A stretch of 64,000 bases of DNA from an uncultured Allomuricauda sp. (GTDB lineage: Bacteria > Bacteroidota > Bacteroidia > Flavobacteriales > Flavobacteriaceae): NCBI GenBank assembly GCA_937899065.1, contig CALBPG010000237.1, forward strand, positions 1 to 64,000. The letters run 5' to 3'. The notes below the pieces were generated by a model. That model had not been told where the DNA came from. It saw nothing but the letters and a program-made list of their open reading frames with translations, and did not search any database. Of this stretch, positions 1 through 64,000 are shown in pieces. The stretch's first letter is position 1. Each line of letters opens with the position of its first letter. A program made the translations under genes and the position numbers.

Positions 1-1
1 C

Positions 2-55
2 ATAAAATTCCGGCCATGGGAGGTGATTCATGTAGAAGTGTTCTCGTCCAAAAGT
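2..55 (+). repeat. 54-bp exact direct repeat, copy 1 (copy 2 at 348-401, offset 346 bp)
   Basis: ATAAAATTCCGGCCATGGGAGGTGATTCATGTAGAAGTGTTCTCGTCCAAAAGT identical at 2-55 and 348-401. Confidence 0.97.
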
Positions 56-136
56 GAAGCCTTGAAAAGAGAAAAATTCTTAAAGTCTGGACAGGGAAGA
101 AAATGGGTCGCCGAAAACATCATCCTAGAATGGTGA
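2..136 (+). CDS. GIY-YIG endonuclease family protein, C-terminal part (5' end outside window)
   Basis: Frame from nt 2 reads IKFRPWEVIHVEVFSSKSEALKREKFLKSGQGRKWVAENIILEW*, typical of the C-terminal part of small GIY-YIG proteins; stop TGA at 134-136. Confidence 0.75.
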   Translation: MKFRPWEVIHVEVFSSKSEALKREKFLKSGQGRKWVAENIILEW

Positions 137-149
137 TACCGGGCTCTTA

Positions 150-193
150 TCCGCCAAAGGCGGACGCTGGTTCGAGTCCAGTCCCCGCTACAA
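150..193 (+). other. tRNA 3'-end-like element (hairpin + T-arm + acceptor-like 3' strand)
   Basis: TCCGCC-AAA-GGCGGA hairpin (150-164), then GCTGG-TTCGAGT-CCAGT (T stem/loop, 166-182), then CCCCGCT-A-CAA; no 5' tRNA half is visible upstream (that sequence is coding). Confidence 0.6.
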
Positions 194-195
194 GG

Positions 196-226
196 AAAAG
201 CCTCTTTTTTAAGGGGCTTTTTTTAT
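196..226 (+). terminator. Rho-independent terminator
   Basis: AAAAGCCTCT-TTTTTA-AGGGGCTTTT stem followed by T-run. Confidence 0.75.
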
Positions 227-227
227 T

Positions 228-401
228 TTGGAATTTCTCATCTACATTCTCTTCTCCGAAACGCACCAAAAAAGGTATTGTGGCATGACCTCCAATCTCA
301 TCGCCCGTTTCAAAAGCCATAATGAACTTGGCACCAAGGGATGGACGATAAAATTCCGGCCATGGGAGGTGATTCATGTAGAAGTGTTCTCGTCCAAAAG
401 T
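228..401 (+). pseudogene. GIY-YIG endonuclease, second tandem copy, 3'-truncated after the shared repeat
   Basis: TTG start; MEFLIYILFSETHQKRYCGMTSNLIARFKSHNELGTKGWTIKFRPWEVIHVEVFSSKS has GIY/YIG-type motifs (IYI, YCG, R); after nt 401 the reading diverges from copy 1 and runs into unrelated sequence. Confidence 0.7.
348..401 (+). repeat. 54-bp exact direct repeat, copy 2
   Basis: Identical to 2-55. Confidence 0.97.
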
Positions 402-489
402 ATTTTAGATAACTTTAAGGTTTTGCGATGGTTGAGATTTAGAATAATCCATATCTTTCAAAGGTTAGTATATCCCTTAATCCAACCTT

Positions 490-3400
490 ATGAGAAAAGT
501 AATTACCCTTCTCTTTGTTGCCCTTTGTTTTCAGGCATTTTCACAGAAAAAAAAGAAATCAGATAAAGACTCTGACGACAAAACCATTCTTGCCAAAGCA
601 AACCTCAGCGGTTTGAAATTTCGCAGTTTGGGCCCGGCGTTAACCTCAGGTCGTATTTCTGATATCGCAGTAAACCCTTCAAATTTCAACGAGTATTATG
701 TAGCTGCCTCAGCAGGTGGGGTTTGGAAGACCATTAATGCTGGAAATACGTTTCAACCCATTTTTGATGGACAGGGAAGTTATTCCATTGGCTGCGTAAC
801 ACTGGACCCGAATAACCCTAATGTGGTTTGGGTAGGAACTGGTGAAAATAACAACCAACGTAGTGTTTCCTACGGCGATGGGGTATACCGGTCAGAAGAT
901 GGCGGGAATAGCTGGGAAAACGTGGGTTTAAAAACCTCAGAGCACATTGGAAAAATCATTGTGCATCCTGAAAATTCCAATGTAGTTTACGTTGCGGCCA
1001 TTGGACCTTTATGGAGCGCTGGGGGTGACCGCGGTTTATACAAAACGGAAGATGGCGGAAAGACTTGGAACGCAGTACTAACCATTGACGAGCACACTGG
1101 GATCAACGATGTGGTGATGGACCCACGGAATCCTGATGTTTTGTACGCTTCTGCATTTCAAAGAAGACGTCATGTATTCACCTATGTAGGTGGGGGACCA
1201 GGCTCAGGAATCCACAAGTCTGAAGACGGTGGGAAGACTTGGAAAAAAATCAATAGCGGACTGCCTTCAACTATGTTAGGTAGAATTGGACTAGCGATTT
1301 CCCAACCCAATCCAGAATATATTTATGCCATTGTTGAAGCTTCCCAGGGTAAAGGAGGATTTTACCGTTCCACGAATAGAGGGGCCTCTTGGGAAAAAAG
1401 GGGAGACTACTCTACTAGCGGAAATTATTATCAAGAAATTTTTACAGACCCTATCAATCCTGAGCGAGTGTACGCTATGAACAACTGGATGCGGGTAACC
1501 AATGATGGCGGAAAGACTTTTGATTATGTAGGCGAGGATTTCAAACATATTGATAACCACGTCATCTGGATAAACCCCAACAACAATTCCCACCTCCTTT
1601 CTGGAAATGATGGTGGTATTTATGAGTCTTGGGATGCAGGAAAACATTGGACCTTTAAACCTAACCTTCCGGTCACCCAATTTTACAAGGTAGCTGTAGA
1701 CAATGCCAAACCTTTTTATAATATCTACGGAGGCACCCAGGACAACTTCAGTTTGGGAGGACCTTCACGCACCGTTAGTGGAAACGGCCCCAACAATTTT
1801 GATTGGTTCATCACCCATGGCGGTGATGGTTTTGAATCCCAAATTGACCCAGAAAATCCAAACATTGTCTACGCACAATCGCAATACGGTAACTTGGTGC
1901 GTTACGACAAACTGAGCGGTGAGGAAAAGGGAATTCAACCTAAAGAACGTAAAGGTGAAAACAGTTATCGCTGGAATTGGGATGCACCCTTAGCGGTTAG
2001 CCGACACCAATCAGGTCGAGTATACTTTGCAGCAAACAAGTTGTTCAAAAGTGATGACCGCGGAAACAGCTGGCAAGTAATCAGTGATGACCTTACCCAA
2101 AATATTGACCGAAACAAACTTAAGGTCATGGGGCGAGTCCAAGGTATTGATGCTGTTGCGAAAAATGGGTCTACATCACCCTACGGTACTATAGTTGCAT
2201 TTTCAGAGTCTCCAATGAATCAGGATTTGCTTTATGTGGGCACGGATGACGGCTTGATACAAATCACCGAAGATGGTGGGAACAACTGGCGGAAGGTTTC
2301 AAGCTTTCCTGGAGTACCAAGCAGGACTTACGTAAACGCTGTTTTTGCTTCAAAGCATAACGAAAATGTGGTGTACGCTTGTTTCAACAACCATAAAAAC
2401 GGTGATTTTAAACCGTATGTTTTGATGAGCAGGGATAAAGGAAAATCTTGGACGGCAATAACTAATAACCTGCCCGAGCGAGGATCCACTTATGCCTTCG
2501 AAGAAGATCATACTGACAAAAACTTATTATTTGCAGGAACCGAATTTGGTGTATTCTTTTCAGATAACCAAGGTGGGGAATGGAAGCAACTCAAAGGAGG
2601 CCTACCTCCTATCGCGGTGCGCGACATTGCCATTCAAGAGGACCATAATGATTTGATATTGGGTACTTTCGGAAGAGGTTTTTATGTTTTGGATGACTAT
2701 TCCAGCCTTCGGAATTTGCAACCGAAACTGGAGAACGAAGCTACTCTGTTTGCGGTTCGCAATGCATTGCAATTTGAGTCATCTTATCCGCTAGGATTGC
2801 CTGATAAAGCATTTATGGGGGACAATTTCTTCATCGGTGATAATTTAGGCGCCGAAGCGGTTTTTACGTGGTACCTCAAGGACGATATCAAAACCTTACA
2901 GGATAAGCGTAAAGAAAGCACCAAAGATTTTGCGAAAGATGGTAAAGACAATCCCTATCCCACTTATGAAACCTTAAGCGATGAAGCCGCAGAAATGGAC
3001 CCGCAATTGGTATTGACCGTAACTGACAATACCGGAGCTATTGTTCGAAAGCTATTTACAAGTCCTAAAGCTGGCCTAAAACGAATGCATTGGGATTTGC
3101 GCTATGCGTCGCAAGAGCCCATTAGTTTTTATAATCCTCCTTTTTATAATCCATTTGGCGGGGAAGATACAGGAGGTTTGGTACCGCCAGGAACGTATAG
3201 CGTTGCGCTTTCGAAAATCGTAGGTGAAGTAGAAACGCCACTTTCCCAAGCGGTTTCTTTCAAGGTGGTTCCCTTGAAAAACACGGTACTCCCAGCAGAT
3301 GATAGGGAAGCTTTGGCTCAATTCCAACAAGAAGTAAACGATTTATCAGGGAAAGTCGGTAGTGTGCAAAATTCACTTTCAGAATTGTCAGATGAGTTGC

Positions 3401-3771
3401 GTTACATGAAAGAAGCCATCAAGCGTACCCCAACCCAGCACATTGAATTGATGAAGGAATGGAAAGCCTTGGATACGGAAATTTCAGAGCTACAGAAAAA
3501 AATCAATTGGGATGGGATTGCCTCACGTTTGGATATCGACAAACCCCCTACTATTGGCAATCGCGTTGGTTATTTGATTTATGAGCAAGGCCACTCTACA
3601 GGAGCACCAACAGCAACACACAAAAGTACATTCGCTATCGCCAAGGAAGAATTCGCTCCCGTCTATGTCCAATCAAAAGATTTAGTAAACAATAAATTCG
3701 ATGCGTTCCGGAAAAAACTAAAGGAGTTTGGCGCCCCATACACTCCCGGAAATGTTCACTTTTTGGATTAA
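490..3771 (+). CDS. Secreted BNR/sortilin (VPS10)-like beta-propeller protein
   Basis: Signal peptide; repeated SEDGGKTW / TEDGGNNW motifs; 1093 aa. Confidence 0.88.
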   Translation: MRKVITLLFVALCFQAFSQKKKKSDKDSDDKTILAKANLSGLKFRSLGPALTSGRISDIAVNPSNFNEYYVAASAGGVWKTINAGNTFQPIFDGQGSYSIGCVTLDPNNPNVVWVGTGENNNQRSVSYGDGVYRSEDGGNSWENVGLKTSEHIGKIIVHPENSNVVYVAAIGPLWSAGGDRGLYKTEDGGKTWNAVLTIDEHTGINDVVMDPRNPDVLYASAFQRRRHVFTYVGGGPGSGIHKSEDGGKTWKKINSGLPSTMLGRIGLAISQPNPEYIYAIVEASQGKGGFYRSTNRGASWEKRGDYSTSGNYYQEIFTDPINPERVYAMNNWMRVTNDGGKTFDYVGEDFKHIDNHVIWINPNNNSHLLSGNDGGIYESWDAGKHWTFKPNLPVTQFYKVAVDNAKPFYNIYGGTQDNFSLGGPSRTVSGNGPNNFDWFITHGGDGFESQIDPENPNIVYAQSQYGNLVRYDKLSGEEKGIQPKERKGENSYRWNWDAPLAVSRHQSGRVYFAANKLFKSDDRGNSWQVISDDLTQNIDRNKLKVMGRVQGIDAVAKNGSTSPYGTIVAFSESPMNQDLLYVGTDDGLIQITEDGGNNWRKVSSFPGVPSRTYVNAVFASKHNENVVYACFNNHKNGDFKPYVLMSRDKGKSWTAITNNLPERGSTYAFEEDHTDKNLLFAGTEFGVFFSDNQGGEWKQLKGGLPPIAVRDIAIQEDHNDLILGTFGRGFYVLDDYSSLRNLQPKLENEATLFAVRNALQFESSYPLGLPDKAFMGDNFFIGDNLGAEAVFTWYLKDDIKTLQDKRKESTKDFAKDGKDNPYPTYETLSDEAAEMDPQLVLTVTDNTGAIVRKLFTSPKAGLKRMHWDLRYASQEPISFYNPPFYNPFGGEDTGGLVPPGTYSVALSKIVGEVETPLSQAVSFKVVPLKNTVLPADDREALAQFQQEVNDLSGKVGSVQNSLSELSDELRYMKEAIKRTPTQHIELMKEWKALDTEISELQKKINWDGIASRLDIDKPPTIGNRVGYLIYEQGHSTGAPTATHKSTFAIAKEEFAPVYVQSKDLVNNKFDAFRKKLKEFGAPYTPGNVHFLD

Positions 3772-3794
3772 GAAGCATTATATAAAGTAAACCG

Positions 3795-3830
3795 AAGGAG
3801 CAGTTGTTTTACTGCTCCTTTTCCTTTTTA
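3795..3830 (+). terminator. Rho-independent terminator
   Basis: AAGGAGCAGT-TGTTTT-ACTGCTCCTT perfect 10-bp stem, then T-rich tract. Confidence 0.8.
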
Positions 3831-3888
3831 AGTCTTAAAACTTACCTGGTTCAATACGTAAAGTACTGATAATCGGCATGGTCTTAGC

Positions 3889-4440
3889 TTACCGGATTCT
3901 GCTCAACCATTCTGCAGATACCCCCATAAATTCCGCAATATACTTTGCCGGTATTTTTTGTACTATTTCCGTGTGGTTTACCGCTAAATAGTGATACATC
4001 GCTTTTGTATTCAACGTAATGAGTTTGGTGTGGAATTCATTGATAGCCAAGAGTGCATATATCGTTTCCTCAACGTAGGCTTTCCGCAACGCCGCGTCAT
4101 TTTCCAACTGCTTTAGAATAGCCCTTTTTTGCACGGATAGCACCTTGGACCTAGCAATGGCTTTTAGCTGACAGTCTGAAATAGCTTCACTATAAAAACT
4201 GTGAATTACCGTCATAATCGGGTGAAACGTTTTTAAATGAAAGTTGATGGTTTTTAATCTATCTGCCTCGGCATTGTAATTCTGACAAACAAACCCCCCG
4301 TCAAGTATAAAGAAGGCCCTATCACAACGCTCGCCAATATTGACAAGACACTCTGAAGGTTTCACCATTTGCTCTTTCCCATGAGCCTTGAAAAACTGGA
4401 TGAGTTTGTTTTCAGCGTGATATCTGGACTGGTCCATCAT
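3889..4440 (-). CDS. Crp/Fnr family transcriptional regulator
   Basis: cNMP-binding-like fold (GERCDRAFFILDGGFVCQN) and C-terminal HTH (KYIAEFMGVSAEWLSRIR). Confidence 0.8.
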   Translation of the reverse strand: MMDQSRYHAENKLIQFFKAHGKEQMVKPSECLVNIGERCDRAFFILDGGFVCQNYNAEADRLKTINFHLKTFHPIMTVIHSFYSEAISDCQLKAIARSKVLSVQKRAILKQLENDAALRKAYVEETIYALLAINEFHTKLITLNTKAMYHYLAVNHTEIVQKIPAKYIAEFMGVSAEWLSRIR

Positions 4441-4614
4441 GAGGTGGCGGTTTTTGAAGTGGTTTTACCAAAGAAAGCAAGGGGGAATAGTATAAAAAAA
4501 ACCGTAGAAAAATCTTTAACAAAGTCAATTTTTTTGAGTTTTCAATCTTCTACATTTATCCAAAACCTTCGATTTAAACCATATCGTACGGAGTCAACCA
4601 GAAAATCAAAGCAA

Positions 4615-5169
4615 ATGAGTCAAGCACAAAAATTTAATGTTCCCAGGGCACGGGATTTCGGTTGGGAACTGAAACCCATGTCATCCATTTATTATAAAGT
4701 ACTTCGGAACAAGTCCAATCAAATTTGTGTGGTCTTGGAGCATTCCTTGCTAAGGGGCGTAACCACTGAGATGATTTATTGGTGGTTCAAACATTTTCCC
4801 AAGCTAAGTGTAAAGCTTCTGGACATTTCAGGCTACGAAGGGCAAAAAGTACCAGGGTATCTGTTGTGGCATCCTTCCGACCATGTGAGCGCCCAACTCA
4901 AAGGCAAGCTTGGCCCAAAAGGGACCTCCAGAGCGGGAGCAAAAATCCATATCAAAGAGGTCATGCAATATGAAAAGTACGAACAGAAGTATCCTGTAGA
5001 CCAAGAATTGACCATTTACTATTGTGAAAAGGACGGTTGGTGTATGGGAAAAAGTATTCCCCTCATAGGTCCCATGATGTCGCTTCGAATCAGCTTCAAA
5101 GATGTCTACCAAGAAAATAAAATCATTGGAGTGCATTATCATTATGAAGTTGTGGCGGGTTCACACTAA
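4615..5169 (+). CDS. DAPG hydrolase (PhlG)-like protein, N-terminal portion (apparently interrupted)
   Basis: ATG at 4615 in the ORF; LLRGVTTEMIYWWFKHF...YLLWHPSDHVSA resembles PhlG-family metal-binding region; C-terminal HxxxE lies in the next ORF. Confidence 0.55.
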   Translation: MSQAQKFNVPRARDFGWELKPMSSIYYKVLRNKSNQICVVLEHSLLRGVTTEMIYWWFKHFPKLSVKLLDISGYEGQKVPGYLLWHPSDHVSAQLKGKLGPKGTSRAGAKIHIKEVMQYEKYEQKYPVDQELTIYYCEKDGWCMGKSIPLIGPMMSLRISFKDVYQENKIIGVHYHYEVVAGSH

Positions 5170-5202
5170 CAAAATTTTATTGCACTATAATTCACGTAAA
5201 AG

Positions 5203-5475
5203 TTGGTCGTGATCTTTTTAACATTATTCTGGGACGCCTGGTTGACCCACAATACCATAGAAGTAGGCGTATTCGAAAACTTCCTGCCTGCCTTGTTCGA
5301 ACAGCGCTACGACATGGACAATTTAACGTACAGCCGAACTATGAATCCTATTATGGAGAGTCCTTCGGAACTTAAAGGATTTGACAAAGAGCTATTTGAG
5401 GAAAGGGTCAATGGATACGAACAAAGTACAAATGCTTTTGAGTATCAAGCTGGAGCCCAAAAGAGCTTTTTATAG
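5203..5475 (+). pseudogene. Probable C-terminal fragment of the DAPG hydrolase-like gene
   Basis: WLTHNTIEVGVFENFLPALFEQRY resembles the family's C-terminal HxxxE...LP.LY segment; separated from the upstream ORF by three stops in the same frame. Confidence 0.4.
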
Positions 5476-5495
5476 CACAAAGTCAATTGCAAAAA

Positions 5496-5539
5496 ACCAT
5501 CGGTTTGTTTCTTAATCTAGATTAAGACAAACTAATGGT
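5496..5539. repeat. 44-bp imperfect inverted repeat with perfect 16-bp palindromic core
   Basis: ACCATCGGTTTGTTTCTTAATCTAGATTAAGACAAACTAATGGT; core CTTAATCTAGATTAAG. Confidence 0.85.
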
Positions 5540-5619
5540 CAATAGCGGATATTTGTTTCACAGATTCCGAACTACAGCGAAATGAAGGGAAGCGCAATTT
5601 GCCCAAAAATTGAATCCTT

Positions 5620-6093
5620 ATGAAGGCATTGAAATATGTGTTTAAGGGTGTAGGTCTGATTTCTTCCATTAGTTTGTTCATTCTTGGGTTGGCCGTTATT
5701 GTCTATGCCTTTGTAGAAGGTGCCCATGTTATCCGACACATCTTGGACCTGTCGACTAGCGAGGCCAATGTCATTTCTGAAGCTATGGGCATTTTGGATT
5801 TGATATTGTTGAGCTTCAGCATATTTATTACCTCAATTGGAATATTTGAACTATTCGTCTTTTCCATTCCAGACCTCCCGAATTGGTTACAAATAACAGA
5901 CTTCGATAATCTCAAAGGAATGCTGGTCAAAGTCATTGTGGTAGTTATGGGTATCTCTTTTATGGGGCGAGCTGTTACGTGGAATGGTCAAGAAGAATTA
6001 TTGGGCTACGGTATTGCAAATGGTGTCATCATTTTGGCGTTATCCTATTTTTTGAACAGCAAAAAGCACCCTAAAACCAATGAGCATAGCTAA
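5620..6093 (+). CDS. YqhA / UPF0114 family membrane protein
   Basis: 157-aa multi-TM protein with family-like sequence (VFSIPDLPNWLQITDFDNLKGMLVKVIVVVMGISF). Confidence 0.8.
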   Translation: MKALKYVFKGVGLISSISLFILGLAVIVYAFVEGAHVIRHILDLSTSEANVISEAMGILDLILLSFSIFITSIGIFELFVFSIPDLPNWLQITDFDNLKGMLVKVIVVVMGISFMGRAVTWNGQEELLGYGIANGVIILALSYFLNSKKHPKTNEHS

Positions 6094-6096
6094 ACC

Positions 6097-7137
6097 ATGG
6101 CCATGAAAAAACTAGCGTATTCAGTCATCGGAATTGGAGGGGTTCTAACCATCCTTATTTTGGCCAAAAGCACTCTCATCCCATTTGTTTACGGAATCAT
6201 CCTTTGGTTTTTGGGGCGATACTTTAAAAAGGTATTACACAAAATCCCATTTTTCAAAAAACGTATTCCGAACTGGCTTATCAATACTTTTATTTTCGTA
6301 ATCATCGTTTTTGGAATAAGCGCTATCTCCAGATTGATTACCAACAATATAGCTGACCTATTGGCCAACAGTGAAGCCTATAAGTCCAATCTGGATAGCG
6401 TTTTGAACCAAATAAATTCCACATTTCAAATAGATTTAAGCCAAGAAATCACAAAGTCCTTAGAGGGATTTGATTATACGTCCATCTTAGGCAACATTGC
6501 GGACACCCTATCAGGTGCATTAGGGGATTTGGTCATGATTGTTCTATATGCCGTGTTTCTGTTTTCCGAGGAAGCCAGCCTATCCGAGAAAATCAAGAAA
6601 CTATTTGATAGTGCTGAAAAATATGAGAAAGTAACTGCTATGCTATCCAGAATAAACGATACGTTAAGAGATTACATACGCCGAAATACATTTCTACGCC
6701 TGCTAACGTGTTCTGCCGGATATGTTTTTTTGAGCATCATGGGAGTTGATGCTGCCTTTTTCTGGGCCTTTTTGATGTTTGCCTTGAATTACATTCCTAC
6801 CGTAGGTTCCTTAATAGCCACACTATTTCCCGCGTTTTTTAGTCTAATACAGTTTGGAGATGTAAAGCCCTTTGTCATCATTTTGGTCGGGTTGGGGGTT
6901 GTGGAATGGTTTATCGGCAATGTACTGGAGCCTAAACTCATGGGAAAGTCCTTAAACTTGAGTCCGTTGGTGACCATTCTCGCTTTAGTGGGGTGGGGTC
7001 AAATCTGGGGCTTCACGGGAATGCTTCTAAGCACGCCGATTACCGTTGTCATGCTTATCGTATTTTCCCAATTCCAAAACACCAGAGGCGTCGCGATACT
7101 GTTATCTGAAAATGGGGATGTTGATGCTGTGTTTTAG
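6097..7137 (+). CDS. AI-2E family transporter
   Basis: Multi-TM; FALNYIPTVGSLIATLFPAF and GNVLEPKLMGKSLNLSPLVTILAL motifs. Confidence 0.93.
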   Translation: MAMKKLAYSVIGIGGVLTILILAKSTLIPFVYGIILWFLGRYFKKVLHKIPFFKKRIPNWLINTFIFVIIVFGISAISRLITNNIADLLANSEAYKSNLDSVLNQINSTFQIDLSQEITKSLEGFDYTSILGNIADTLSGALGDLVMIVLYAVFLFSEEASLSEKIKKLFDSAEKYEKVTAMLSRINDTLRDYIRRNTFLRLLTCSAGYVFLSIMGVDAAFFWAFLMFALNYIPTVGSLIATLFPAFFSLIQFGDVKPFVIILVGLGVVEWFIGNVLEPKLMGKSLNLSPLVTILALVGWGQIWGFTGMLLSTPITVVMLIVFSQFQNTRGVAILLSENGDVDAVF

Positions 7138-7205
7138 CGATAAGATTTTTGAATGCTTACAAAAGAATGAATTCTTAGTACTTAAGAATACGCTTTCTTC
7201 ATAAA

Positions 7206-7232
7206 AAAAGCCGCTTTCAAAAAGCGGCTTTT
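7206..7232. terminator. Bidirectional Rho-independent terminator
   Basis: AAAAGCCGCTTT-CAA-AAAGCGGCTTTT, 12-bp perfect stem between convergent genes. Confidence 0.85.
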
Positions 7233-7252
7233 GCAATGAAGTGTCTGATTGA

Positions 7253-8758
7253 TTAGTATACCAAGTCAATAGTACGCCAATCGTTGGCACCACTGGCCGT
7301 ACCTACTTCGCCGGCTTGCGCAGGACCACCAAAGGTATAGATGGCATCGCGGGTGATTTCCAGCTCCGACGCCGGAACGGGATACATGGTTGGGGTTCCT
7401 GCTTGAAGCATATCGTGCCTTCTCATAAAGGCCCATGGTACCCCCATTCCTGATTGTAAATCCAATTCAATGGAAACCTCATACAACAGCGCGTTTAAAA
7501 TATTCGGTGCTGCTGGTGTGGTAGCTTGATTTCCCACCGTCATTCTTGGAGACGCATCCAAGGCGGCTACGGCAGCACCAAGATTCCCCAATCGGTAGTG
7601 GCACTCCGCTTTGATATAATCAATTTCAGCCTTGGAAAAAATCCCCATGGGCAAACCCGTTTCGTTTTGATCATTTTGATTGAAGAACTTAATCGTCCTA
7701 TAACTTGAGAATAATTGACGTCCTCTCGATTCGCGAAGGAAACCAAAATTCTCTCCTACGTATTCATAGTACAGTCCTAACCTAGCATCCGTTGAAGAAA
7801 TGGATGGAAGAATCGTATTGTCTGTGGGATAATCCGCAGGATAGGTTGGTTCAAACAAACGGGTTATTTTTTGGTCTGTTGGCATATACCCAGATCCATC
7901 ACCCAAAGTAGTCAAAGACCAGTCTTGCAATACATTATAAATGACGTTCTCCAAAGCAGGTGGAAAATAGTCCTCAACAATTCCATTGTTCGCGTAAGTC
8001 AAAATTTGATTGTAATCAATGCCTTGCGCTTCAGCATTTGTCCTTGGATTGGCTATCGACAATCGCGCCATATAGCTATTGGCCAATTGCACAAAGGTGC
8101 TCCTGTCTATACTTGGACCTGCCGTATATAAAATGTATTCAAAACTGTCCGCGCTATTTGCCAATTGTATGGCGGTGGTTATATTTTCTATAGCAGCGCC
8201 AAGCATTTCTTGATATGTGGAAAATTCCAATGCACTAGGGTCGGTATCCGGGTCAACGATATAAGCCTTGTCATAAATCATGGCAAGATAGCCTTGGGCA
8301 ACGCCCTTATCAAAGTATGCCGAGGCTAGCTCTTGTTGTGTTACATCCAAACCACTAACGATAACCTCTCCAGCATCATTCTCGATATTGTTTATCACAA
8401 TATTTGCATTATTAATAGCGCTATTGAAACTATTCCAAGGTCCAGCAGCTTGAACACCGATATCATCATTTGCAGTGGTGTTTTCAATTTGTCTTCGGGG
8501 TTGATCGCAAAAAAACCAAAATCCTCGAAATGCATTGGTTGTGGTAAACTGGTCCGCCATACCCCTAAAGAAGATTCCGTTAAAACTAATTTGACTAAAG
8601 AAGGTATTGGTATGGTTGGAAATATTGAAATTTTGAAAATCTGCTGCATTGGCCAACACCCGGGCAGCATCTGCCTGATTAGGGTTTCCAATATTAAATT
8701 CTTCTTGTGTGCATGACATTACTCCCAATGCCATCATAAAATAAACTACTTTTTTCAT
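7253..8758 (-). CDS. SusD/RagB family nutrient-binding outer membrane lipoprotein
   Basis: Lipoprotein signal (MMALGVMSCTQEE), SusD-like sequence, follows a SusC gene. Confidence 0.9.
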   Translation of the reverse strand: MKKVVYFMMALGVMSCTQEEFNIGNPNQADAARVLANAADFQNFNISNHTNTFFSQISFNGIFFRGMADQFTTTNAFRGFWFFCDQPRRQIENTTANDDIGVQAAGPWNSFNSAINNANIVINNIENDAGEVIVSGLDVTQQELASAYFDKGVAQGYLAMIYDKAYIVDPDTDPSALEFSTYQEMLGAAIENITTAIQLANSADSFEYILYTAGPSIDRSTFVQLANSYMARLSIANPRTNAEAQGIDYNQILTYANNGIVEDYFPPALENVIYNVLQDWSLTTLGDGSGYMPTDQKITRLFEPTYPADYPTDNTILPSISSTDARLGLYYEYVGENFGFLRESRGRQLFSSYRTIKFFNQNDQNETGLPMGIFSKAEIDYIKAECHYRLGNLGAAVAALDASPRMTVGNQATTPAAPNILNALLYEVSIELDLQSGMGVPWAFMRRHDMLQAGTPTMYPVPASELEITRDAIYTFGGPAQAGEVGTASGANDWRTIDLVY

Positions 8759-8802
8759 TGCATCTTTTTTAATATTAAAATAATCGTTTTCATTGCTTTC
8801 TT

Positions 8803-11800
8803 TTAAAAAGTTACCTGAACAGAAGCGGCGAAGGTTCTGAAATTGGGGAAGGAAAACTCATCCAGCTTAAAAATGGGGCTACCACTTAAAGCGACTTCAG
8901 GGTCAAATCCGGTATAGTTCGTAAAGGTGTAAAGGTTTCTACCCGAAATGGTGAATCGTATATTCTCTATAGGAACTTTGGGCCCAAAAACATCTTCATC
9001 CAAGGTATAGGTCAAGGACACCTCTCGTATTTTGGCGAAGCTGGCATCCTCAATAAAGTAATCGATGGAAGCATTCCCATTGTAGATAACCGAACTGGCA
9101 TTCGCATAGGATGAAGGTTGACCTGCTGCACCAAATACGTCCAAATCGCCATGTCTATCATTGAAGTACAGCAACTGTTTGGTATAGTTATACACATCTC
9201 CTCCAATCTGCATGTCAATCAACGTATATAGGCTCAGGTTTTTGTAGGTAAAGGTGTTTCGGAAACCCATAATAAAATCCGGATTCGTATCTCCAATGGT
9301 ACCCACCAAGGCTTGACCTGTGTCGCCATCCCATTTGCGGATAGCTTGTTCTCCTCCTGTTCCGACCAAGCCCGTTTGACCTTCATTGGCGGTAACGATA
9401 ACGTGTCCAAACTCATTCACACTGAAATCTGAAAGAGGCAAGTTGAGTCCTTCATTAATGACCAAACCATCCTGTACCGTAAGGTCATCCAATGACTTGG
9501 CTAGAGAATTTCCAAACATGGCCCCAAAAGGCTGACCCGCCTCAACACGGAAGATGCTCAATTCAGGGTCTGAATCCACTAGTGCAGTGACTTGCGATCC
9601 AAAACCAACTAATTCACGGTTAAAGGGAGCAACTTCGCCTAAATCTGTGATTTGATTATCTACTGCGGCGAAGGTTACCCCAACATCCCAAGTAAAATTA
9701 TCATTTTGGATAGGGGTCCCGGTCAAGGCCGCCTCCCAAGCCTCATATTCAGTTGAGGCCACATTTTGACGTTGGATGGCACCGGGAACAGCACCAGAAA
9801 GTGGTACGGTGATGATAGCATCCTCCGTTTCGGAGCTTGCATAGGTTACCGATAAGAGCATCTTGTCCAAAAACCCAAAATCAATCCCTACTTCTAACTC
9901 TTTTATGGTTGGTGATTTTAGGTTGGGGTTTCCAATCTGAAAGGGAGACACATTCCCTTGCGTTACGTTGAAGGTTTCGAAGATATCGCCAAAATTGGGT
10001 CGCAAACCGGCGGTACCAAAAGAGGCTCTAAACTTTAATTCATCCATCCAATCGGCTGAAATATCTTCCCCTGCTCTATAGGCAAACGACCCTCTGTAAA
10101 AGAACTGATCTCTATTTTCCTCACCAAAAAGCGAACTCCGGTCTGTTCTCGCAAACACTCCCAAGATTACCTTATCCTTCCAGTCTAAATCCAATGAGAA
10201 GAATACATTTTGAGTTTTCTCTTGGGTTTCTCCAGAAGCAATTTGTGTATTCTCTGTAGCTTGTTGTAATGTCTTTACACCTTCCGTTAAAAAGTTAGAC
10301 CCTTGTGCTTGAGAAAATTCGGTTCGTACGTCTTCATGCAAATAGCGTAAGGAGGACCGGAGGTTGAAATCTCCAAAAGTATTGTTGTAGTTAAGCTGTG
10401 CAGCAGCGTTGACGCGAGCCCTAGACGCTTTAAGATTGAAAATGAATCCATTATCCGTGGTTGCGCTAAACTGCGATCCTGATACATATCCTTTCGGAAA
10501 GAAATTCAAGAAATTTTGACTTCCTCTATCGGTTGAAAGTTGGGTGTCCAAGGTCAGATTATCCGTAATTCTGTACTTCAGATTTATGGCGGAGGTCAAT
10601 CGGTTTACTACAACATCCTGCTCCTGAAAACGCGACACGTATAAAGGATTTTGATATTCATTTAAAAAACCGTTCCCCGCAAAAAAGGGAAACAACTCTC
10701 CATTCTCATCCCTTTGGGATAGACTTACCGTAGGATCAGAAACCAAAAGATTGAAAAACAAGTTGTCACCCTGTCCAGACTGTTCTACTTCTTGCCCTCT
10801 TCTTCGCACCACATAGTTGGTCATATCCAGCTGCCAGCGGTCACTCAGATTTACCTTGAAGTTCAGTCTAGCATTCGTCCGGATTAATGGGTCTACCCCA
10901 TCAATAATACCTGCAACTTCAGTTCTTTCAAGCGACGTATAATACCGTATGTTGCCTTTCCGTTGAGAAACACTAGCAGTAATCTGGCTATACGGTTGTG
11001 AGGTGATAACATCGGAAACATTATCCAAAAGTTGACCGGGCCAGGGATTGTCGTGAATCCCATCGGGGTCTGGTACAATAGCACCAGAACTTATATCGAA
11101 ATTGCCGGTAGCGTCTAAAAGACGGTCGTGGTTTCTCGCCAAAGGATAGGCCCTTTGAATGTCTGAGAAACCATTTTCAAAACGCAGGGTGACTCGAGGT
11201 TTTTCGGTTTCACCTTGTTTGGTGATAATCTGTACAACCCCGTTTCCAGCCAAGGAACCATAAAGTGATGAGGCTGCAGCACCCTTGACCACCTCGATGG
11301 ATTGGATATCCTGGGTACTGAATTCGTTCAAAAACCCTTCTGTGATGATACCATCCACAATAATCAGAGGTGCGGTACTCCCTTCAATTGAACTAGCCCC
11401 CCTCAAAATCACTGCGGAGTTCCGCAAGGGGTTACCCCCTCCTTGTACGATTTGAGCACCTGCTACTTTACCGATAAGCGCGGAAGCTACGTCCGGCGTC
11501 GGAACGGTTTGTACACCTGTAACCGGGACTGTCTCCACTTTAAAAGCGAGTTTCTCTTTGGAAGTTCCTTGTGCAACACCTGTGACTACCACTTCACCCA
11601 AAGCTTGGGCATCTTGTTGCATTTGTACATTAATCGTGTTGGACGCCCCAACGGTTCTTTGTTCATCCTGTTGTCCGATATAGGTGAAAACCAATATCTG
11701 TCCTGGTTGGGCGGCGATGGAATAATTCCCATCAAAATCGGTTTGGGTACCGTTGCTGGTTCCTCGAAGTATGATATTCACACCCGGTAAGGGAAGACCA

Positions 11801-11904
11801 TCTTGGTCGGTGACCACACCGGTTATGGTTTTTTCCTGTGCTTGAGCCGAAGCAAAACACATCAGCATCAAGCCTAGAGTTCCCAATAGTTTCTTTACAT
11901 TCAT
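8803..11904 (-). CDS. SusC/RagA family TonB-linked outer membrane protein
   Basis: ITGVVTDQDGLPLPGVNIILRGTSNGTQTDFDGNYSI; plug domain; C-terminal NLYTFTNYTGFDPE. Confidence 0.96.
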   Translation of the reverse strand: MNVKKLLGTLGLMLMCFASAQAQEKTITGVVTDQDGLPLPGVNIILRGTSNGTQTDFDGNYSIAAQPGQILVFTYIGQQDEQRTVGASNTINVQMQQDAQALGEVVVTGVAQGTSKEKLAFKVETVPVTGVQTVPTPDVASALIGKVAGAQIVQGGGNPLRNSAVILRGASSIEGSTAPLIIVDGIITEGFLNEFSTQDIQSIEVVKGAAASSLYGSLAGNGVVQIITKQGETEKPRVTLRFENGFSDIQRAYPLARNHDRLLDATGNFDISSGAIVPDPDGIHDNPWPGQLLDNVSDVITSQPYSQITASVSQRKGNIRYYTSLERTEVAGIIDGVDPLIRTNARLNFKVNLSDRWQLDMTNYVVRRRGQEVEQSGQGDNLFFNLLVSDPTVSLSQRDENGELFPFFAGNGFLNEYQNPLYVSRFQEQDVVVNRLTSAINLKYRITDNLTLDTQLSTDRGSQNFLNFFPKGYVSGSQFSATTDNGFIFNLKASRARVNAAAQLNYNNTFGDFNLRSSLRYLHEDVRTEFSQAQGSNFLTEGVKTLQQATENTQIASGETQEKTQNVFFSLDLDWKDKVILGVFARTDRSSLFGEENRDQFFYRGSFAYRAGEDISADWMDELKFRASFGTAGLRPNFGDIFETFNVTQGNVSPFQIGNPNLKSPTIKELEVGIDFGFLDKMLLSVTYASSETEDAIITVPLSGAVPGAIQRQNVASTEYEAWEAALTGTPIQNDNFTWDVGVTFAAVDNQITDLGEVAPFNRELVGFGSQVTALVDSDPELSIFRVEAGQPFGAMFGNSLAKSLDDLTVQDGLVINEGLNLPLSDFSVNEFGHVIVTANEGQTGLVGTGGEQAIRKWDGDTGQALVGTIGDTNPDFIMGFRNTFTYKNLSLYTLIDMQIGGDVYNYTKQLLYFNDRHGDLDVFGAAGQPSSYANASSVIYNGNASIDYFIEDASFAKIREVSLTYTLDEDVFGPKVPIENIRFTISGRNLYTFTNYTGFDPEVALSGSPIFKLDEFSFPNFRTFAASVQVTF

Positions 11905-12121
11905 AGAGTTAGAATTTTATTGATGTAATAAATCGAGTTAGACAATTGAGAAAGGCGGGCGGAGGAAACGGATAAATAGCTAATTCAAATAATACCTCTG
12001 GTTCAATGAGAACAAAACTTAGTAGTTGTTCTTTATGGAAGAAGTAAGGCTTCTCACCGCCTCACCTTTACAATTGCAGCGTAAAAAAAGCCAAAACATC
12101 AGGGCATCCTGTACACTCCGA

Positions 12122-12171
12122 CCTGCGCTAACAATAAACCCGATTTAGGTTTACGTTGCCACATCAGGTTG
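12122..12171 (-). other. Structured 5' leader of the susC transcript (candidate cis-regulatory RNA)
   Basis: On minus strand: CCG-agca-ACCTG-atgtggc-AAC-g-TAAACC-taaatcg-GGTTTA-tt-GTT-agcg-CAGGT-CGG nested stems; followed by a T7 run at about 12083. Confidence 0.4.
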
Positions 12172-12448
12172 CTCGGCGTCTTTGGAAGAACATTATCGTT
12201 GCAACACATTTGCGCAAAACGCGGTGAACCCAAACAAATTCAAACTATTGCAGGTTTTTGGAAGAGAAGTTTCCTAAACATAACTGTTACGGTTGGTGGT
12301 TGGAGGTGAGAATGAAGTAACAAACAAAAGTTTTTGCAAAAGGGAGTGTGATATTATTGTAAACCAACATCGGCTCCGGTTTAGATTCACCTATGGGCCA
12401 AAGAAAGGGTATATCTTTCCTTTAAGTCTAAATATCATTTTTAATAGT

Positions 12449-13333
12449 GTGCGTAGTACAATAGTCTTCTTGTTTTGCTTTATAGCTCATTTGGGATATG
12501 CACAAGTCCCGGTGAGTAAAGAAGTTTTATTAACCAATAATGTGTTTGACGATAGGTATCCCAGCTATTCGAAAGATGGAAAAACCATCGTTTTCGAGTC
12601 CAACCGGGATGGAAACTGGGAAATCTACCTCATGGACAGTAACGGTGAAAACCAAACCAGATTAACCTTTAATAATGCTAATGACCGTAGACCCTGCTGG
12701 CACCCGGATGGGAACCGCATTTTGTTCGAGTCAGATAGAGCAGGTAGAAATCATCTCTACGTATACCATTTAAAATCCAAAGAGATTGAAAAAATACCTA
12801 CACCGAAGGACGGTGAACCCGTATTCGCCTCATACTCCCCAGATGGCCAAACCATTGCTTTCTCCTTAAAAGTTTCTGCAGAAACCAGTGATTTGATACT
12901 ATTGGATATGAATTCTAGGTCAACTCCCTCGAAAAAATTGATTGCCAACGGTTTTCGAAACTTCTATCCCAAATGGTCTCCAGATAGCAAGACTATTGTC
13001 TTTTTTTCTCGAATGGATACTGAAAATCAAATCGATGAAGTTTACACGATAAACATCAGTACTGGACAAACCGCACGGGTAACCCAATCAGACAAGCACA
13101 GCTTTTGTCCTTCCTTTTCTCAAGATGGTAAACGTCTTGCCTTTGTCAATGGAATGGAAAAAATCCGACCCGAACTTTTTGTAATTGATGTCAACGGTGG
13201 AAATCTTAAGCAACTTACCTATAATTTGGACGGTGATACGTTACCCTGTTGGTCGATGGATGATAAAAAAATACTATTTACCGGATTTCGGAAGGGTAGT
13301 TTCCAAATATGTGAGATTCAACTGAACCCCTAG
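12449..13333 (+). CDS. TolB-like PD40/WD40-repeat secreted protein
   Basis: Likely GTG start before signal peptide STIVFLFCFIAHLGYAQ; repeats YPSYSKDGKTIVFESNRDGNWEIY, PCWHPDGNRILFESDRAG. Confidence 0.8.
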   Translation: MRSTIVFLFCFIAHLGYAQVPVSKEVLLTNNVFDDRYPSYSKDGKTIVFESNRDGNWEIYLMDSNGENQTRLTFNNANDRRPCWHPDGNRILFESDRAGRNHLYVYHLKSKEIEKIPTPKDGEPVFASYSPDGQTIAFSLKVSAETSDLILLDMNSRSTPSKKLIANGFRNFYPKWSPDSKTIVFFSRMDTENQIDEVYTINISTGQTARVTQSDKHSFCPSFSQDGKRLAFVNGMEKIRPELFVIDVNGGNLKQLTYNLDGDTLPCWSMDDKKILFTGFRKGSFQICEIQLNP

Positions 13334-13470
13334 CCTTAACGCGAAGAATATTTAGGCGTAGTCCTGAATTTCTTAATGTTTCCCTAATATCCTTATAAAA
13401 GTTTTAATTCCGATTCAGATTTACAACCTTTAATTGGTTCGTTGCTACTTTGAAATAAACCTTAACACCA

Positions 13471-14586
13471 ATGAATATCATCCAAGGATTCTTTTTTGCT
13501 TTTACCGTACAAGCAATAATTCTTGCCGTTATCCTTTTTTTGAAGAAAAGCACCCAGCGTTACCAAAATCGGATTTGGGCAATTTTTTTGATGCTTTTTG
13601 CTTTGAACCTACTGTATAACGTAACGTATTGGATTAATCCAAGTTCACGCCCCACTATTGTCTTTTCTTGGAGCTGGTTTTTATTACTTGCTCTTTATGG
13701 TCCGTTGTTTTATTTCTATGTCAGAAGCTTAGTAATAGGTAAGCGAATTTCTTTAAGAAAGGACTTTTTTCACTTTTTGCCATTCGTATTCGTCCTTCTG
13801 AATTTTGGGCGATTATATATACAACCCTACGAAATAAAGGGAAGAGTTTATGCTACCGGAGCCTTAACGGAGTATGTTTTGGTATCAGACTATATCATTT
13901 ACCTCATATTATCATTGGGTTTGGTGGTGTATGCCTGGATTTGCTATCGAATGGGCCGCACTAAATATTCGGACGACCCTGAAATGAAAGCCTGGTTGAA
14001 CGCTGTGGTGTTTTCTTTCTTTCTGTTTGGATTGAGTTGGTTGGTATTTTACGCTATTGGCGCTTTAAACATGTATACTATCGAAGCCGACTACGTCATC
14101 GGAGTTGCCATGGTGATTATGATTGCATTGACTTCGTATTTTGGGTACATCCACTCCGACGTTTTCAACGGGAAGCCATTAAAGAATGTCTTTCCCTTTG
14201 TAAAATATAAGAATTCAGGATTGTCGAAGCAGCTGTTGGTGGACTTGAAAGAAAAACTAGCAAACACGGTTCAGCAAGAAGGTCTCTATCTTGATTGTGA
14301 ACTAAAGTTAACGGACTTAGCGTCTAAGCTAAATATTTCAAGACATCACACATCCCAAGTGATTAACGAATCTTTTGGGGTCAGTTTTTATGAATACATC
14401 AACCGTTTAAGAATCCAAGAGGCTGAAAAATTGCTTGCTGACGAAAAGTCAAAACACTTGAACATCACGGATATCGCCTACAAATCTGGCTTCAACAACC
14501 GGGTATCCTTTTACAACTCCTTTAAGAAACACTTCGGGATTACCCCTTCTGAGTTTAGAAGCAAAAAAATGATGGCCGCTTCTTAA
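13471..14586 (+). CDS. AraC-type HTH regulator with N-terminal 7-TM-like domain
   Basis: Multi-TM N-terminus; C-terminal IADIAYKSGFNNRVSFYNSFKKHFGITPSEFR-type AraC HTH. Confidence 0.9.
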   Translation: MNIIQGFFFAFTVQAIILAVILFLKKSTQRYQNRIWAIFLMLFALNLLYNVTYWINPSSRPTIVFSWSWFLLLALYGPLFYFYVRSLVIGKRISLRKDFFHFLPFVFVLLNFGRLYIQPYEIKGRVYATGALTEYVLVSDYIIYLILSLGLVVYAWICYRMGRTKYSDDPEMKAWLNAVVFSFFLFGLSWLVFYAIGALNMYTIEADYVIGVAMVIMIALTSYFGYIHSDVFNGKPLKNVFPFVKYKNSGLSKQLLVDLKEKLANTVQQEGLYLDCELKLTDLASKLNISRHHTSQVINESFGVSFYEYINRLRIQEAEKLLADEKSKHLNITDIAYKSGFNNRVSFYNSFKKHFGITPSEFRSKKMMAAS

Positions 14587-14606
14587 ACAGTACTAGAAGT
14601 TTAAAA

Positions 14607-15128
14607 CTATAATTTCCGTGTATAGTTGACCCGCCACAAAAGGCTCCAGGTTTTTCCGTCGTCCAGGGAACTTTCCCAATCCCAGGTAAAAGCATCTTCT
14701 TCTATATCCTTGATCACCATTCGGGCCATCACCTTTTGCCCCTTGCTGTTTACGGTCTGGGTTTTAAAACCTCTTGTATTGTCATTTACGAATCCCTCAA
14801 AGTCCAGATAGCTACCTTGACTATCCGCCCAAGCCTGTTTCCATGTAGCACTCTGAATGCTAAGTACCGAAATACTAGTCCCTTTGAATCCTTTGGAGGC
14901 ACCTTCCAAAATCTCGAAATTCTCCAAAATCACTTTCTTGTCCATAATCTTCTGGATTGAGTTGGTACCCTTACCGACGACCCCTTCTCCTTCGTCCCAA
15001 GTCTCATCCCAGGTACCCACCCAAAAATCAAATTCGTCTCCATTGAGCCCTGAATCATTTCTATTTTGGGCAGAAAGAATTTGAAACAATGAAAAAAACA
15101 GAAAAAAAGATAAAACGTGTAACTTCAT
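14607..15128 (-). CDS. Secreted hypothetical protein (DUF1579-like)
   Basis: Signal peptide; FWVGTWDETWDEGEG...KVILENFE, typical of small lipocalin-like DUF1579-type proteins. Confidence 0.6.
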   Translation of the reverse strand: MKLHVLSFFLFFSLFQILSAQNRNDSGLNGDEFDFWVGTWDETWDEGEGVVGKGTNSIQKIMDKKVILENFEILEGASKGFKGTSISVLSIQSATWKQAWADSQGSYLDFEGFVNDNTRGFKTQTVNSKGQKVMARMVIKDIEEDAFTWDWESSLDDGKTWSLLWRVNYTRKL

Positions 15129-15290
15129 GATACTTAGCTATTTTGATTATGGAACCAAAGTGCTAAAAAAATCCTCATGAGTTGTAAAGCTGCTTCGGGG
15201 AAAAGCTTTTGCTTCTATTTTCCAAGAAGGAATCACGGTTCTTTGACTTTTAGAGTAAAGTCAAAAACCAAAAGCGTGCATCATTTTATG

Positions 15291-17450
15291 TTATTGAAAA
15301 TCGGGGTGCCCCGTCTTCCAAAGAGCAAAAGATAACATGTTTGCCAATTCAATACTTTCTTTTTGAACACTGGCATCTAGCCCATGCCCACCTTCGGAGT
15401 CTACCATTAAAAGCGTTGGTTCGCCTGAGACATTATATTCTTGCATACGAGCGGTAAATTTTCCTGCCTCCCATGCATTGACCCTTGCGTCATTCAAACC
15501 GGCTGTAAGCAGCATTGCGGGATAAAACGTGCCCTTTTCAATACTGTGATACGAATCCATTTTGAGCAATCCTTTGAACTCAACCGAATCTTTTACGGTT
15601 CCGTACTCCTTAACATTATTTGGACCGTTGGGCCCTGTCTCGGTCCGAAGGGTATTCATAACGCCAACACGAATCATGGCACAATTGAATAATTCGGGGC
15701 GTGTAGTTACCGCTTTGCCAATCAGAATACCACCCGCACTACCACTAAAAACCGCTAGTTTTTCAGGAGTAGTATAGTTTTCATCAATTAGGTATTCTGC
15801 ACAAGAAATAAAATCCTTCCAGGTATTCGCTTTGGTGGACTTAAAACCTCCTTTGTACCAGCTATCGCCCTTCTCCCCGCCGCCACGAACGTGTGCTACT
15901 GCATAAACTCCTCCATACTTCAACCAATAGGGTAGATATTTTTCAATTTTAGGCCTATCAATAATACCATAAGCTCCATAACCACTTAATAAAACCCTTT
16001 GTTTTCCATCTTTAGGGGTGTTTTTATGGAAAATTAACGAAAGGGGGATTTTTTCTCCGTCATGAGCAGTTACTTCTATTTCCTGAACTACCACATCGGT
16101 AATGGCATCATGTGACGATGTATAACCGAAGGTTTCCTTTTGAAATCGCCCTGATCCCAAGTCGTATTTATATCTAGACTTTTTTGTGGTCCACCCTTCT
16201 AACACCACCCAGAAGTCTGAACTACTTTTACTTTTGTGTTGGATTTCTAAATGCCCTGCCGGAGCGGGCAACTCAATTGGTGTTACCTTGTCTTTTTGAA
16301 ACTCGAACAAAAAGGTTTCTACACCATTTCTCTTCTTTGCAAATAACAATGACCGGTCGGTTATGGCGAAGTCAGTAATGACCAAATCTTTATCCTCTGG
16401 GATTAGGATTTCTGGATTTTCAAAATCTGGGTTTTCCAATGAAGTTTTACAAATTTTGAAATTGGGCGCTTGATAAGCCGTCAAAAAAATAATGTCGTTT
16501 CCCGCAAGGTAAAAGGTAACTACCTTATGCTGCTTACCAAATAGCCTCTTCCATTGGATATTTGGGTTGTGAATTTGTTCTTTAGGGGCGTAGTAGTAGT
16601 CAGCATAGGGGCCAGGGCCCCATAAGCCTCCAAAAACATAGCTGTCTTTTGGATTTTGTAAATCCACTTCAGGAAAGTCTTCCTCACTAAAGGGAATTTC
16701 AGGATTATTATTTTTTGAAAAAAGTACCCTTACCGATTCGGCAGGAGAACCAATCTCGTACAATACCGTTTCCGTATTCAATAAATATCCTTCTTTGGAC
16801 TTATCAATTTCGGGGATATGTTCGTAGGTAAAACTCCTACCATCTTCCATCCAATGAACTCCCCCAAGACCTGCTGGCCAACAATGGTCCAAAGTATTGG
16901 GCATTATACTCCTATTTCCTATTTCGAGAATACGAATAATCGATATTTCCTCATCATTTTTGGTAAGTCCTACCACCACGTAAGAACCATCCCAATTAGG
17001 GCTAAAATAATTTATCGAGTAAGCTTCCCCTTGAATTTTAGGATTGAATAGCAAAATTTCCTCGCCTTGGTAACCTTCTCTATAAAAAAGTAGATTGTTT
17101 TGGGTTTCCGAGTCTCTTTTCAAATAAAAATAATAATCGTTTTCCGTAACCATTGTGGAAGAAACTTCCCCCGATTTGCTTGAAGCGTTTTCTGAAATCT
17201 CCTTAAACAACTTATCACGACCTGATATTCCATTCAATAGTTTCTTTGCCTCTTCGGTTTGGTGTTGGTACCACTTTAGAGTTGCCGAATCTCCAGGTGT
17301 CTCCATGTATCGGTATGGGTCATGAACGGACATCCCAAAATAGTTGTCTATCACATTTTCTTTAAGGAGTTTATTCTGGTTGCTTGGTGTTTTTTGTTTA
17401 CAAGAAATCATAAACAAAATCAGACCAACTATGATTTTCGCGTTGTTCAT
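15291..17450 (-). CDS. Prolyl oligopeptidase family (S9A) serine peptidase, lipoprotein
   Basis: Lipobox LILFMISCKQ; HVRGGGEKG; FSGSAGGILIG nucleophile; NDARV Asp; GGHG His. Confidence 0.92.
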   Translation of the reverse strand: MNNAKIIVGLILFMISCKQKTPSNQNKLLKENVIDNYFGMSVHDPYRYMETPGDSATLKWYQHQTEEAKKLLNGISGRDKLFKEISENASSKSGEVSSTMVTENDYYFYLKRDSETQNNLLFYREGYQGEEILLFNPKIQGEAYSINYFSPNWDGSYVVVGLTKNDEEISIIRILEIGNRSIMPNTLDHCWPAGLGGVHWMEDGRSFTYEHIPEIDKSKEGYLLNTETVLYEIGSPAESVRVLFSKNNNPEIPFSEEDFPEVDLQNPKDSYVFGGLWGPGPYADYYYAPKEQIHNPNIQWKRLFGKQHKVVTFYLAGNDIIFLTAYQAPNFKICKTSLENPDFENPEILIPEDKDLVITDFAITDRSLLFAKKRNGVETFLFEFQKDKVTPIELPAPAGHLEIQHKSKSSSDFWVVLEGWTTKKSRYKYDLGSGRFQKETFGYTSSHDAITDVVVQEIEVTAHDGEKIPLSLIFHKNTPKDGKQRVLLSGYGAYGIIDRPKIEKYLPYWLKYGGVYAVAHVRGGGEKGDSWYKGGFKSTKANTWKDFISCAEYLIDENYTTPEKLAVFSGSAGGILIGKAVTTRPELFNCAMIRVGVMNTLRTETGPNGPNNVKEYGTVKDSVEFKGLLKMDSYHSIEKGTFYPAMLLTAGLNDARVNAWEAGKFTARMQEYNVSGEPTLLMVDSEGGHGLDASVQKESIELANMLSFALWKTGHPDFQ

Positions 17451-17452
17451 AT

Positions 17453-17481
17453 GAAAAAAGCCTGCGAGTTTTTCGCAGGCT
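17453..17481 (-). terminator. Rho-independent terminator/attenuator between the 45-aa ORF and the prolyl oligopeptidase
   Basis: Minus strand AGCCTGCGA-AAAAC-TCGCAGGCT followed by a T-run ending about 2 nt before the peptidase ATG. Confidence 0.75.
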
Positions 17482-17501
17482 ATATTTTTTAAAAAATGAT
17501 T

Positions 17502-17639
17502 TTAAGGACGCCCCTTACTGGTTTCTCCTGTTCTCCCACGAGTACATCTACCGCCCAAAATCATTTCAGGATTATCGATTCGGGCTATGCGGATTTTTGA
17601 CAGTTTTAAGCGCGGTTGTGTTTTCGAATTTTTTTTCAT
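17502..17639 (-). CDS. Putative GG-leader (RiPP-type) precursor peptide, 45 aa
   Basis: Not in ORF track (<60 aa). MKKNSKTQPRLKLSKIRIARIDNPEMILGGRCTRGRTGETSKGRP; leader pattern KLSKIxIARIDNPEMILGG resembles Bacteroidota double-glycine leaders. Confidence 0.6.
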   Translation of the reverse strand: MKKNSKTQPRLKLSKIRIARIDNPEMILGGRCTRGRTGETSKGRP

Positions 17640-17709
17640 GAGTGACTGATTAATGTTTGTTTACCTCTTCAAGCTACTGAAAAAAGCTTGCTTTCAATAG
17701 TCCTATTTC

Positions 17710-17729
17710 CTGAAATTTATAAATTTCAG
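17710..17729. repeat. Perfect 20-bp palindrome CTGAAATTTATAAATTTCAG
   Basis: Lies just downstream of the regulator stop codon (minus strand). Confidence 0.9.
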
Positions 17730-17735
17730 TCACTC

Positions 17736-19427
17736 TTATCGCTTCTTATCCAATTGTTTGGCAAAGTATGAGGGATATAACCCAGTATGTTTTACGAAAG
17801 CGGAGGTAAAGGATTGGGCGTTGTTGAAACCACTTTCTTTAGCGATGGCTTCAATGGTATATTTCCGAAAAGTAAGATCACTTTTCATCTTGTTCATCGC
17901 GTATGAAACCCTAAGGTTATTTAGATAGTTTGAAAAGTTGACCCCTTTGAAGTGATTTATTATTTTAGAAAGGTATGCGCTGTTTGTTTTGAAATCTTTT
18001 GCTAAGGAGTTCAAAGTTTGTTTCGAAGCGGTAAAGGCACCTGATGTTTCAAACTCATCTAATTTTAATAATACTTCCTGAATGATTTGTTCGGATATAC
18101 CAATAGACTTTTCCATGGCACTATTGGATTCTTCCTTTGTTGTATCCGATTCTGGATTCAAAGAGTTTAAGACCGTTTCGAATTTTTTCTTGAGCTTGAT
18201 GTTTTTATTTATTTCGTAAACCGCGAAAAGAATTAATAGCAAAACCATAATAACGAGCGCCTTCGAAACCGTTCCCGAAACCTGTTTGTCTCGGTTCAAC
18301 TTATTGATTAAGGCTTCCTTTTGATTCATCAAAAGAGGAATTTCATACTCCTTTTTAATTTTTTGCTCCACTTGCCCCGTATAAGAGTCCAGAATGCTGT
18401 CGTATTTGATAATCGCATCAATCGTCTTTAACAGTTGCTTATCATTATTAGTTTTTCCATAGTAGTCTTTTAGCAGGAAGAAGGTTTCCATGGATTCTAA
18501 GAGAATCTCGTTGGATCCGATGATGAGAGAACCTGCCTTTTCCAAATTAGAAATGCACTTACTCTCATTTCCTAAAGCGCTGTTTATTTTGGCAAGATAA
18601 AGGTGATAAAGCGACCGGACGGTGGCGTCGGGATCTAGCTGTATCTCATCCTTGATACTTTCAGCTTGATTCAAAGCCTTTGGATACTCGGTGTTCTTGA
18701 AATAAGCAATGGCCCGGTTCATCCGAAAACGATTAACAAAAATGGAATCCCCTTCGTCTAAAGCCTTTCTTTCGCCCAACATAGAGTAATGAAAGGCAGA
18801 ATCAATCTTGTTGGAGAATAGAAACGCATCTGATTTAGCATAGAGCAATCGTGTCTCATAAAATCCTTTGTTCTCCAGTGGAAATGTATTTAGGTAATTA
18901 GCATATTTGTCGAAATACTCAAAAGATTCCAAGCGGTTACCTACAAGATTTTTTATTAAACCAATGTTGAAATTGGTTACGGCCTCCAATGGAGGATTCT
19001 CTCCATTGCTTGCCTTTAGTGTGGCGAAATAATAATCCAAGGCGACTGCATATTTACCGGTACGATAAAACATTCTGCCTTTCTGTAAATTCCCCTGAGC
19101 TAAAAATAGGTTGTGAATTTTATTTCCATGGGCCATCAAAATCAAACTGTCAGCATATTGAAAAGCTTTCTCTATTGGGGTTATGTTAGACATGATGTGG
19201 TAACCCTCCATAATTCTAACAGAATCCTTCTGTTGTTTTGCAAGAAGTATATAGGCCGCTGTCTTGGAAAGAGCACTAGCAGAGTCGATAGGAAATGTTC
19301 GAAAGTTCACTTTCAGCTGCTCATAATCCCTCTCAGTATCCTTGTTAGGTTTTGACTGTGAAAAACCAAGCGTGATAGTGCAAACAATAGTTAAACTGTA
19401 GCAAATGATTCTGGATGCCCTGCTCAT
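17736..19427 (-). CDS. TPR-containing AraC-type HTH transcriptional regulator
   Basis: TPR-like N-terminus, one TM (ALVIMVLLLILFAVYEI), C-terminal AraC HTH (IEAIAKESGFNNAQSFTSAFVKHTGLYPSYFAKQ). Confidence 0.88.
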   Translation of the reverse strand: MSRASRIICYSLTIVCTITLGFSQSKPNKDTERDYEQLKVNFRTFPIDSASALSKTAAYILLAKQQKDSVRIMEGYHIMSNITPIEKAFQYADSLILMAHGNKIHNLFLAQGNLQKGRMFYRTGKYAVALDYYFATLKASNGENPPLEAVTNFNIGLIKNLVGNRLESFEYFDKYANYLNTFPLENKGFYETRLLYAKSDAFLFSNKIDSAFHYSMLGERKALDEGDSIFVNRFRMNRAIAYFKNTEYPKALNQAESIKDEIQLDPDATVRSLYHLYLAKINSALGNESKCISNLEKAGSLIIGSNEILLESMETFFLLKDYYGKTNNDKQLLKTIDAIIKYDSILDSYTGQVEQKIKKEYEIPLLMNQKEALINKLNRDKQVSGTVSKALVIMVLLLILFAVYEINKNIKLKKKFETVLNSLNPESDTTKEESNSAMEKSIGISEQIIQEVLLKLDEFETSGAFTASKQTLNSLAKDFKTNSAYLSKIINHFKGVNFSNYLNNLRVSYAMNKMKSDLTFRKYTIEAIAKESGFNNAQSFTSAFVKHTGLYPSYFAKQLDKKR

Positions 19428-19827
19428 GTTTCAACCTTTTTACCAGCTGGTTTCATGTTGTCATTCACCCCAATTAGGGCTAGACAACGAATGAACTTAC
19501 CGTCCTACCGACGAAACCATTGTGCATATCATTCCTAAATCGGATAAGAAAACCAAATGTACACTTGAAAGGTTTTGGTGAACCATTTCGCAAAAAACAA
19601 TGACGAATGGAAGCACATCCAAAAAAGAGAAAGGGGACTTTGGATATCATGGTGGGTTAGTGTGCTGAGAAAATCTGTTACTGTAAGATAGAAAAAAATT
19701 AAGACTTCCCAAGATTTATAAATCCCAAGACTGTATTTATAAATCAAAGGAAACACCATTTGTGATATAGATAAGTTCTTATGAATTTCATAGTAACTGA
19801 ATGCAAAATCAATACTAAAGTCACGCT

Positions 19828-20100
19828 TTGATATCCATAAAGAACTTGGAACGCTTGCAAAAATTGCACCGGTTGATCGTCAATGAAACCACCGGTACAC
19901 CCAAGGAACTCGCTACGAGACTCCGGGTAAGCGAGCGTCTGATTTTTTGCTTGCTTGATGAGCTGAAAGACTACGAAGCCAACATAGCGTATGACCGTAA
20001 AAGGAAAACCTACTTCTATAGCGATGACTTCGAATTGGATATCAATATTTCCGTTTGCACCATAAGGGCAGGTGTAATTACTTCAAGTTTTCAGCTTTAA
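19828..20100 (+). CDS. Small helix-turn-helix DNA-binding protein (HTH_11/DeoR-like)
   Basis: LERLQKLHRLIVNETTGTPKELATRLRVSERLIFCLLDELKDYEANIAYDRKRKTYFY. Confidence 0.75.
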   Translation: MISIKNLERLQKLHRLIVNETTGTPKELATRLRVSERLIFCLLDELKDYEANIAYDRKRKTYFYSDDFELDINISVCTIRAGVITSSFQL

Positions 20101-20343
20101 TAGGTTTCCCATTCTTATAACATACCCCTGAAATTCATTTCAATACGCGAACAGGCTTTCAGCAGATTAGTAACCTCCCAAAACACCATTTATCGCTTAA
20201 CATTTGGACTGCAAGTTTTATGCAGTGTGCGCATTTAGATTTGAAAAACTAGATAAAAAATATGTTTAACCGCTAACTCTTTCCATTGCCTATGACAAAA
20301 ATCGAAAACAACAACAACAAACACTAATCCCAAAAAACAATCA

Positions 20344-21240
20344 ATGAAAACACTACGATTATCCAGTTTGATACTGATTTTGATATTATCAAGCTGCACA
20401 TCAGAAGAAAACAATCCTGTTTACCAAGAATCCGACACTGATGCTATAAGCTCGGAATCATCGTTCGAAGTAAGTGTGGACCAAAACATGCTCGTATTCC
20501 CAACCCGAGCAGATTACGATGGGGCCATTGCTGAATTAGGTGCCATGGATTCGGACCAATTTGCGCAATGGGAGTCAAAACTAGGCTTCGCATCTATGCG
20601 AAGTATGACTAGCACGGAACAGCGGGTATCCATAGGTATTGAGGATGACTTATTGGCCACTTTGTTAAACCAAGATGGTATCATCAAGATTGGAAGTCAC
20701 ATTTACAAAGTGGACATTCCGAATGAGGAAGTTCTTGTACTAGGGTCATCGGCCTTTTCTACCAAAAACTCTTTCACTAAAGGGAAACAACGAAGTTTGA
20801 GTATTCACGAAAACGTACTTGATGTTGTAGAAGGATTGGAACAACCCATGAGCCTGTCAGAACGGTCTAGGTACTGCAGCAAACGCAAGCTTTCGTGGAA
20901 TACCGCTGCCAATCTTTTGTCTGCAAAAATCGTGTATCAAAAGGCTGGTATCCTGAACTCATTACAGAGTAAAATCCAACAGGATAAGGTTAACATCTTT
21001 AACCTTGGGCTAAAGACCAATGGCACAAATAATTTTTGGCGAAACAAAAAGAAATCGGGTACTATCGGCCCTTACGAAACCACCTTTTTTGTTGCCGAAA
21101 CCAAGAGCTATCGACCCTACTATTCGAGCCGAAGACTTCGTGCATATCGCTTTTCTGTAGAATTCAGAGCGCAAGACAAAAATTTCGCTGGCACCACCAA
21201 CGGAATGATTACCAAAGTATTAACTATTAACTGCAATTAA
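20344..21240 (+). CDS. Hypothetical lipoprotein (DUF4848-like)
   Basis: Lipobox LILSSCTSEE; DGIIKIGSHIYKVDIPNEEVLVL segment. Confidence 0.5.
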   Translation: MKTLRLSSLILILILSSCTSEENNPVYQESDTDAISSESSFEVSVDQNMLVFPTRADYDGAIAELGAMDSDQFAQWESKLGFASMRSMTSTEQRVSIGIEDDLLATLLNQDGIIKIGSHIYKVDIPNEEVLVLGSSAFSTKNSFTKGKQRSLSIHENVLDVVEGLEQPMSLSERSRYCSKRKLSWNTAANLLSAKIVYQKAGILNSLQSKIQQDKVNIFNLGLKTNGTNNFWRNKKKSGTIGPYETTFFVAETKSYRPYYSSRRLRAYRFSVEFRAQDKNFAGTTNGMITKVLTINCN

Positions 21241-21251
21241 ACACCCTTAAC

Positions 21252-22823
21252 ATGAAAACGAACAAATATTTATTTTTTCTAATGACCCTAGGTCTATTGT
21301 TGACCCATTCTTGTACCAAAGAAGAGCCTATCGTATCCCAAGACAACACTAATGTAGCAACCGTACCGGAGACCATTACTTTGGAAGAAAACATCCTATC
21401 GTTTGACTCCAAAGAAACCCTTACCGCTCTCTTGGAAAATGATGATGAAGGTATTTTGGATCAGACCATGCAATCCTTATCCGATAAGGGTTTTACGGCC
21501 CTCCGTCCAATATTTACTGATTTGGATGGTCCAGAGGTGGAATCGTTTCTCGCGCATAAAGCATCGCTGATTCAGAGCAAAGGAATTCTGTATTCTACCA
21601 GAGGTAACGACGCAGAGTTGGACTTGGATGACGAAGTCATTTCCGATGGAAAATTTGCAAAAGTGTTGAACGAAAACAGAGAGCTTATCGTTGGGAACAA
21701 CTACTATGTATACACCACAAACGGATTGTATTTCTGTGAAAAGAGCAAAAAAGAGACTTTGCAAAACTACCTGGTCAGTTTATCCACCGACAAGAATTTC
21801 AAACCTTACGAAAGACGTAGTTGCGGTGATGAAAATATGCTTCGCTCTTCCGGTGATGTCCTTCAGTTGGCGCCAATAGAAGGAGAAGTTAAACAAGTTA
21901 CTTCTGAAATCAACCAATTTGTTTCTTCCTGTAGCGGTGGCGGTGGTGGAGGAACCGGTGGTGGAACTGGCGGTTCCAGTGGCGGCAGTTCATCCTCATC
22001 CACACCCCCTATCTTGATTCCGCAAAGTTTCGGTCAATGCACCTATAGTGAGGATAGTATCTTCCAAAAGATTTTTGGAAATACGGTCAAGTGTAACGAT
22101 TACCATGATAGTACACACAGAATCCAAACCAAGGTTTGGAACGAGAACTACTTTTTATGGTCTTCCGTTGGGGTTTCTGCAAAATATCAAAAGAAACGTT
22201 TCATTGGGTGGTCAGAGTCCAGCACTTCTGATGGAGTAAGACTCGGTTTAAATCATGCCATCTATACCTATAAATCCCCAATGAGTCCTTATAACGCCCA
22301 CGACCCAAAACGGGTAATATTTAAATACAAAGGGGTAAACTACAACCAAAATGGACAGGTAGTCACCAGCTACCCTATCAATTCGTCAGTATGGCCTTTT
22401 CCACAAAATGAAACTTTGGGTGCTATTGAAATTTACATCTTTGGGGACGACAGGTACTGGCCTTTGACCGGAAAAGACGCAAACAAAACCATCAACCAAT
22501 TATTGAGTCAGGCTAGAGGTGCAATTCGAGGATTGTCGAATGACATGAACAATGATAAAGTGGGGATTCAAGTTGTGAAGTTCCTACCTACTTCTTTCCG
22601 GATTACCCAAGCAGATGTTTTATTGAAACACCGTTCTCAAGCCAAAAGAACCTTGGATTTCAATTTTCTTTTAAAGTTTAAAAGCGGGAACTCCGATATA
22701 TTCCAAAATGTGGTGAATCAGCTAAATGCTGAAAAGTATGACAAAATAGAGATTGACATGTACGGTGCCGCTTTGCGAAATGGAAAATGGAAAGGCAAAA
22801 GAATCATTGGAAAAGTTGATTAA
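21252..22823 (+). CDS. Hypothetical lipoprotein with Gly/Ser linker and unknown C-terminal domain
   Basis: Lipobox LLTHSCTKEE; CSGGGGGGTGGGTGGSSGGSSSSSTPP linker; N-terminus organised like the 20344 gene product. Confidence 0.6.
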   Translation: MKTNKYLFFLMTLGLLLTHSCTKEEPIVSQDNTNVATVPETITLEENILSFDSKETLTALLENDDEGILDQTMQSLSDKGFTALRPIFTDLDGPEVESFLAHKASLIQSKGILYSTRGNDAELDLDDEVISDGKFAKVLNENRELIVGNNYYVYTTNGLYFCEKSKKETLQNYLVSLSTDKNFKPYERRSCGDENMLRSSGDVLQLAPIEGEVKQVTSEINQFVSSCSGGGGGGTGGGTGGSSGGSSSSSTPPILIPQSFGQCTYSEDSIFQKIFGNTVKCNDYHDSTHRIQTKVWNENYFLWSSVGVSAKYQKKRFIGWSESSTSDGVRLGLNHAIYTYKSPMSPYNAHDPKRVIFKYKGVNYNQNGQVVTSYPINSSVWPFPQNETLGAIEIYIFGDDRYWPLTGKDANKTINQLLSQARGAIRGLSNDMNNDKVGIQVVKFLPTSFRITQADVLLKHRSQAKRTLDFNFLLKFKSGNSDIFQNVVNQLNAEKYDKIEIDMYGAALRNGKWKGKRIIGKVD

Positions 22824-22831
22824 TTTTAAAT

Positions 22832-23398
22832 ATGATGTTCCGAAATTCGATGTTACCTCTATTACTTTTAGCATTATTATGTGCTAATCTTAACGCGCAA
22901 GAAAATCAAGCTGAGCCGGTTGAAAACATGCTCCGGATAAATTTTGTGAATCCAGCATTGGAATATGAGCATAAAACCTCAAAAAGTTCCGTGATGAGTG
23001 GCGCAGCTGGAATAGGGTATGGCGGTAGCTATCGAGAATTGGAAGTGTCAAATGCAAACGGGCTAGTATATGTTATTAGTCCGTTTGTTGACCTTCAGCA
23101 CAAATGGTATTACAACCGAAACAAACGCCTTTCCAAGGGTAAAAGTAATGAAGGCAATGCAGGAAACTACTTCTCCTTACGGGGAATAACCCGATTTGCT
23201 GCCATCAGTGAAAATATTACCCGAACGGATGATTTTGATTTTGCTGTTGGCCCTACCTGGGGACTCCAAAGGAGCTATGGAAAAATACATTTCCTCCTTG
23301 ATTTTGGTCCGCAATTCTACTTTGACTCTATTGGTAATTCTGGTTTCTTTCCCATAATGGTGCAAATCAACATTGGTTTGAACTTTAAAAAGAAATGA
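22832..23398 (+). CDS. Hypothetical secreted/outer membrane protein
   Basis: Signal peptide LLALLCANLNAQ; beta-barrel-like C-terminus ending in NIGLNFKKK. Confidence 0.6.
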   Translation: MMFRNSMLPLLLLALLCANLNAQENQAEPVENMLRINFVNPALEYEHKTSKSSVMSGAAGIGYGGSYRELEVSNANGLVYVISPFVDLQHKWYYNRNKRLSKGKSNEGNAGNYFSLRGITRFAAISENITRTDDFDFAVGPTWGLQRSYGKIHFLLDFGPQFYFDSIGNSGFFPIMVQINIGLNFKKK

Positions 23399-23531
23399 GC
23401 GGGCCAACAAAAGGATATCATCATTTTCATCATGCAGGAAAGGTTAAACTCCCGTAAAGCATCTTATAAGAAAACCAATATGCCCAGATTCCTCGTAAAT
23501 CTATAACCATGTTTCATTTGTACAAAAGTCA

Positions 23532-24155
23532 ATGATTCTCATGAATCGAAAAATTTGGATCTTACTCTTTGTCTCCTCTCTATCCTCCTGTGTTGGAGGT
23601 AAGTTCAGCTATTCATTCGATACAGGAAGACAGCTGGACTTCAGCAAAGGGAAATGGATTTTCAACAAAACAGAATCAAATTCCACAATCTTTGATAGTG
23701 AACTTAACGTATTGGCGTACAATGAATTTCGAAAGCTTCTAGGTGATTCCTTAACGGATTTGAATGCCTTGCGCGCCAAAAAAATGGTTCCACCAAAAAT
23801 TGAATTCGAACTCTCAAAAGAAGCCTTGCAGCAACTCGGCAAGGATACGGGCTGTCAATATCTTATCAACACCCGTGGATACATTGTCAGCAATGGCGCA
23901 GGCAGTATTTCGTTTGATACCGGAAACGGGTACTACAGTGCCAGTAACCAATCTTCTGTTTCAATAGCCATTTACAACCTTGAATCTGGAACACTAGTGT
24001 CGGCATCTCAAGCTGTCGGAAAGGCAACTGCGGAGAATTCGCACTTTGACGATAATAAGGGTGTACCTTCTATAAATTCAAGCGCAGAAACGCTGATGCT
24101 AAAGGCGGCTAAAAACCTTATCAGAAAATACGATAAGTACAGATTGGACCAATAA
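23532..24155 (+). CDS. Hypothetical lipoprotein
   Basis: Lipobox LFVSSLSSCVGG; 207 aa. Confidence 0.6.
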   Translation: MILMNRKIWILLFVSSLSSCVGGKFSYSFDTGRQLDFSKGKWIFNKTESNSTIFDSELNVLAYNEFRKLLGDSLTDLNALRAKKMVPPKIEFELSKEALQQLGKDTGCQYLINTRGYIVSNGAGSISFDTGNGYYSASNQSSVSIAIYNLESGTLVSASQAVGKATAENSHFDDNKGVPSINSSAETLMLKAAKNLIRKYDKYRLDQ

Positions 24156-24250
24156 TCTGCAATTCCCTCCTACCCTATTTTAAAGGTTAAAAGAACTTTT
24201 TTGTAACAAATCAACTTTGGTTTTCTCTTTTTACAAACAACCAGAAAACC

Positions 24251-25774
24251 ATGAAACTATACTTAAAGGCATCTATCTTCCTACTTACTATTACTGTAGT
24301 CGGCCAAACCTCACTCCAAGAACTATACTCAACCCCCGGTTCCTATGCTGTCGGGTTCCAGCATTATGGAGCCGTGGATAGTTCAAGAACGTATTCGCGT
24401 TTGTCTGATTGGACCAATGAAAAACTCCCAAGACCCCTACCGGTAAGTGTGTGGTATCCAGCAGCAAAAAACAGCGCAATCAATACGCTTAAGATTTTGG
24501 ATTACATGCGAATCTTAAAGAACGAGGAAGAATGGGAACACTTACCTGACGAACAAATCCTGAATTGGTTTTACTACGCGAACACACCAGAAAACCAAGA
24601 ACATTTGACTCGAAATACGCGAAGTTTTTTGGACGTTACACCTGCTTCAGGAAAGTACCCCGTAGTGATTTATGCGCCCAGCTATCAAGCTTCCTCTATC
24701 GAAAACTTTGCTTTGTGTGAACTCTTGGCCAGTCACGGATATGTGGTCTTTTCCAGCCCTAGTCGTGGACACGATTACCGTTACTTTCAAGGAGGTACGG
24801 CAAAAGATGCAGAAGCCCAAGCTAGGGATGTTGAGTTTCTTATGATTCAAGCAAAAAAACACCCCTCGGTAGATTTTGATAAAATGGGGGCTATGGGTTT
24901 CAGTTTTGGTGGTATGTCAACCATGAACGCCAAAATGCGAAATACCAATATCAAAGCGTTGGTGAGCCTCGACGGAACGGAACGATACGTCTATGAGACC
25001 TTGGAAAAATCGCCTTACTTCAATTTGGGTAATATCAATGTTCCATACATTCATTTGTCCCAAAAAAAAATCCCGAAACAGGTTTTGGAAGAAGACAATA
25101 TTGACCCAGAACTGAATACCAAATTTGACCTGTACGATAGCATCACGAAAAGTAAAGTCTATCGCTTAAAAATGCACCACCTTTCACATTCATACTTCAG
25201 CACGCTGGGAGTTTTATTTCAAACACGAGATACGCGAAAAGATAAGTCGGATGCTGAAATTATGAAGTCCTATCAATGGCTATCCCAATATGCTTTACAG
25301 TTTTTCAATGCGTATTTAAAGCAGGATGAAACTGCACTAAAATTCTTGGAAAATACACCCGAAGCCAACGGCGTAGCGGAAGGAATCATTGGAAAAATGC
25401 AAAAAGAGCCTGTGCCCAAAGCACTATCCTTTCAAGATTTTAATGAAATGGCGGCGAAACAAGAGTATGAAGATTTGATTCCATTGTTCCAAAACCTGCA
25501 AAAGGAAAATCCGTCACTATCCTTTAGAGAAATCCGTTTGAACAATCTTGGATTACAACTTATGTTTCACCCCGGAAAAACGGAACAGAGTATCAAAGTG
25601 TTTTTGCTCGCCACCTACTTGTATCCGGAATCAGCAAACTTATTCGATAGTCTTGCAGAAGCTTATTTGTATGCCAACAAACCGAAAGAGGCTATTGTAG
25701 CTTTCGAAAAATCCTTAGCATTGAACCCTGAAAATATGAACGCTGTAAATCGTTTAAAAGAGCTAAAAAAATAA
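24251..25774 (+). CDS. Secreted alpha/beta hydrolase (dienelactone hydrolase/PAF-acetylhydrolase-like) with C-terminal TPR
   Basis: PVVIYAPSYQASSIENFALCELLASHGYVVFSSPSRG; GFSFGGMS nucleophile; TPR-like C-terminus. Confidence 0.8.
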   Translation: MKLYLKASIFLLTITVVGQTSLQELYSTPGSYAVGFQHYGAVDSSRTYSRLSDWTNEKLPRPLPVSVWYPAAKNSAINTLKILDYMRILKNEEEWEHLPDEQILNWFYYANTPENQEHLTRNTRSFLDVTPASGKYPVVIYAPSYQASSIENFALCELLASHGYVVFSSPSRGHDYRYFQGGTAKDAEAQARDVEFLMIQAKKHPSVDFDKMGAMGFSFGGMSTMNAKMRNTNIKALVSLDGTERYVYETLEKSPYFNLGNINVPYIHLSQKKIPKQVLEEDNIDPELNTKFDLYDSITKSKVYRLKMHHLSHSYFSTLGVLFQTRDTRKDKSDAEIMKSYQWLSQYALQFFNAYLKQDETALKFLENTPEANGVAEGIIGKMQKEPVPKALSFQDFNEMAAKQEYEDLIPLFQNLQKENPSLSFREIRLNNLGLQLMFHPGKTEQSIKVFLLATYLYPESANLFDSLAEAYLYANKPKEAIVAFEKSLALNPENMNAVNRLKELKK

Positions 25775-25778
25775 TACC

Positions 25779-26243
25779 TCAACGCGGTGGTCGGTCATGA
25801 GGCGGGGGTCCGTGAGGAGGTCCCTTGGGGTGCAAAGCACCTGCAACCAACTGTTTCAATTTTTCTTTTTGTTCAGGGGTGCAAATTCGCTCAATATCAG
25901 AAAAATGCCCAAACAATTCCAACTCTCGTTCTTGGCTCAATTGCCCTATTAACTGAGTTAGGGAATCAACCACCTTTCCATCAGCACGTTCACCCAAGTT
26001 TCGAAACAAATCCCCTTTTAAGCGTTTAAAGCGGTCATCTAAGGCTCGTATTTTTCGATGATGGTCTTTTTCCAAGACTTCGTACTGCTCTAACTGCTGA
26101 GCATCCAGCGCCAATTCTTTGGCAAGAAATGTTCTGGGATGTCTTCTTGGACGCTCGGGTTTCTGCACCACCAGATAGAGCAAAATTCCATTCATGACAA
26201 TCAAAAAGATTAGCGCAACAAGGACTATGGTATTCTTACGCAT
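25779..26243 (-). CDS. Periplasmic heavy-metal sensor-like protein (Spy/CpxP/CnrX type)
   Basis: Single N-terminal TM, helical domain with HH, His/Pro-rich tail HPKGPPHGPPPHDRPPR; follows sigma/anti-sigma. Confidence 0.65.
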   Translation of the reverse strand: MRKNTIVLVALIFLIVMNGILLYLVVQKPERPRRHPRTFLAKELALDAQQLEQYEVLEKDHHRKIRALDDRFKRLKGDLFRNLGERADGKVVDSLTQLIGQLSQERELELFGHFSDIERICTPEQKEKLKQLVAGALHPKGPPHGPPPHDRPPR

Positions 26244-26246
26244 CGC

Positions 26247-26564
26247 CTAAAGATTTAATCCATTTTCATCCCATGTCTCCGTGAAGCCATAGCTTTCGGC
26301 AAACGTTTCCAAACTTGCCTCTTCTTGGTTACTCAAATACGAATAGAGAATTCCAGCGTTGACTAGAATCAACACCAACAAAGCAGCTGCATAAGCCTTT
26401 GGCAAACTCCAAACCGGCACTTTTTGCGATACTTCTGGCGAGGCTTGGGTCAATTGCCGCATCACTTTATCCGCAAAAAATGGAGGTGGGGAAACCGGTT
26501 CCATATGAGCAAGCGAATCCATTAGGGCTTCTGCTTTTTTCTGTGCTTGGTTTTCTTTTTTCAT
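26247..26564 (-). CDS. Putative anti-sigma factor (small, single TM)
   Basis: 105 aa, one TM, immediately downstream of ECF sigma gene. Confidence 0.6.
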   Translation of the reverse strand: MKKENQAQKKAEALMDSLAHMEPVSPPPFFADKVMRQLTQASPEVSQKVPVWSLPKAYAAALLVLILVNAGILYSYLSNQEEASLETFAESYGFTETWDENGLNL

Positions 26565-26610
26565 GGTTTTGTTATTGCATATTAGATGCTAAAATTTTCT
26601 AAAACTTGTG

Positions 26611-27267
26611 CTACCATCCTTCTTTTTTAAAAAAGATGGTCAATTGTTCTTTCACACGCTTTCGGGCACGAAACAAAAGAGACTCCACCGAGGATTTACT
26701 CCTTTCGGTAATTTCTTCAATTTCCGAATAGGGTAAACCGTCAATATGATGCAGTGTAAACACAATCCGTTGCGCTTCTGGCAATGTATTTATGGCTTTA
26801 AAAATCAACGCCTTTTGTTCTTTTTGTTCCAATAGCACGCCAGGATGGTCAAATTCTGTGAAATACGATGTTTTGTCCAAAGGCATTCCACCAGGAGATA
26901 AAGACAGTTTGAACCCAAAGCGTTTTTTGGCATTCTTCTTTCGAATAAATTCCAAACTCTTATTTACCGCAATCCGGTATAACCAAGTGGAAAGTTTTGA
27001 ACCCCCTTTGAATTTGGATATGGAACGGTACACCTCGACAAAAACATCCTGAGCAACATCTTCGGCATCTTGAACATTGGGCACAAAGGACAAACAGGTA
27101 TTGAATACCAAGCCCTGATATTCGTCCAATAATCGTTTGAAAGCATCATGCTTTTGCGCTTTCAAATCGTTCAAAAACTGTTTATCGTCCAAAAAAAGTG
27201 GCTTGAGTACCGTACAAAGAAAGGCGAAATGAAAAAAAGTCACTTTCCCCGCAAGTTTTTTTTTCAA
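26611..27267 (-). CDS. ECF-type RNA polymerase sigma-70 factor (start may be internal)
   Basis: QDAEDVAQDVFVEVYRSISKFKGGSKLSTWLYRIAVNKSLEFIRKK; region 4 PEAQRIVFTLHHIDGLPYSEIEEI. Confidence 0.93.
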   Translation of the reverse strand: MKKKLAGKVTFFHFAFLCTVLKPLFLDDKQFLNDLKAQKHDAFKRLLDEYQGLVFNTCLSFVPNVQDAEDVAQDVFVEVYRSISKFKGGSKLSTWLYRIAVNKSLEFIRKKNAKKRFGFKLSLSPGGMPLDKTSYFTEFDHPGVLLEQKEQKALIFKAINTLPEAQRIVFTLHHIDGLPYSEIEEITERSKSSVESLLFRARKRVKEQLTIFFKKEGW

Positions 27268-27300
27268 AACTCATCTAAACCTCAAAACAAAAACATAATC

Positions 27301-27597
27301 ATGAAAATAAACAAGCAATGGATTGTAATAGGTGTAGCCACCCTATTCTTCACCTCAAACGAACTAAGTGCCCAGCAAGATGAGAACCGGCGACCTGATG
27401 GTCCACCATCTATAGAACAATTGATGGAAGACTTGGACGCTGATGGCGATGAACGATTATCAAAAAAAGAAGTAAAGGGACCCCTCAAAAGGGATTTTGC
27501 CAAACTGGACCTCGACGAAGATGGATATCTGACCAAAGAAGAATTGGAAAAGGCTCCAAAACCCAAAAGAAGGGGGCAACGCGACCGAAACAACTAA
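27301..27597 (+). CDS. Secreted EF-hand domain protein
   Basis: ATG at 27301; signal peptide; DLDADGDERLSKKE and DLDEDGYLTKEE EF-hand loops. Confidence 0.88.
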   Translation: MKINKQWIVIGVATLFFTSNELSAQQDENRRPDGPPSIEQLMEDLDADGDERLSKKEVKGPLKRDFAKLDLDEDGYLTKEELEKAPKPKRRGQRDRNN

Positions 27598-27612
27598 TCC
27601 AATTCGCTAAAC

Positions 27613-28374
27613 ATGAAACATAGCGATCCAATTTTATCTTTTTTACTGATAGGTCTAGTTGTTTTTATGGCTTGCAGTTCTGATTCGGAGGATGGTTTAC
27701 CCACTGATGATGTCGAGGATGACGTTATCGCAACCTTGAGTCCAGCATTCGCTGAATTTGATACCGGTGAAACGGATATTTATCTAGAAGGAAATAATGT
27801 GGTGATTGAGACTACCGGTTTCCCTAATCACGAAACAGTGTATTGGGGCCCCGGTAGCGATAGGTATCGTGAAGAACCCGATGTCGCCTTAACCCCTAGT
27901 ATAATTCCCAATTTTGATGGTTTTGCAACACTTACAGTGCCTGCTTCACCAGAATTGGCGACTAGTAGCACCTCGACAAATTTAGGGGCTATTGGTATTG
28001 CGGTGAGTGGGGCAGCCATTTTCAATGACCAAGAGGGCAATGGGCCCTTGAGCGATGCGGCCGTAAGTTTGGATTGGACCGGTGGACATATTGGACCGGC
28101 AGAGTACCACTATCATTTGGAACCCAAAGCGTGGTCTGATGATGACGATGCGTTGATTGGTATTTTGGCCGACGGATTCTTTATCTACGGCAGAAAGTGT
28201 TTTGCGACCGGAGATTATCCTACGGATTTGGATGAATCAGGTGGACATTTCTCTATCACGCAACATTCTGATGAGCCTGTGTACCATTACCATATCGAAA
28301 ACGAGTTGTACTTAAACCAGTATTATGTCATCTTTCCTGGAGACTATCAAGGCACACCGAATTCCATTAACTAG
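27613..28374 (+). CDS. YHYH domain-containing lipoprotein
   Basis: Lipobox VFMACSSD; GPAEYHYHLEP and EPVYHYHIENE motifs. Confidence 0.85.
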   Translation: MKHSDPILSFLLIGLVVFMACSSDSEDGLPTDDVEDDVIATLSPAFAEFDTGETDIYLEGNNVVIETTGFPNHETVYWGPGSDRYREEPDVALTPSIIPNFDGFATLTVPASPELATSSTSTNLGAIGIAVSGAAIFNDQEGNGPLSDAAVSLDWTGGHIGPAEYHYHLEPKAWSDDDDALIGILADGFFIYGRKCFATGDYPTDLDESGGHFSITQHSDEPVYHYHIENELYLNQYYVIFPGDYQGTPNSIN

Positions 28375-28951
28375 TGCGCTGATTTTTATAATCTTGGCTT
28401 ACTACTTCATTCAGCAAAATGATGAAGAAACCACGGTATCATTTGATAGCGAATCAGGAATTGAAGTCGTCAAATCTGATTTGGAATTGCGCCCCACGGA
28501 GGGAGAATGGTTCTATAACGGCAAGCCTTTTCAAGGATTTGCCGTTCAGTTCCATGAAAACGGAAATTTGAAAGAAAAAGTAGCCTACGCACAAGGTAAA
28601 AAACAGGGCAAGGCGTTTAGGTGGTATGCAGACGGTACCCTTGCCAGTGAGAAAAACTATGTTGCCAACCGTTTGAATGGCAAGTCCACCATGTGGTGGC
28701 CGAATGGTAGCAAAAGCAGTGAATCTTTCTACCTGAACCGCCAACGGCATGGAGTGCAGACAAAATGGTATCCGGATAGTACCAAAGCTAGGGTGATGCG
28801 ATTTAAAAATGGAAGGGAAGAAGGTTTGCAACAAGCCTGGTTACCTACTGGCAAAATGTATGTCAACTATGAAGCCAAAAACGGTCGTTTTTTTGGTTTG
28901 AAGCGATCTAATCTATGTTATCAATTGAAGGATGAAGTGGTACAACAATAG
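28325..28951 (+). CDS. MORN/YwqK-like repeat protein
   Basis: FHENGNLKEKVAYAQGKKQGKAFRWYADGTLASEKNY..., WWPNGSKSSESFY repeats. Confidence 0.82.
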   Translation: MSSFLETIKAHRIPLTSALIFIILAYYFIQQNDEETTVSFDSESGIEVVKSDLELRPTEGEWFYNGKPFQGFAVQFHENGNLKEKVAYAQGKKQGKAFRWYADGTLASEKNYVANRLNGKSTMWWPNGSKSSESFYLNRQRHGVQTKWYPDSTKARVMRFKNGREEGLQQAWLPTGKMYVNYEAKNGRFFGLKRSNLCYQLKDEVVQQ

Positions 28952-29600
28952 TTTAGCGATAATAAGTCTGGGATTGGCTTTCGCCTGTAACTCATCCCCC
29001 AAGCAAAAGGAAATGGGCAGTAGAGTGAGCGCTTTACCGTACTATCAAGAGGCCACTTTCACACCTGTTTGGTTCAGCCCTAAAAGTGATTCAGTAAAAC
29101 AACTCCACAAAATTCCTGCGTTCCAACTGGTGAATCAACTTGGGGATACCATCACGGAGCGTACGTTTGAAAACAAGATTTATGTAACGGATTTCTTCTT
29201 TACTTCATGCTTTGGGATTTGTCCCAAAATGACTTCCAATATGTCCAAAGTTCAAGAGGCATTTCTAGAAGACGATGACGTTTTGCTCCTATCCCATTCC
29301 GTTACACCAAAGTACGATTCCATACCCGTGTTGGCTCGCTACGCTGAAAACAACAACGTTGTTGCCGATAAGTGGCATTTGGTAACTGGAGTGAGAGAAA
29401 CCATTTATGATTTAGGGCGCAACGCTTATTTTGTCGAAGAAGACTTGGGCGTAGCCAAAAGCACGGATGACTTTCTACATACCGAAAACTTTGTGCTTGT
29501 AGACAAAAACAGAAACATTCGAGGAATCTATAACGGATTGAACAAAACCGCCATAGCTCAGCTGATTGCAGATATCAAGACGCTGAAAAAGGAAAACTAG
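28932..29600 (+). CDS. SCO1/SenC family protein
   Basis: VTDFFFTSCFGICPKMTSNMSKVQEAF; CxxxC copper site; LLSHSVTPKYDS. Confidence 0.9.
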   Translation: MKWYNNSLAIISLGLAFACNSSPKQKEMGSRVSALPYYQEATFTPVWFSPKSDSVKQLHKIPAFQLVNQLGDTITERTFENKIYVTDFFFTSCFGICPKMTSNMSKVQEAFLEDDDVLLLSHSVTPKYDSIPVLARYAENNNVVADKWHLVTGVRETIYDLGRNAYFVEEDLGVAKSTDDFLHTENFVLVDKNRNIRGIYNGLNKTAIAQLIADIKTLKKEN

Positions 29601-29663
29601 AAAGTGTATGGGCAAAGTTGGCGGCCCTAAAAAGAGTTTCTTATCTTAAGAGAAACCTTTGCC

Positions 29664-30914
29664 ATGAAAAAACTACTCCTTTTTTTCGGTTTGCTTTGTA
29701 TACTGAATCTAAAAGCCCAAGGACTGCGGGCGCTTTACAATGAAAGCAAAACAGCTTACGAAACTCAGGATTGGGACAGCTTTAAAAACTTAAATTTAAA
29801 AATGTTGGGTATTCACCCATCGCACCCTACGATTCTTTACAATGCCGGTATCGCCTATGGTAAAAAAGGACAACAGGACAGTTTAATGCATTACATCAAC
29901 AAGGTGCTCAGTTGGAATGCAGAACTTGACTTAGCAGATGCTGATTTAAAAGCCATTGATACCGATAGCACTTTGACACCCCAACTTTCTGCATTGAAGG
30001 AGAAATACAATATGAAAATCGAGCATGGTCAAGACCTCATAAAAGTAAAAGGCGGATATCATTTTGAAGACTTGGTTCGTATTGGGGATGACTTTTACTT
30101 AACTGATGTATTGAACAAAGCAGTAATTAAAGCAAATACGAATTCATCGGATACCGCATTGGTGAAAAGTTTTTCACTCTCTCCTTTAAGTTTGGTAGCA
30201 GACGATGACCAAAAAACAGTATGGATATCGCTAGCGGCTGTATTGCATTCCAGTCAGTATGCAATGGACCATCAATACAAAAGCTATCTGGTCAACCTAG
30301 ATATAAAAACGGGCCAAGCATTATCTCAAATTACTTTACCCGATTCTTCCATCGTAGGGAGTTTACAACTTGTCAATAACAAAATCTATGCGACCAGTTC
30401 AAAAAATCCTGAGGTTTATGTAGTGGACATTAAAAAAGGAGTGTTGGAGCAAACCCATCAAATCGAGGAAGGTTTCAACCTACAAGGCATTGCGTATGAC
30501 CCTGAAACCGAACGTGTTTTCGTAGCGGACTATATTAAAGGGATTTTTTACGCCCCAATTTCCAATTTAGAGGACCGTACATGGGTCAACACACCAAATT
30601 ATTTATTAAAAGGATTGGATGGCCTTCAGGTAATCGACTCCAAAACCTTGGTGGCTTCCCAAAACAACTCTCGGCCAAAACGGATTCTTCGAATTCATTT
30701 GGATGCCAAGGGTGATAATGCAACAGTTGAATTACTGGAAAACAATATAGAATCCTCTGGTGAACCTACGAACCTGCACATTGATGCTGTAGGAGATGTC
30801 TTTTATATTCCAAATAGTGCTTGGACTATGTATTCCGAGGATTTAAAACCAGAAAAGCCGCATCCAGGAGACCAAACGGTCAGACGGATTCGGCTTTCCG
30901 ACGTCAAAAAATAA
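29664..30914 (+). CDS. Secreted protein with TPR and SMP-30/NHL-like beta-propeller
   Basis: Signal peptide; TPR-like segment; propeller-like repeats. Confidence 0.6.
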   Translation: MKKLLLFFGLLCILNLKAQGLRALYNESKTAYETQDWDSFKNLNLKMLGIHPSHPTILYNAGIAYGKKGQQDSLMHYINKVLSWNAELDLADADLKAIDTDSTLTPQLSALKEKYNMKIEHGQDLIKVKGGYHFEDLVRIGDDFYLTDVLNKAVIKANTNSSDTALVKSFSLSPLSLVADDDQKTVWISLAAVLHSSQYAMDHQYKSYLVNLDIKTGQALSQITLPDSSIVGSLQLVNNKIYATSSKNPEVYVVDIKKGVLEQTHQIEEGFNLQGIAYDPETERVFVADYIKGIFYAPISNLEDRTWVNTPNYLLKGLDGLQVIDSKTLVASQNNSRPKRILRIHLDAKGDNATVELLENNIESSGEPTNLHIDAVGDVFYIPNSAWTMYSEDLKPEKPHPGDQTVRRIRLSDVKK

Positions 30915-30931
30915 GCTGAACTTCGCTGAAA

Positions 30932-31231
30932 TCAGTGTCGTTCAAAACGCTCCTTCCGCTTCTGAAGTTGGCGGTCCAATTCTTCAATGGTATCCACCAT
31001 CGCCTTTTCAAAATTGTCCATATTGGACTTGGCAAACAAGCGGGGCCCTGGTGCACTAAGTTCAATCTCGCAAATCTTGTTTTCCCCATTCTTTTGATTG
31101 GAAAGTTTGAACATCACTTGGGCTCGAATTAGCCATTGATACCGTTTTGCCAATTTGAGCAATCGTTTTTTGAGAAGGGTATTCAACGATTCGCTTTCCG
31201 GCATTTTTTGATATTGAATCTCAACAGTCAT
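30932..31231 (-). CDS. HPF/RaiA (ribosome hibernation/sigma-54 modulation)-like protein
   Basis: MTVEIQYQKMPESESLNTLLKKRLLKLAKRY...CEIELSAPGPRLFAKSNMDNFEKAMVDTIEELDRQLQKRKER. Confidence 0.75.
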   Translation of the reverse strand: MTVEIQYQKMPESESLNTLLKKRLLKLAKRYQWLIRAQVMFKLSNQKNGENKICEIELSAPGPRLFAKSNMDNFEKAMVDTIEELDRQLQKRKERFERH

Positions 31232-31304
31232 AACAGAAGAATTAAGTTCCTTAAAGGTATAAACCCATCCTTCCAATAAACATGATTTTTGTCAGCCGTG
31301 GTGT

Positions 31305-32642
31305 CTAATGACTTTTCTCTAGTGAAGCTAGTTTTGGTCCTTTTAAAAGAAAGGAACCCATTAATACAAAAATGATGATAAACAAAAGTCCCGCTAAAAG
31401 AAATACGCCAGTAGAAATCTGTTCGAAAAGCAATCCACCTAAAATCAACCCGAACATGCTGGCCATGCTTCCCATACTGTTGCCATAACCTTGTATGGCC
31501 CCTTGACTTTTGGCATCACCAGCACGTGCCAGCAAAGCCATGAAACTCGGCCACATAATACCATTTCCAAAAGACAAGAGCGTATTGGCCAAATACATTA
31601 ATCCAATAGAATCGCGAGATAATAAAACAAAGGCCAAGGCTAGGGTAATGGCACCCAGGGCTATCAATCGTTCATTGGGAACAAACTTTTGCAATCGGCC
31701 CAAAATCGGGCCTTGCACAATGACCATAATCAAACTGGAATACGCCAAAAAAATTCCCAGTTCCTTAGCAGACCAACCCAACTCGGTATTCGCATAAATG
31801 GGTAGTCCCGCATAAAAAAGACTGAACGCCAAAAAAGTCAAAAAGTAGATTCCATAAAGCAACGGGATGCGGGGTACATGGAGAATGTTTCGAAAGCTAT
31901 TTTTAAGCCCTTGATTGTCAGCCTCCCCTTCTTGAAAGCAATTCTTATGCTCAACCTGAAAAAACCGCCTCAAAGACCTCAATCGGATCGTACCAACATT
32001 TACAACACAGGGTACGGTTTCTTCCAATCGGATTTGAATGATAAAAATGGCAACCAAAGAAATCAAAGCTGCCAGAATCAGGGGTAGTAACTCTCCCATT
32101 ATGGTAGAAGCCAAAACGCCTGCAAACGCAGGACCTAACACAAAACCCAAACTCGTTGAAGCTCCCATTTTACCAAAATTGGCATTACGGTCTTCATCGG
32201 TGGAGATATCCGATAAGTAAGCATTGGCTACGGAAATATTTCCTCCCGTAAAACCATCTACCATACGCGCGAAGAAAATGGTCAACAGCGGTAGCGTCAT
32301 CACATATGGACTGGTACTGTCCACATTCGAGGACCACAGCTCGGTCTCTGGAAGCACGAAGGCTAGAATAAAAAGCATCCAAGCCAAAAAGGTTCCCAGT
32401 TGACTAATGACCAATACCTTTTTACGGCCAATTCGGTCGGAAAGTTTCCCTAAAATCGGGGCACCCAAAAATTGAAAGAAAGGGTAGGTAGCCCCCAAAA
32501 TACCGTAAATGAATCCGTTACCGCCAAAATCAGTAACAATAAAAATCAAAATGGGAACAACGATACTGTAGCCCAGAATACCAATGAAGTTCACTAGCAA
32601 AATGGGAAATATTTTTAGCGGAATCAAGTTCCTGAGTTGCAT
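31305..32642 (-). CDS. MFS transporter (TCR/Tet-like)
   Basis: 12-TM; GAPILGKLSDRIGRKKVL motif; LGFVLGPAFAG. Confidence 0.92.
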   Translation of the reverse strand: MQLRNLIPLKIFPILLVNFIGILGYSIVVPILIFIVTDFGGNGFIYGILGATYPFFQFLGAPILGKLSDRIGRKKVLVISQLGTFLAWMLFILAFVLPETELWSSNVDSTSPYVMTLPLLTIFFARMVDGFTGGNISVANAYLSDISTDEDRNANFGKMGASTSLGFVLGPAFAGVLASTIMGELLPLILAALISLVAIFIIQIRLEETVPCVVNVGTIRLRSLRRFFQVEHKNCFQEGEADNQGLKNSFRNILHVPRIPLLYGIYFLTFLAFSLFYAGLPIYANTELGWSAKELGIFLAYSSLIMVIVQGPILGRLQKFVPNERLIALGAITLALAFVLLSRDSIGLMYLANTLLSFGNGIMWPSFMALLARAGDAKSQGAIQGYGNSMGSMASMFGLILGGLLFEQISTGVFLLAGLLFIIIFVLMGSFLLKGPKLASLEKSH

Positions 32643-32674
32643 TATGGAAAGGTATCTCTTCTAAAGATACGGTT

Positions 32675-32857
32675 TTATTGTCCGAGCTCGAACGCTTCAA
32701 ATTGCACTAACTCTTCCCCTTGAAAAGTCGCTGTAACTTCAATGGGATTGCAACATACTTCGCAGTCCTCCACATAGGTTTGTTGCGGTATGGAATTATC
32801 CAACAAAAAAGAAATTTGCTCCCAACAATAAGGACATTGAAAAAAGTGTTCGTACAT
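32675..32857 (-). CDS. CPXCG motif-containing cysteine-rich protein
   Basis: FFQCPYCWEQIS...DCEVCCNPIEVT. Confidence 0.85.
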   Translation of the reverse strand: MYEHFFQCPYCWEQISFLLDNSIPQQTYVEDCEVCCNPIEVTATFQGEELVQFEAFELGQ

Positions 32858-32884
32858 CAGCTTTGCACTTTGATAATTCCGGGA

Positions 32885-34201
32885 TTAGAAATCTGTATTC
32901 AGCAATTGCCCACTTACTTGCAACATCTGAAGTTCGGCAAGTTTCGCACTGTATTTTGCTTGGCTCTGTGCCAATTCAGCGTTTAAAAGGTTAAGCTGCG
33001 CTTGACGAAATTCAATAGAAGTAACCTGGCCCAATTTATAGCGTTCATTGGTTCGGTCGAAGTTGTTTTGATTGGTCTGTAAGTTTTTATCCTGTACATT
33101 CAACACAAACAATGCATTGGTATAACTGTCCCAAGCGTTTCGAATATCACGTTCTACTTCCAAAGTGATTTGCTTTTGTAAAAGCTCTTGGTTGGCATAT
33201 CCGATTTTCACGTTTTTGATGCTGGTTATTGAACGACCACCATCAAATAAATTCCAGGTAAGGTTAACCGAACCGGAAACTCCTGTTGATGTGTTTTGAA
33301 TCAAGAATGCCAGCGGACTGTTATTGTTCAATTCGTTCCAGCCATATGAACCTGTTAATCCCACTGTGGGCAAGAGCGAGCCTTTCGCTGCCTTGATATC
33401 AAATTGGTTGATATTCATTTGACGCTCTACAATTTTTAATCGGACATTATTCAATTTGGCTTCATTGCGCATATTCTCCATTTCCAGACCAGTCACAAAA
33501 GTGACTGCTGTATCGGCTGCAAAGGCAGTTTCCAAATCCCGGTTGAGAATGAGATTCAAATCGCGCATGGTGTTGCGCAGTTGTTGTTCTGCGTTTAAGA
33601 GGTTGATGCTATCTTGATTGATGTCCACCTCAGCGTTCAACACGTCCAAACCGGTGTTTTGACCATATTCGAATTGATATTGTGCTCTGTCCAATCGGTT
33701 TCGGGAAATCTCCAAAGCGGCTTCCAGGTTCTTGGCGTTTTCTGTGAGGCGTGCTGCTTCGTAATACACCGTAAACAATTGGAGTATCGTCGTCTCAATA
33801 GTTTGTCGCACCTCCAATTCGGATTGTTGGGTGCGTTCTTTGAAGCTTTTATAGTTATAGTATCGCCCTAATCCATCAAAAAGGGTGTAATCAACATTTA
33901 CGGAAGCATTATATCGTCGAGTCTCAGCACCATCCGCAGTTCGCGTATCACCACTCGCCAATTGTCCTTCGGTATTTTCTCGATTGATACTCCCCCCCGC
34001 TAAGGCTGAAACGGATGGCAAATAGCCTGAGTTCAAAATACTCGCATTGTTCTCATCAATCTTCAAGGTATTTTCTGCCACCTTAATGCCTAGATTGTTT
34101 TCCAGAACCAATGCTATGGCATCTTGCTTTGACAATACATTTTGCGCACTAAGAACGGCTGCTGTAAAACACAGGCCAATCAAGAGTAAGGTCTTTCGCA
34201 T
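32885..34201 (-). CDS. TolC family outer membrane efflux protein
   Basis: 438 aa, long helices, NYKSFKERTQQSELEVRQTIETTILQLF; adjacent to RND genes. Confidence 0.93.
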   Translation of the reverse strand: MRKTLLLIGLCFTAAVLSAQNVLSKQDAIALVLENNLGIKVAENTLKIDENNASILNSGYLPSVSALAGGSINRENTEGQLASGDTRTADGAETRRYNASVNVDYTLFDGLGRYYNYKSFKERTQQSELEVRQTIETTILQLFTVYYEAARLTENAKNLEAALEISRNRLDRAQYQFEYGQNTGLDVLNAEVDINQDSINLLNAEQQLRNTMRDLNLILNRDLETAFAADTAVTFVTGLEMENMRNEAKLNNVRLKIVERQMNINQFDIKAAKGSLLPTVGLTGSYGWNELNNNSPLAFLIQNTSTGVSGSVNLTWNLFDGGRSITSIKNVKIGYANQELLQKQITLEVERDIRNAWDSYTNALFVLNVQDKNLQTNQNNFDRTNERYKLGQVTSIEFRQAQLNLLNAELAQSQAKYSAKLAELQMLQVSGQLLNTDF

Positions 34202-37200
34202 TACACCGTTTCTTCTAAAACTTTTGATTTGGTTGGAGGGTCGGTCAATGAAACTTTTTTCTCGGGCGGACCATAGGTTTCTTCCAACATATGGGTTTCT
34301 TCTTTTTGTTCTTTAATGGCGCGCTCTACTTCTTCTCTAGAAACTTTATTCCCCGTCCAAATGCGTTTAGCAGATACTTTCAAAAAGTTTCCAAAGGATA
34401 AAAACAAAGGAAGCATGACTAGCGTAAGAACGGTTGCAAAACCAATACCGTAAGCAATTGAAATAGCCATGGGCTTTAAGAACTGGGCCTGTCTACTTTT
34501 TTCGAGAAGAAGCGGTGCCAAACCTGCTATCGTGGTCACCGAGGTTAAGAAAATAGCTCTAAACCGGGACCGTCCTGCTTCGTAAATCGCTTCATTAAAG
34601 TTCAAGCCATTTCGCAGATTACTGTTGAACTTTCCTATCAATACCAAACCATCATTGACCATAATCCCTATTAAAGCGATGATACCCAACATGGACAATA
34701 TATTGATAGGGAAACCGTGGATAAAATGACCCCAAGCCACCGCAGTTAAACTGAAAGGCACTAACAGAATCAATAATAAAGGTTGGCTGAAACTTCTAAA
34801 GGTAAAGGCAATAGTGACAAAAATGAGGAACAACACGGTAAACCCTACTAATTTCAGAGACCTCAGCAATTTACCTGCTTCCCGATTCTGACCTTCATAA
34901 GAAGGCGTTATAGAAGGATACTTGGATTGGATGTCAGGCATTACCTCAGTTCGAACCCATTGCATCGCTTCGGTACCCGTAGTTTCTTTAGGGTTTTTAA
35001 GGTCTGCGGATACGCGAATTTCACGCTGGCCATCCAAGTGGTTGATGGCGACCTCCCCGCGTTTAATCGAATACTCAGCGATTTCCTTTAATGGAATGCG
35101 TGAACCATTCGGTGCTAAAATCCGCATATCGTCCAAATCGGCGATGGAAGACCGATTGGGACGGTCGTACCGAACCCAAACCCGAATTTCATCAGGGCCT
35201 CTTTGAAAACGTTGCGCCTGGGCTCCGAAAAAGGCCGCTCGAACTTGATTCATGACGGTTCTCAAGTCCAATCCCAACAAATAAGCGTTTTCTTTAAGTT
35301 CTAACTGTATTTCCTTGATTCCAGCAGGATCATTATCTGAAACATCCTTCAACAGCGTATTGTTCAACATGGCCGTTTTAAGCTCTTCTTTGGCCGCTTT
35401 GAGTTCTTGTATATTATTTCCCAAAAGAGACACTGAAACCGGGTCTCCTCCAAAATTTCCACCAGAACCATAAATCAAGCTTTCAACCCCAATCACTGGG
35501 CCTACCAATTCACGTAAACGTCCTGTAACCAAATCGGACGCCACTTCATCAGGCCGTTCTTCTCCGGGCAAAAGGTTAATCTCCAAAGTTGCCGACGCAG
35601 AACCCGGACCCACTCTTTTCAACATATTTACAAAGAGTTCTTTGTCGTTGTTACCTAAATATTTTTCCGTCAACTCTTGGTTTACGATTTTCGCCTTGTC
35701 TTGGATAAGACTAATAATGGAGTCCGTTACCCGTTCATTGGTTCCGTTAGGCATTTCAAGCTCTACAGCGACCCTATCACTGGCAATTCTTGGAAAAAAC
35801 GCGGTTCGAATAATTCCCCCACCGATGGACCCAAAGGTCAAAATTAGGGCGAATAAAAAGATGGAAAACGTTAGAAACTTATAGTTTAGAGAGAATCTCA
35901 GGATTGGGCTGTACAGCTTATCCCGCATCCAAGCCATGGATTGGTCCCCAAGCTTGTTGATTTTTCGCAACTCTGAAAACACTTTGGCAACTCCTGTTTT
36001 AGTTTCCTTTTTTTGCGGTTTCAAGGCTTTGGAATGCGCCAAGTGAGCTGGTAAAATAATCAACGCCTCCACTAGTGAAACAACCAAAGTCAAAATCACA
36101 ATTATGGATACTTCACTGAAGAAATTCCCGATTCGTCCATCTAGAAACAGAAAGATAGAAAATGCCAGAATAGTGGTAATAATGGCCGATAAGATGGGTG
36201 GAATCACTTCCATGGTACCATCTATTGCCGCACGGATAGGTGTTTTTCCTTTTTCAAAGTGCTGGTAAATGTTCTCTGCGATAACGATACCATCATCGAC
36301 CAGAATACCAATTACGATAATCATTCCAAAAAGGGAAAGCACGTTAATCGTCACATTGAACAAGGGTGCAAAGATGAACATCCCCAAAAAGGCCACAGGT
36401 AATCCAAAAGCTACCCAGAACGCTAATCTTGTATTTAAGAAAAGGGATAAAAATATCAATACCAAAATCATCCCTACAATGGCATTTTCTTGAAGTAACT
36501 CGGTTCGTTGCACCAAGGTTTTGGAACGATCATCAATGATATCCAAGCGAACATTCGTGTATTGAGTGTTGAAGTCTGCGATGTAAGCCTTGACCTTGTC
36601 TGACGAACTGATCAAGTCTTCGGTATTGGTGCTGGTCACCGTAATGTCTACGGACAATTCGCCGTTGTAATACAGCATGTTTGGTGTTTCCGAAAACCTG
36701 TCCCGTACTACTGCAACATCTTTGAGTCGGACCGTTTTACCTTGGGCATCGGTTCGCACTACGATATTCGAAAGCTCCTTTCCAAAATAAGAGCGATTGT
36801 TCGCACGAATCAGATACTCTTCGGTATCCGTTTTGATGTTTCCACCCGTGACTAAAAGATTCGCATTGTTCACTGCTTGTGACACTTCAGCAAATGAAAG
36901 GTTATAAGCCAGCAAGCTATTTTCGTTAACCGCTATTTCGATTTCTTCTTCAGGATATCCGGCAATAGTAATTTGGGATATCCCGGAGATAGCTCTTAGG
37001 TCGTTCTCTACCTTTCTTGAAATTTCCTTAAGCGTAGTCAAGGGTACATTGCTCCCACTGATGGCAAAGCTGATTGTTGGTCGAACCGCTTCCAATTTGG
37101 ATACAATTAAGGGTTCCATCTCCGCTGGAAAAGTAGGTACACGGTCTACCGCATTTTTGACCTCCAACAGCATGAAATCAATGTCTTGCCCTTTTTCAAT

Positions 37201-37485
37201 CTCTACATTGATGCTACCCGTATTTTCTCTTGAAGTGGAAGTAACCCGCTCCACTCCTTGCAATCCTTTGAGATTGTCTTCGATTTTAAGTACGATTCCT
37301 TCCTCAATCTCCTGCGGCGAAGCACCCGGATACGCAATGGTAATCAATACATTTTCAGAATCCGTTAGTGGAAAAAAGGAGGACTTTAAGGAAAACGCTC
37401 CGAGAATCCCAAAGATGAAAAATGCGATAATAATAACATTGACCGCAACATGATACTTTATGAAGTAAGAAATGACTTTTTTCAC
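34201..37485 (-). CDS. RND efflux transporter permease subunit
   Basis: 1094 aa; AYPGASPQEIEEGI, GILVDDGIVIAENIYQH, LIGIMVNDGLVLIGKFN. Confidence 0.96.
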   Translation of the reverse strand: MKKVISYFIKYHVAVNVIIIAFFIFGILGAFSLKSSFFPLTDSENVLITIAYPGASPQEIEEGIVLKIEDNLKGLQGVERVTSTSRENTGSINVEIEKGQDIDFMLLEVKNAVDRVPTFPAEMEPLIVSKLEAVRPTISFAISGSNVPLTTLKEISRKVENDLRAISGISQITIAGYPEEEIEIAVNENSLLAYNLSFAEVSQAVNNANLLVTGGNIKTDTEEYLIRANNRSYFGKELSNIVVRTDAQGKTVRLKDVAVVRDRFSETPNMLYYNGELSVDITVTSTNTEDLISSSDKVKAYIADFNTQYTNVRLDIIDDRSKTLVQRTELLQENAIVGMILVLIFLSLFLNTRLAFWVAFGLPVAFLGMFIFAPLFNVTINVLSLFGMIIVIGILVDDGIVIAENIYQHFEKGKTPIRAAIDGTMEVIPPILSAIITTILAFSIFLFLDGRIGNFFSEVSIIVILTLVVSLVEALIILPAHLAHSKALKPQKKETKTGVAKVFSELRKINKLGDQSMAWMRDKLYSPILRFSLNYKFLTFSIFLFALILTFGSIGGGIIRTAFFPRIASDRVAVELEMPNGTNERVTDSIISLIQDKAKIVNQELTEKYLGNNDKELFVNMLKRVGPGSASATLEINLLPGEERPDEVASDLVTGRLRELVGPVIGVESLIYGSGGNFGGDPVSVSLLGNNIQELKAAKEELKTAMLNNTLLKDVSDNDPAGIKEIQLELKENAYLLGLDLRTVMNQVRAAFFGAQAQRFQRGPDEIRVWVRYDRPNRSSIADLDDMRILAPNGSRIPLKEIAEYSIKRGEVAINHLDGQREIRVSADLKNPKETTGTEAMQWVRTEVMPDIQSKYPSITPSYEGQNREAGKLLRSLKLVGFTVLFLIFVTIAFTFRSFSQPLLLILLVPFSLTAVAWGHFIHGFPINILSMLGIIALIGIMVNDGLVLIGKFNSNLRNGLNFNEAIYEAGRSRFRAIFLTSVTTIAGLAPLLLEKSRQAQFLKPMAISIAYGIGFATVLTLVMLPLFLSFGNFLKVSAKRIWTGNKVSREEVERAIKEQKEETHMLEETYGPPEKKVSLTDPPTKSKVLEETV

Positions 37486-38618
37486 GGTCTAGTCTTTTGT
37501 TTTGCGCTGGGGTCATAAACTTTCACCATCATCCCCACATAAGCTCCCACCAAAGCTTTGCTTACTATGACTTCGTCGTTAGGCACATCCTTAACCACTA
37601 CGGTTTTCTCAGAAAAATAAATGGGTCGCACTTCAATGGCATCCAACACAGAATCGCGGACCACAAAAAGCCGATTGCCATCCATAAGGAGGGACCTATT
37701 GATTTCGATGGCATTCTCCTCGTTTTTGGCTTCCAAGTTGGCTTCCAGGTATTGTCCTTCTTTTAAAGTGTCATCTTTTACTTCGATAAACACGGTTACC
37801 GTTTGCGAGCTAGCATCTACCCGTCCATTTACCCGTGTCACCTTCCCTTCATAGGTTTGGGTTTTTTCAAGATTTGAGAGTGTTACGCTTTTGCCTACAG
37901 CTAAAAAGTCTCCATAGGTTTTGCTAACCGAAACTTCAAGTTCATATACTCCTGTATTGATGAACTCCCCCAACTTTTGACCACCTCGTACTAAAGTACC
38001 TTCGGTTACCATCGCCTCTGCTAAGATTCCAGAGAAAGGTGCCCGAATGACATATTTTGAAAGGCGTTGTTCTAGATTTTTGACATTGTAAAAGTTGGTG
38101 ATGATTCCCCTACCGGTAATAAAGAAGCGTTCTTTGTCTGAGTCGATGTTCGGTAACTCAGGCGTGCTTTTGGTTAAGTCAAAACCATCGAGATACGTTT
38201 GCCATTTGGGATAGATTTCAGGATAATCCAATCGTAAATCCGGCATAATGGCCGTAATCAGATTGTACAAATTGCTCTTCGCAGATTGTACGCTAGCGTA
38301 ATATTCGTCAGAATCGATTCGGATAAGCAATTCCCCCTGGCGGTACTCTTGACCGGTACGAAATAATTTACCCACTGGGCGAAACACACCCTGCACTTCA
38401 GAGAACAATTCTACCCGCTGTTTGGCCTTTAAATTTCCGTTAGCGGGAATCTTTATGGGTACCAAACCATTCTGAACCGTATCCACAAATACGGTTTTAA
38501 CCATTTTTCCGGGTCGGGGCCTCCTACTCTTTTTGCTACCGGCAATTACCTTGGCGAAATATACCCCAAGCACTATCAAAACAACTCCAACAATGGAGGA
38601 AACGATGACCTTACGCAT
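37482..38618 (-). CDS. RND efflux periplasmic adaptor subunit
   Basis: Membrane fusion protein features (RAPFSGILAEAMVTEGTLVRGGQKLGEF); overlaps permease start by 4 nt. Confidence 0.94.
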   Translation of the reverse strand: MRKVIVSSIVGVVLIVLGVYFAKVIAGSKKSRRPRPGKMVKTVFVDTVQNGLVPIKIPANGNLKAKQRVELFSEVQGVFRPVGKLFRTGQEYRQGELLIRIDSDEYYASVQSAKSNLYNLITAIMPDLRLDYPEIYPKWQTYLDGFDLTKSTPELPNIDSDKERFFITGRGIITNFYNVKNLEQRLSKYVIRAPFSGILAEAMVTEGTLVRGGQKLGEFINTGVYELEVSVSKTYGDFLAVGKSVTLSNLEKTQTYEGKVTRVNGRVDASSQTVTVFIEVKDDTLKEGQYLEANLEAKNEENAIEINRSLLMDGNRLFVVRDSVLDAIEVRPIYFSEKTVVVKDVPNDEVIVSKALVGAYVGMMVKVYDPSAKQKTRP

Positions 38619-38714
38619 TTCTGGGTGAATTAGTCTCTACAAAGCTATTCGGAACATTACATCCTCAGGTTAAATATTTCATAAATGTTTAACGGAAATT
38701 CTAAAAGGTGGAAC

Positions 38715-38744
38715 AAAAAAATGGGGATACACGCCTGTATCCCC
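38715..38744 (-). terminator. Rho-independent terminator of the LRR gene
   Basis: GGGGATACA-CGCC-TGTATCCCC with T-run on minus strand. Confidence 0.8.
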
Positions 38745-38771
38745 AAACCAAACAAACTAAAGTATAACTAA

Positions 38772-39662
38772 CTACTCATTATCGTCATCGTCTTCGAATT
38801 TCGTATCGGCCATTCTCGTGCGCTGCAACTGAATGTCGTTGAAGCGTGGTTGAGAGCTGGCGTCGTCACTATCAAATACCAAGAATTGCTGTGAATTCAT
38901 GGCGCGAAGACCTTCAAAAGAATCAAAGCGATTGTTTTGAAGTTGTAATATTTTTAGGCTGGCTAGTTGAGAGAACTCCAAAGGTATTTCTCCTCCCAAC
39001 TGGTTGTTGGCCAGCACCAATTCTTTCAATTTATCAAGCTTTCCAATTTCAGCAGGAATATTTCCTTCCAACCCATTTTCAAAAAGGCCTAATGCTTCCA
39101 ATTTGGCCAGATTTCCAATAGCACTAGGAATACGTCCTCTTAAATTGTTACTTGACAAGTTCAATTCTTTCAAATTCGTCAACTCTCCAAAACCTTCTGG
39201 AATATTTCCTGACAAGAAGTTATTGAACATCGAGAATACCTTAAGGTTACTCAGCTGTCCAATCTCCTGAGGAAGATTTCCTTTAATTCGATTCATCTCC
39301 AACCTCAAAATTTGAAGGTTTTTGAGATTTGTAAATGAAGTTGGTAATTCACCAGTGATTTTATTGAATGCAAGATTCAAGTGGGTCAGATGCTGCAACT
39401 TTCCGATATCTTGAGGCAAAGTACCTTCTAAGTTGTTGCGGAACAGGTTGATTTGCGTTACGTGATCATTTTCTACAGTAATTCCTTTCCAAGTAGAAAC
39501 CGGGGCCTTAAGGTCCCAAGCAATGAGCCATTGTGAACCTTTTGTGCTATTGTACAATTCTACGAGTACCTTTTTTTCCTTTTGAGGTACTTCGGCATGC
39601 CCCAAAAAGGGTAACATCGCAGCAAGCATCAAGAGTGAAATTCGTTGGAGTTTCGCAGTCAT
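38772..39662 (-). CDS. Secreted leucine-rich repeat protein
   Basis: Repeated LxxLxxLxLxxNxLxGxIPxxIGxL units. Confidence 0.92.
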   Translation of the reverse strand: MTAKLQRISLLMLAAMLPFLGHAEVPQKEKKVLVELYNSTKGSQWLIAWDLKAPVSTWKGITVENDHVTQINLFRNNLEGTLPQDIGKLQHLTHLNLAFNKITGELPTSFTNLKNLQILRLEMNRIKGNLPQEIGQLSNLKVFSMFNNFLSGNIPEGFGELTNLKELNLSSNNLRGRIPSAIGNLAKLEALGLFENGLEGNIPAEIGKLDKLKELVLANNQLGGEIPLEFSQLASLKILQLQNNRFDSFEGLRAMNSQQFLVFDSDDASSQPRFNDIQLQRTRMADTKFEDDDDNE

Positions 39663-39796
39663 GGTTTTGTTGGTTTATAAGAATTACCCTACAAATCAAA
39701 GAATAAAGAAAAAACCTACAAAATTAAAAAGGCTAACTAGGCTGTATTTGTTGTGAACTAAGACAAATCTGTTGTGTGTCCGACGAACGGTTGGCT

Positions 39797-41716
39797 TTAT
39801 CCGTTCAATTCATCGATAGTTTCGGATAAGGTTTCCCACTCGGCCATGCATTCCTCAAGGGTTTTCTTTTTACCGTGATAGGCATCGAAAAAACCTTGCT
39901 TAGCAATTGTGGTATCGTAATCCATCATCATTTCATGGTCCATGACACCTATTTCCTTTTCGAGCTCCGTGATTTTCTTTTCCAAACTACCCAACTTGTT
40001 TTTCAAGGACTTCAACTTCTTTTGGGTAGCGTAATCCGTAGTAGTCTCAGTTTTGGACGAAGGGGCTTGCTTATCCTGCTTGGTCTTTTGTTCTATGCTC
40101 CTAAAATCTGCTGCCGCCCTTTGCTCAAGGTAAAAGTCGATATCCCCGAGGTACTCTTTTAGGCTTCCATCTTTAAATTCGAGGACCTTATCTGTTAGCC
40201 CCTGAAGAAAATCACGGTCGTGTGATACCAAAATCAAGGTCCCTTCAAAATTCCGCAATGCTTCTTTCAAAACATTTTTGGATTGAATGTCTAGGTGGTT
40301 CGTGGGCTCATCCATCACCAAAACATTGAACGGTTGCAATAACATCTTGGCTAAGGCTAAGCGGTTGCGCTCGCCTCCAGAAAGTACTTTCACATATTTG
40401 TCTACCTCATCTCCTCGAAAAAGGAATGAACCCAGGATATCGCGTACCTTACTTCGGTTGGATTCATTCGCGGCATCCACCATGGTATCCAAAATGGTTT
40501 TGGAACCATCGAGATATTCCGCTTGGTTTTGCGCGAAATAACCAATTTGCACATTATGGCCTATGGTCAATTGCCCTGTATGGTCTAGTTCGCCTACCAG
40601 GATTTTGGCCAAGGTGGTCTTGCCTTGACCGTTTTGGCCCACAAAAGCGGTTTTGCTATTGCGTTCCAACAACATGTCCACCCGTTTCAGTACCGTTTTC
40701 GACCCATAGGACTTCCCCAAGTCTTCCATCGTCGCGATAACCTTACCTGGATTTACGGATAACGGAAAGCGTACCGACATTACCGCAGTATCTTCTTCCT
40801 CGACCTCAATCCGGTCAATACGGTCCAACTTTTTGATAAGGGATTGGGCCATGGAGGCCTTACTGGCCTTCGCACGAAACTTTTCTATCAAGCGCTCGGT
40901 TTGCTGTATCTGTTTGTCTTGGTTCTTCTGTGCACTGAGTTGCTGCTGCCGAATTTCACTTTTATACGCCAGATAGGCGGTATAAGGCTTCTTCACATCA
41001 TAAATACGACCCAATGATATTTCAATGGTTCGATTGGTGACATTATCCAAGAACATTTTATCGTGGGAAACAATGACCACAGCGCCACTGTAAGACCGTA
41101 AAAACTGCTCAAGCCATAAAATAGACTCAATATCCAAGTGATTGGTCGGCTCATCCAACAACAGAATATGATGGTTTTGTAAAAGAAGTTTTGCCAACTC
41201 AATACGCATACGCCATCCTCCAGAAAACGTATCGGTAAGTTTATCGAACTCTTCCCGTTTAAAACCTAGGCCTTGTAGTACTTTCTCGGTTTCCCCTTGG
41301 TACGCATACCCTCCAATGAGCTCATACCGTTGGGTTACTTCCGTTAAGTCTATCATGAGCTGGTTGTACCCCTCACTTTCATAATCGGTACGTTCCGCCA
41401 ACTGATGATTTATATGTTCGAGTTGGGCTTCCAGCTGCTTAATTTCATGAAAGGCTTGATAGGCTTCATCCAAGACCGTTCGCCCTTGTTCAAAATCAAT
41501 GTCCTGCTTTAGAAACCCGATGCTGACCTCTTTCTCCAGTGCCAAACTTCCTTCATCGGGCTCCTGCTCTTTTGATAAAATCCGAAGCAAAGTGGACTTC
41601 CCCGCACCGTTCTTTCCGATAAGACCTACACGATCACCTGCATTTAGACGAAAGGCGATTGCTTCAAAAAGATATTCTCCTCCAAAAGCGACTGAAAGGT
41701 TGTGGATATTAAGCAT
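39797..41716 (-). CDS. ABC-F family ATP-binding protein
   Basis: Two Walker A (GKNGAGKST, GQNGQGKTT), two LSGG-like signatures, ABC-F linker. Confidence 0.95.
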   Translation of the reverse strand: MLNIHNLSVAFGGEYLFEAIAFRLNAGDRVGLIGKNGAGKSTLLRILSKEQEPDEGSLALEKEVSIGFLKQDIDFEQGRTVLDEAYQAFHEIKQLEAQLEHINHQLAERTDYESEGYNQLMIDLTEVTQRYELIGGYAYQGETEKVLQGLGFKREEFDKLTDTFSGGWRMRIELAKLLLQNHHILLLDEPTNHLDIESILWLEQFLRSYSGAVVIVSHDKMFLDNVTNRTIEISLGRIYDVKKPYTAYLAYKSEIRQQQLSAQKNQDKQIQQTERLIEKFRAKASKASMAQSLIKKLDRIDRIEVEEEDTAVMSVRFPLSVNPGKVIATMEDLGKSYGSKTVLKRVDMLLERNSKTAFVGQNGQGKTTLAKILVGELDHTGQLTIGHNVQIGYFAQNQAEYLDGSKTILDTMVDAANESNRSKVRDILGSFLFRGDEVDKYVKVLSGGERNRLALAKMLLQPFNVLVMDEPTNHLDIQSKNVLKEALRNFEGTLILVSHDRDFLQGLTDKVLEFKDGSLKEYLGDIDFYLEQRAAADFRSIEQKTKQDKQAPSSKTETTTDYATQKKLKSLKNKLGSLEKKITELEKEIGVMDHEMMMDYDTTIAKQGFFDAYHGKKKTLEECMAEWETLSETIDELNG

Positions 41717-41813
41717 ACTCCAAATAAGAAATCATTATCACAAAATCAGCTTTTGGTATAATTCTCGGCAGTAGCAATCGCTACTATTTTTACCTTTGAC
41801 AAAAGCACTGCAA

Positions 41814-42209
41814 ATGTTAAAAAAAGGAACTAAACTCTACAGTATTTTAACAGGAACTTGTCCCAGATGCCATGAGGAAAGTATGTATGTAAACAAGAAT
41901 CCTTATGTTTTAGGAGATTTATTTAAAATGCATGAGCGTTGTTCGCATTGTGGATTGAAATATAAGATTGAGCCTTCTTTTTTCTATGGTTCAATGTACG
42001 TAAGCTATGGGGTTGGTGTCGCCTTTGCAGTAGCGGCTTTTGTTATCTCGTTTTTATTTCTTGGATTGAGTTTAGTGAATACTTTCATTGCGATTGTGGT
42101 AACCTTAATTGCATTTATGCCCATCATTATTCGCCTTTCGCGAAATATTTGGATTAATTTCTTTATTAAATACGAACCGGATGCAGCACATCAAGGTGCT
42201 TCCTCGTAG
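41814..42209 (+). CDS. DUF983 family membrane protein
   Basis: GTCPRCHEESMYV...RCSHCGLKYKIEPSFFYGSMYVSYG. Confidence 0.88.
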   Translation: MLKKGTKLYSILTGTCPRCHEESMYVNKNPYVLGDLFKMHERCSHCGLKYKIEPSFFYGSMYVSYGVGVAFAVAAFVISFLFLGLSLVNTFIAIVVTLIAFMPIIIRLSRNIWINFFIKYEPDAAHQGASS

Positions 42210-43249
42210 TGTTTTTGAAAACGGGCAATATCCATTTCTTGATTTAATTCAGCACCTTTCTCTATTCTATCGAAAAGTTGTTGTGCTGCGTAGGGAGCGT
42301 TGATTACTTCTCTTGTACCGAAACCGTTCAAACAAAATAGGTTTTTATACTGCGGATGTGTTCCTACCAAGGGGCGTCTGTCTGTAACTGTGGGCCGAAT
42401 ACCTGCTACATGTTTTTTAACCTCAAAATCCGCCTTTAGAAACACCTTCAACTTGGTCAACAATTCGTTTTTGGACGCTTCGGTTGGGACATTGGTCTTG
42501 TCTTTCCATTTATAGGTGGCGCCTACGCGATACAAGTCCTCTCCTAAAGGAATAATAAACACAGAGGATTTGATCACGGAAGTCTCTTTCAAATCCGGCG
42601 CATGAATGGTCAACAACTCCCCTTTGGTACCATTCAGAGGATTGTTTGCGAAGAATGGATTCTGTTTTAACCCAAAGCCATCTGCATAGACGACCTTTTT
42701 TGCTTGTAAAGCTTTATAAGCTACTCCTTCTTCAGAAATATCAAATGCATCATAATCCACAGTTTCACGAAGTAAAGCTCCTGCATCTTCCAAAAAACCC
42801 TGATACTTTTCCAATAGGATTTTGGTATCCACCCGTCCGGTATTCAAAACTTGGCCAAGACCAAAGGGCGCATCAATTTGGGGATTCGTATTGGGAAGGA
42901 TTTCAGGAGATAGAAAATCGGATAAAAAAGGCTTGTCACAGGCTTCAAACCACAAGTTTTGTTCTTCAATAGAAGCGAACCGTCGTAGTACCGGAATTTT
43001 ATAATCCAACTTTGCGGATAGCAGCTGTTCCATTTCTTCATAAAACGGAAGGGCCTTCTGCAGTTGCTCGGGCGTATTCCACGCTAGTGTATACCGCTTT
43101 AGAATTACGGGATTGTACATCCCGCCAGCGACCAAAGAAGCTTGTTGCGAAGTGTCAGTAATCATTTTGAACGAACACCCTTGCTTTCGAAGTACTTCAC
43201 AAAAGGAGATTCCGGCGAGTCCGCCACCGATGACTAAATAGTCTAGCAT
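42191..43249 (-). CDS. FAD-dependent oxidoreductase (DAO family)
   Basis: LVIGGGLAGISFCEVL; GIRPTVTDRRPLVGTHP. Confidence 0.92.
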   Translation of the reverse strand: MLDYLVIGGGLAGISFCEVLRKQGCSFKMITDTSQQASLVAGGMYNPVILKRYTLAWNTPEQLQKALPFYEEMEQLLSAKLDYKIPVLRRFASIEEQNLWFEACDKPFLSDFLSPEILPNTNPQIDAPFGLGQVLNTGRVDTKILLEKYQGFLEDAGALLRETVDYDAFDISEEGVAYKALQAKKVVYADGFGLKQNPFFANNPLNGTKGELLTIHAPDLKETSVIKSSVFIIPLGEDLYRVGATYKWKDKTNVPTEASKNELLTKLKVFLKADFEVKKHVAGIRPTVTDRRPLVGTHPQYKNLFCLNGFGTREVINAPYAAQQLFDRIEKGAELNQEMDIARFQKHYEEAP

Positions 43250-43513
43250 TTGGCAAAAATAGGGATCTCTGGTAGATGTTTAAGGTAACCAGTGTTTGTA
43301 TTGGGGGTGGACACGAATTGCACTAATTATCACGGATGTTGGATGAGGGTTCAGGGGAAAAAGTGGAGGAAAGACGGCAATTTTCCGTTGCTTCATTTTT
43401 TTGCCAAAAAAAGAAGCTATTTAGAAAGGGTCGCACTTATCGGATTTGGCTGACTTAGTAAAAATGTATTAAACTTTGGATTTAGCACTAACCCCGTATT
43501 AATTATAGCCAGT

Positions 43514-44408
43514 GTTAGCATTAGTATTTGTGCTCAATTAATTTGTCATTTGGCAAATCGTATTCATATAATCTACCAGTGTCGTTATTATAATATAACC
43601 ATTGTATAGTTGATGTTTTGTGTTCAAATGAATGACCTATTCCTAAAACTAAATAATCTAAATCATTTCTCTTTCTATCTTCTATTGAGAATTCTAATTG
43701 TTTTTTTTCTTTAATCAAATTTTTTATCAATTCATTTTTAGAATTAACAATATAATTCTCAACAATTAAATAAATATCATTTAGAAAAGATTGAGCATAA
43801 TTCTTGGTATAATAATATTTAATTTCTTTGTTATAGTTCTTTCGGAAATCAGAAACTTTTCCATCTTTAATTTTTTTTGTTGAAATAATCCAGTCGTCTA
43901 TTTCTTTAGTATCTCCATCACCAGCAATATAAATCAAGTCTTCTTTCCATTCAATCTCGATACTATCTCCTCTTAAGTAACTTCTGTCATCATTGTTGTC
44001 ATTAATGAAACTATATAATGTATCTCCCTTTTTTGTATTTAACAAAGAATAGTCAAAATTGTCATCATAATTAATGAACTCAAATATGTCTTTTTGTTTC
44101 GGTTTGGTTAAAAAACCACTAAAAACATAACCTGTTATTATTTTATTGCTTTCAGATTTACCTTTTACTTTATACCACTCTCCTTTTATAATTTTTCCAT
44201 TGTCAGTTATATTCAGAAACTTGTTGGTTTTTTTTAATACTTCTACTTTTTCAGCATAAATAAACTTTCCTATTTTATCAGATTGTAAATCAGAATTAAT
44301 CCTAACATTTAATCCGCTCTTAGCTAAAACCAATAATTCAGTTTGAGCATAAATTGAAGTAACTTGAATAAAAAGTAAAAAGAGTATTTTTTTCATGTTA
44401 ATGCTAAC
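43514..44408. repeat. 10-bp inverted repeats GTTAGCATTA (43514-43523) / TAATGCTAAC (44399-44408) bounding one AT-rich CDS
   Basis: Exact inverted repeat; left copy overlaps the stop codon, right copy ends 12 bp upstream of the start. Confidence 0.85.
43521..44396 (-). CDS. SH3-like domain hypothetical protein
   Basis: Signal peptide; bacterial SH3-like ELLVLAKSGLNVRINSDLQSDKIGKFIYAEKVEVL; visibly more AT-rich than neighbours. Confidence 0.75.
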   Translation of the reverse strand: MKKILFLLFIQVTSIYAQTELLVLAKSGLNVRINSDLQSDKIGKFIYAEKVEVLKKTNKFLNITDNGKIIKGEWYKVKGKSESNKIITGYVFSGFLTKPKQKDIFEFINYDDNFDYSLLNTKKGDTLYSFINDNNDDRSYLRGDSIEIEWKEDLIYIAGDGDTKEIDDWIISTKKIKDGKVSDFRKNYNKEIKYYYTKNYAQSFLNDIYLIVENYIVNSKNELIKNLIKEKKQLEFSIEDRKRNDLDYLVLGIGHSFEHKTSTIQWLYYNNDTGRLYEYDLPNDKLIEHKY

Positions 44409-44600
44409 TTTTAAGATATGGCCCTGTTTTAATGAGCTATATCGAACGATACTAAATCAAGTTCAGCACAGGTAAGTGAAACTCGAGAATTTCAGTTAAA
44501 AATACCTACGCGAATTGATGGGTATGGCGTATGGGTTGACCATAGATACGGTACAGTAGTAGCTCAATCGTTTGAACTTCTATAGACAAACAATCAATCA

Positions 44601-44700
44601 GGAGTCTTCTCGCCGAGTCTTCGACTGCGCTCAGACTGACTTCTCGACTCTACCTACGTCAAAGGCTTTGGCAGAAAATATGCGCTCGAAGTGACATATT
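44601..44700. repeat. Low-confidence interspersed-repeat remnant (TCTTCGACTGCGCTCAGACTGAC / GCGCTCGAAGTGACA)
   Basis: Resembles short intergenic repeats common in Flavobacteriaceae; non-coding. Confidence 0.45.
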
Positions 44701-44704
44701 AATA

Positions 44705-44734
44705 ATAAAAAACGCCACACTTTCGTGCGGCGTT
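44705..44734 (-). terminator. Terminator of the gld operon
   Basis: AACGCCaCAC-TTTC-GTGcGGCGTT with T-run on minus strand. Confidence 0.75.
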
Positions 44735-44763
44735 CTATATTTTGAATTGGAATTCAATCTGGA

Positions 44764-45666
44764 CTAATAGGCCCACATATCTTGCTCCCTATCGCGAATC
44801 ACTTCTTTGATGCGTTTCGCTTCTAGTAACTGGAACAAGGCATTGTCGAAAACGTAATCGTCTATTTCCCTATCGCCATGTACGTTGTCTTCTTTGTAGA
44901 TGACTCCGTTGAAGCGGCGAGCATTCAACAATGCGTCAAATGTAATTGGACGGGCCGAATTTCTCTGATTGTAAACCTTGGCTTCATGGAGAATTTGGCG
45001 GGCCGCTGGGTACCATACCCAAAACAACTCTACTTTATTCTCACCTGGGTCTACTGATTCATCGTCAATAAAGTTAACGTCTGGAGCTACCGGGGCAATA
45101 CCCAATAGTCTGTACTTTAACTCTCCTTGTCGCTTGTCGAAATACCAAATACCTTTGATGCGGTATTCTTCAATATCGGCAGCAGACAAATCCCTCTGGT
45201 TAATATACTCTGCTGAAATTTGTTCCCCAGCATTAAGTTGATCATAACCATAATCAGTGGTATCGACTTTGCTCAAGGTCGCGGTAAAATCATCAAGAGT
45301 TCTTTTTTCCGTGAAATAAGAATCCGTGTAGACTTCGGTCAATTTACCGTTGGCGATGTTTTTCATCAACACGTGGTACAATGATCTTCGGTCAAGACCG
45401 ATACCAATAGTATCTGTCGGATAGTACAGCGGAAAATTAACCCGTTCATCAAGATCGACAGTCTCCCATACGGTTTTGGACCAAAGGATATCCCTATCAT
45501 CCACGTAACCATATTCTAGAGGCGCATCGTTGTCTTGGTCGATTTGCTCTTGGGTCTTTTTACCTATATCCTCGGGTAATTTTGCATTGAGGATGTTTGC
45601 TTGGGCCATAAGTCCCAGGGGCAAAAAGCTCAGAGCTCCGATTAAAAATGCATTTTTCCAATTCAT
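44764..45666 (-). CDS. gldN: Gliding motility / T9SS protein GldN
   Basis: Sequence and position directly after gldM; ILWSKTVWETVDLDERVNFPLYYP. Confidence 0.95.
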   Translation of the reverse strand: MNWKNAFLIGALSFLPLGLMAQANILNAKLPEDIGKKTQEQIDQDNDAPLEYGYVDDRDILWSKTVWETVDLDERVNFPLYYPTDTIGIGLDRRSLYHVLMKNIANGKLTEVYTDSYFTEKRTLDDFTATLSKVDTTDYGYDQLNAGEQISAEYINQRDLSAADIEEYRIKGIWYFDKRQGELKYRLLGIAPVAPDVNFIDDESVDPGENKVELFWVWYPAARQILHEAKVYNQRNSARPITFDALLNARRFNGVIYKEDNVHGDREIDDYVFDNALFQLLEAKRIKEVIRDREQDMWAY

Positions 45667-45685
45667 GATCTATCTATATACTTTA

Positions 45686-47260
45686 TTAGTTTGTAAGCTC
45701 AACTACAACAGGAGATACCTTTTTCAACTTGTAGGTACGGTTGTTGGAGATAAAAGCTTTGATATCGAAAATCTGTACGGCGTCACCTCGCTTGGCACGC
45801 TTTAATGCAGACTTAGCTCTTCCATCCAATTTGCTACCGTTAACGGTAATCGTAGGTTGACCAGGAACTTTGAATTTGAATCCGCTTACCGCAAGGTTCA
45901 AGTCAAAATCGAAGTCTTCCAACATCGCGCTGATGGTAGAAATTTCAAGGTTACGACGAGGCATTTTAATGCTACCTGCTTCACCACGAACGGTTCCACT
46001 AGGTCTTGGAATATCCTTGATACGGAACGTAGCAGGTGTGCTGATACGCGTACCGTCAGGCAATACTCCAGATGCATTGATAGTAACTTCACGTCCTGTT
46101 CCAGGATTCATAACATACTTGCTACCGCTTCTTTTGCTCAAACCAGGAGCAGAAGCTGTAACCTTGTTGTCAGGAATACCAGGAATGGAAATCGTAATCG
46201 GGTTGGAAACTCCACGGTATACCACGTTCATTTTGTCAGCTGCAATTACAGCAGAATTTGGCTTGTTGATTGTAGAGAAGATGTTGTTCACATCTACTGG
46301 AATCTCGTTACCATCCTGCATGTACGTCAATTGACCTTTAAGTTCGTGGTCTCCAGCAGCACCTGCACTGATCAAAAGCTTCACTCCACCAGCAACCAAT
46401 TGATAATCGGTACCTTCGGTCAACTTTCTTCCGTCAAGTGTAATTTCTGCTTTTTCTGGCTTGGCCGTCTTGTCTGTTTTACCAAGTACCAATCCTCCTT
46501 GAAACTTTTCGCCAGCATAATAAACAGTTTTATCGCTGTCTAGAATAGTCTCAAAGTTTTTCAAAGAAACGGCGCTCTTAAGGTTACCTTCCAAAAGTCC
46601 TTTAAGAACATCTTGCTCAGTAGCCTTAACATCAGCTTGCAACTGGGTCAACTTCGTCAATGAAGCTACCATAGGGAAACCTTCATAGTTGTAGTTCATC
46701 CAATCTACTTTTACACCATCTCTTTTACGAGTAACCTTACCGCTTTCGTCACCGGTCTCGAAACGGGTTTGAATCGCAGCTTTTACGTCTTCAAAACCTT
46801 CTGCTCCAAGGGCAGCAGTAACTTTTTCACGGTAATCTTCAATATTATCAAGGAATTTCTTCCCTTCAGGCTTCAACCCTTCACCTTGAAAGAACAAATT
46901 GTCCAAAAAGTCCGATTTGTCCATTACGACATAGTTCTCAGGGTCTTCTTGATCTTTAAGCATGTCTGCTTTGATACCCCCTAGATAGTCGTAATACTCT
47001 TGTGAAAGTTGTTTTACTACTTTGGCTTTCTCATAAAGAGGACCATACTTCAAGTTGTCCTCACCAGCTTTGGTTTCCAAACCTTCAAAGAAAGCTAAGT
47101 TGTTTTCGTCTGCTTTTGTATTGGAAGTTTCAAGCTTCGCATTCATTAAGCCGAATGCTGCAAGTACTTCCTTGCTCATATTTAAGGCCAACATCGCGAT
47201 GAAGATCAGGTACATAAGGTTGATCATCTTCTGACGTGGCGTTGCTTTTCCTGATGCCAT
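45686..47260 (-). CDS. gldM: Gliding motility / T9SS protein GldM
   Basis: MASGKATPRQKMINLMYLIFIAMLALNMSKEVLAAFG. Confidence 0.97.
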   Translation of the reverse strand: MASGKATPRQKMINLMYLIFIAMLALNMSKEVLAAFGLMNAKLETSNTKADENNLAFFEGLETKAGEDNLKYGPLYEKAKVVKQLSQEYYDYLGGIKADMLKDQEDPENYVVMDKSDFLDNLFFQGEGLKPEGKKFLDNIEDYREKVTAALGAEGFEDVKAAIQTRFETGDESGKVTRKRDGVKVDWMNYNYEGFPMVASLTKLTQLQADVKATEQDVLKGLLEGNLKSAVSLKNFETILDSDKTVYYAGEKFQGGLVLGKTDKTAKPEKAEITLDGRKLTEGTDYQLVAGGVKLLISAGAAGDHELKGQLTYMQDGNEIPVDVNNIFSTINKPNSAVIAADKMNVVYRGVSNPITISIPGIPDNKVTASAPGLSKRSGSKYVMNPGTGREVTINASGVLPDGTRISTPATFRIKDIPRPSGTVRGEAGSIKMPRRNLEISTISAMLEDFDFDLNLAVSGFKFKVPGQPTITVNGSKLDGRAKSALKRAKRGDAVQIFDIKAFISNNRTYKLKKVSPVVVELTN

Positions 47261-47329
47261 GTTTTATCTTCTAATTAGAATTAATAATTAATCTGATTTG
47301 GGTTTTGTATGGTACAATTACCACTCCAA

Positions 47330-47986
47330 TTAGTTGCGACTCATCGCAGACAACATGTTACCGTAAACTCCATTCAAAGAAGAAAGGTTGGTAGCCAAAG
47401 ACTCCATTTGCTCTTTAAGAGCACCGGCGTTTAGTTCAACTTCTTCGTTGATGGAAGCCTGACGGCTAGCACTTTCCAACTGAACTTTGTACAAACTGTT
47501 CAAAGACTCCATTTGGGCAGCGGCATGGGAAAGCTCCTCAGAATACTTTTTAGTGTGTTGGATAGCGTCTGTAGTAGGGGCCATGCTTTTAGCAGCTCCT
47601 TCAAAGTTACGAATGCTATCACCTAAACTGTTCATCAATTGAGAATCAATGTTGGCTTCCTTAAGCAACTCATCTAATTTCTTGCTTAGGATACCTTCTG
47701 CTTCTTTAGCTTCAGCAGCATCGTTCTTCTTTTTCTTTCCTTTGACTTCAGCATTGGCCAACTCTGGGTATACCAAAGACCAATCATATTCGTCATCTAC
47801 CGGATCGAATGCACTGATCGCGAAGATCAAAGCTTCTGAAATAAGTCCGATAGCTAGAAGCAGACCACCTGTAAGTGGACCAAACTCCCAGTGAAGAATT
47901 TTGAACAATGCTCCAATGATTACCACCGAAGCTCCTAGCCCGTAGGCCATGTTGAACAGCTTTTTTGTTGATTTTGACTGTGCCAT
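47330..47986 (-). CDS. gldL: Gliding motility / T9SS motor protein GldL
   Basis: KLFNMAYGLGASVVIIGALFKILHWEFGPLTGGLLLAIGLISEA. Confidence 0.97.
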   Translation of the reverse strand: MAQSKSTKKLFNMAYGLGASVVIIGALFKILHWEFGPLTGGLLLAIGLISEALIFAISAFDPVDDEYDWSLVYPELANAEVKGKKKKNDAAEAKEAEGILSKKLDELLKEANIDSQLMNSLGDSIRNFEGAAKSMAPTTDAIQHTKKYSEELSHAAAQMESLNSLYKVQLESASRQASINEEVELNAGALKEQMESLATNLSSLNGVYGNMLSAMSRN

Positions 47987-48059
47987 AATTCTAGTTTTAA
48001 TTAAGTTATATAAATAAGTATTTGGTTACGGGTAAATACTATAGTGTTCGTTCTCATTT

Positions 48060-49439
48060 TTAATTGGGCAAAGTGTTTCCTCGTTCGGAATCTTCTTCTC
48101 CCATGTAATCCTGCACGGTTCTAAAGCCGATATAGCTTCTTGCAGAATCTCTGTATTCATAATCTCTAGTGCTCACTTGCAAAAAGTAGGCTACATCTTT
48201 CCAAGATCCTCCACGGATAACCTTTCTCTGATTCTTGCCAGAACCGATATTCGGGTTCATGGTAGAAAGGTATTCGTAAGCACCTTGATCAAAACTGGAA
48301 CTGGTCCATTCTGATACGTTCCCTGCCATATTGTACAGGTTGTAGTCGTTTGGTTCGTAAGATTTGGCTTCTACGGTATACAGGGCGGCATCTGCGGCAT
48401 AATCACCACGTTGTGGCTTGAAGTTGGCCATAAAGCAGCCTGTATCACTAATAACGTAAGGACCTCCCCAAGGGTAAGTACCCCCTTCGATGCCTCCACG
48501 TGCTGCATATTCCCACTCAGCTTCCGTTGGCAGTCTAAACTGGTTCACAAATTGTCTACCTCTGCTTTTTTGGTCGTCATTTTTGAACTTGGTTCTCCAA
48601 TTACAAAAAGCTTTGGCTTGCATCCAATTTACACCAACAACAGGATATTCGCTGTACGCATCATGCCAAAAATAATCATTGTGCATGGGCTCGTTGTAAG
48701 AATATTCGAAATCTCGAATCCAAACGGTCGTATCAGGATAAATTTCAAGTTGTTCCTGCTTGATAAAGTCTTTTCTTCTACCTTTTTTGGCACGGGCCGC
48801 AGCTTCGATGTCCATCCAGGTATACTTATATTTTAATTTGGTGACGTTTACGGTACGCTGTCCATTATAGCTCTCTTCTTCTGGAACGTAAAGAGAATCC
48901 ATAACCTCAGCGTAGTATTCGTCGGGATATTCAGAAGTATCCCATACCAAATCCACATCTTTATTTAATGCTCGACCTTCGTAACCTGTTTCACCAAGTC
49001 CGGCATAGTTGTCAAGCATGTAACGGTCATAAACTGACATTTTAGTAGTATCCGCATCTTGAAATGCATACTCACCGATACCTTCGTCTTCAGGTCCAAT
49101 ACCCAACTCATCGGCCAGAATAGCCAATTTGGTTCGCGTGATGGAATCTTTGACCCACTCTACGAATTGACGGTACTCACTATTGGTGATTTCCGTATCA
49201 TCCATATAAAATGAACGAACGGTAACGGTACGGGTTGGCGCGTTCAAGACTTTGGCTTGGTCTTCTTCCGCTTTACCCATCACAAAAGATCCCCTAGGAA
49301 TCAATTCCATCCCATAAGGTTTCTCGGGATACCATTTTTTCCCTTTTACCCCGACGAGCTCACCCTTTGACCTTGATTTGGAACCGCAGCTAGAGAGTAA
49401 AAAAACAAGGGCCAGAGATGAAAAGATTAGCTTTTTCAT
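48060..49439 (-). CDS. gldK: Gliding motility lipoprotein GldK (formylglycine-generating-enzyme fold)
   Basis: Lipobox FLLSSCGSKS; MELIPRGSFVMG...; FGE-sulfatase-type motifs; operon context. Confidence 0.96.
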   Translation of the reverse strand: MKKLIFSSLALVFLLSSCGSKSRSKGELVGVKGKKWYPEKPYGMELIPRGSFVMGKAEEDQAKVLNAPTRTVTVRSFYMDDTEITNSEYRQFVEWVKDSITRTKLAILADELGIGPEDEGIGEYAFQDADTTKMSVYDRYMLDNYAGLGETGYEGRALNKDVDLVWDTSEYPDEYYAEVMDSLYVPEEESYNGQRTVNVTKLKYKYTWMDIEAAARAKKGRRKDFIKQEQLEIYPDTTVWIRDFEYSYNEPMHNDYFWHDAYSEYPVVGVNWMQAKAFCNWRTKFKNDDQKSRGRQFVNQFRLPTEAEWEYAARGGIEGGTYPWGGPYVISDTGCFMANFKPQRGDYAADAALYTVEAKSYEPNDYNLYNMAGNVSEWTSSSFDQGAYEYLSTMNPNIGSGKNQRKVIRGGSWKDVAYFLQVSTRDYEYRDSARSYIGFRTVQDYMGEEDSERGNTLPN

Positions 49440-49560
49440 ACTTTAGGTTAAATTTTCGATTTAAGATTTTATAAACTGCGCTACACAATTATGTTACTCC
49501 AAAAACTGCTTTTCGCGCAAATTATTGTGTAAAACCTGTTTAAAGTCAAATAAAAATTTT

Positions 49561-50718
49561 CTAGTTAAAACCCTTTCTGTAGGCTTTAAACCACCGCTCT
49601 GGAATTTTTTGGTTACATGCTTCCAAATAGTCCTCTTCGGTGCATGGTAATAACGCTGGCGAGTTTGTTTTAGTATGTTCTGGTAAAATAGAGGGCACTT
49701 CTACCCACCACCTTTCGGTAATGTGACTTTTAAAGAATATGAGTTCCTCTGTATCGGTTGGTACTGTAAACTTGGTAAAGTCCTCACTTTTTGATGTAGG
49801 CACCTCTTGAATGCGGAAACTTATCCCTTCCAGAAAGTACCAAATAATCTGAGCTACCAATTGAAAACCATGGTTGGTATTGTCGCCTTCATATATTCCA
49901 AATAGGGCAACAGTATCGCTCAATCCTGCATAGCGAGCAATGGCACAGATTTCCCTTCCCGTGAACCCATTGGGCGAAAAGCGTTTGCCCATACCCATTT
50001 CGCTGGCACGGATTGCCCTTAAGTCAAGACTTACGATATGTGCATTTCGCAAAACGGGTTCAGCCAAAGATATATTTGCGGCAATATCCCCCAAACGATA
50101 GGCATCAAAAAACAAGCGATCCATTAAATCGATATCCTCCTGAGCGTTAAAATAGCTTTGATACCCTAGGTTGGAAAAGTTGAAAAGATTGTTCGGCTTG
50201 TCCGTAATGATTTTACTCATGTAAGATTGGGAGGAAATAAGCTCGTCATTCTCACCGAAGTCAAAACGACTATCTACACTTACCAAGTTGACCATATTGG
50301 TAATCTGGTCAAATGCTCTATAGGTTGGAAAAGTAACATCTTGAGTGGAGCCCAATACCAAAGGAATGATTTTCTCTTCTAAAAGACCGGCCACAATTTC
50401 CTTAACCACAAAGTAAGTATCCTCTACAGTTTCTCCCGGATGCACATCGCCCAAGTCAAGAATGGTCAAACCCCAATTCCCGCTCATCAGCCGGTAGAGT
50501 TCGATACGGACTTCATCTACATCGAAGGGTTGTGGTCTTTTTTCGTAAGCGTTTCGGGTTTCAAGAACCCCAAACAAAGCGACTGTAGCGTTGGCAAAAA
50601 CAGGCAGCCCCTTTTTTTCGGTGTGCTTGTGAATGTTTTTTCCTAAAGCTTGCGGTGATAGCAATTCGGTCATTGCTAAAACCTTGTCCTTGACCGGGAC
50701 CAAAAAATCAAATGCCAT
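49561..50718 (-). CDS. Formimidoylglutamase / arginase family protein
   Basis: MAFDFLVPVKDKVLAM start at 50718; arginase-fold sequence (VLGSTQDVTFPTYRAFD, VSLDLRAIRASEMG); adjacent to gldK. Confidence 0.85.
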   Translation of the reverse strand: MAFDFLVPVKDKVLAMTELLSPQALGKNIHKHTEKKGLPVFANATVALFGVLETRNAYEKRPQPFDVDEVRIELYRLMSGNWGLTILDLGDVHPGETVEDTYFVVKEIVAGLLEEKIIPLVLGSTQDVTFPTYRAFDQITNMVNLVSVDSRFDFGENDELISSQSYMSKIITDKPNNLFNFSNLGYQSYFNAQEDIDLMDRLFFDAYRLGDIAANISLAEPVLRNAHIVSLDLRAIRASEMGMGKRFSPNGFTGREICAIARYAGLSDTVALFGIYEGDNTNHGFQLVAQIIWYFLEGISFRIQEVPTSKSEDFTKFTVPTDTEELIFFKSHITERWWVEVPSILPEHTKTNSPALLPCTEEDYLEACNQKIPERWFKAYRKGFN

Positions 50719-50719
50719 A

Positions 50720-53203
50720 TTATTTCTTCGCTTTGGACTTGGCTTTTTTCTTTGGTGTTTTTTTATCAATTAACGCTTGGGCTTCTTCCAATGTGATTTT
50801 TGTAGCATCTACATCTTTGGAAAGCTCAACTTTGATTCTTCCTTTTATAATATTGTGTCGGCCCCACCTTGCTTTCTCGATTCGAATTTTCGCTTCAGGC
50901 CATTCTTGAACCAATTTTTCAGCTTCCTTCTTCTTCTTCGCTTCAATCAACTCCACAATATCCGTTTGGGAAAGGTTATCAAAATCGTATTTCTTGTTTA
51001 CGTTAATGAACAGTCCATCCCATTTAATGAAAGGACCAAAACGTCCTTTCCCTTTGGTCACCTCTTTGTCCTCATAGGTTGCTATAGGTGCATCGGCCTT
51101 TTCTTTCTCGATGATAAGCTCAACCGCCCTATCCATATCCACTTCAAAGGCACTTTCGCCCTGGGCAAGGGAAATGAATTTCTTGCCAAAACGAACATAA
51201 GGACCATAACGGCCTACATTAGCTTCTACTTCTTCTCCTTTGTAAACCCCCAACTTTCTTGGAAGTTCAAAAAGCGCCATGGCTTCTTCAAAGGTTATGG
51301 TAGTAATGGATTGCTCGGGAAGCAAACTTGCAAATTGTGGCTTTTCCTCTTCTTCCACGGTTCCAATTTGGACCATAGGTCCAAACCTTCCCAATCTTGC
51401 AGATACTTGACGTCCAGATTTGGGGTCGGTACCCAAAACGCGTTCGCCGCTGGCCCTTTCCGCATTTTCTTCTACATCAAGGACATTAGGGTGGAAATCA
51501 CGATAGAACTCATCCATCATTTTTTTCCAATCCTCGCTCCCTTCAGCAATCTCATCAAAGTTTTCCTCAACGCGGGCGGTAAAATTATAGTCCAATATAT
51601 TGGTGAAGTGGCTGACCAAGAAATCGTTCACAATCATTCCAATATCAGTCGGAACCATTTTTCCCTTATCGGAGCCTACCATTTCGGATAATTGCTTGTC
51701 TTGTATTTTTCCGTCCGCCAAGGTGAGTTGGGCATATTTTCGCTCTGTTCCGTCCACGGTTCCTTTTTCAACATACCCTCTATTTTGAATGGTAGAAATG
51801 GTCGGGGCGTAGGTAGACGGTCTTCCAATACCAAGTTCTTCCAATTTTTTCACCAAGGATGCTTCGGTATATCGATACGGTGGTCGAGAGAAACGTTCTG
51901 TCGCGGTAATGAATTGGTTGAAAACTTCATCTCCAACTTTCATGGCTGGTAGAATGCCTTCTTGTTCATCTGCGATATCTTCGTCGTCAGTACCTTCTAA
52001 GTATACTTTGAGGAACCCGTCGAATTTGACCATTTCACCATTGGCCAAGAAAGATTCTCCATGACTTTCGGTTTGTATGCGAACATTGGTTTTCTCCAAT
52101 TGCGCATCACTCATTTGCGAAGCTAGGGTACGTTTCCAAATAAGCTCGTACAATCTAGACTGGTCTCTTTCCAAGGAAGGAGACTGCAATTTCATATCGG
52201 TAGGGCGTATCGCTTCGTGTGCTTCTTGGGCCCCTTTGGATTTACCGGTATAATTTCGGGTTTGGCTATAGCTTTCCCCATAGTTTTGTACAATCGCATC
52301 TTTTGCTGCCTGCAATGCCTCGTTAGACAGGTTGACGCTATCGGTACGCATATAGGTAATCAAACCTGCTTCGTACAAACGTTGTGCGACCTGCATGGTA
52401 CGGCTCACCGAAAAGTATAGTTTTCGAGACGCCTCTTGTTGCAGGGTAGATGTGGTAAAAGGTGCCGCAGGAGATTTTTTAGCAGGTTTTTTATCCAGAC
52501 TCCCAACCGTGAACTTGGCGCCAAGATTTTGTTTCAGGAAAGCTTCAGCCGCTGCTTTGTCCGAAAACGTTTTCCCGAGCTTAGAAGTAAATACGTTTCC
52601 GTTATCTGTTTTGAATTCGGCTTTGATGCGAAAAGAAGGCTTTGGTGTAAAGGCTTCAATTTCCCGTTCACGTTCAACAATCAAACGCACCGCAACGGAT
52701 TGCACACGACCCGCAGATAATCCAGGTTTTATTTTTTTCCAAAGTACTGGCGATAGTTCATACCCTACCAAACGGTCTAACACCCTGCGGGCTTGCTGCG
52801 CATTGACCAAATCGTAATTAATTTCGCGGGGATTGCTTATCGCTTTTTGAATCGCTGATTTGGTAATCGAATTAAAAACAATTCGTTTGGTTTTGGATTT
52901 ATCCAACTTGAGCTCTTCGGCCAAATGCCAAGAGATAGCTTCTCCTTCTCGGTCTTCATCACTGGCCAACCAAATTACATCTGCTTTTTGGGCGAGGTCT
53001 CTTAGTTTTTTGACCAAAGCCGTTTTCTCTTTGTCAACAATGTATTTTGGGGTAAATCCATTCTCTACGTCAACGCCCAATTCTTTGGACGGGAGGTCGG
53101 CAATATGTCCAAAACTAGATTCTACTTGGAAATCCTTCCCCAGAAAACGCTCGATGGTTTTGGCCTTTGCAGGGGACTCAACAATCACTAAATTCTTTGG
53201 CAT
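50720..53203 (-). CDS. topA: DNA topoisomerase I
   Basis: MPKNLVIVESPAKAKTIERFLGKDFQVESSFGHIADLP; TYMRTDSVNLS active-site Tyr. Confidence 0.98.
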   Translation of the reverse strand: MPKNLVIVESPAKAKTIERFLGKDFQVESSFGHIADLPSKELGVDVENGFTPKYIVDKEKTALVKKLRDLAQKADVIWLASDEDREGEAISWHLAEELKLDKSKTKRIVFNSITKSAIQKAISNPREINYDLVNAQQARRVLDRLVGYELSPVLWKKIKPGLSAGRVQSVAVRLIVEREREIEAFTPKPSFRIKAEFKTDNGNVFTSKLGKTFSDKAAAEAFLKQNLGAKFTVGSLDKKPAKKSPAAPFTTSTLQQEASRKLYFSVSRTMQVAQRLYEAGLITYMRTDSVNLSNEALQAAKDAIVQNYGESYSQTRNYTGKSKGAQEAHEAIRPTDMKLQSPSLERDQSRLYELIWKRTLASQMSDAQLEKTNVRIQTESHGESFLANGEMVKFDGFLKVYLEGTDDEDIADEQEGILPAMKVGDEVFNQFITATERFSRPPYRYTEASLVKKLEELGIGRPSTYAPTISTIQNRGYVEKGTVDGTERKYAQLTLADGKIQDKQLSEMVGSDKGKMVPTDIGMIVNDFLVSHFTNILDYNFTARVEENFDEIAEGSEDWKKMMDEFYRDFHPNVLDVEENAERASGERVLGTDPKSGRQVSARLGRFGPMVQIGTVEEEEKPQFASLLPEQSITTITFEEAMALFELPRKLGVYKGEEVEANVGRYGPYVRFGKKFISLAQGESAFEVDMDRAVELIIEKEKADAPIATYEDKEVTKGKGRFGPFIKWDGLFINVNKKYDFDNLSQTDIVELIEAKKKKEAEKLVQEWPEAKIRIEKARWGRHNIIKGRIKVELSKDVDATKITLEEAQALIDKKTPKKKAKSKAKK

Positions 53204-53272
53204 TCCTTTGGCTTTGAGCACACAAAAGTATGGCAATTTTTCGATTTTGATATTTGGTAATCGCAGGGGTAG

Positions 53273-53300
53273 CAAAAAAAATCCCGCAAAAAGCGGGATT
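53273..53300 (-). terminator. Rho-independent terminator of the LVIVD gene
   Basis: ATCCCGC-AAAAA-GCGGGAT with T-run on minus strand. Confidence 0.8.
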
Positions 53301-53321
53301 CAATTTATTTTGTTTAACCTC

Positions 53322-54566
53322 TTAATTCAGTCCTATTTGACTCAATAAGCGGATACCATCTTCAACATATTCGTATTGATAGAGCACCTCATCTCCAACC
53401 ATAATCAGATGAGATTCCAGTGGGATCACGTCAAACGTAACAATATCTTTAAAATGATTTAATGGGGTTAATTCATTGATATTGGTTTTGTCATACACCT
53501 TAAGCCCTGAAGCACCATCGCAGATAAAAAGTTGGTTGTCACGGATGCCCAAACCGTAGGGTTCATCCATAGGGTAGGTAATCGCAAGCTCTGGAGCTTC
53601 AATGGTTGAAATGTCAACAATGTAGAGCCCACTTTCAGTCGCCCCGCAATTGTTGCCTCCTCTAAGCGTCACATATGCATAATCGCCATCGACCACAACA
53701 GGGTCACAAGCCGTACCGTGTTGAAACTCGGATACCAAAGTAGGTAATGCCGGATTCGTAATGTCATAAATGTACATTCCGCGCATACTGCCCAAGAACA
53801 AATGGTTCCCTCGATTGAAAATCGTTTCGATATCAAAGCCTGCAAACACATCATCCAAATCTTGTGGGTTGGCCAAATCTGAGATTCCGAAAACATTGAT
53901 ATTATGACTGTCCACAGCGTACAAATACTCTCCCACAATTTTAAAACGGGCTAGAGAGCCTCCTTCTCCCGTGCCGGAGTCGCTCGCGGTTTCCGCTAAC
54001 GCAAAATCATCGATGAAACGCTGTTGTTCTACTTCCTCAATCAAACGTCGTTCGGTCTGGATCTCCCATCCAACCAAAACCTCGTTTTCATAATCGTATG
54101 ATTCATACTCAATAATATCCACTTCAAAAGGATAGACAATGCCTTCGGGAAGTACGTCAACCATTCGATTTACTTGTTGAATGTTATTGATGTCGGAAAT
54201 ATCAAGTACTACCAAATCAGAGAGACTGTCCGCATAGAGATAGTTGTTCTTGACGGATATGTCCACATTACCAGGAATCTCGATAAAAGCAATACGAATG
54301 GGTTGGGCAGGATTTGCATTGTCGATAACGTGCACCCCTTTGCTTTTGTCATTAATAAATATGTAATCGTCGTAGGCATATACTTTGCCCGACTCATCAA
54401 TGGGTTGGGGCGGAACCACCTCGACACTTGCCGCAAAATCGGCCTTGCTCATGATAATAGGCCGAGCCACTTGGTATTCTGCATAGTCGCTGTCGTCTTC
54501 GTTGTTGTCGCAAGCCACAAAAGCCAATGCAGTGATGGAAAGTAGAACGCGAATTTTCTTTTTCAT
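53322..54566 (-). CDS. LVIVD-repeat beta-propeller lipoprotein
   Basis: Start MKKKIRVLLSITALAFVAC at 54566; GVHVIDNANPAQPIRIAFIEIPG; GMYIYDITNPALPTLVSEF. Confidence 0.85.
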   Translation of the reverse strand: MKKKIRVLLSITALAFVACDNNEDDSDYAEYQVARPIIMSKADFAASVEVVPPQPIDESGKVYAYDDYIFINDKSKGVHVIDNANPAQPIRIAFIEIPGNVDISVKNNYLYADSLSDLVVLDISDINNIQQVNRMVDVLPEGIVYPFEVDIIEYESYDYENEVLVGWEIQTERRLIEEVEQQRFIDDFALAETASDSGTGEGGSLARFKIVGEYLYAVDSHNINVFGISDLANPQDLDDVFAGFDIETIFNRGNHLFLGSMRGMYIYDITNPALPTLVSEFQHGTACDPVVVDGDYAYVTLRGGNNCGATESGLYIVDISTIEAPELAITYPMDEPYGLGIRDNQLFICDGASGLKVYDKTNINELTPLNHFKDIVTFDVIPLESHLIMVGDEVLYQYEYVEDGIRLLSQIGLN

Positions 54567-54801
54567 GTTTATCTTTTTTGGGTGAATTGTATTGTTTAGA
54601 TAGAAAAGATTAAACAAAGTTGCGTTCGAAACTCTTAAAAGTGGATGTTAAAAATGTAAAGTTATAGGTCATTTGGATTGAATACAATTTTGTATTTTTC
54701 AGCACTCTTCTAAACAACAACTACTATCGTTTCTATTAAAAACACCCTGAACAGCGCTTCTGGGTACAGAATTTATTGAACAAATATTAAAGCGAACACT
54801 A

Positions 54802-55668
54802 TTGAGTCTTATTAAAACCCTTCGGAAACGATACAAAAAAATCATTTGGAAAAGTCTGCGATTCTTTAAAAAAGAAGTTACGGTTTCCACCCTTCAAGGC
54901 GTTTTCACATTGCCGGCAGGGTCCAAAGACCCGATATCAAAATCACTTTACGTCAACAAAAACTATGAGTTTGGCTTCTTTCAGAAAGTAACCGCCTTTT
55001 TGCAAGAGGCAGGGTATTTCAAAAAAGGTGAGGGTGTTATGGTGGATGTTGGCGCGAATAACGGAGTGATTTCGATTGGCGCACTAAACGCTGGTGAGGT
55101 AGAAAGTGCTGTTGCGATAGAACCGGATATCAACAACTTTGCTGCGCTCGAGCGGAACATCAAGCAGAATCAACTTGAAGATGCTTTCCAAACCTTGAAC
55201 TACGCCGTGTCGGATAGCGAATCCGTTTTACAGTTGGAAATCAGCACCTCGAATTTGGGAGACCATCGAATCCATAAAAAAACATCGGTCAAAGACTTAT
55301 TCAAGGAATCCAAAAGAGCGGTAGTGGATATCAAGAGCAACACTTTGGACAATCTTCTTAACGAAGTTGACCCTATATCCATTTCGTTTATTTGGATTGA
55401 TGTGCAAGGACACGAAGGCTACGTTTTTCAAGGAGCGCCTAAAATCTTATCTGAGGGTATTCCTGTTATCTCAGAAGTTTGGCCATATGGTTTGAAACGG
55501 TCGGGAATGACCAATCAACAATTTTGCGAGATTGTCGAAAAGTACTGGTCCCATTACTGGGTACTTCGCAAAAACGATTTTGTACAGTATCCTATCGAGC
55601 AGTTCAATGGCTTCCTGGATGAGCTCGGTGAAAAGGGAGATTTCGACAACGTGATTTTCACAGCGTAG
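54802..55668 (+). CDS. FkbM family methyltransferase
   Basis: VMVDVGANNGVISIGALNAG; SISFIWIDVQGHEGYVFQGA. Confidence 0.9.
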   Translation: MSLIKTLRKRYKKIIWKSLRFFKKEVTVSTLQGVFTLPAGSKDPISKSLYVNKNYEFGFFQKVTAFLQEAGYFKKGEGVMVDVGANNGVISIGALNAGEVESAVAIEPDINNFAALERNIKQNQLEDAFQTLNYAVSDSESVLQLEISTSNLGDHRIHKKTSVKDLFKESKRAVVDIKSNTLDNLLNEVDPISISFIWIDVQGHEGYVFQGAPKILSEGIPVISEVWPYGLKRSGMTNQQFCEIVEKYWSHYWVLRKNDFVQYPIEQFNGFLDELGEKGDFDNVIFTA

Positions 55669-55786
55669 CACAAGACTACCATATTGTCTTTATGTGAGTT
55701 TAGGGATATCAAATTAAACCTAACTTTCACTGCCAAAATGTCACATTTCTAGATTATGCACTATCTTTGCCCTTGCTTAAGACAAG

Positions 55787-57253
55787 ATGGTGAACGATAA
55801 CGAAAACGTTGAAAAAGTTATAGACGAAGGTCGTCAAGGTTCTGCACTGACTTTGGAGGATGTGCAAGACAATACCCGCAAACTTTATATTGAAAGTTAT
55901 GGATGCCAAATGAACTTCTCTGACAGTGAGATTGTGGCGTCTATTCTTTCCAAGGAAGGTTTCAATACTACCCAACAAATGGAAGAGGCCGATTTGGTAT
56001 TGGTCAACACTTGCTCCATTCGTGAAAAAGCGGAAACGACAGTCCGCAAACGCTTGGAAAAGTTCAATGCAGTCAAAAAGATAAACCCGAATATGAAGGT
56101 GGGCGTTTTGGGCTGTATGGCGGAGCGGTTGAAAAGTAAATTTCTAGAAGAAGAAAAAATCGTGGACATGGTTGTTGGACCAGATGCCTACAAGGATTTA
56201 CCTAATCTCATTCAAGAAATTGACGAGGGCCGTAGCGCCGTAAACGTAATCCTTTCCAAAGATGAAACCTATGGAGATGTAGCGCCTGTGCGATTGAATT
56301 CCAATGGTGTAACTGCTTTTGTATCCATCACAAGAGGATGCGACAACATGTGTACCTTTTGCGTGGTGCCGTTTACCCGTGGTCGGGAACGTAGTCGCGA
56401 CCCACAGTCTATTATTGAAGAAGTCAATGACTTATGGAGCAGAGGCTTTCGGGAAATCACCTTATTGGGTCAAAATGTAGACAGTTATTTATGGTATGGC
56501 GGGGGTCTGAAAAAAGACTTCGACAAAGCTTCGGAAATGCAAAAGGCAACTTCGGTGAATTTCGCCCGTCTCCTACATCTAGTGGCTTTGGCCCAACCGA
56601 AAATGCGGATTCGTTTCTCTACCTCCAATCCGCAAGACATGACATTGGATGTGATTGAGACCATGGCGCAGCACGAAAACATCTGTAAATACATTCACTT
56701 ACCGGTTCAGAGTGGTAGCGACCGTATTTTGAAAGCGATGAATCGCTTGCATACAAGGCAAGAGTATTTTGAGCTGATTGATAACATCAAACAAATTATT
56801 CCCGAATGCGCCATCAGTCAAGATATGATAACAGGTTTCCCCACTGAAACTGAAGAGGACCATCAAGACACCCTCAGTCTTATGGAGTATGTGAAATATG
56901 ATTTCGGATTCATGTTCGCCTACTCCGAACGGCCCGGTACTATGGCCGCTAGAAAACTGGAAGATGATGTGCCTGCTGAAGTAAAAAAACGAAGATTGAG
57001 AGAAATCATCGACCTACAACAAAAGCACGGTCTGTACCGTACCCAACAGCATCTTGGAAAAGTAGAAGAGGTTTTGATTGAAGGACTTTCTAAAAAATCC
57101 GATGCCCACTGGATGGGGCGTAATTCGCAAAACACAGTAGTCGTCTTTCCAAAAGAACAGTATCAGAAAGGTGACTTCGTTAATGTAAAAATCAATGATT
57201 GCACCTCCGCCACACTTATCGGCGAAGCGGTCGGATTTTCAAAGAACAACTAG
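55787..57253 (+). CDS. miaB: tRNA-2-methylthio-N6-dimethylallyladenosine synthase
   Basis: [21 protein letters not shown]; radical [18 protein letters not shown] domain. Confidence 0.97.
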
Positions 57254-57256
57254 TAC

Positions 57257-58531
57257 ATGGAAAGTGTTCAATCCATAAAGCAGCGTTTTGAACTTATTGG
57301 AAACGATGTCAAACTGAATCGCGCCCTTGAAAAAGCCATTCAGGTAGCCCCAACGGACATTTCCGTATTGGTTACTGGTGAAAGTGGGGTCGGTAAGGAA
57401 TCGATTCCCAAAATCATTCATGCGCTGTCGCATCGCAAGCATGCAAAATATATCGCTGTAAACTGTGGGGCCATCCCAGAAGGCACTATTGACAGTGAAC
57501 TTTTCGGGCACGAAAAAGGGGCTTTTACCGGAGCAACCCAAACCCGAAGCGGCTACTTTGAAGTAGCGGATGGCGGCACCATCTTTTTGGATGAAGTGGG
57601 TGAACTCCCACTGACCACTCAAGTGCGTCTCCTTCGTGTTTTGGAAAATGGGGAATTCCTAAAAGTAGGAAGCTCGCAAGTTCAGAAAACCAATGTTCGT
57701 ATTGTGGCGGCCACCAATGTGAACATGTTTGAAGCCATCGAAAAAGAGAAATTTCGTGAAGACCTCTACTATCGTTTGAGCACGGTTGAAATCAACATCC
57801 CTCCCCTACGCGACAGGCAACAGGATATTCATTTGCTGTTTCGCAAATTCGCTTCAGACTTCGGTCAGAAGTACAAAATGCCGACGATTCGCTTGGAAGA
57901 TTCTGCCATTGCCTTGCTACTGAAATACCGGTGGCCGGGTAACATTCGTCAATTGCGAAACATTGCGGAACAGGTATCCGTACTTGAAGAAAACCGGAGT
58001 ATTTCAGGCGCTACGTTGGCGAGTTATTTGCCCAATATGCAGAACACCAACCTTCCTGCAGTAATTGGCAACACCAAAAAAGAAGGGGACTTTAGCTCGG
58101 AACGTGAAATTCTATACAAGGTATTGTTCGATATGAAAGGGGACTTGAACGACCTAAAAAAACTGACTTTGGAATTGCTCAATAATAATGATACTTCCAA
58201 AGTACAAGAGGAGAATCAAAACCTCATTCAAAAAATATACGGAGCCGAAGAAACCGCTCCTTCCCATGAAGAAGAAATCTCAGCAGAAGTATTACACCTG
58301 CCACAACCTATTGTTGAAACGGCTCCAACCGCTATTCCAATAAATAAAGAAGACCGCTATCACTTCGCAGAAGAAATCCAAGAAGAAGAGACCCTTTCCC
58401 TGCAAGAAAAAGAGATTGAACTCATCAAAAAATCCTTGGAACGCAATCGCGGGAAACGCAAAGCGGCCGCCAGTGAATTGGGAATCTCCGAACGCACCCT
58501 TTACAGAAAAATAAAACAGTACGATTTATAA
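57257..58531 (+). CDS. Sigma-54-dependent Fis-family transcriptional activator
   Basis: GESGVGKESI Walker A, GAFTGA loop, C-terminal Fis HTH. Confidence 0.96.
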   Translation: MESVQSIKQRFELIGNDVKLNRALEKAIQVAPTDISVLVTGESGVGKESIPKIIHALSHRKHAKYIAVNCGAIPEGTIDSELFGHEKGAFTGATQTRSGYFEVADGGTIFLDEVGELPLTTQVRLLRVLENGEFLKVGSSQVQKTNVRIVAATNVNMFEAIEKEKFREDLYYRLSTVEINIPPLRDRQQDIHLLFRKFASDFGQKYKMPTIRLEDSAIALLLKYRWPGNIRQLRNIAEQVSVLEENRSISGATLASYLPNMQNTNLPAVIGNTKKEGDFSSEREILYKVLFDMKGDLNDLKKLTLELLNNNDTSKVQEENQNLIQKIYGAEETAPSHEEEISAEVLHLPQPIVETAPTAIPINKEDRYHFAEEIQEEETLSLQEKEIELIKKSLERNRGKRKAAASELGISERTLYRKIKQYDL

Positions 58532-58557
58532 GTCTCAAGAATTCTTAAATTGCAAAG

Positions 58558-59070
58558 ATGGGCAGAAAGCAAGTGATTTTAGGGTTTGTGATGGTAGTAT
58601 TGTCGAGCTGCGGAGCATATAACTTTTCAGGTGCGGATATCGGTACCGCGGAAAGCTTTCAGGTTAACTTTTTTCAAAACTATGCGGACCAAAATCCTGG
58701 TTCAACCATTGTCCCAGGACTGGACCGTGACTTTACTTTGGCCCTCCAAGATTTGATAAACAATTTAACCAGTCTATCCCTAACCGGAAGCAATGGCGAC
58801 TTAGTTTACGAAGGCGAAATTGTGGAATATCGGGTTACGCCCATGACGGCTACTTCCGACCAACTAACAGCCCAAAACCGATTGACCATGAGCGTCAATG
58901 TGCGCTTTTTCAATACAACCAAAGAAGAGGTAGACTTCGAAAAACGGTTTTCATTCTTTTTTGATTTCGATGCCACAGCTTCCTTGACTACGGTGCAACC
59001 ACAAGCACATGAGGAAATTTTTGAAAGAATAACCCAAGACATCTTCAACGCTTCGTTGGGTAACTGGTAG
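58558..59070 (+). CDS. lptE: LptE family lipoprotein
   Basis: VVLSSCGAYNFSGADIGTAESFQVNFFQNYADQ. Confidence 0.88.
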   Translation: MGRKQVILGFVMVVLSSCGAYNFSGADIGTAESFQVNFFQNYADQNPGSTIVPGLDRDFTLALQDLINNLTSLSLTGSNGDLVYEGEIVEYRVTPMTATSDQLTAQNRLTMSVNVRFFNTTKEEVDFEKRFSFFFDFDATASLTTVQPQAHEEIFERITQDIFNASLGNW

Positions 59071-59075
59071 CAATA

Positions 59076-59966
59076 ATGAACGTAGCGGATTTTCTGAACA
59101 TATTGCAATAGTCGAACACGATTCTTTCACCCCAGCAAACACGGGAGTTGGAAGACATTGTGAATGAATACCCCTATTTTCAAGCCTCAAGGGCCCTTTA
59201 TTTGAAGGGATTAAAAAACTTAGACAGTTACAAATACAATGATGTACTAAAAGTAACCGCAGCCTATACTTCGGACCGCGAAGTACTGTTCGATTACATC
59301 ACTTCCCAACAATTTGTTCAAAACCAGATTGCCGACACCCTTAGTGGACGGTCTCAAAAACTGGAAGAACAGGATATTATTTCTGAGGCTGTCGAGCCCA
59401 ATCCGGAAACCGAAGTCATGCTCGGAGAACCGGAAGAAGCACCCTACCCGCAAAACATTGACCATGCGGAACAAATCCTTGACCCCCAGCTATTTGCCTC
59501 AAAGGAACCTAAACCACTTAAGGAAAATACCCAGGAAGAGGAGCCAGGAAACGAACATGAAGCAAAGGACGATGAGCCTCTCCCCAAAACCAGTAGGTTC
59601 GAGAAACACTCCTTTTCTGAATGGTTAGCCCTGACCAATACCACGAAAACAGCGGAAATCACTCCTGAAAAACAAGAACTGGTCAAAAAAAGGAAGTTCG
59701 AGCTTTTGGACAAGTTCATTGAGGAAAACCCTAAAATTGTCCCAAAAGCCAAAACCGAAACTAAAATCGACATCAAGGAGTCGGTAAAAATGGATAAAAG
59801 TGAACTTATGACCGAAACTTTGGCCAAAGTTTACCTCGAACAAAAGAAGTACAAAAAAGCCATTCAAGCCTTTAAGATATTGAGTTTGAAATATCCAGAA
59901 AAAAGTAGTTTCTTTGCGGACCAAATTCAAGCAGTGAAAAAACTGCAAAAAGCTAAGGACAAGTAA
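59076..59966 (+). CDS. Conserved hypothetical protein; ATG-initiated frame carries in-frame TAG at codon 12
   Basis: ATG 59076: MNVADFLNILQ*SNTILSPQQTRELEDIVNEYPYFQASRALYLKGLKN...; rest of ORF open to 59966; TAG at 59109-59111. Confidence 0.8.
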
Positions 59967-59972
59967 TAACTT

Positions 59973-60344
59973 ATGGGAACGACGTTTACAATCTTTTTAA
60001 TTCTCATCATTGTAGTTTGTTTACTGTTGATGTTGGTGATTATGGTGCAAAACCCTAAAGGAGGCGGATTGTCTTCTTCATTTGGAGGGGGAGGTAACCA
60101 AGTAGTAGGAGGTGTCAAAAAAACAGGTGACTTTTTGGATAAAAGTACTTGGACCTTGGCAACCTTGCTTATTGTATTGATACTGCTATCGAATGTAGCG
60201 TTAAAAGGTAATTTTGGTCAGGCTGATTCTAAATTGTTGAATGGAGATGATATCGAAAATACCGTTCCTGAAACCTTACCTGGTGAACCAGCGGAAGTAC
60301 CTCCATCAGAAGGAACTTCTAATCCTGCGGACACCCTTCAGTAG
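59973..60344 (+). CDS. secG: Preprotein translocase subunit SecG
   Basis: VIMVQNPKGGGLSSSFGGGGNQVVGGVKKTGDFLDKSTW. Confidence 0.95.
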   Translation: MGTTFTIFLILIIVVCLLLMLVIMVQNPKGGGLSSSFGGGGNQVVGGVKKTGDFLDKSTWTLATLLIVLILLSNVALKGNFGQADSKLLNGDDIENTVPETLPGEPAEVPPSEGTSNPADTLQ

Positions 60345-60371
60345 TTACCGAAAATGACAAAAAAATAATGA

Positions 60372-60404
60372 AATGCCAGCTTGAGTGACAAGCTGGCATT
60401 TTTG
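60372..60404 (+). terminator. Rho-independent terminator
   Basis: AATGCCAGCTT-GAGTGAC-AAGCTGGCATT, T-rich tail. Confidence 0.85.
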
Positions 60405-60494
60405 TTTTAACAGTTTGGCAGTTTTTCATTAAATGGCATAATTTCTGTCCTCCCAATCACGAATTTTTAAAATAAATACCTAAAAATTAAAAAT

Positions 60495-60773
60495 ATGGCT
60501 AAAGTAAACATCAAACCCTTGGCGGATAGGGTACTTATCGAGCCTATGGCGGCCGAGACCAAAACCGCTTCCGGTATCATTATCCCTGATACGGCCAAAG
60601 AGAAACCTCAAAAAGGAAAAGTAGTGGCCGTGGGCCCTGGAACCAAAGATGAGGCGCTTACCGTTAAAGTAGGTGATAGCGTTCTTTACGGGAAATATGC
60701 CGGTACAGAGCTAAAATTGGAAGGTACCGACTATTTGATGATGCGCGAGAGTGACATTTTAGCAATTGTATAA
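60495..60773 (+). CDS. groES: Co-chaperonin GroES
   Basis: [45 protein letters not shown]. Confidence 0.98.
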
Positions 60774-60777
60774 TTAA

Positions 60778-62424
<1,647 letters not shown>

Positions 62425-62452
62425 TCAGTCATTACCATTTATATAATAAGAG

Positions 62453-62485
62453 AACGCCTGTGAAAAATTCACGGGCGTTTTTTAT
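62453..62485 (+). terminator. Rho-independent terminator
   Basis: AACGCCTGTGAA-AAA-TTCACGGGCGTT followed by T-run. Confidence 0.85.
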
Positions 62486-62608
62486 ATCAGCATCTTTTAG
62501 CAACATCTTTCTTTCAAATTTGTAGTTTGGATGTTCCTTGATGCCCTCCGTCTAATAGTTTCTCGCAGCGAATTTTAATTGGCTAATTTTTGGTAAAATT
62601 CCTTTTCA

Positions 62609-63808
62609 ATGAAGCTTTTAAGACGCGTTGCACCGATTATGGTCTTGCTTTTGGCCATGTTGTTCATCGCCAACTCGCCAAAAAAACAAAAGGAGCAACC
62701 CATTGTGGTCATGGCCTATTATGTGCCTGAAAAGGAGTATCGTCCTGACCTTCTACCACTGAACCAATTGACCCATATTATCTTTTCCTTTACACATGTG
62801 ATTGATGGGGAGATGAAATTCCGGGATACGGAAAACAAGAAGAAGCTACACCAGTTAGTAGCCCAACGCAAAAACCATCCACATCTTAAAGTAATGATTG
62901 CTTGTGGGGGATGGGGCGCTGATGGTTTCTCCGATATGGCCTCTACTTCAGAAAATCGAAAAAAGTTCGTCGAGAGTGTCGTTGCTTTTAATAAAGAATT
63001 TAAGTTGGACGGGGTGGATATTGACTGGGAATACCCTGCCATCCCCGCCGCTGGCACGGGGGCACGACCTGAAGACAAACAGAACTTCACACTACTTATG
63101 CAGGAACTTCGCGCAGCGCTCAATACGCTGGACCGAAAGCAAATCCTCACTTTTGCCTCTGCCGGATGGAAACGCTACTACAAAAACGTTGAACTGGAAA
63201 GCGTAATGAAAGTGGTAGATTATATGAACATCATGACCTATGACCAAGTGGGTCCTTCCTCCCCATTTACCGGACATCATACCGCTTTAGGACACATAGC
63301 GGAAAAGGATATTGCAGATACCCCTGCGGCAGAATTCATCAACGCATATCGAAAATCCAAACAGGACAAAGACCGGGATTATGGTCCAAGGTCGGCTGAA
63401 AAAATTGTTCGGTTTTGCCTCGACCAAGGAATAAAAGCAGAACAACTTGTAATTGGTGCCGCATTCTATGGAAGGGCTTGGAAGGGCGTTCCACCAAACA
63501 ACAATGGTCTCTACGAAAAAAACTCAGGAGCTCACATTGGGTGGAGCGCGTACTATCAAATCCGAAAAGAATTTGAATCGGATAAGACCTATAAGAGACA
63601 TTGGGATTCCATAGCAAAAGCCCCTTATCTCTACAATGCGAAAGACAGTATTTTCATCAGTTATGATGATTCCGTTTCCGTTCGGTTAAAAACCAAATAT
63701 ACCATCAACAAAAAATTGGGAGGTATTATGTTCTGGCAATTGGGAAACGATACCAAAGACGAAAACAGTCTTTTACAGTCCATTTATAATGCTTCTATCA
63801 AAAATTGA
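62609..63808 (+). CDS. Glycoside hydrolase family 18 (chitinase-like)
   Basis: FKLDGVDIDWEYP catalytic DxxDxDxE motif; MTYDQ. Confidence 0.95.
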   Translation: MKLLRRVAPIMVLLLAMLFIANSPKKQKEQPIVVMAYYVPEKEYRPDLLPLNQLTHIIFSFTHVIDGEMKFRDTENKKKLHQLVAQRKNHPHLKVMIACGGWGADGFSDMASTSENRKKFVESVVAFNKEFKLDGVDIDWEYPAIPAAGTGARPEDKQNFTLLMQELRAALNTLDRKQILTFASAGWKRYYKNVELESVMKVVDYMNIMTYDQVGPSSPFTGHHTALGHIAEKDIADTPAAEFINAYRKSKQDKDRDYGPRSAEKIVRFCLDQGIKAEQLVIGAAFYGRAWKGVPPNNNGLYEKNSGAHIGWSAYYQIRKEFESDKTYKRHWDSIAKAPYLYNAKDSIFISYDDSVSVRLKTKYTINKKLGGIMFWQLGNDTKDENSLLQSIYNASIKN

Positions 63809-63825
63809 AACAATCCCCTCAATAG

Positions 63826-64000
63826 CTAGAACAACATCCAAAATGCCATCACCAACATGACGGCATTTTCAATGAATGTGGCCTCGGTCATTGGCAAATT
63901 CAGCGCCGTACCCAGACAAGCGCAGCGAATAATTTTTTTATCCAATAAGGCTTTGGTCACCCCAACAGTTGTGATGCCTAAAACCAAAATAGTAATCCAA
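63826..64000 (-). CDS. MauE/DoxX-like membrane protein, C-terminal part (5' end outside window)
   Basis: Minus-strand frame: WITILVLGITTVGVTKALLDKKIIRCACLGTALNLPMTEATFIENAVMLVMAFWMLF*. Confidence 0.7.
   Translation of the reverse strand, partial: WITILVLGITTVGVTKALLDKKIIRCACLGTALNLPMTEATFIENAVMLVMAFWMLF

Follow-up and report, generated by a model that had tools for sequence, protein, structure and literature searches.

Does a 45-codon reading frame lying between two much longer genes encode a real precursor peptide, and if so, what would its neighbours do with the product? The reading frame occupies positions 17502-17639 on the minus strand of the window, the whole stretch of 64,000 nucleotides from an uncultured Allomuricauda species that was analysed. 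It is flanked on the same strand by a gene for a TPR-transmembrane-AraC regulator of 563 amino acids (17736-19427), which precedes it, and a gene for an S9A peptidase of 719 amino acids (15291-17450), which follows. The peptidase is similar to prolyl oligopeptidase (POP) and oligopeptidase B and has a lipoprotein-type amino-terminus (PF00326 and PF02897). A gap of 96 nucleotides separates the stop codon of the regulator gene from the ATG of the peptide gene, and about 50 nucleotides lie between the end of the peptide gene and the ATG of the S9A gene. An initial annotation of this DNA had proposed a candidate RiPP-like precursor with a double-glycine leader and pointed out that some RiPP leaders are removed by prolyl oligopeptidases; the 45-codon translation that it gave is exactly the one we obtain.

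The 45-residue peptide and its leader

The open reading frames of the window, 368 in number, were compared with a profile made from 96 leaders that belong to peptides encoded after TPR-AraC genes of other genomes; the window leader was kept out of it. The 45-residue peptide is the top match, with 36.6 bits and an E-value of 9.6e-11, against 6.8 bits for the runner-up and 14.0 bits for the best match from 20 Markov-shuffled windows; the leader set behind these scores is not wholly blind, since the window peptide and regulator were among the starting queries, but most members came in through the regulator search. Because a profile built without the window sequence ranks it clearly first, the reading frame is more than a chance occurrence, and it looks like a real gene for the precursor of a small peptide that is secreted.

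The leader comprises residues 1-30 (17550-17639, minus strand) and reads LKLSKIRIARI...ILGG, which corresponds to an LxLxKx5L...GG motif with Ile in place of the last Leu. The assignment also agrees with the alignment of leaders from other cassettes, and a leader motif of the form LxLxKx5L/I...GG is described for class I LanA precursors of Bacteroidetes by Walker et al. 2020 (PMC7268733). The predicted core, RCTRGRTGETSKGRP (17505-17549, minus strand), is about 15 residues long and contains a single Cys at position 2, with every Ser and Thr of the core located carboxy-terminal to it. The double-glycine-leader precursor of the initial annotation is thus borne out by the profile match and by the recurrent gene order described below.

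Curated models recognise the peptide less well. The NCBIfam model for class I lanthipeptide leaders, NF038153, gives 15.4 bits (E-value 0.015), below its cut-off of 22, and at an E-value of 0.001 the same model has matches above cut-off in only 5 of 151 genomes of the family. TIGR04149, which covers leaders of rSAM-modified RiPPs in Bacteroidetes, matches weakly (10.8 bits, below its cut-off of 25), and a Pfam search with the peptide gave zero family matches. A close ortholog is absent from 72 other genomes of the genus, the sole relative of the peptide there being encoded in genome G024, directly after a TPR-AraC gene. The other genus matches examined (L003-L012) were rejected as relatives, being reading frames inside or antisense to larger genes.

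A recurring cassette of regulator, peptide and peptidase

When the genus was searched with the regulator, eight loci were found in which regulator and peptide genes are followed by a gene for a secreted S9A or S8 (subtilisin) peptidase; many of the lower-scoring loci contained other AraC genes or TPR-AraC genes lacking a peptide. The recurring cassette consists of a TPR-transmembrane-AraC regulator gene, a GG-leader peptide gene about 110 nucleotides downstream and, often, a gene for a secreted S9A or S8 peptidase. In a search of 301 family genomes with the peptide profile, in which neighbouring genes were disregarded, nearly all convincing matches adjoin TPR-AraC genes (the exceptions being L057 and L060). 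In a phylum-wide search for which only leaders were used, 30 of them, all ten non-window loci have both a TPR-AraC gene and a gene for a POP or an S8 peptidase as neighbours; the regulator of one of these searched loci, L228, is divergent, and L227 repeats a locus already found in the family search.

Seen from the regulator side, 68 of 128 distinct TPR-AraC proteins carry a peptide (79 named loci plus earlier ones), counted with a closer regulator set; an alignment of very diverse regulators yielded no searchable stretch. The peptide starts 60-150 nucleotides after the regulator in 64 of these 68 loci, a range that includes the 96 nucleotides of the window, where regulator, peptide and S9A genes also share a strand as in the cassette. 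On the regulator tree the peptide label is clustered, with 20 changes versus a mean of 43.0 after shuffling and none of 500 shuffles as low; the window regulator is on a long branch and its exact placement is unsure. Where a genome has several TPR-AraC genes, each of these is often followed by a peptide of its own (L116, L121, L133 and L205).

For related peptides, pooled dS is 0.51 versus a dN of 0.12, calculated from 18 pairs picked at a sequence identity of at least 65%, a choice that favours low dN. These values indicate purifying selection on related peptides, and thus on the family only, as the window peptide has no close ortholog in the 72 genus genomes. Co-conservation of the peptide with the S9A and TPR-AraC genes, which had been put forward as a check on the reading frame, is likewise found at the level of the cassette family.

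The cassettes vary in composition and surroundings. Many of those outside the S9A/S8 group, chiefly from Aquimarina, have peptides and no adjoining peptidase. In the Aquimarina loci L139-L168, tandem arrays of two to four GG peptides come after the TPR-AraC genes; many of these peptides share an STKT motif in their carboxy-terminal part, and no LanB is present in the fetched flanks. In genome G350 (L116-L121), which has one LanB, several TPR-AraC genes are paired with peptides whose cores are rich in Cys or Thr; this genome would be a good test case for receptor-ligand specificity. Nine cassettes (L094, L095, L097, L098, L099, L102, L103, L104 and L108) are beside RteC-type genes (PF09357 for L095), and some of these are also near TraG genes of conjugative elements; with such neighbours, the cassettes appear to be mobile cargo. 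In the window, a small divergent gene on the plus strand (19828-20100, TTG start) codes for an HTH protein of 90 amino acids, with 53% identity over 88 residues to the product of L106:4891-5250, and members of this family are also found beside the cassettes of L109, L110, L126, L153, L162 and L182. Further along, at 20344-24155 on the plus strand, four genes code for secreted proteins or lipoproteins without Pfam matches, and their counterparts accompany TPR-AraC/C39 loci outside the window: L094 has the full set, L123 three, L107 two and L096 one. The product of one of them (21252-22823) is 41% identical to its L094 counterpart, and in L096 and L123 such genes directly follow the TPR-AraC gene, replacing peptide and peptidase.

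The regulator was characterised by Pfam (PF12833), hydropathy, AlphaFold2 modelling and Foldseek comparison. After a signal-like segment at the amino-terminus, the AlphaFold2 model (mean pLDDT 87.5, from 35 sequences) contains a TPR superhelix (residues 29-325), a long helix (329-422) and an HTH domain (446-562), the last including the HTH_18 match of PF12833 at 475-557. Hydropathy locates one transmembrane segment, residues 385-403, between the TPR and HTH parts. The regulator is predicted to be a membrane protein with an extracytoplasmic TPR superhelix resembling Rap-Phr pheromone receptors. Foldseek searches of the PDB returned peptide-bound TPR proteins as the top matches, namely LGN complexes and the Rap proteins of phages Phi3T and Phi105 with their pheromones. 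The best target-normalised TM-score is 0.64, for phage Phi3T Rap with pheromone; the TM-scores are moderate, with TMq about 0.4, the E-value of eukaryotic LGN is slightly better than that of Rap, and TPR folds are known for a wide range of partners. AraC-type DNA-binding domains were also matched. Between cassette members, the TPR regions are 27% conserved and the HTH regions 38-50%. The predicted transmembrane sensor topology goes beyond the initial annotation, as do the palindrome and the terminator-like hairpin of the two intergenic gaps.

The gap between regulator and peptide (17640-17735, minus strand) is bounded by a perfect inverted repeat, formed by GAGTGACTGA (17726-17735) and TCAGTCACTC (17640-17649), and gives a strong predicted RNA fold (z = -4.8). 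Of this fold we take the inner palindrome alone as a candidate element. This palindrome, GAAATTTATAAATTTC (17712-17727), is the only exact GAAATT-N4-AATTTC in the window and is a candidate operator. Of 71 gaps that follow a peptide-bearing TPR-AraC gene, 9 contain an exact copy, compared with none of 62 behind peptide-less ones and none of 583 behind control genes; the independent events are fewer than nine, because several are related Aquimarina and Flavobacterium loci, while the occurrences in Chryseobacterium soli (L208) and in the window are separate. Allowing one mismatch, the counts are 16 peptide-bearing, 1 peptide-less and 4 control gaps. The palindrome was first noticed and then counted in the same gaps, so that it is the contrast with control genes, and not the window and the nearest copies, that constitutes an independent test. 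The exact palindrome is present in a minority of cassettes; in L097, L101 and L105 its centre, TTTATAAA, is kept and the arms are changed yet still palindromic.

Between peptide and peptidase, at 17454-17481 (minus strand), AGCCTGCGA-AAAAC-TCGCAGGCT and a T-run form a terminator-like hairpin (fold z = -3.9), a candidate partial terminator. Such hairpins occur between peptide and peptidase in 8 of 29 cassettes (one pair being from the same genome) and in none of the shuffled gaps. The hairpin and T-run after the peptide gene suggest that peptide and peptidase are unevenly expressed. Matches to a Bacteroidetes-type promoter motif, TTG-N17-24-TANNTTTG, upstream of the 68 peptides number 2 when exact and 14 with one mismatch, the latter versus 9.4 in shuffles, so that such a promoter is at most putative here.

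Peptidase, exporter and the possible fate of the core

The catalytic triad of the S9A protein is intact, with its Ser (in GSAGG), Asp (in LNDAR) and His (in GGHG) aligned with those of solved prolyl endopeptidases. It has an Asn (PNNVKEYG) where the aligned solved Myxococcus prolyl endopeptidase has a Trp (RTWIPEYG). We take this Trp to be an S1-region residue bearing on proline specificity, and given its replacement by Asn, proline specificity should not be assumed. As a leader-removing protease, the S9A enzyme is disfavoured by its predicted export as a lipoprotein and by the GG at the end of the leaders. Instead of leader removal by the prolyl oligopeptidase, a cut at the GG by a C39 exporter is the more likely event; being a predicted exported lipoprotein, the S9A enzyme would then act on the core after the exporter has removed the leader.

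No C39 transporter or LanB gene adjoins the window cassette, and, as already reported in the initial annotation, neither a lanthionine synthetase nor a C39 transporter is seen in the window. The idea that maturation is encoded elsewhere holds in part, as a cluster with LanB, LanC and C39 does exist on another contig of the same genome (C18), in the order LanC-LanB-split LanB-two precursors-MFP-C39. Contig C145 contains a second C39/MFP pair. The LanB of contig C18 is the sole one found in this genome, which is 92% complete, and the precursors that accompany it have a different leader, KKIGLSLNKKTI. Another orphan leader-type precursor of this genome (G000), MKKSKGIGLALNKKTISRLLGNQITGG..., is encoded at C118:637-801 (L014) and is like the precursors of the C18 LanB cluster; contig C118 has no LanB gene. 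More widely, C39 is present in 27 of 27 cassette genomes.

Cassettes with different peptidases differ in their association with LanB. Most S8-type cassettes belong to clusters that also encode LanB, a separate LanB C-terminal (thiopeptide-type) protein, C39-ABC and HlyD-type proteins, for instance L103-L109, L131 and L132. In these example clusters, which have the separate LanB C-terminal gene, no LanC was called within the fetched stretch; the cores of L103, L104 and L106 are Cys-free and may be dehydrated, uncyclised peptides. The C39-linked POP-type cassettes (L094, L095 and L097-L100) are without LanB, which is absent from all six genomes; their short cores are Cys-free, as expected for unmodified peptides, and most share an IDRDKV-like stretch, which the window core resembles loosely. 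A second POP group, from the phylum search, combines LxLxK leaders with a LanB gene at most about 5 kb away (G444, G494, G634, G664 and G656). The window cassette combines an LxLxK leader with a POP and has no adjoining C39 or LanB; its closest counterpart, L101 from another Flavobacteriaceae genome, is also an orphan, and the two S9A proteins are 43% identical.

These associations bear on an alternative that we consider unlikely: the peptide could be an orphan RiPP precursor modified in trans. The LanB and LanC of contig C18 would recognise the LxLxK leader and dehydrate, perhaps cyclise, the core, the C39 protein of the same contig would export it, the S9A enzyme would trim it and the TPR-AraC protein would be the pathway regulator. 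The fit of the leader to the LanA motif of PMC7268733, the presence of LanB, LanC and C39 in the same genome and the second POP group with its nearby LanB genes are all consistent with this. However, the precursors that belong to the C18 cluster itself carry another leader, the NF038153 score is under the cut-off, and the position of the core Cys goes against the usual order of Ser/Thr before Cys. In the wider set, Ser or Thr precedes a Cys in 3 of 17 POP-type cores versus 19 of 25 S8/LanB-type cores (Fisher p 4e-4). A lanthionine product from the window core is unlikely, as its Cys precedes every Ser and Thr and the LanB, LanC and C39 genes are on another contig with precursors of their own. 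The RiPP label of the initial annotation must be called unproven, considering this residue order and the Cys-free cores of the C39-linked POP cassettes in the six LanB-less genomes. On the combined grounds of adjacency, core order and curated cut-off, we do not file the window peptide as a lanthipeptide.

It is improbable that the peptide is a bacteriocin-like antagonist, that is, an exported, basic peptide toxic to competitors and regulated by the cassette, with no obvious immunity gene. The GG leader, C39 export, basic core and hypervariable cores behind a conserved leader would suit such a role, as would the location of several related cassettes beside RteC/TraG genes of conjugative elements. 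Against it, the cores are short (POP-type median 16 residues) and, by eye, hydrophilic, no immunity gene stands out, and one regulator per peptide suits sensing better. Lastly, since the peptide is not conserved in the 72 other genus genomes, the cassette might be what is left of a lanthipeptide-type cluster in decay, one that has lost its transporter and modifying genes and in which the reading frame persists without function. This very doubtful reading draws on the missing adjoining C39 and LanB and on a core unlike the motif of C39-linked POP cassettes. It is opposed by the intact state of the reading frame and its leader, of the palindrome and the hairpin, and of the regulator and the catalytic residues, and by the similar orphan POP cassette of L101.

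Proposed working and relation to known systems

The reading that we favour, and to which we give about even chances, is that the window reading frame is the middle gene of a three-gene orphan cassette, the peptide of which is exported, trimmed and sensed by the paired regulator. The leader would be recognised by a C39-type ABC exporter from another part of the genome (contig C18 or C145), which would cut after the GG and transport the core of about 15 residues beyond the cytoplasm, where it would be trimmed or destroyed by the lipoprotein S9A peptidase. The extracytoplasmic TPR superhelix of the regulator would sense the peptide or a processed form of it, and the membrane helix would relay the signal to the AraC domain, whose target would be the palindrome that shortly precedes the peptide gene. 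The terminator-like hairpin after the peptide gene may keep peptide output above that of the peptidase. The evidence suggests that the cassette is a poorly charted peptide signalling or peptide-product module.

For the family as a whole, we tentatively propose, at somewhat less than even chances, that Flavobacteriaceae have widespread membrane-anchored TPR-AraC one-component receptors, each with its own C39-exported GG-leader peptide and often with a secreted peptidase that matures or quenches it. Such a system would be a Gram-negative, extracytoplasmic counterpart of Rap-Phr, in part carried by conjugative elements and with an evolutionary history entangled with that of lanthipeptide clusters, and the window would contain an orphan example. 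To our knowledge, there are few documented cases of cell-cell signalling by peptides in Bacteroidota, and we found no description of the TPR-AraC/GG-peptide pairing in the open literature. If the TPR-AraC proteins are receptors for the adjacent peptides, dozens of receptor-ligand pairs could be tested directly, and a candidate operator and a dedicated peptidase come with them. A regulator would also be supplied for many class I lanthipeptide clusters of Flavobacteriaceae that are still uncharacterised, and the combination of a TPR-AraC gene and a GG-leader reading frame about 110 nucleotides downstream would provide a genomic handle for precursors that current models mostly miss.

The protease FlaP of flavipeptin is a counterpart encoded beside a leader-peptide gene. 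For lanthipeptides, the name LanPA is used for subtilisins and LanPB for prolyl oligopeptidases (PMC7268733). The cassette resembles these systems in having an S8 or S9A protease beside the leader-peptide gene; unlike them, the window protease is a predicted exported lipoprotein, with Asn in place of the S1-region Trp of the aligned solved enzyme. With class I lanthipeptides of Bacteroidetes (PMC7268733; NF038153/NF038158), the window peptide shares the leader motif and the double glycine; C39 proteases are present in those gene clusters, and most S8-type cassettes are located inside LanB clusters. The window peptide differs in having no adjoining LanB or LanC, in an unsuited order of Cys and Ser/Thr and in its NF038153 score below the cut-off. 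A TPR-AraC partner for class I precursors of Bacteroidetes is not mentioned in the passages of PMC7268733 consulted, and TPR genes do occur in some Bacteroidales RiPP clusters (PMC10352776). The likeness to the rSAM-modified RiPP leaders of TIGR04149 is weak and below the cut-off, and the initial annotation noted that the window has no radical SAM gene of the RiPP type.

RRNPP receptors are cytoplasmic and bind a re-imported peptide; the window regulator would differ from them, judging by its predicted transmembrane segment at 385-403 and signal-like amino-terminus. The window regulator has its TPR part predicted outside the cytoplasm and a fused AraC output, and its peptide has a GG leader, not a Sec signal, in a Gram-negative Bacteroidota host. 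Because it is predicted to be membrane-bound, we do not file the regulator as a member of the RRNPP family. It may nevertheless work like an RRNPP receptor. It shares with these proteins (Rap-Phr; Phi3T Rap, PDB 8rsv) a modelled TPR superhelix and the pairing with an adjacent gene for a small secreted peptide.
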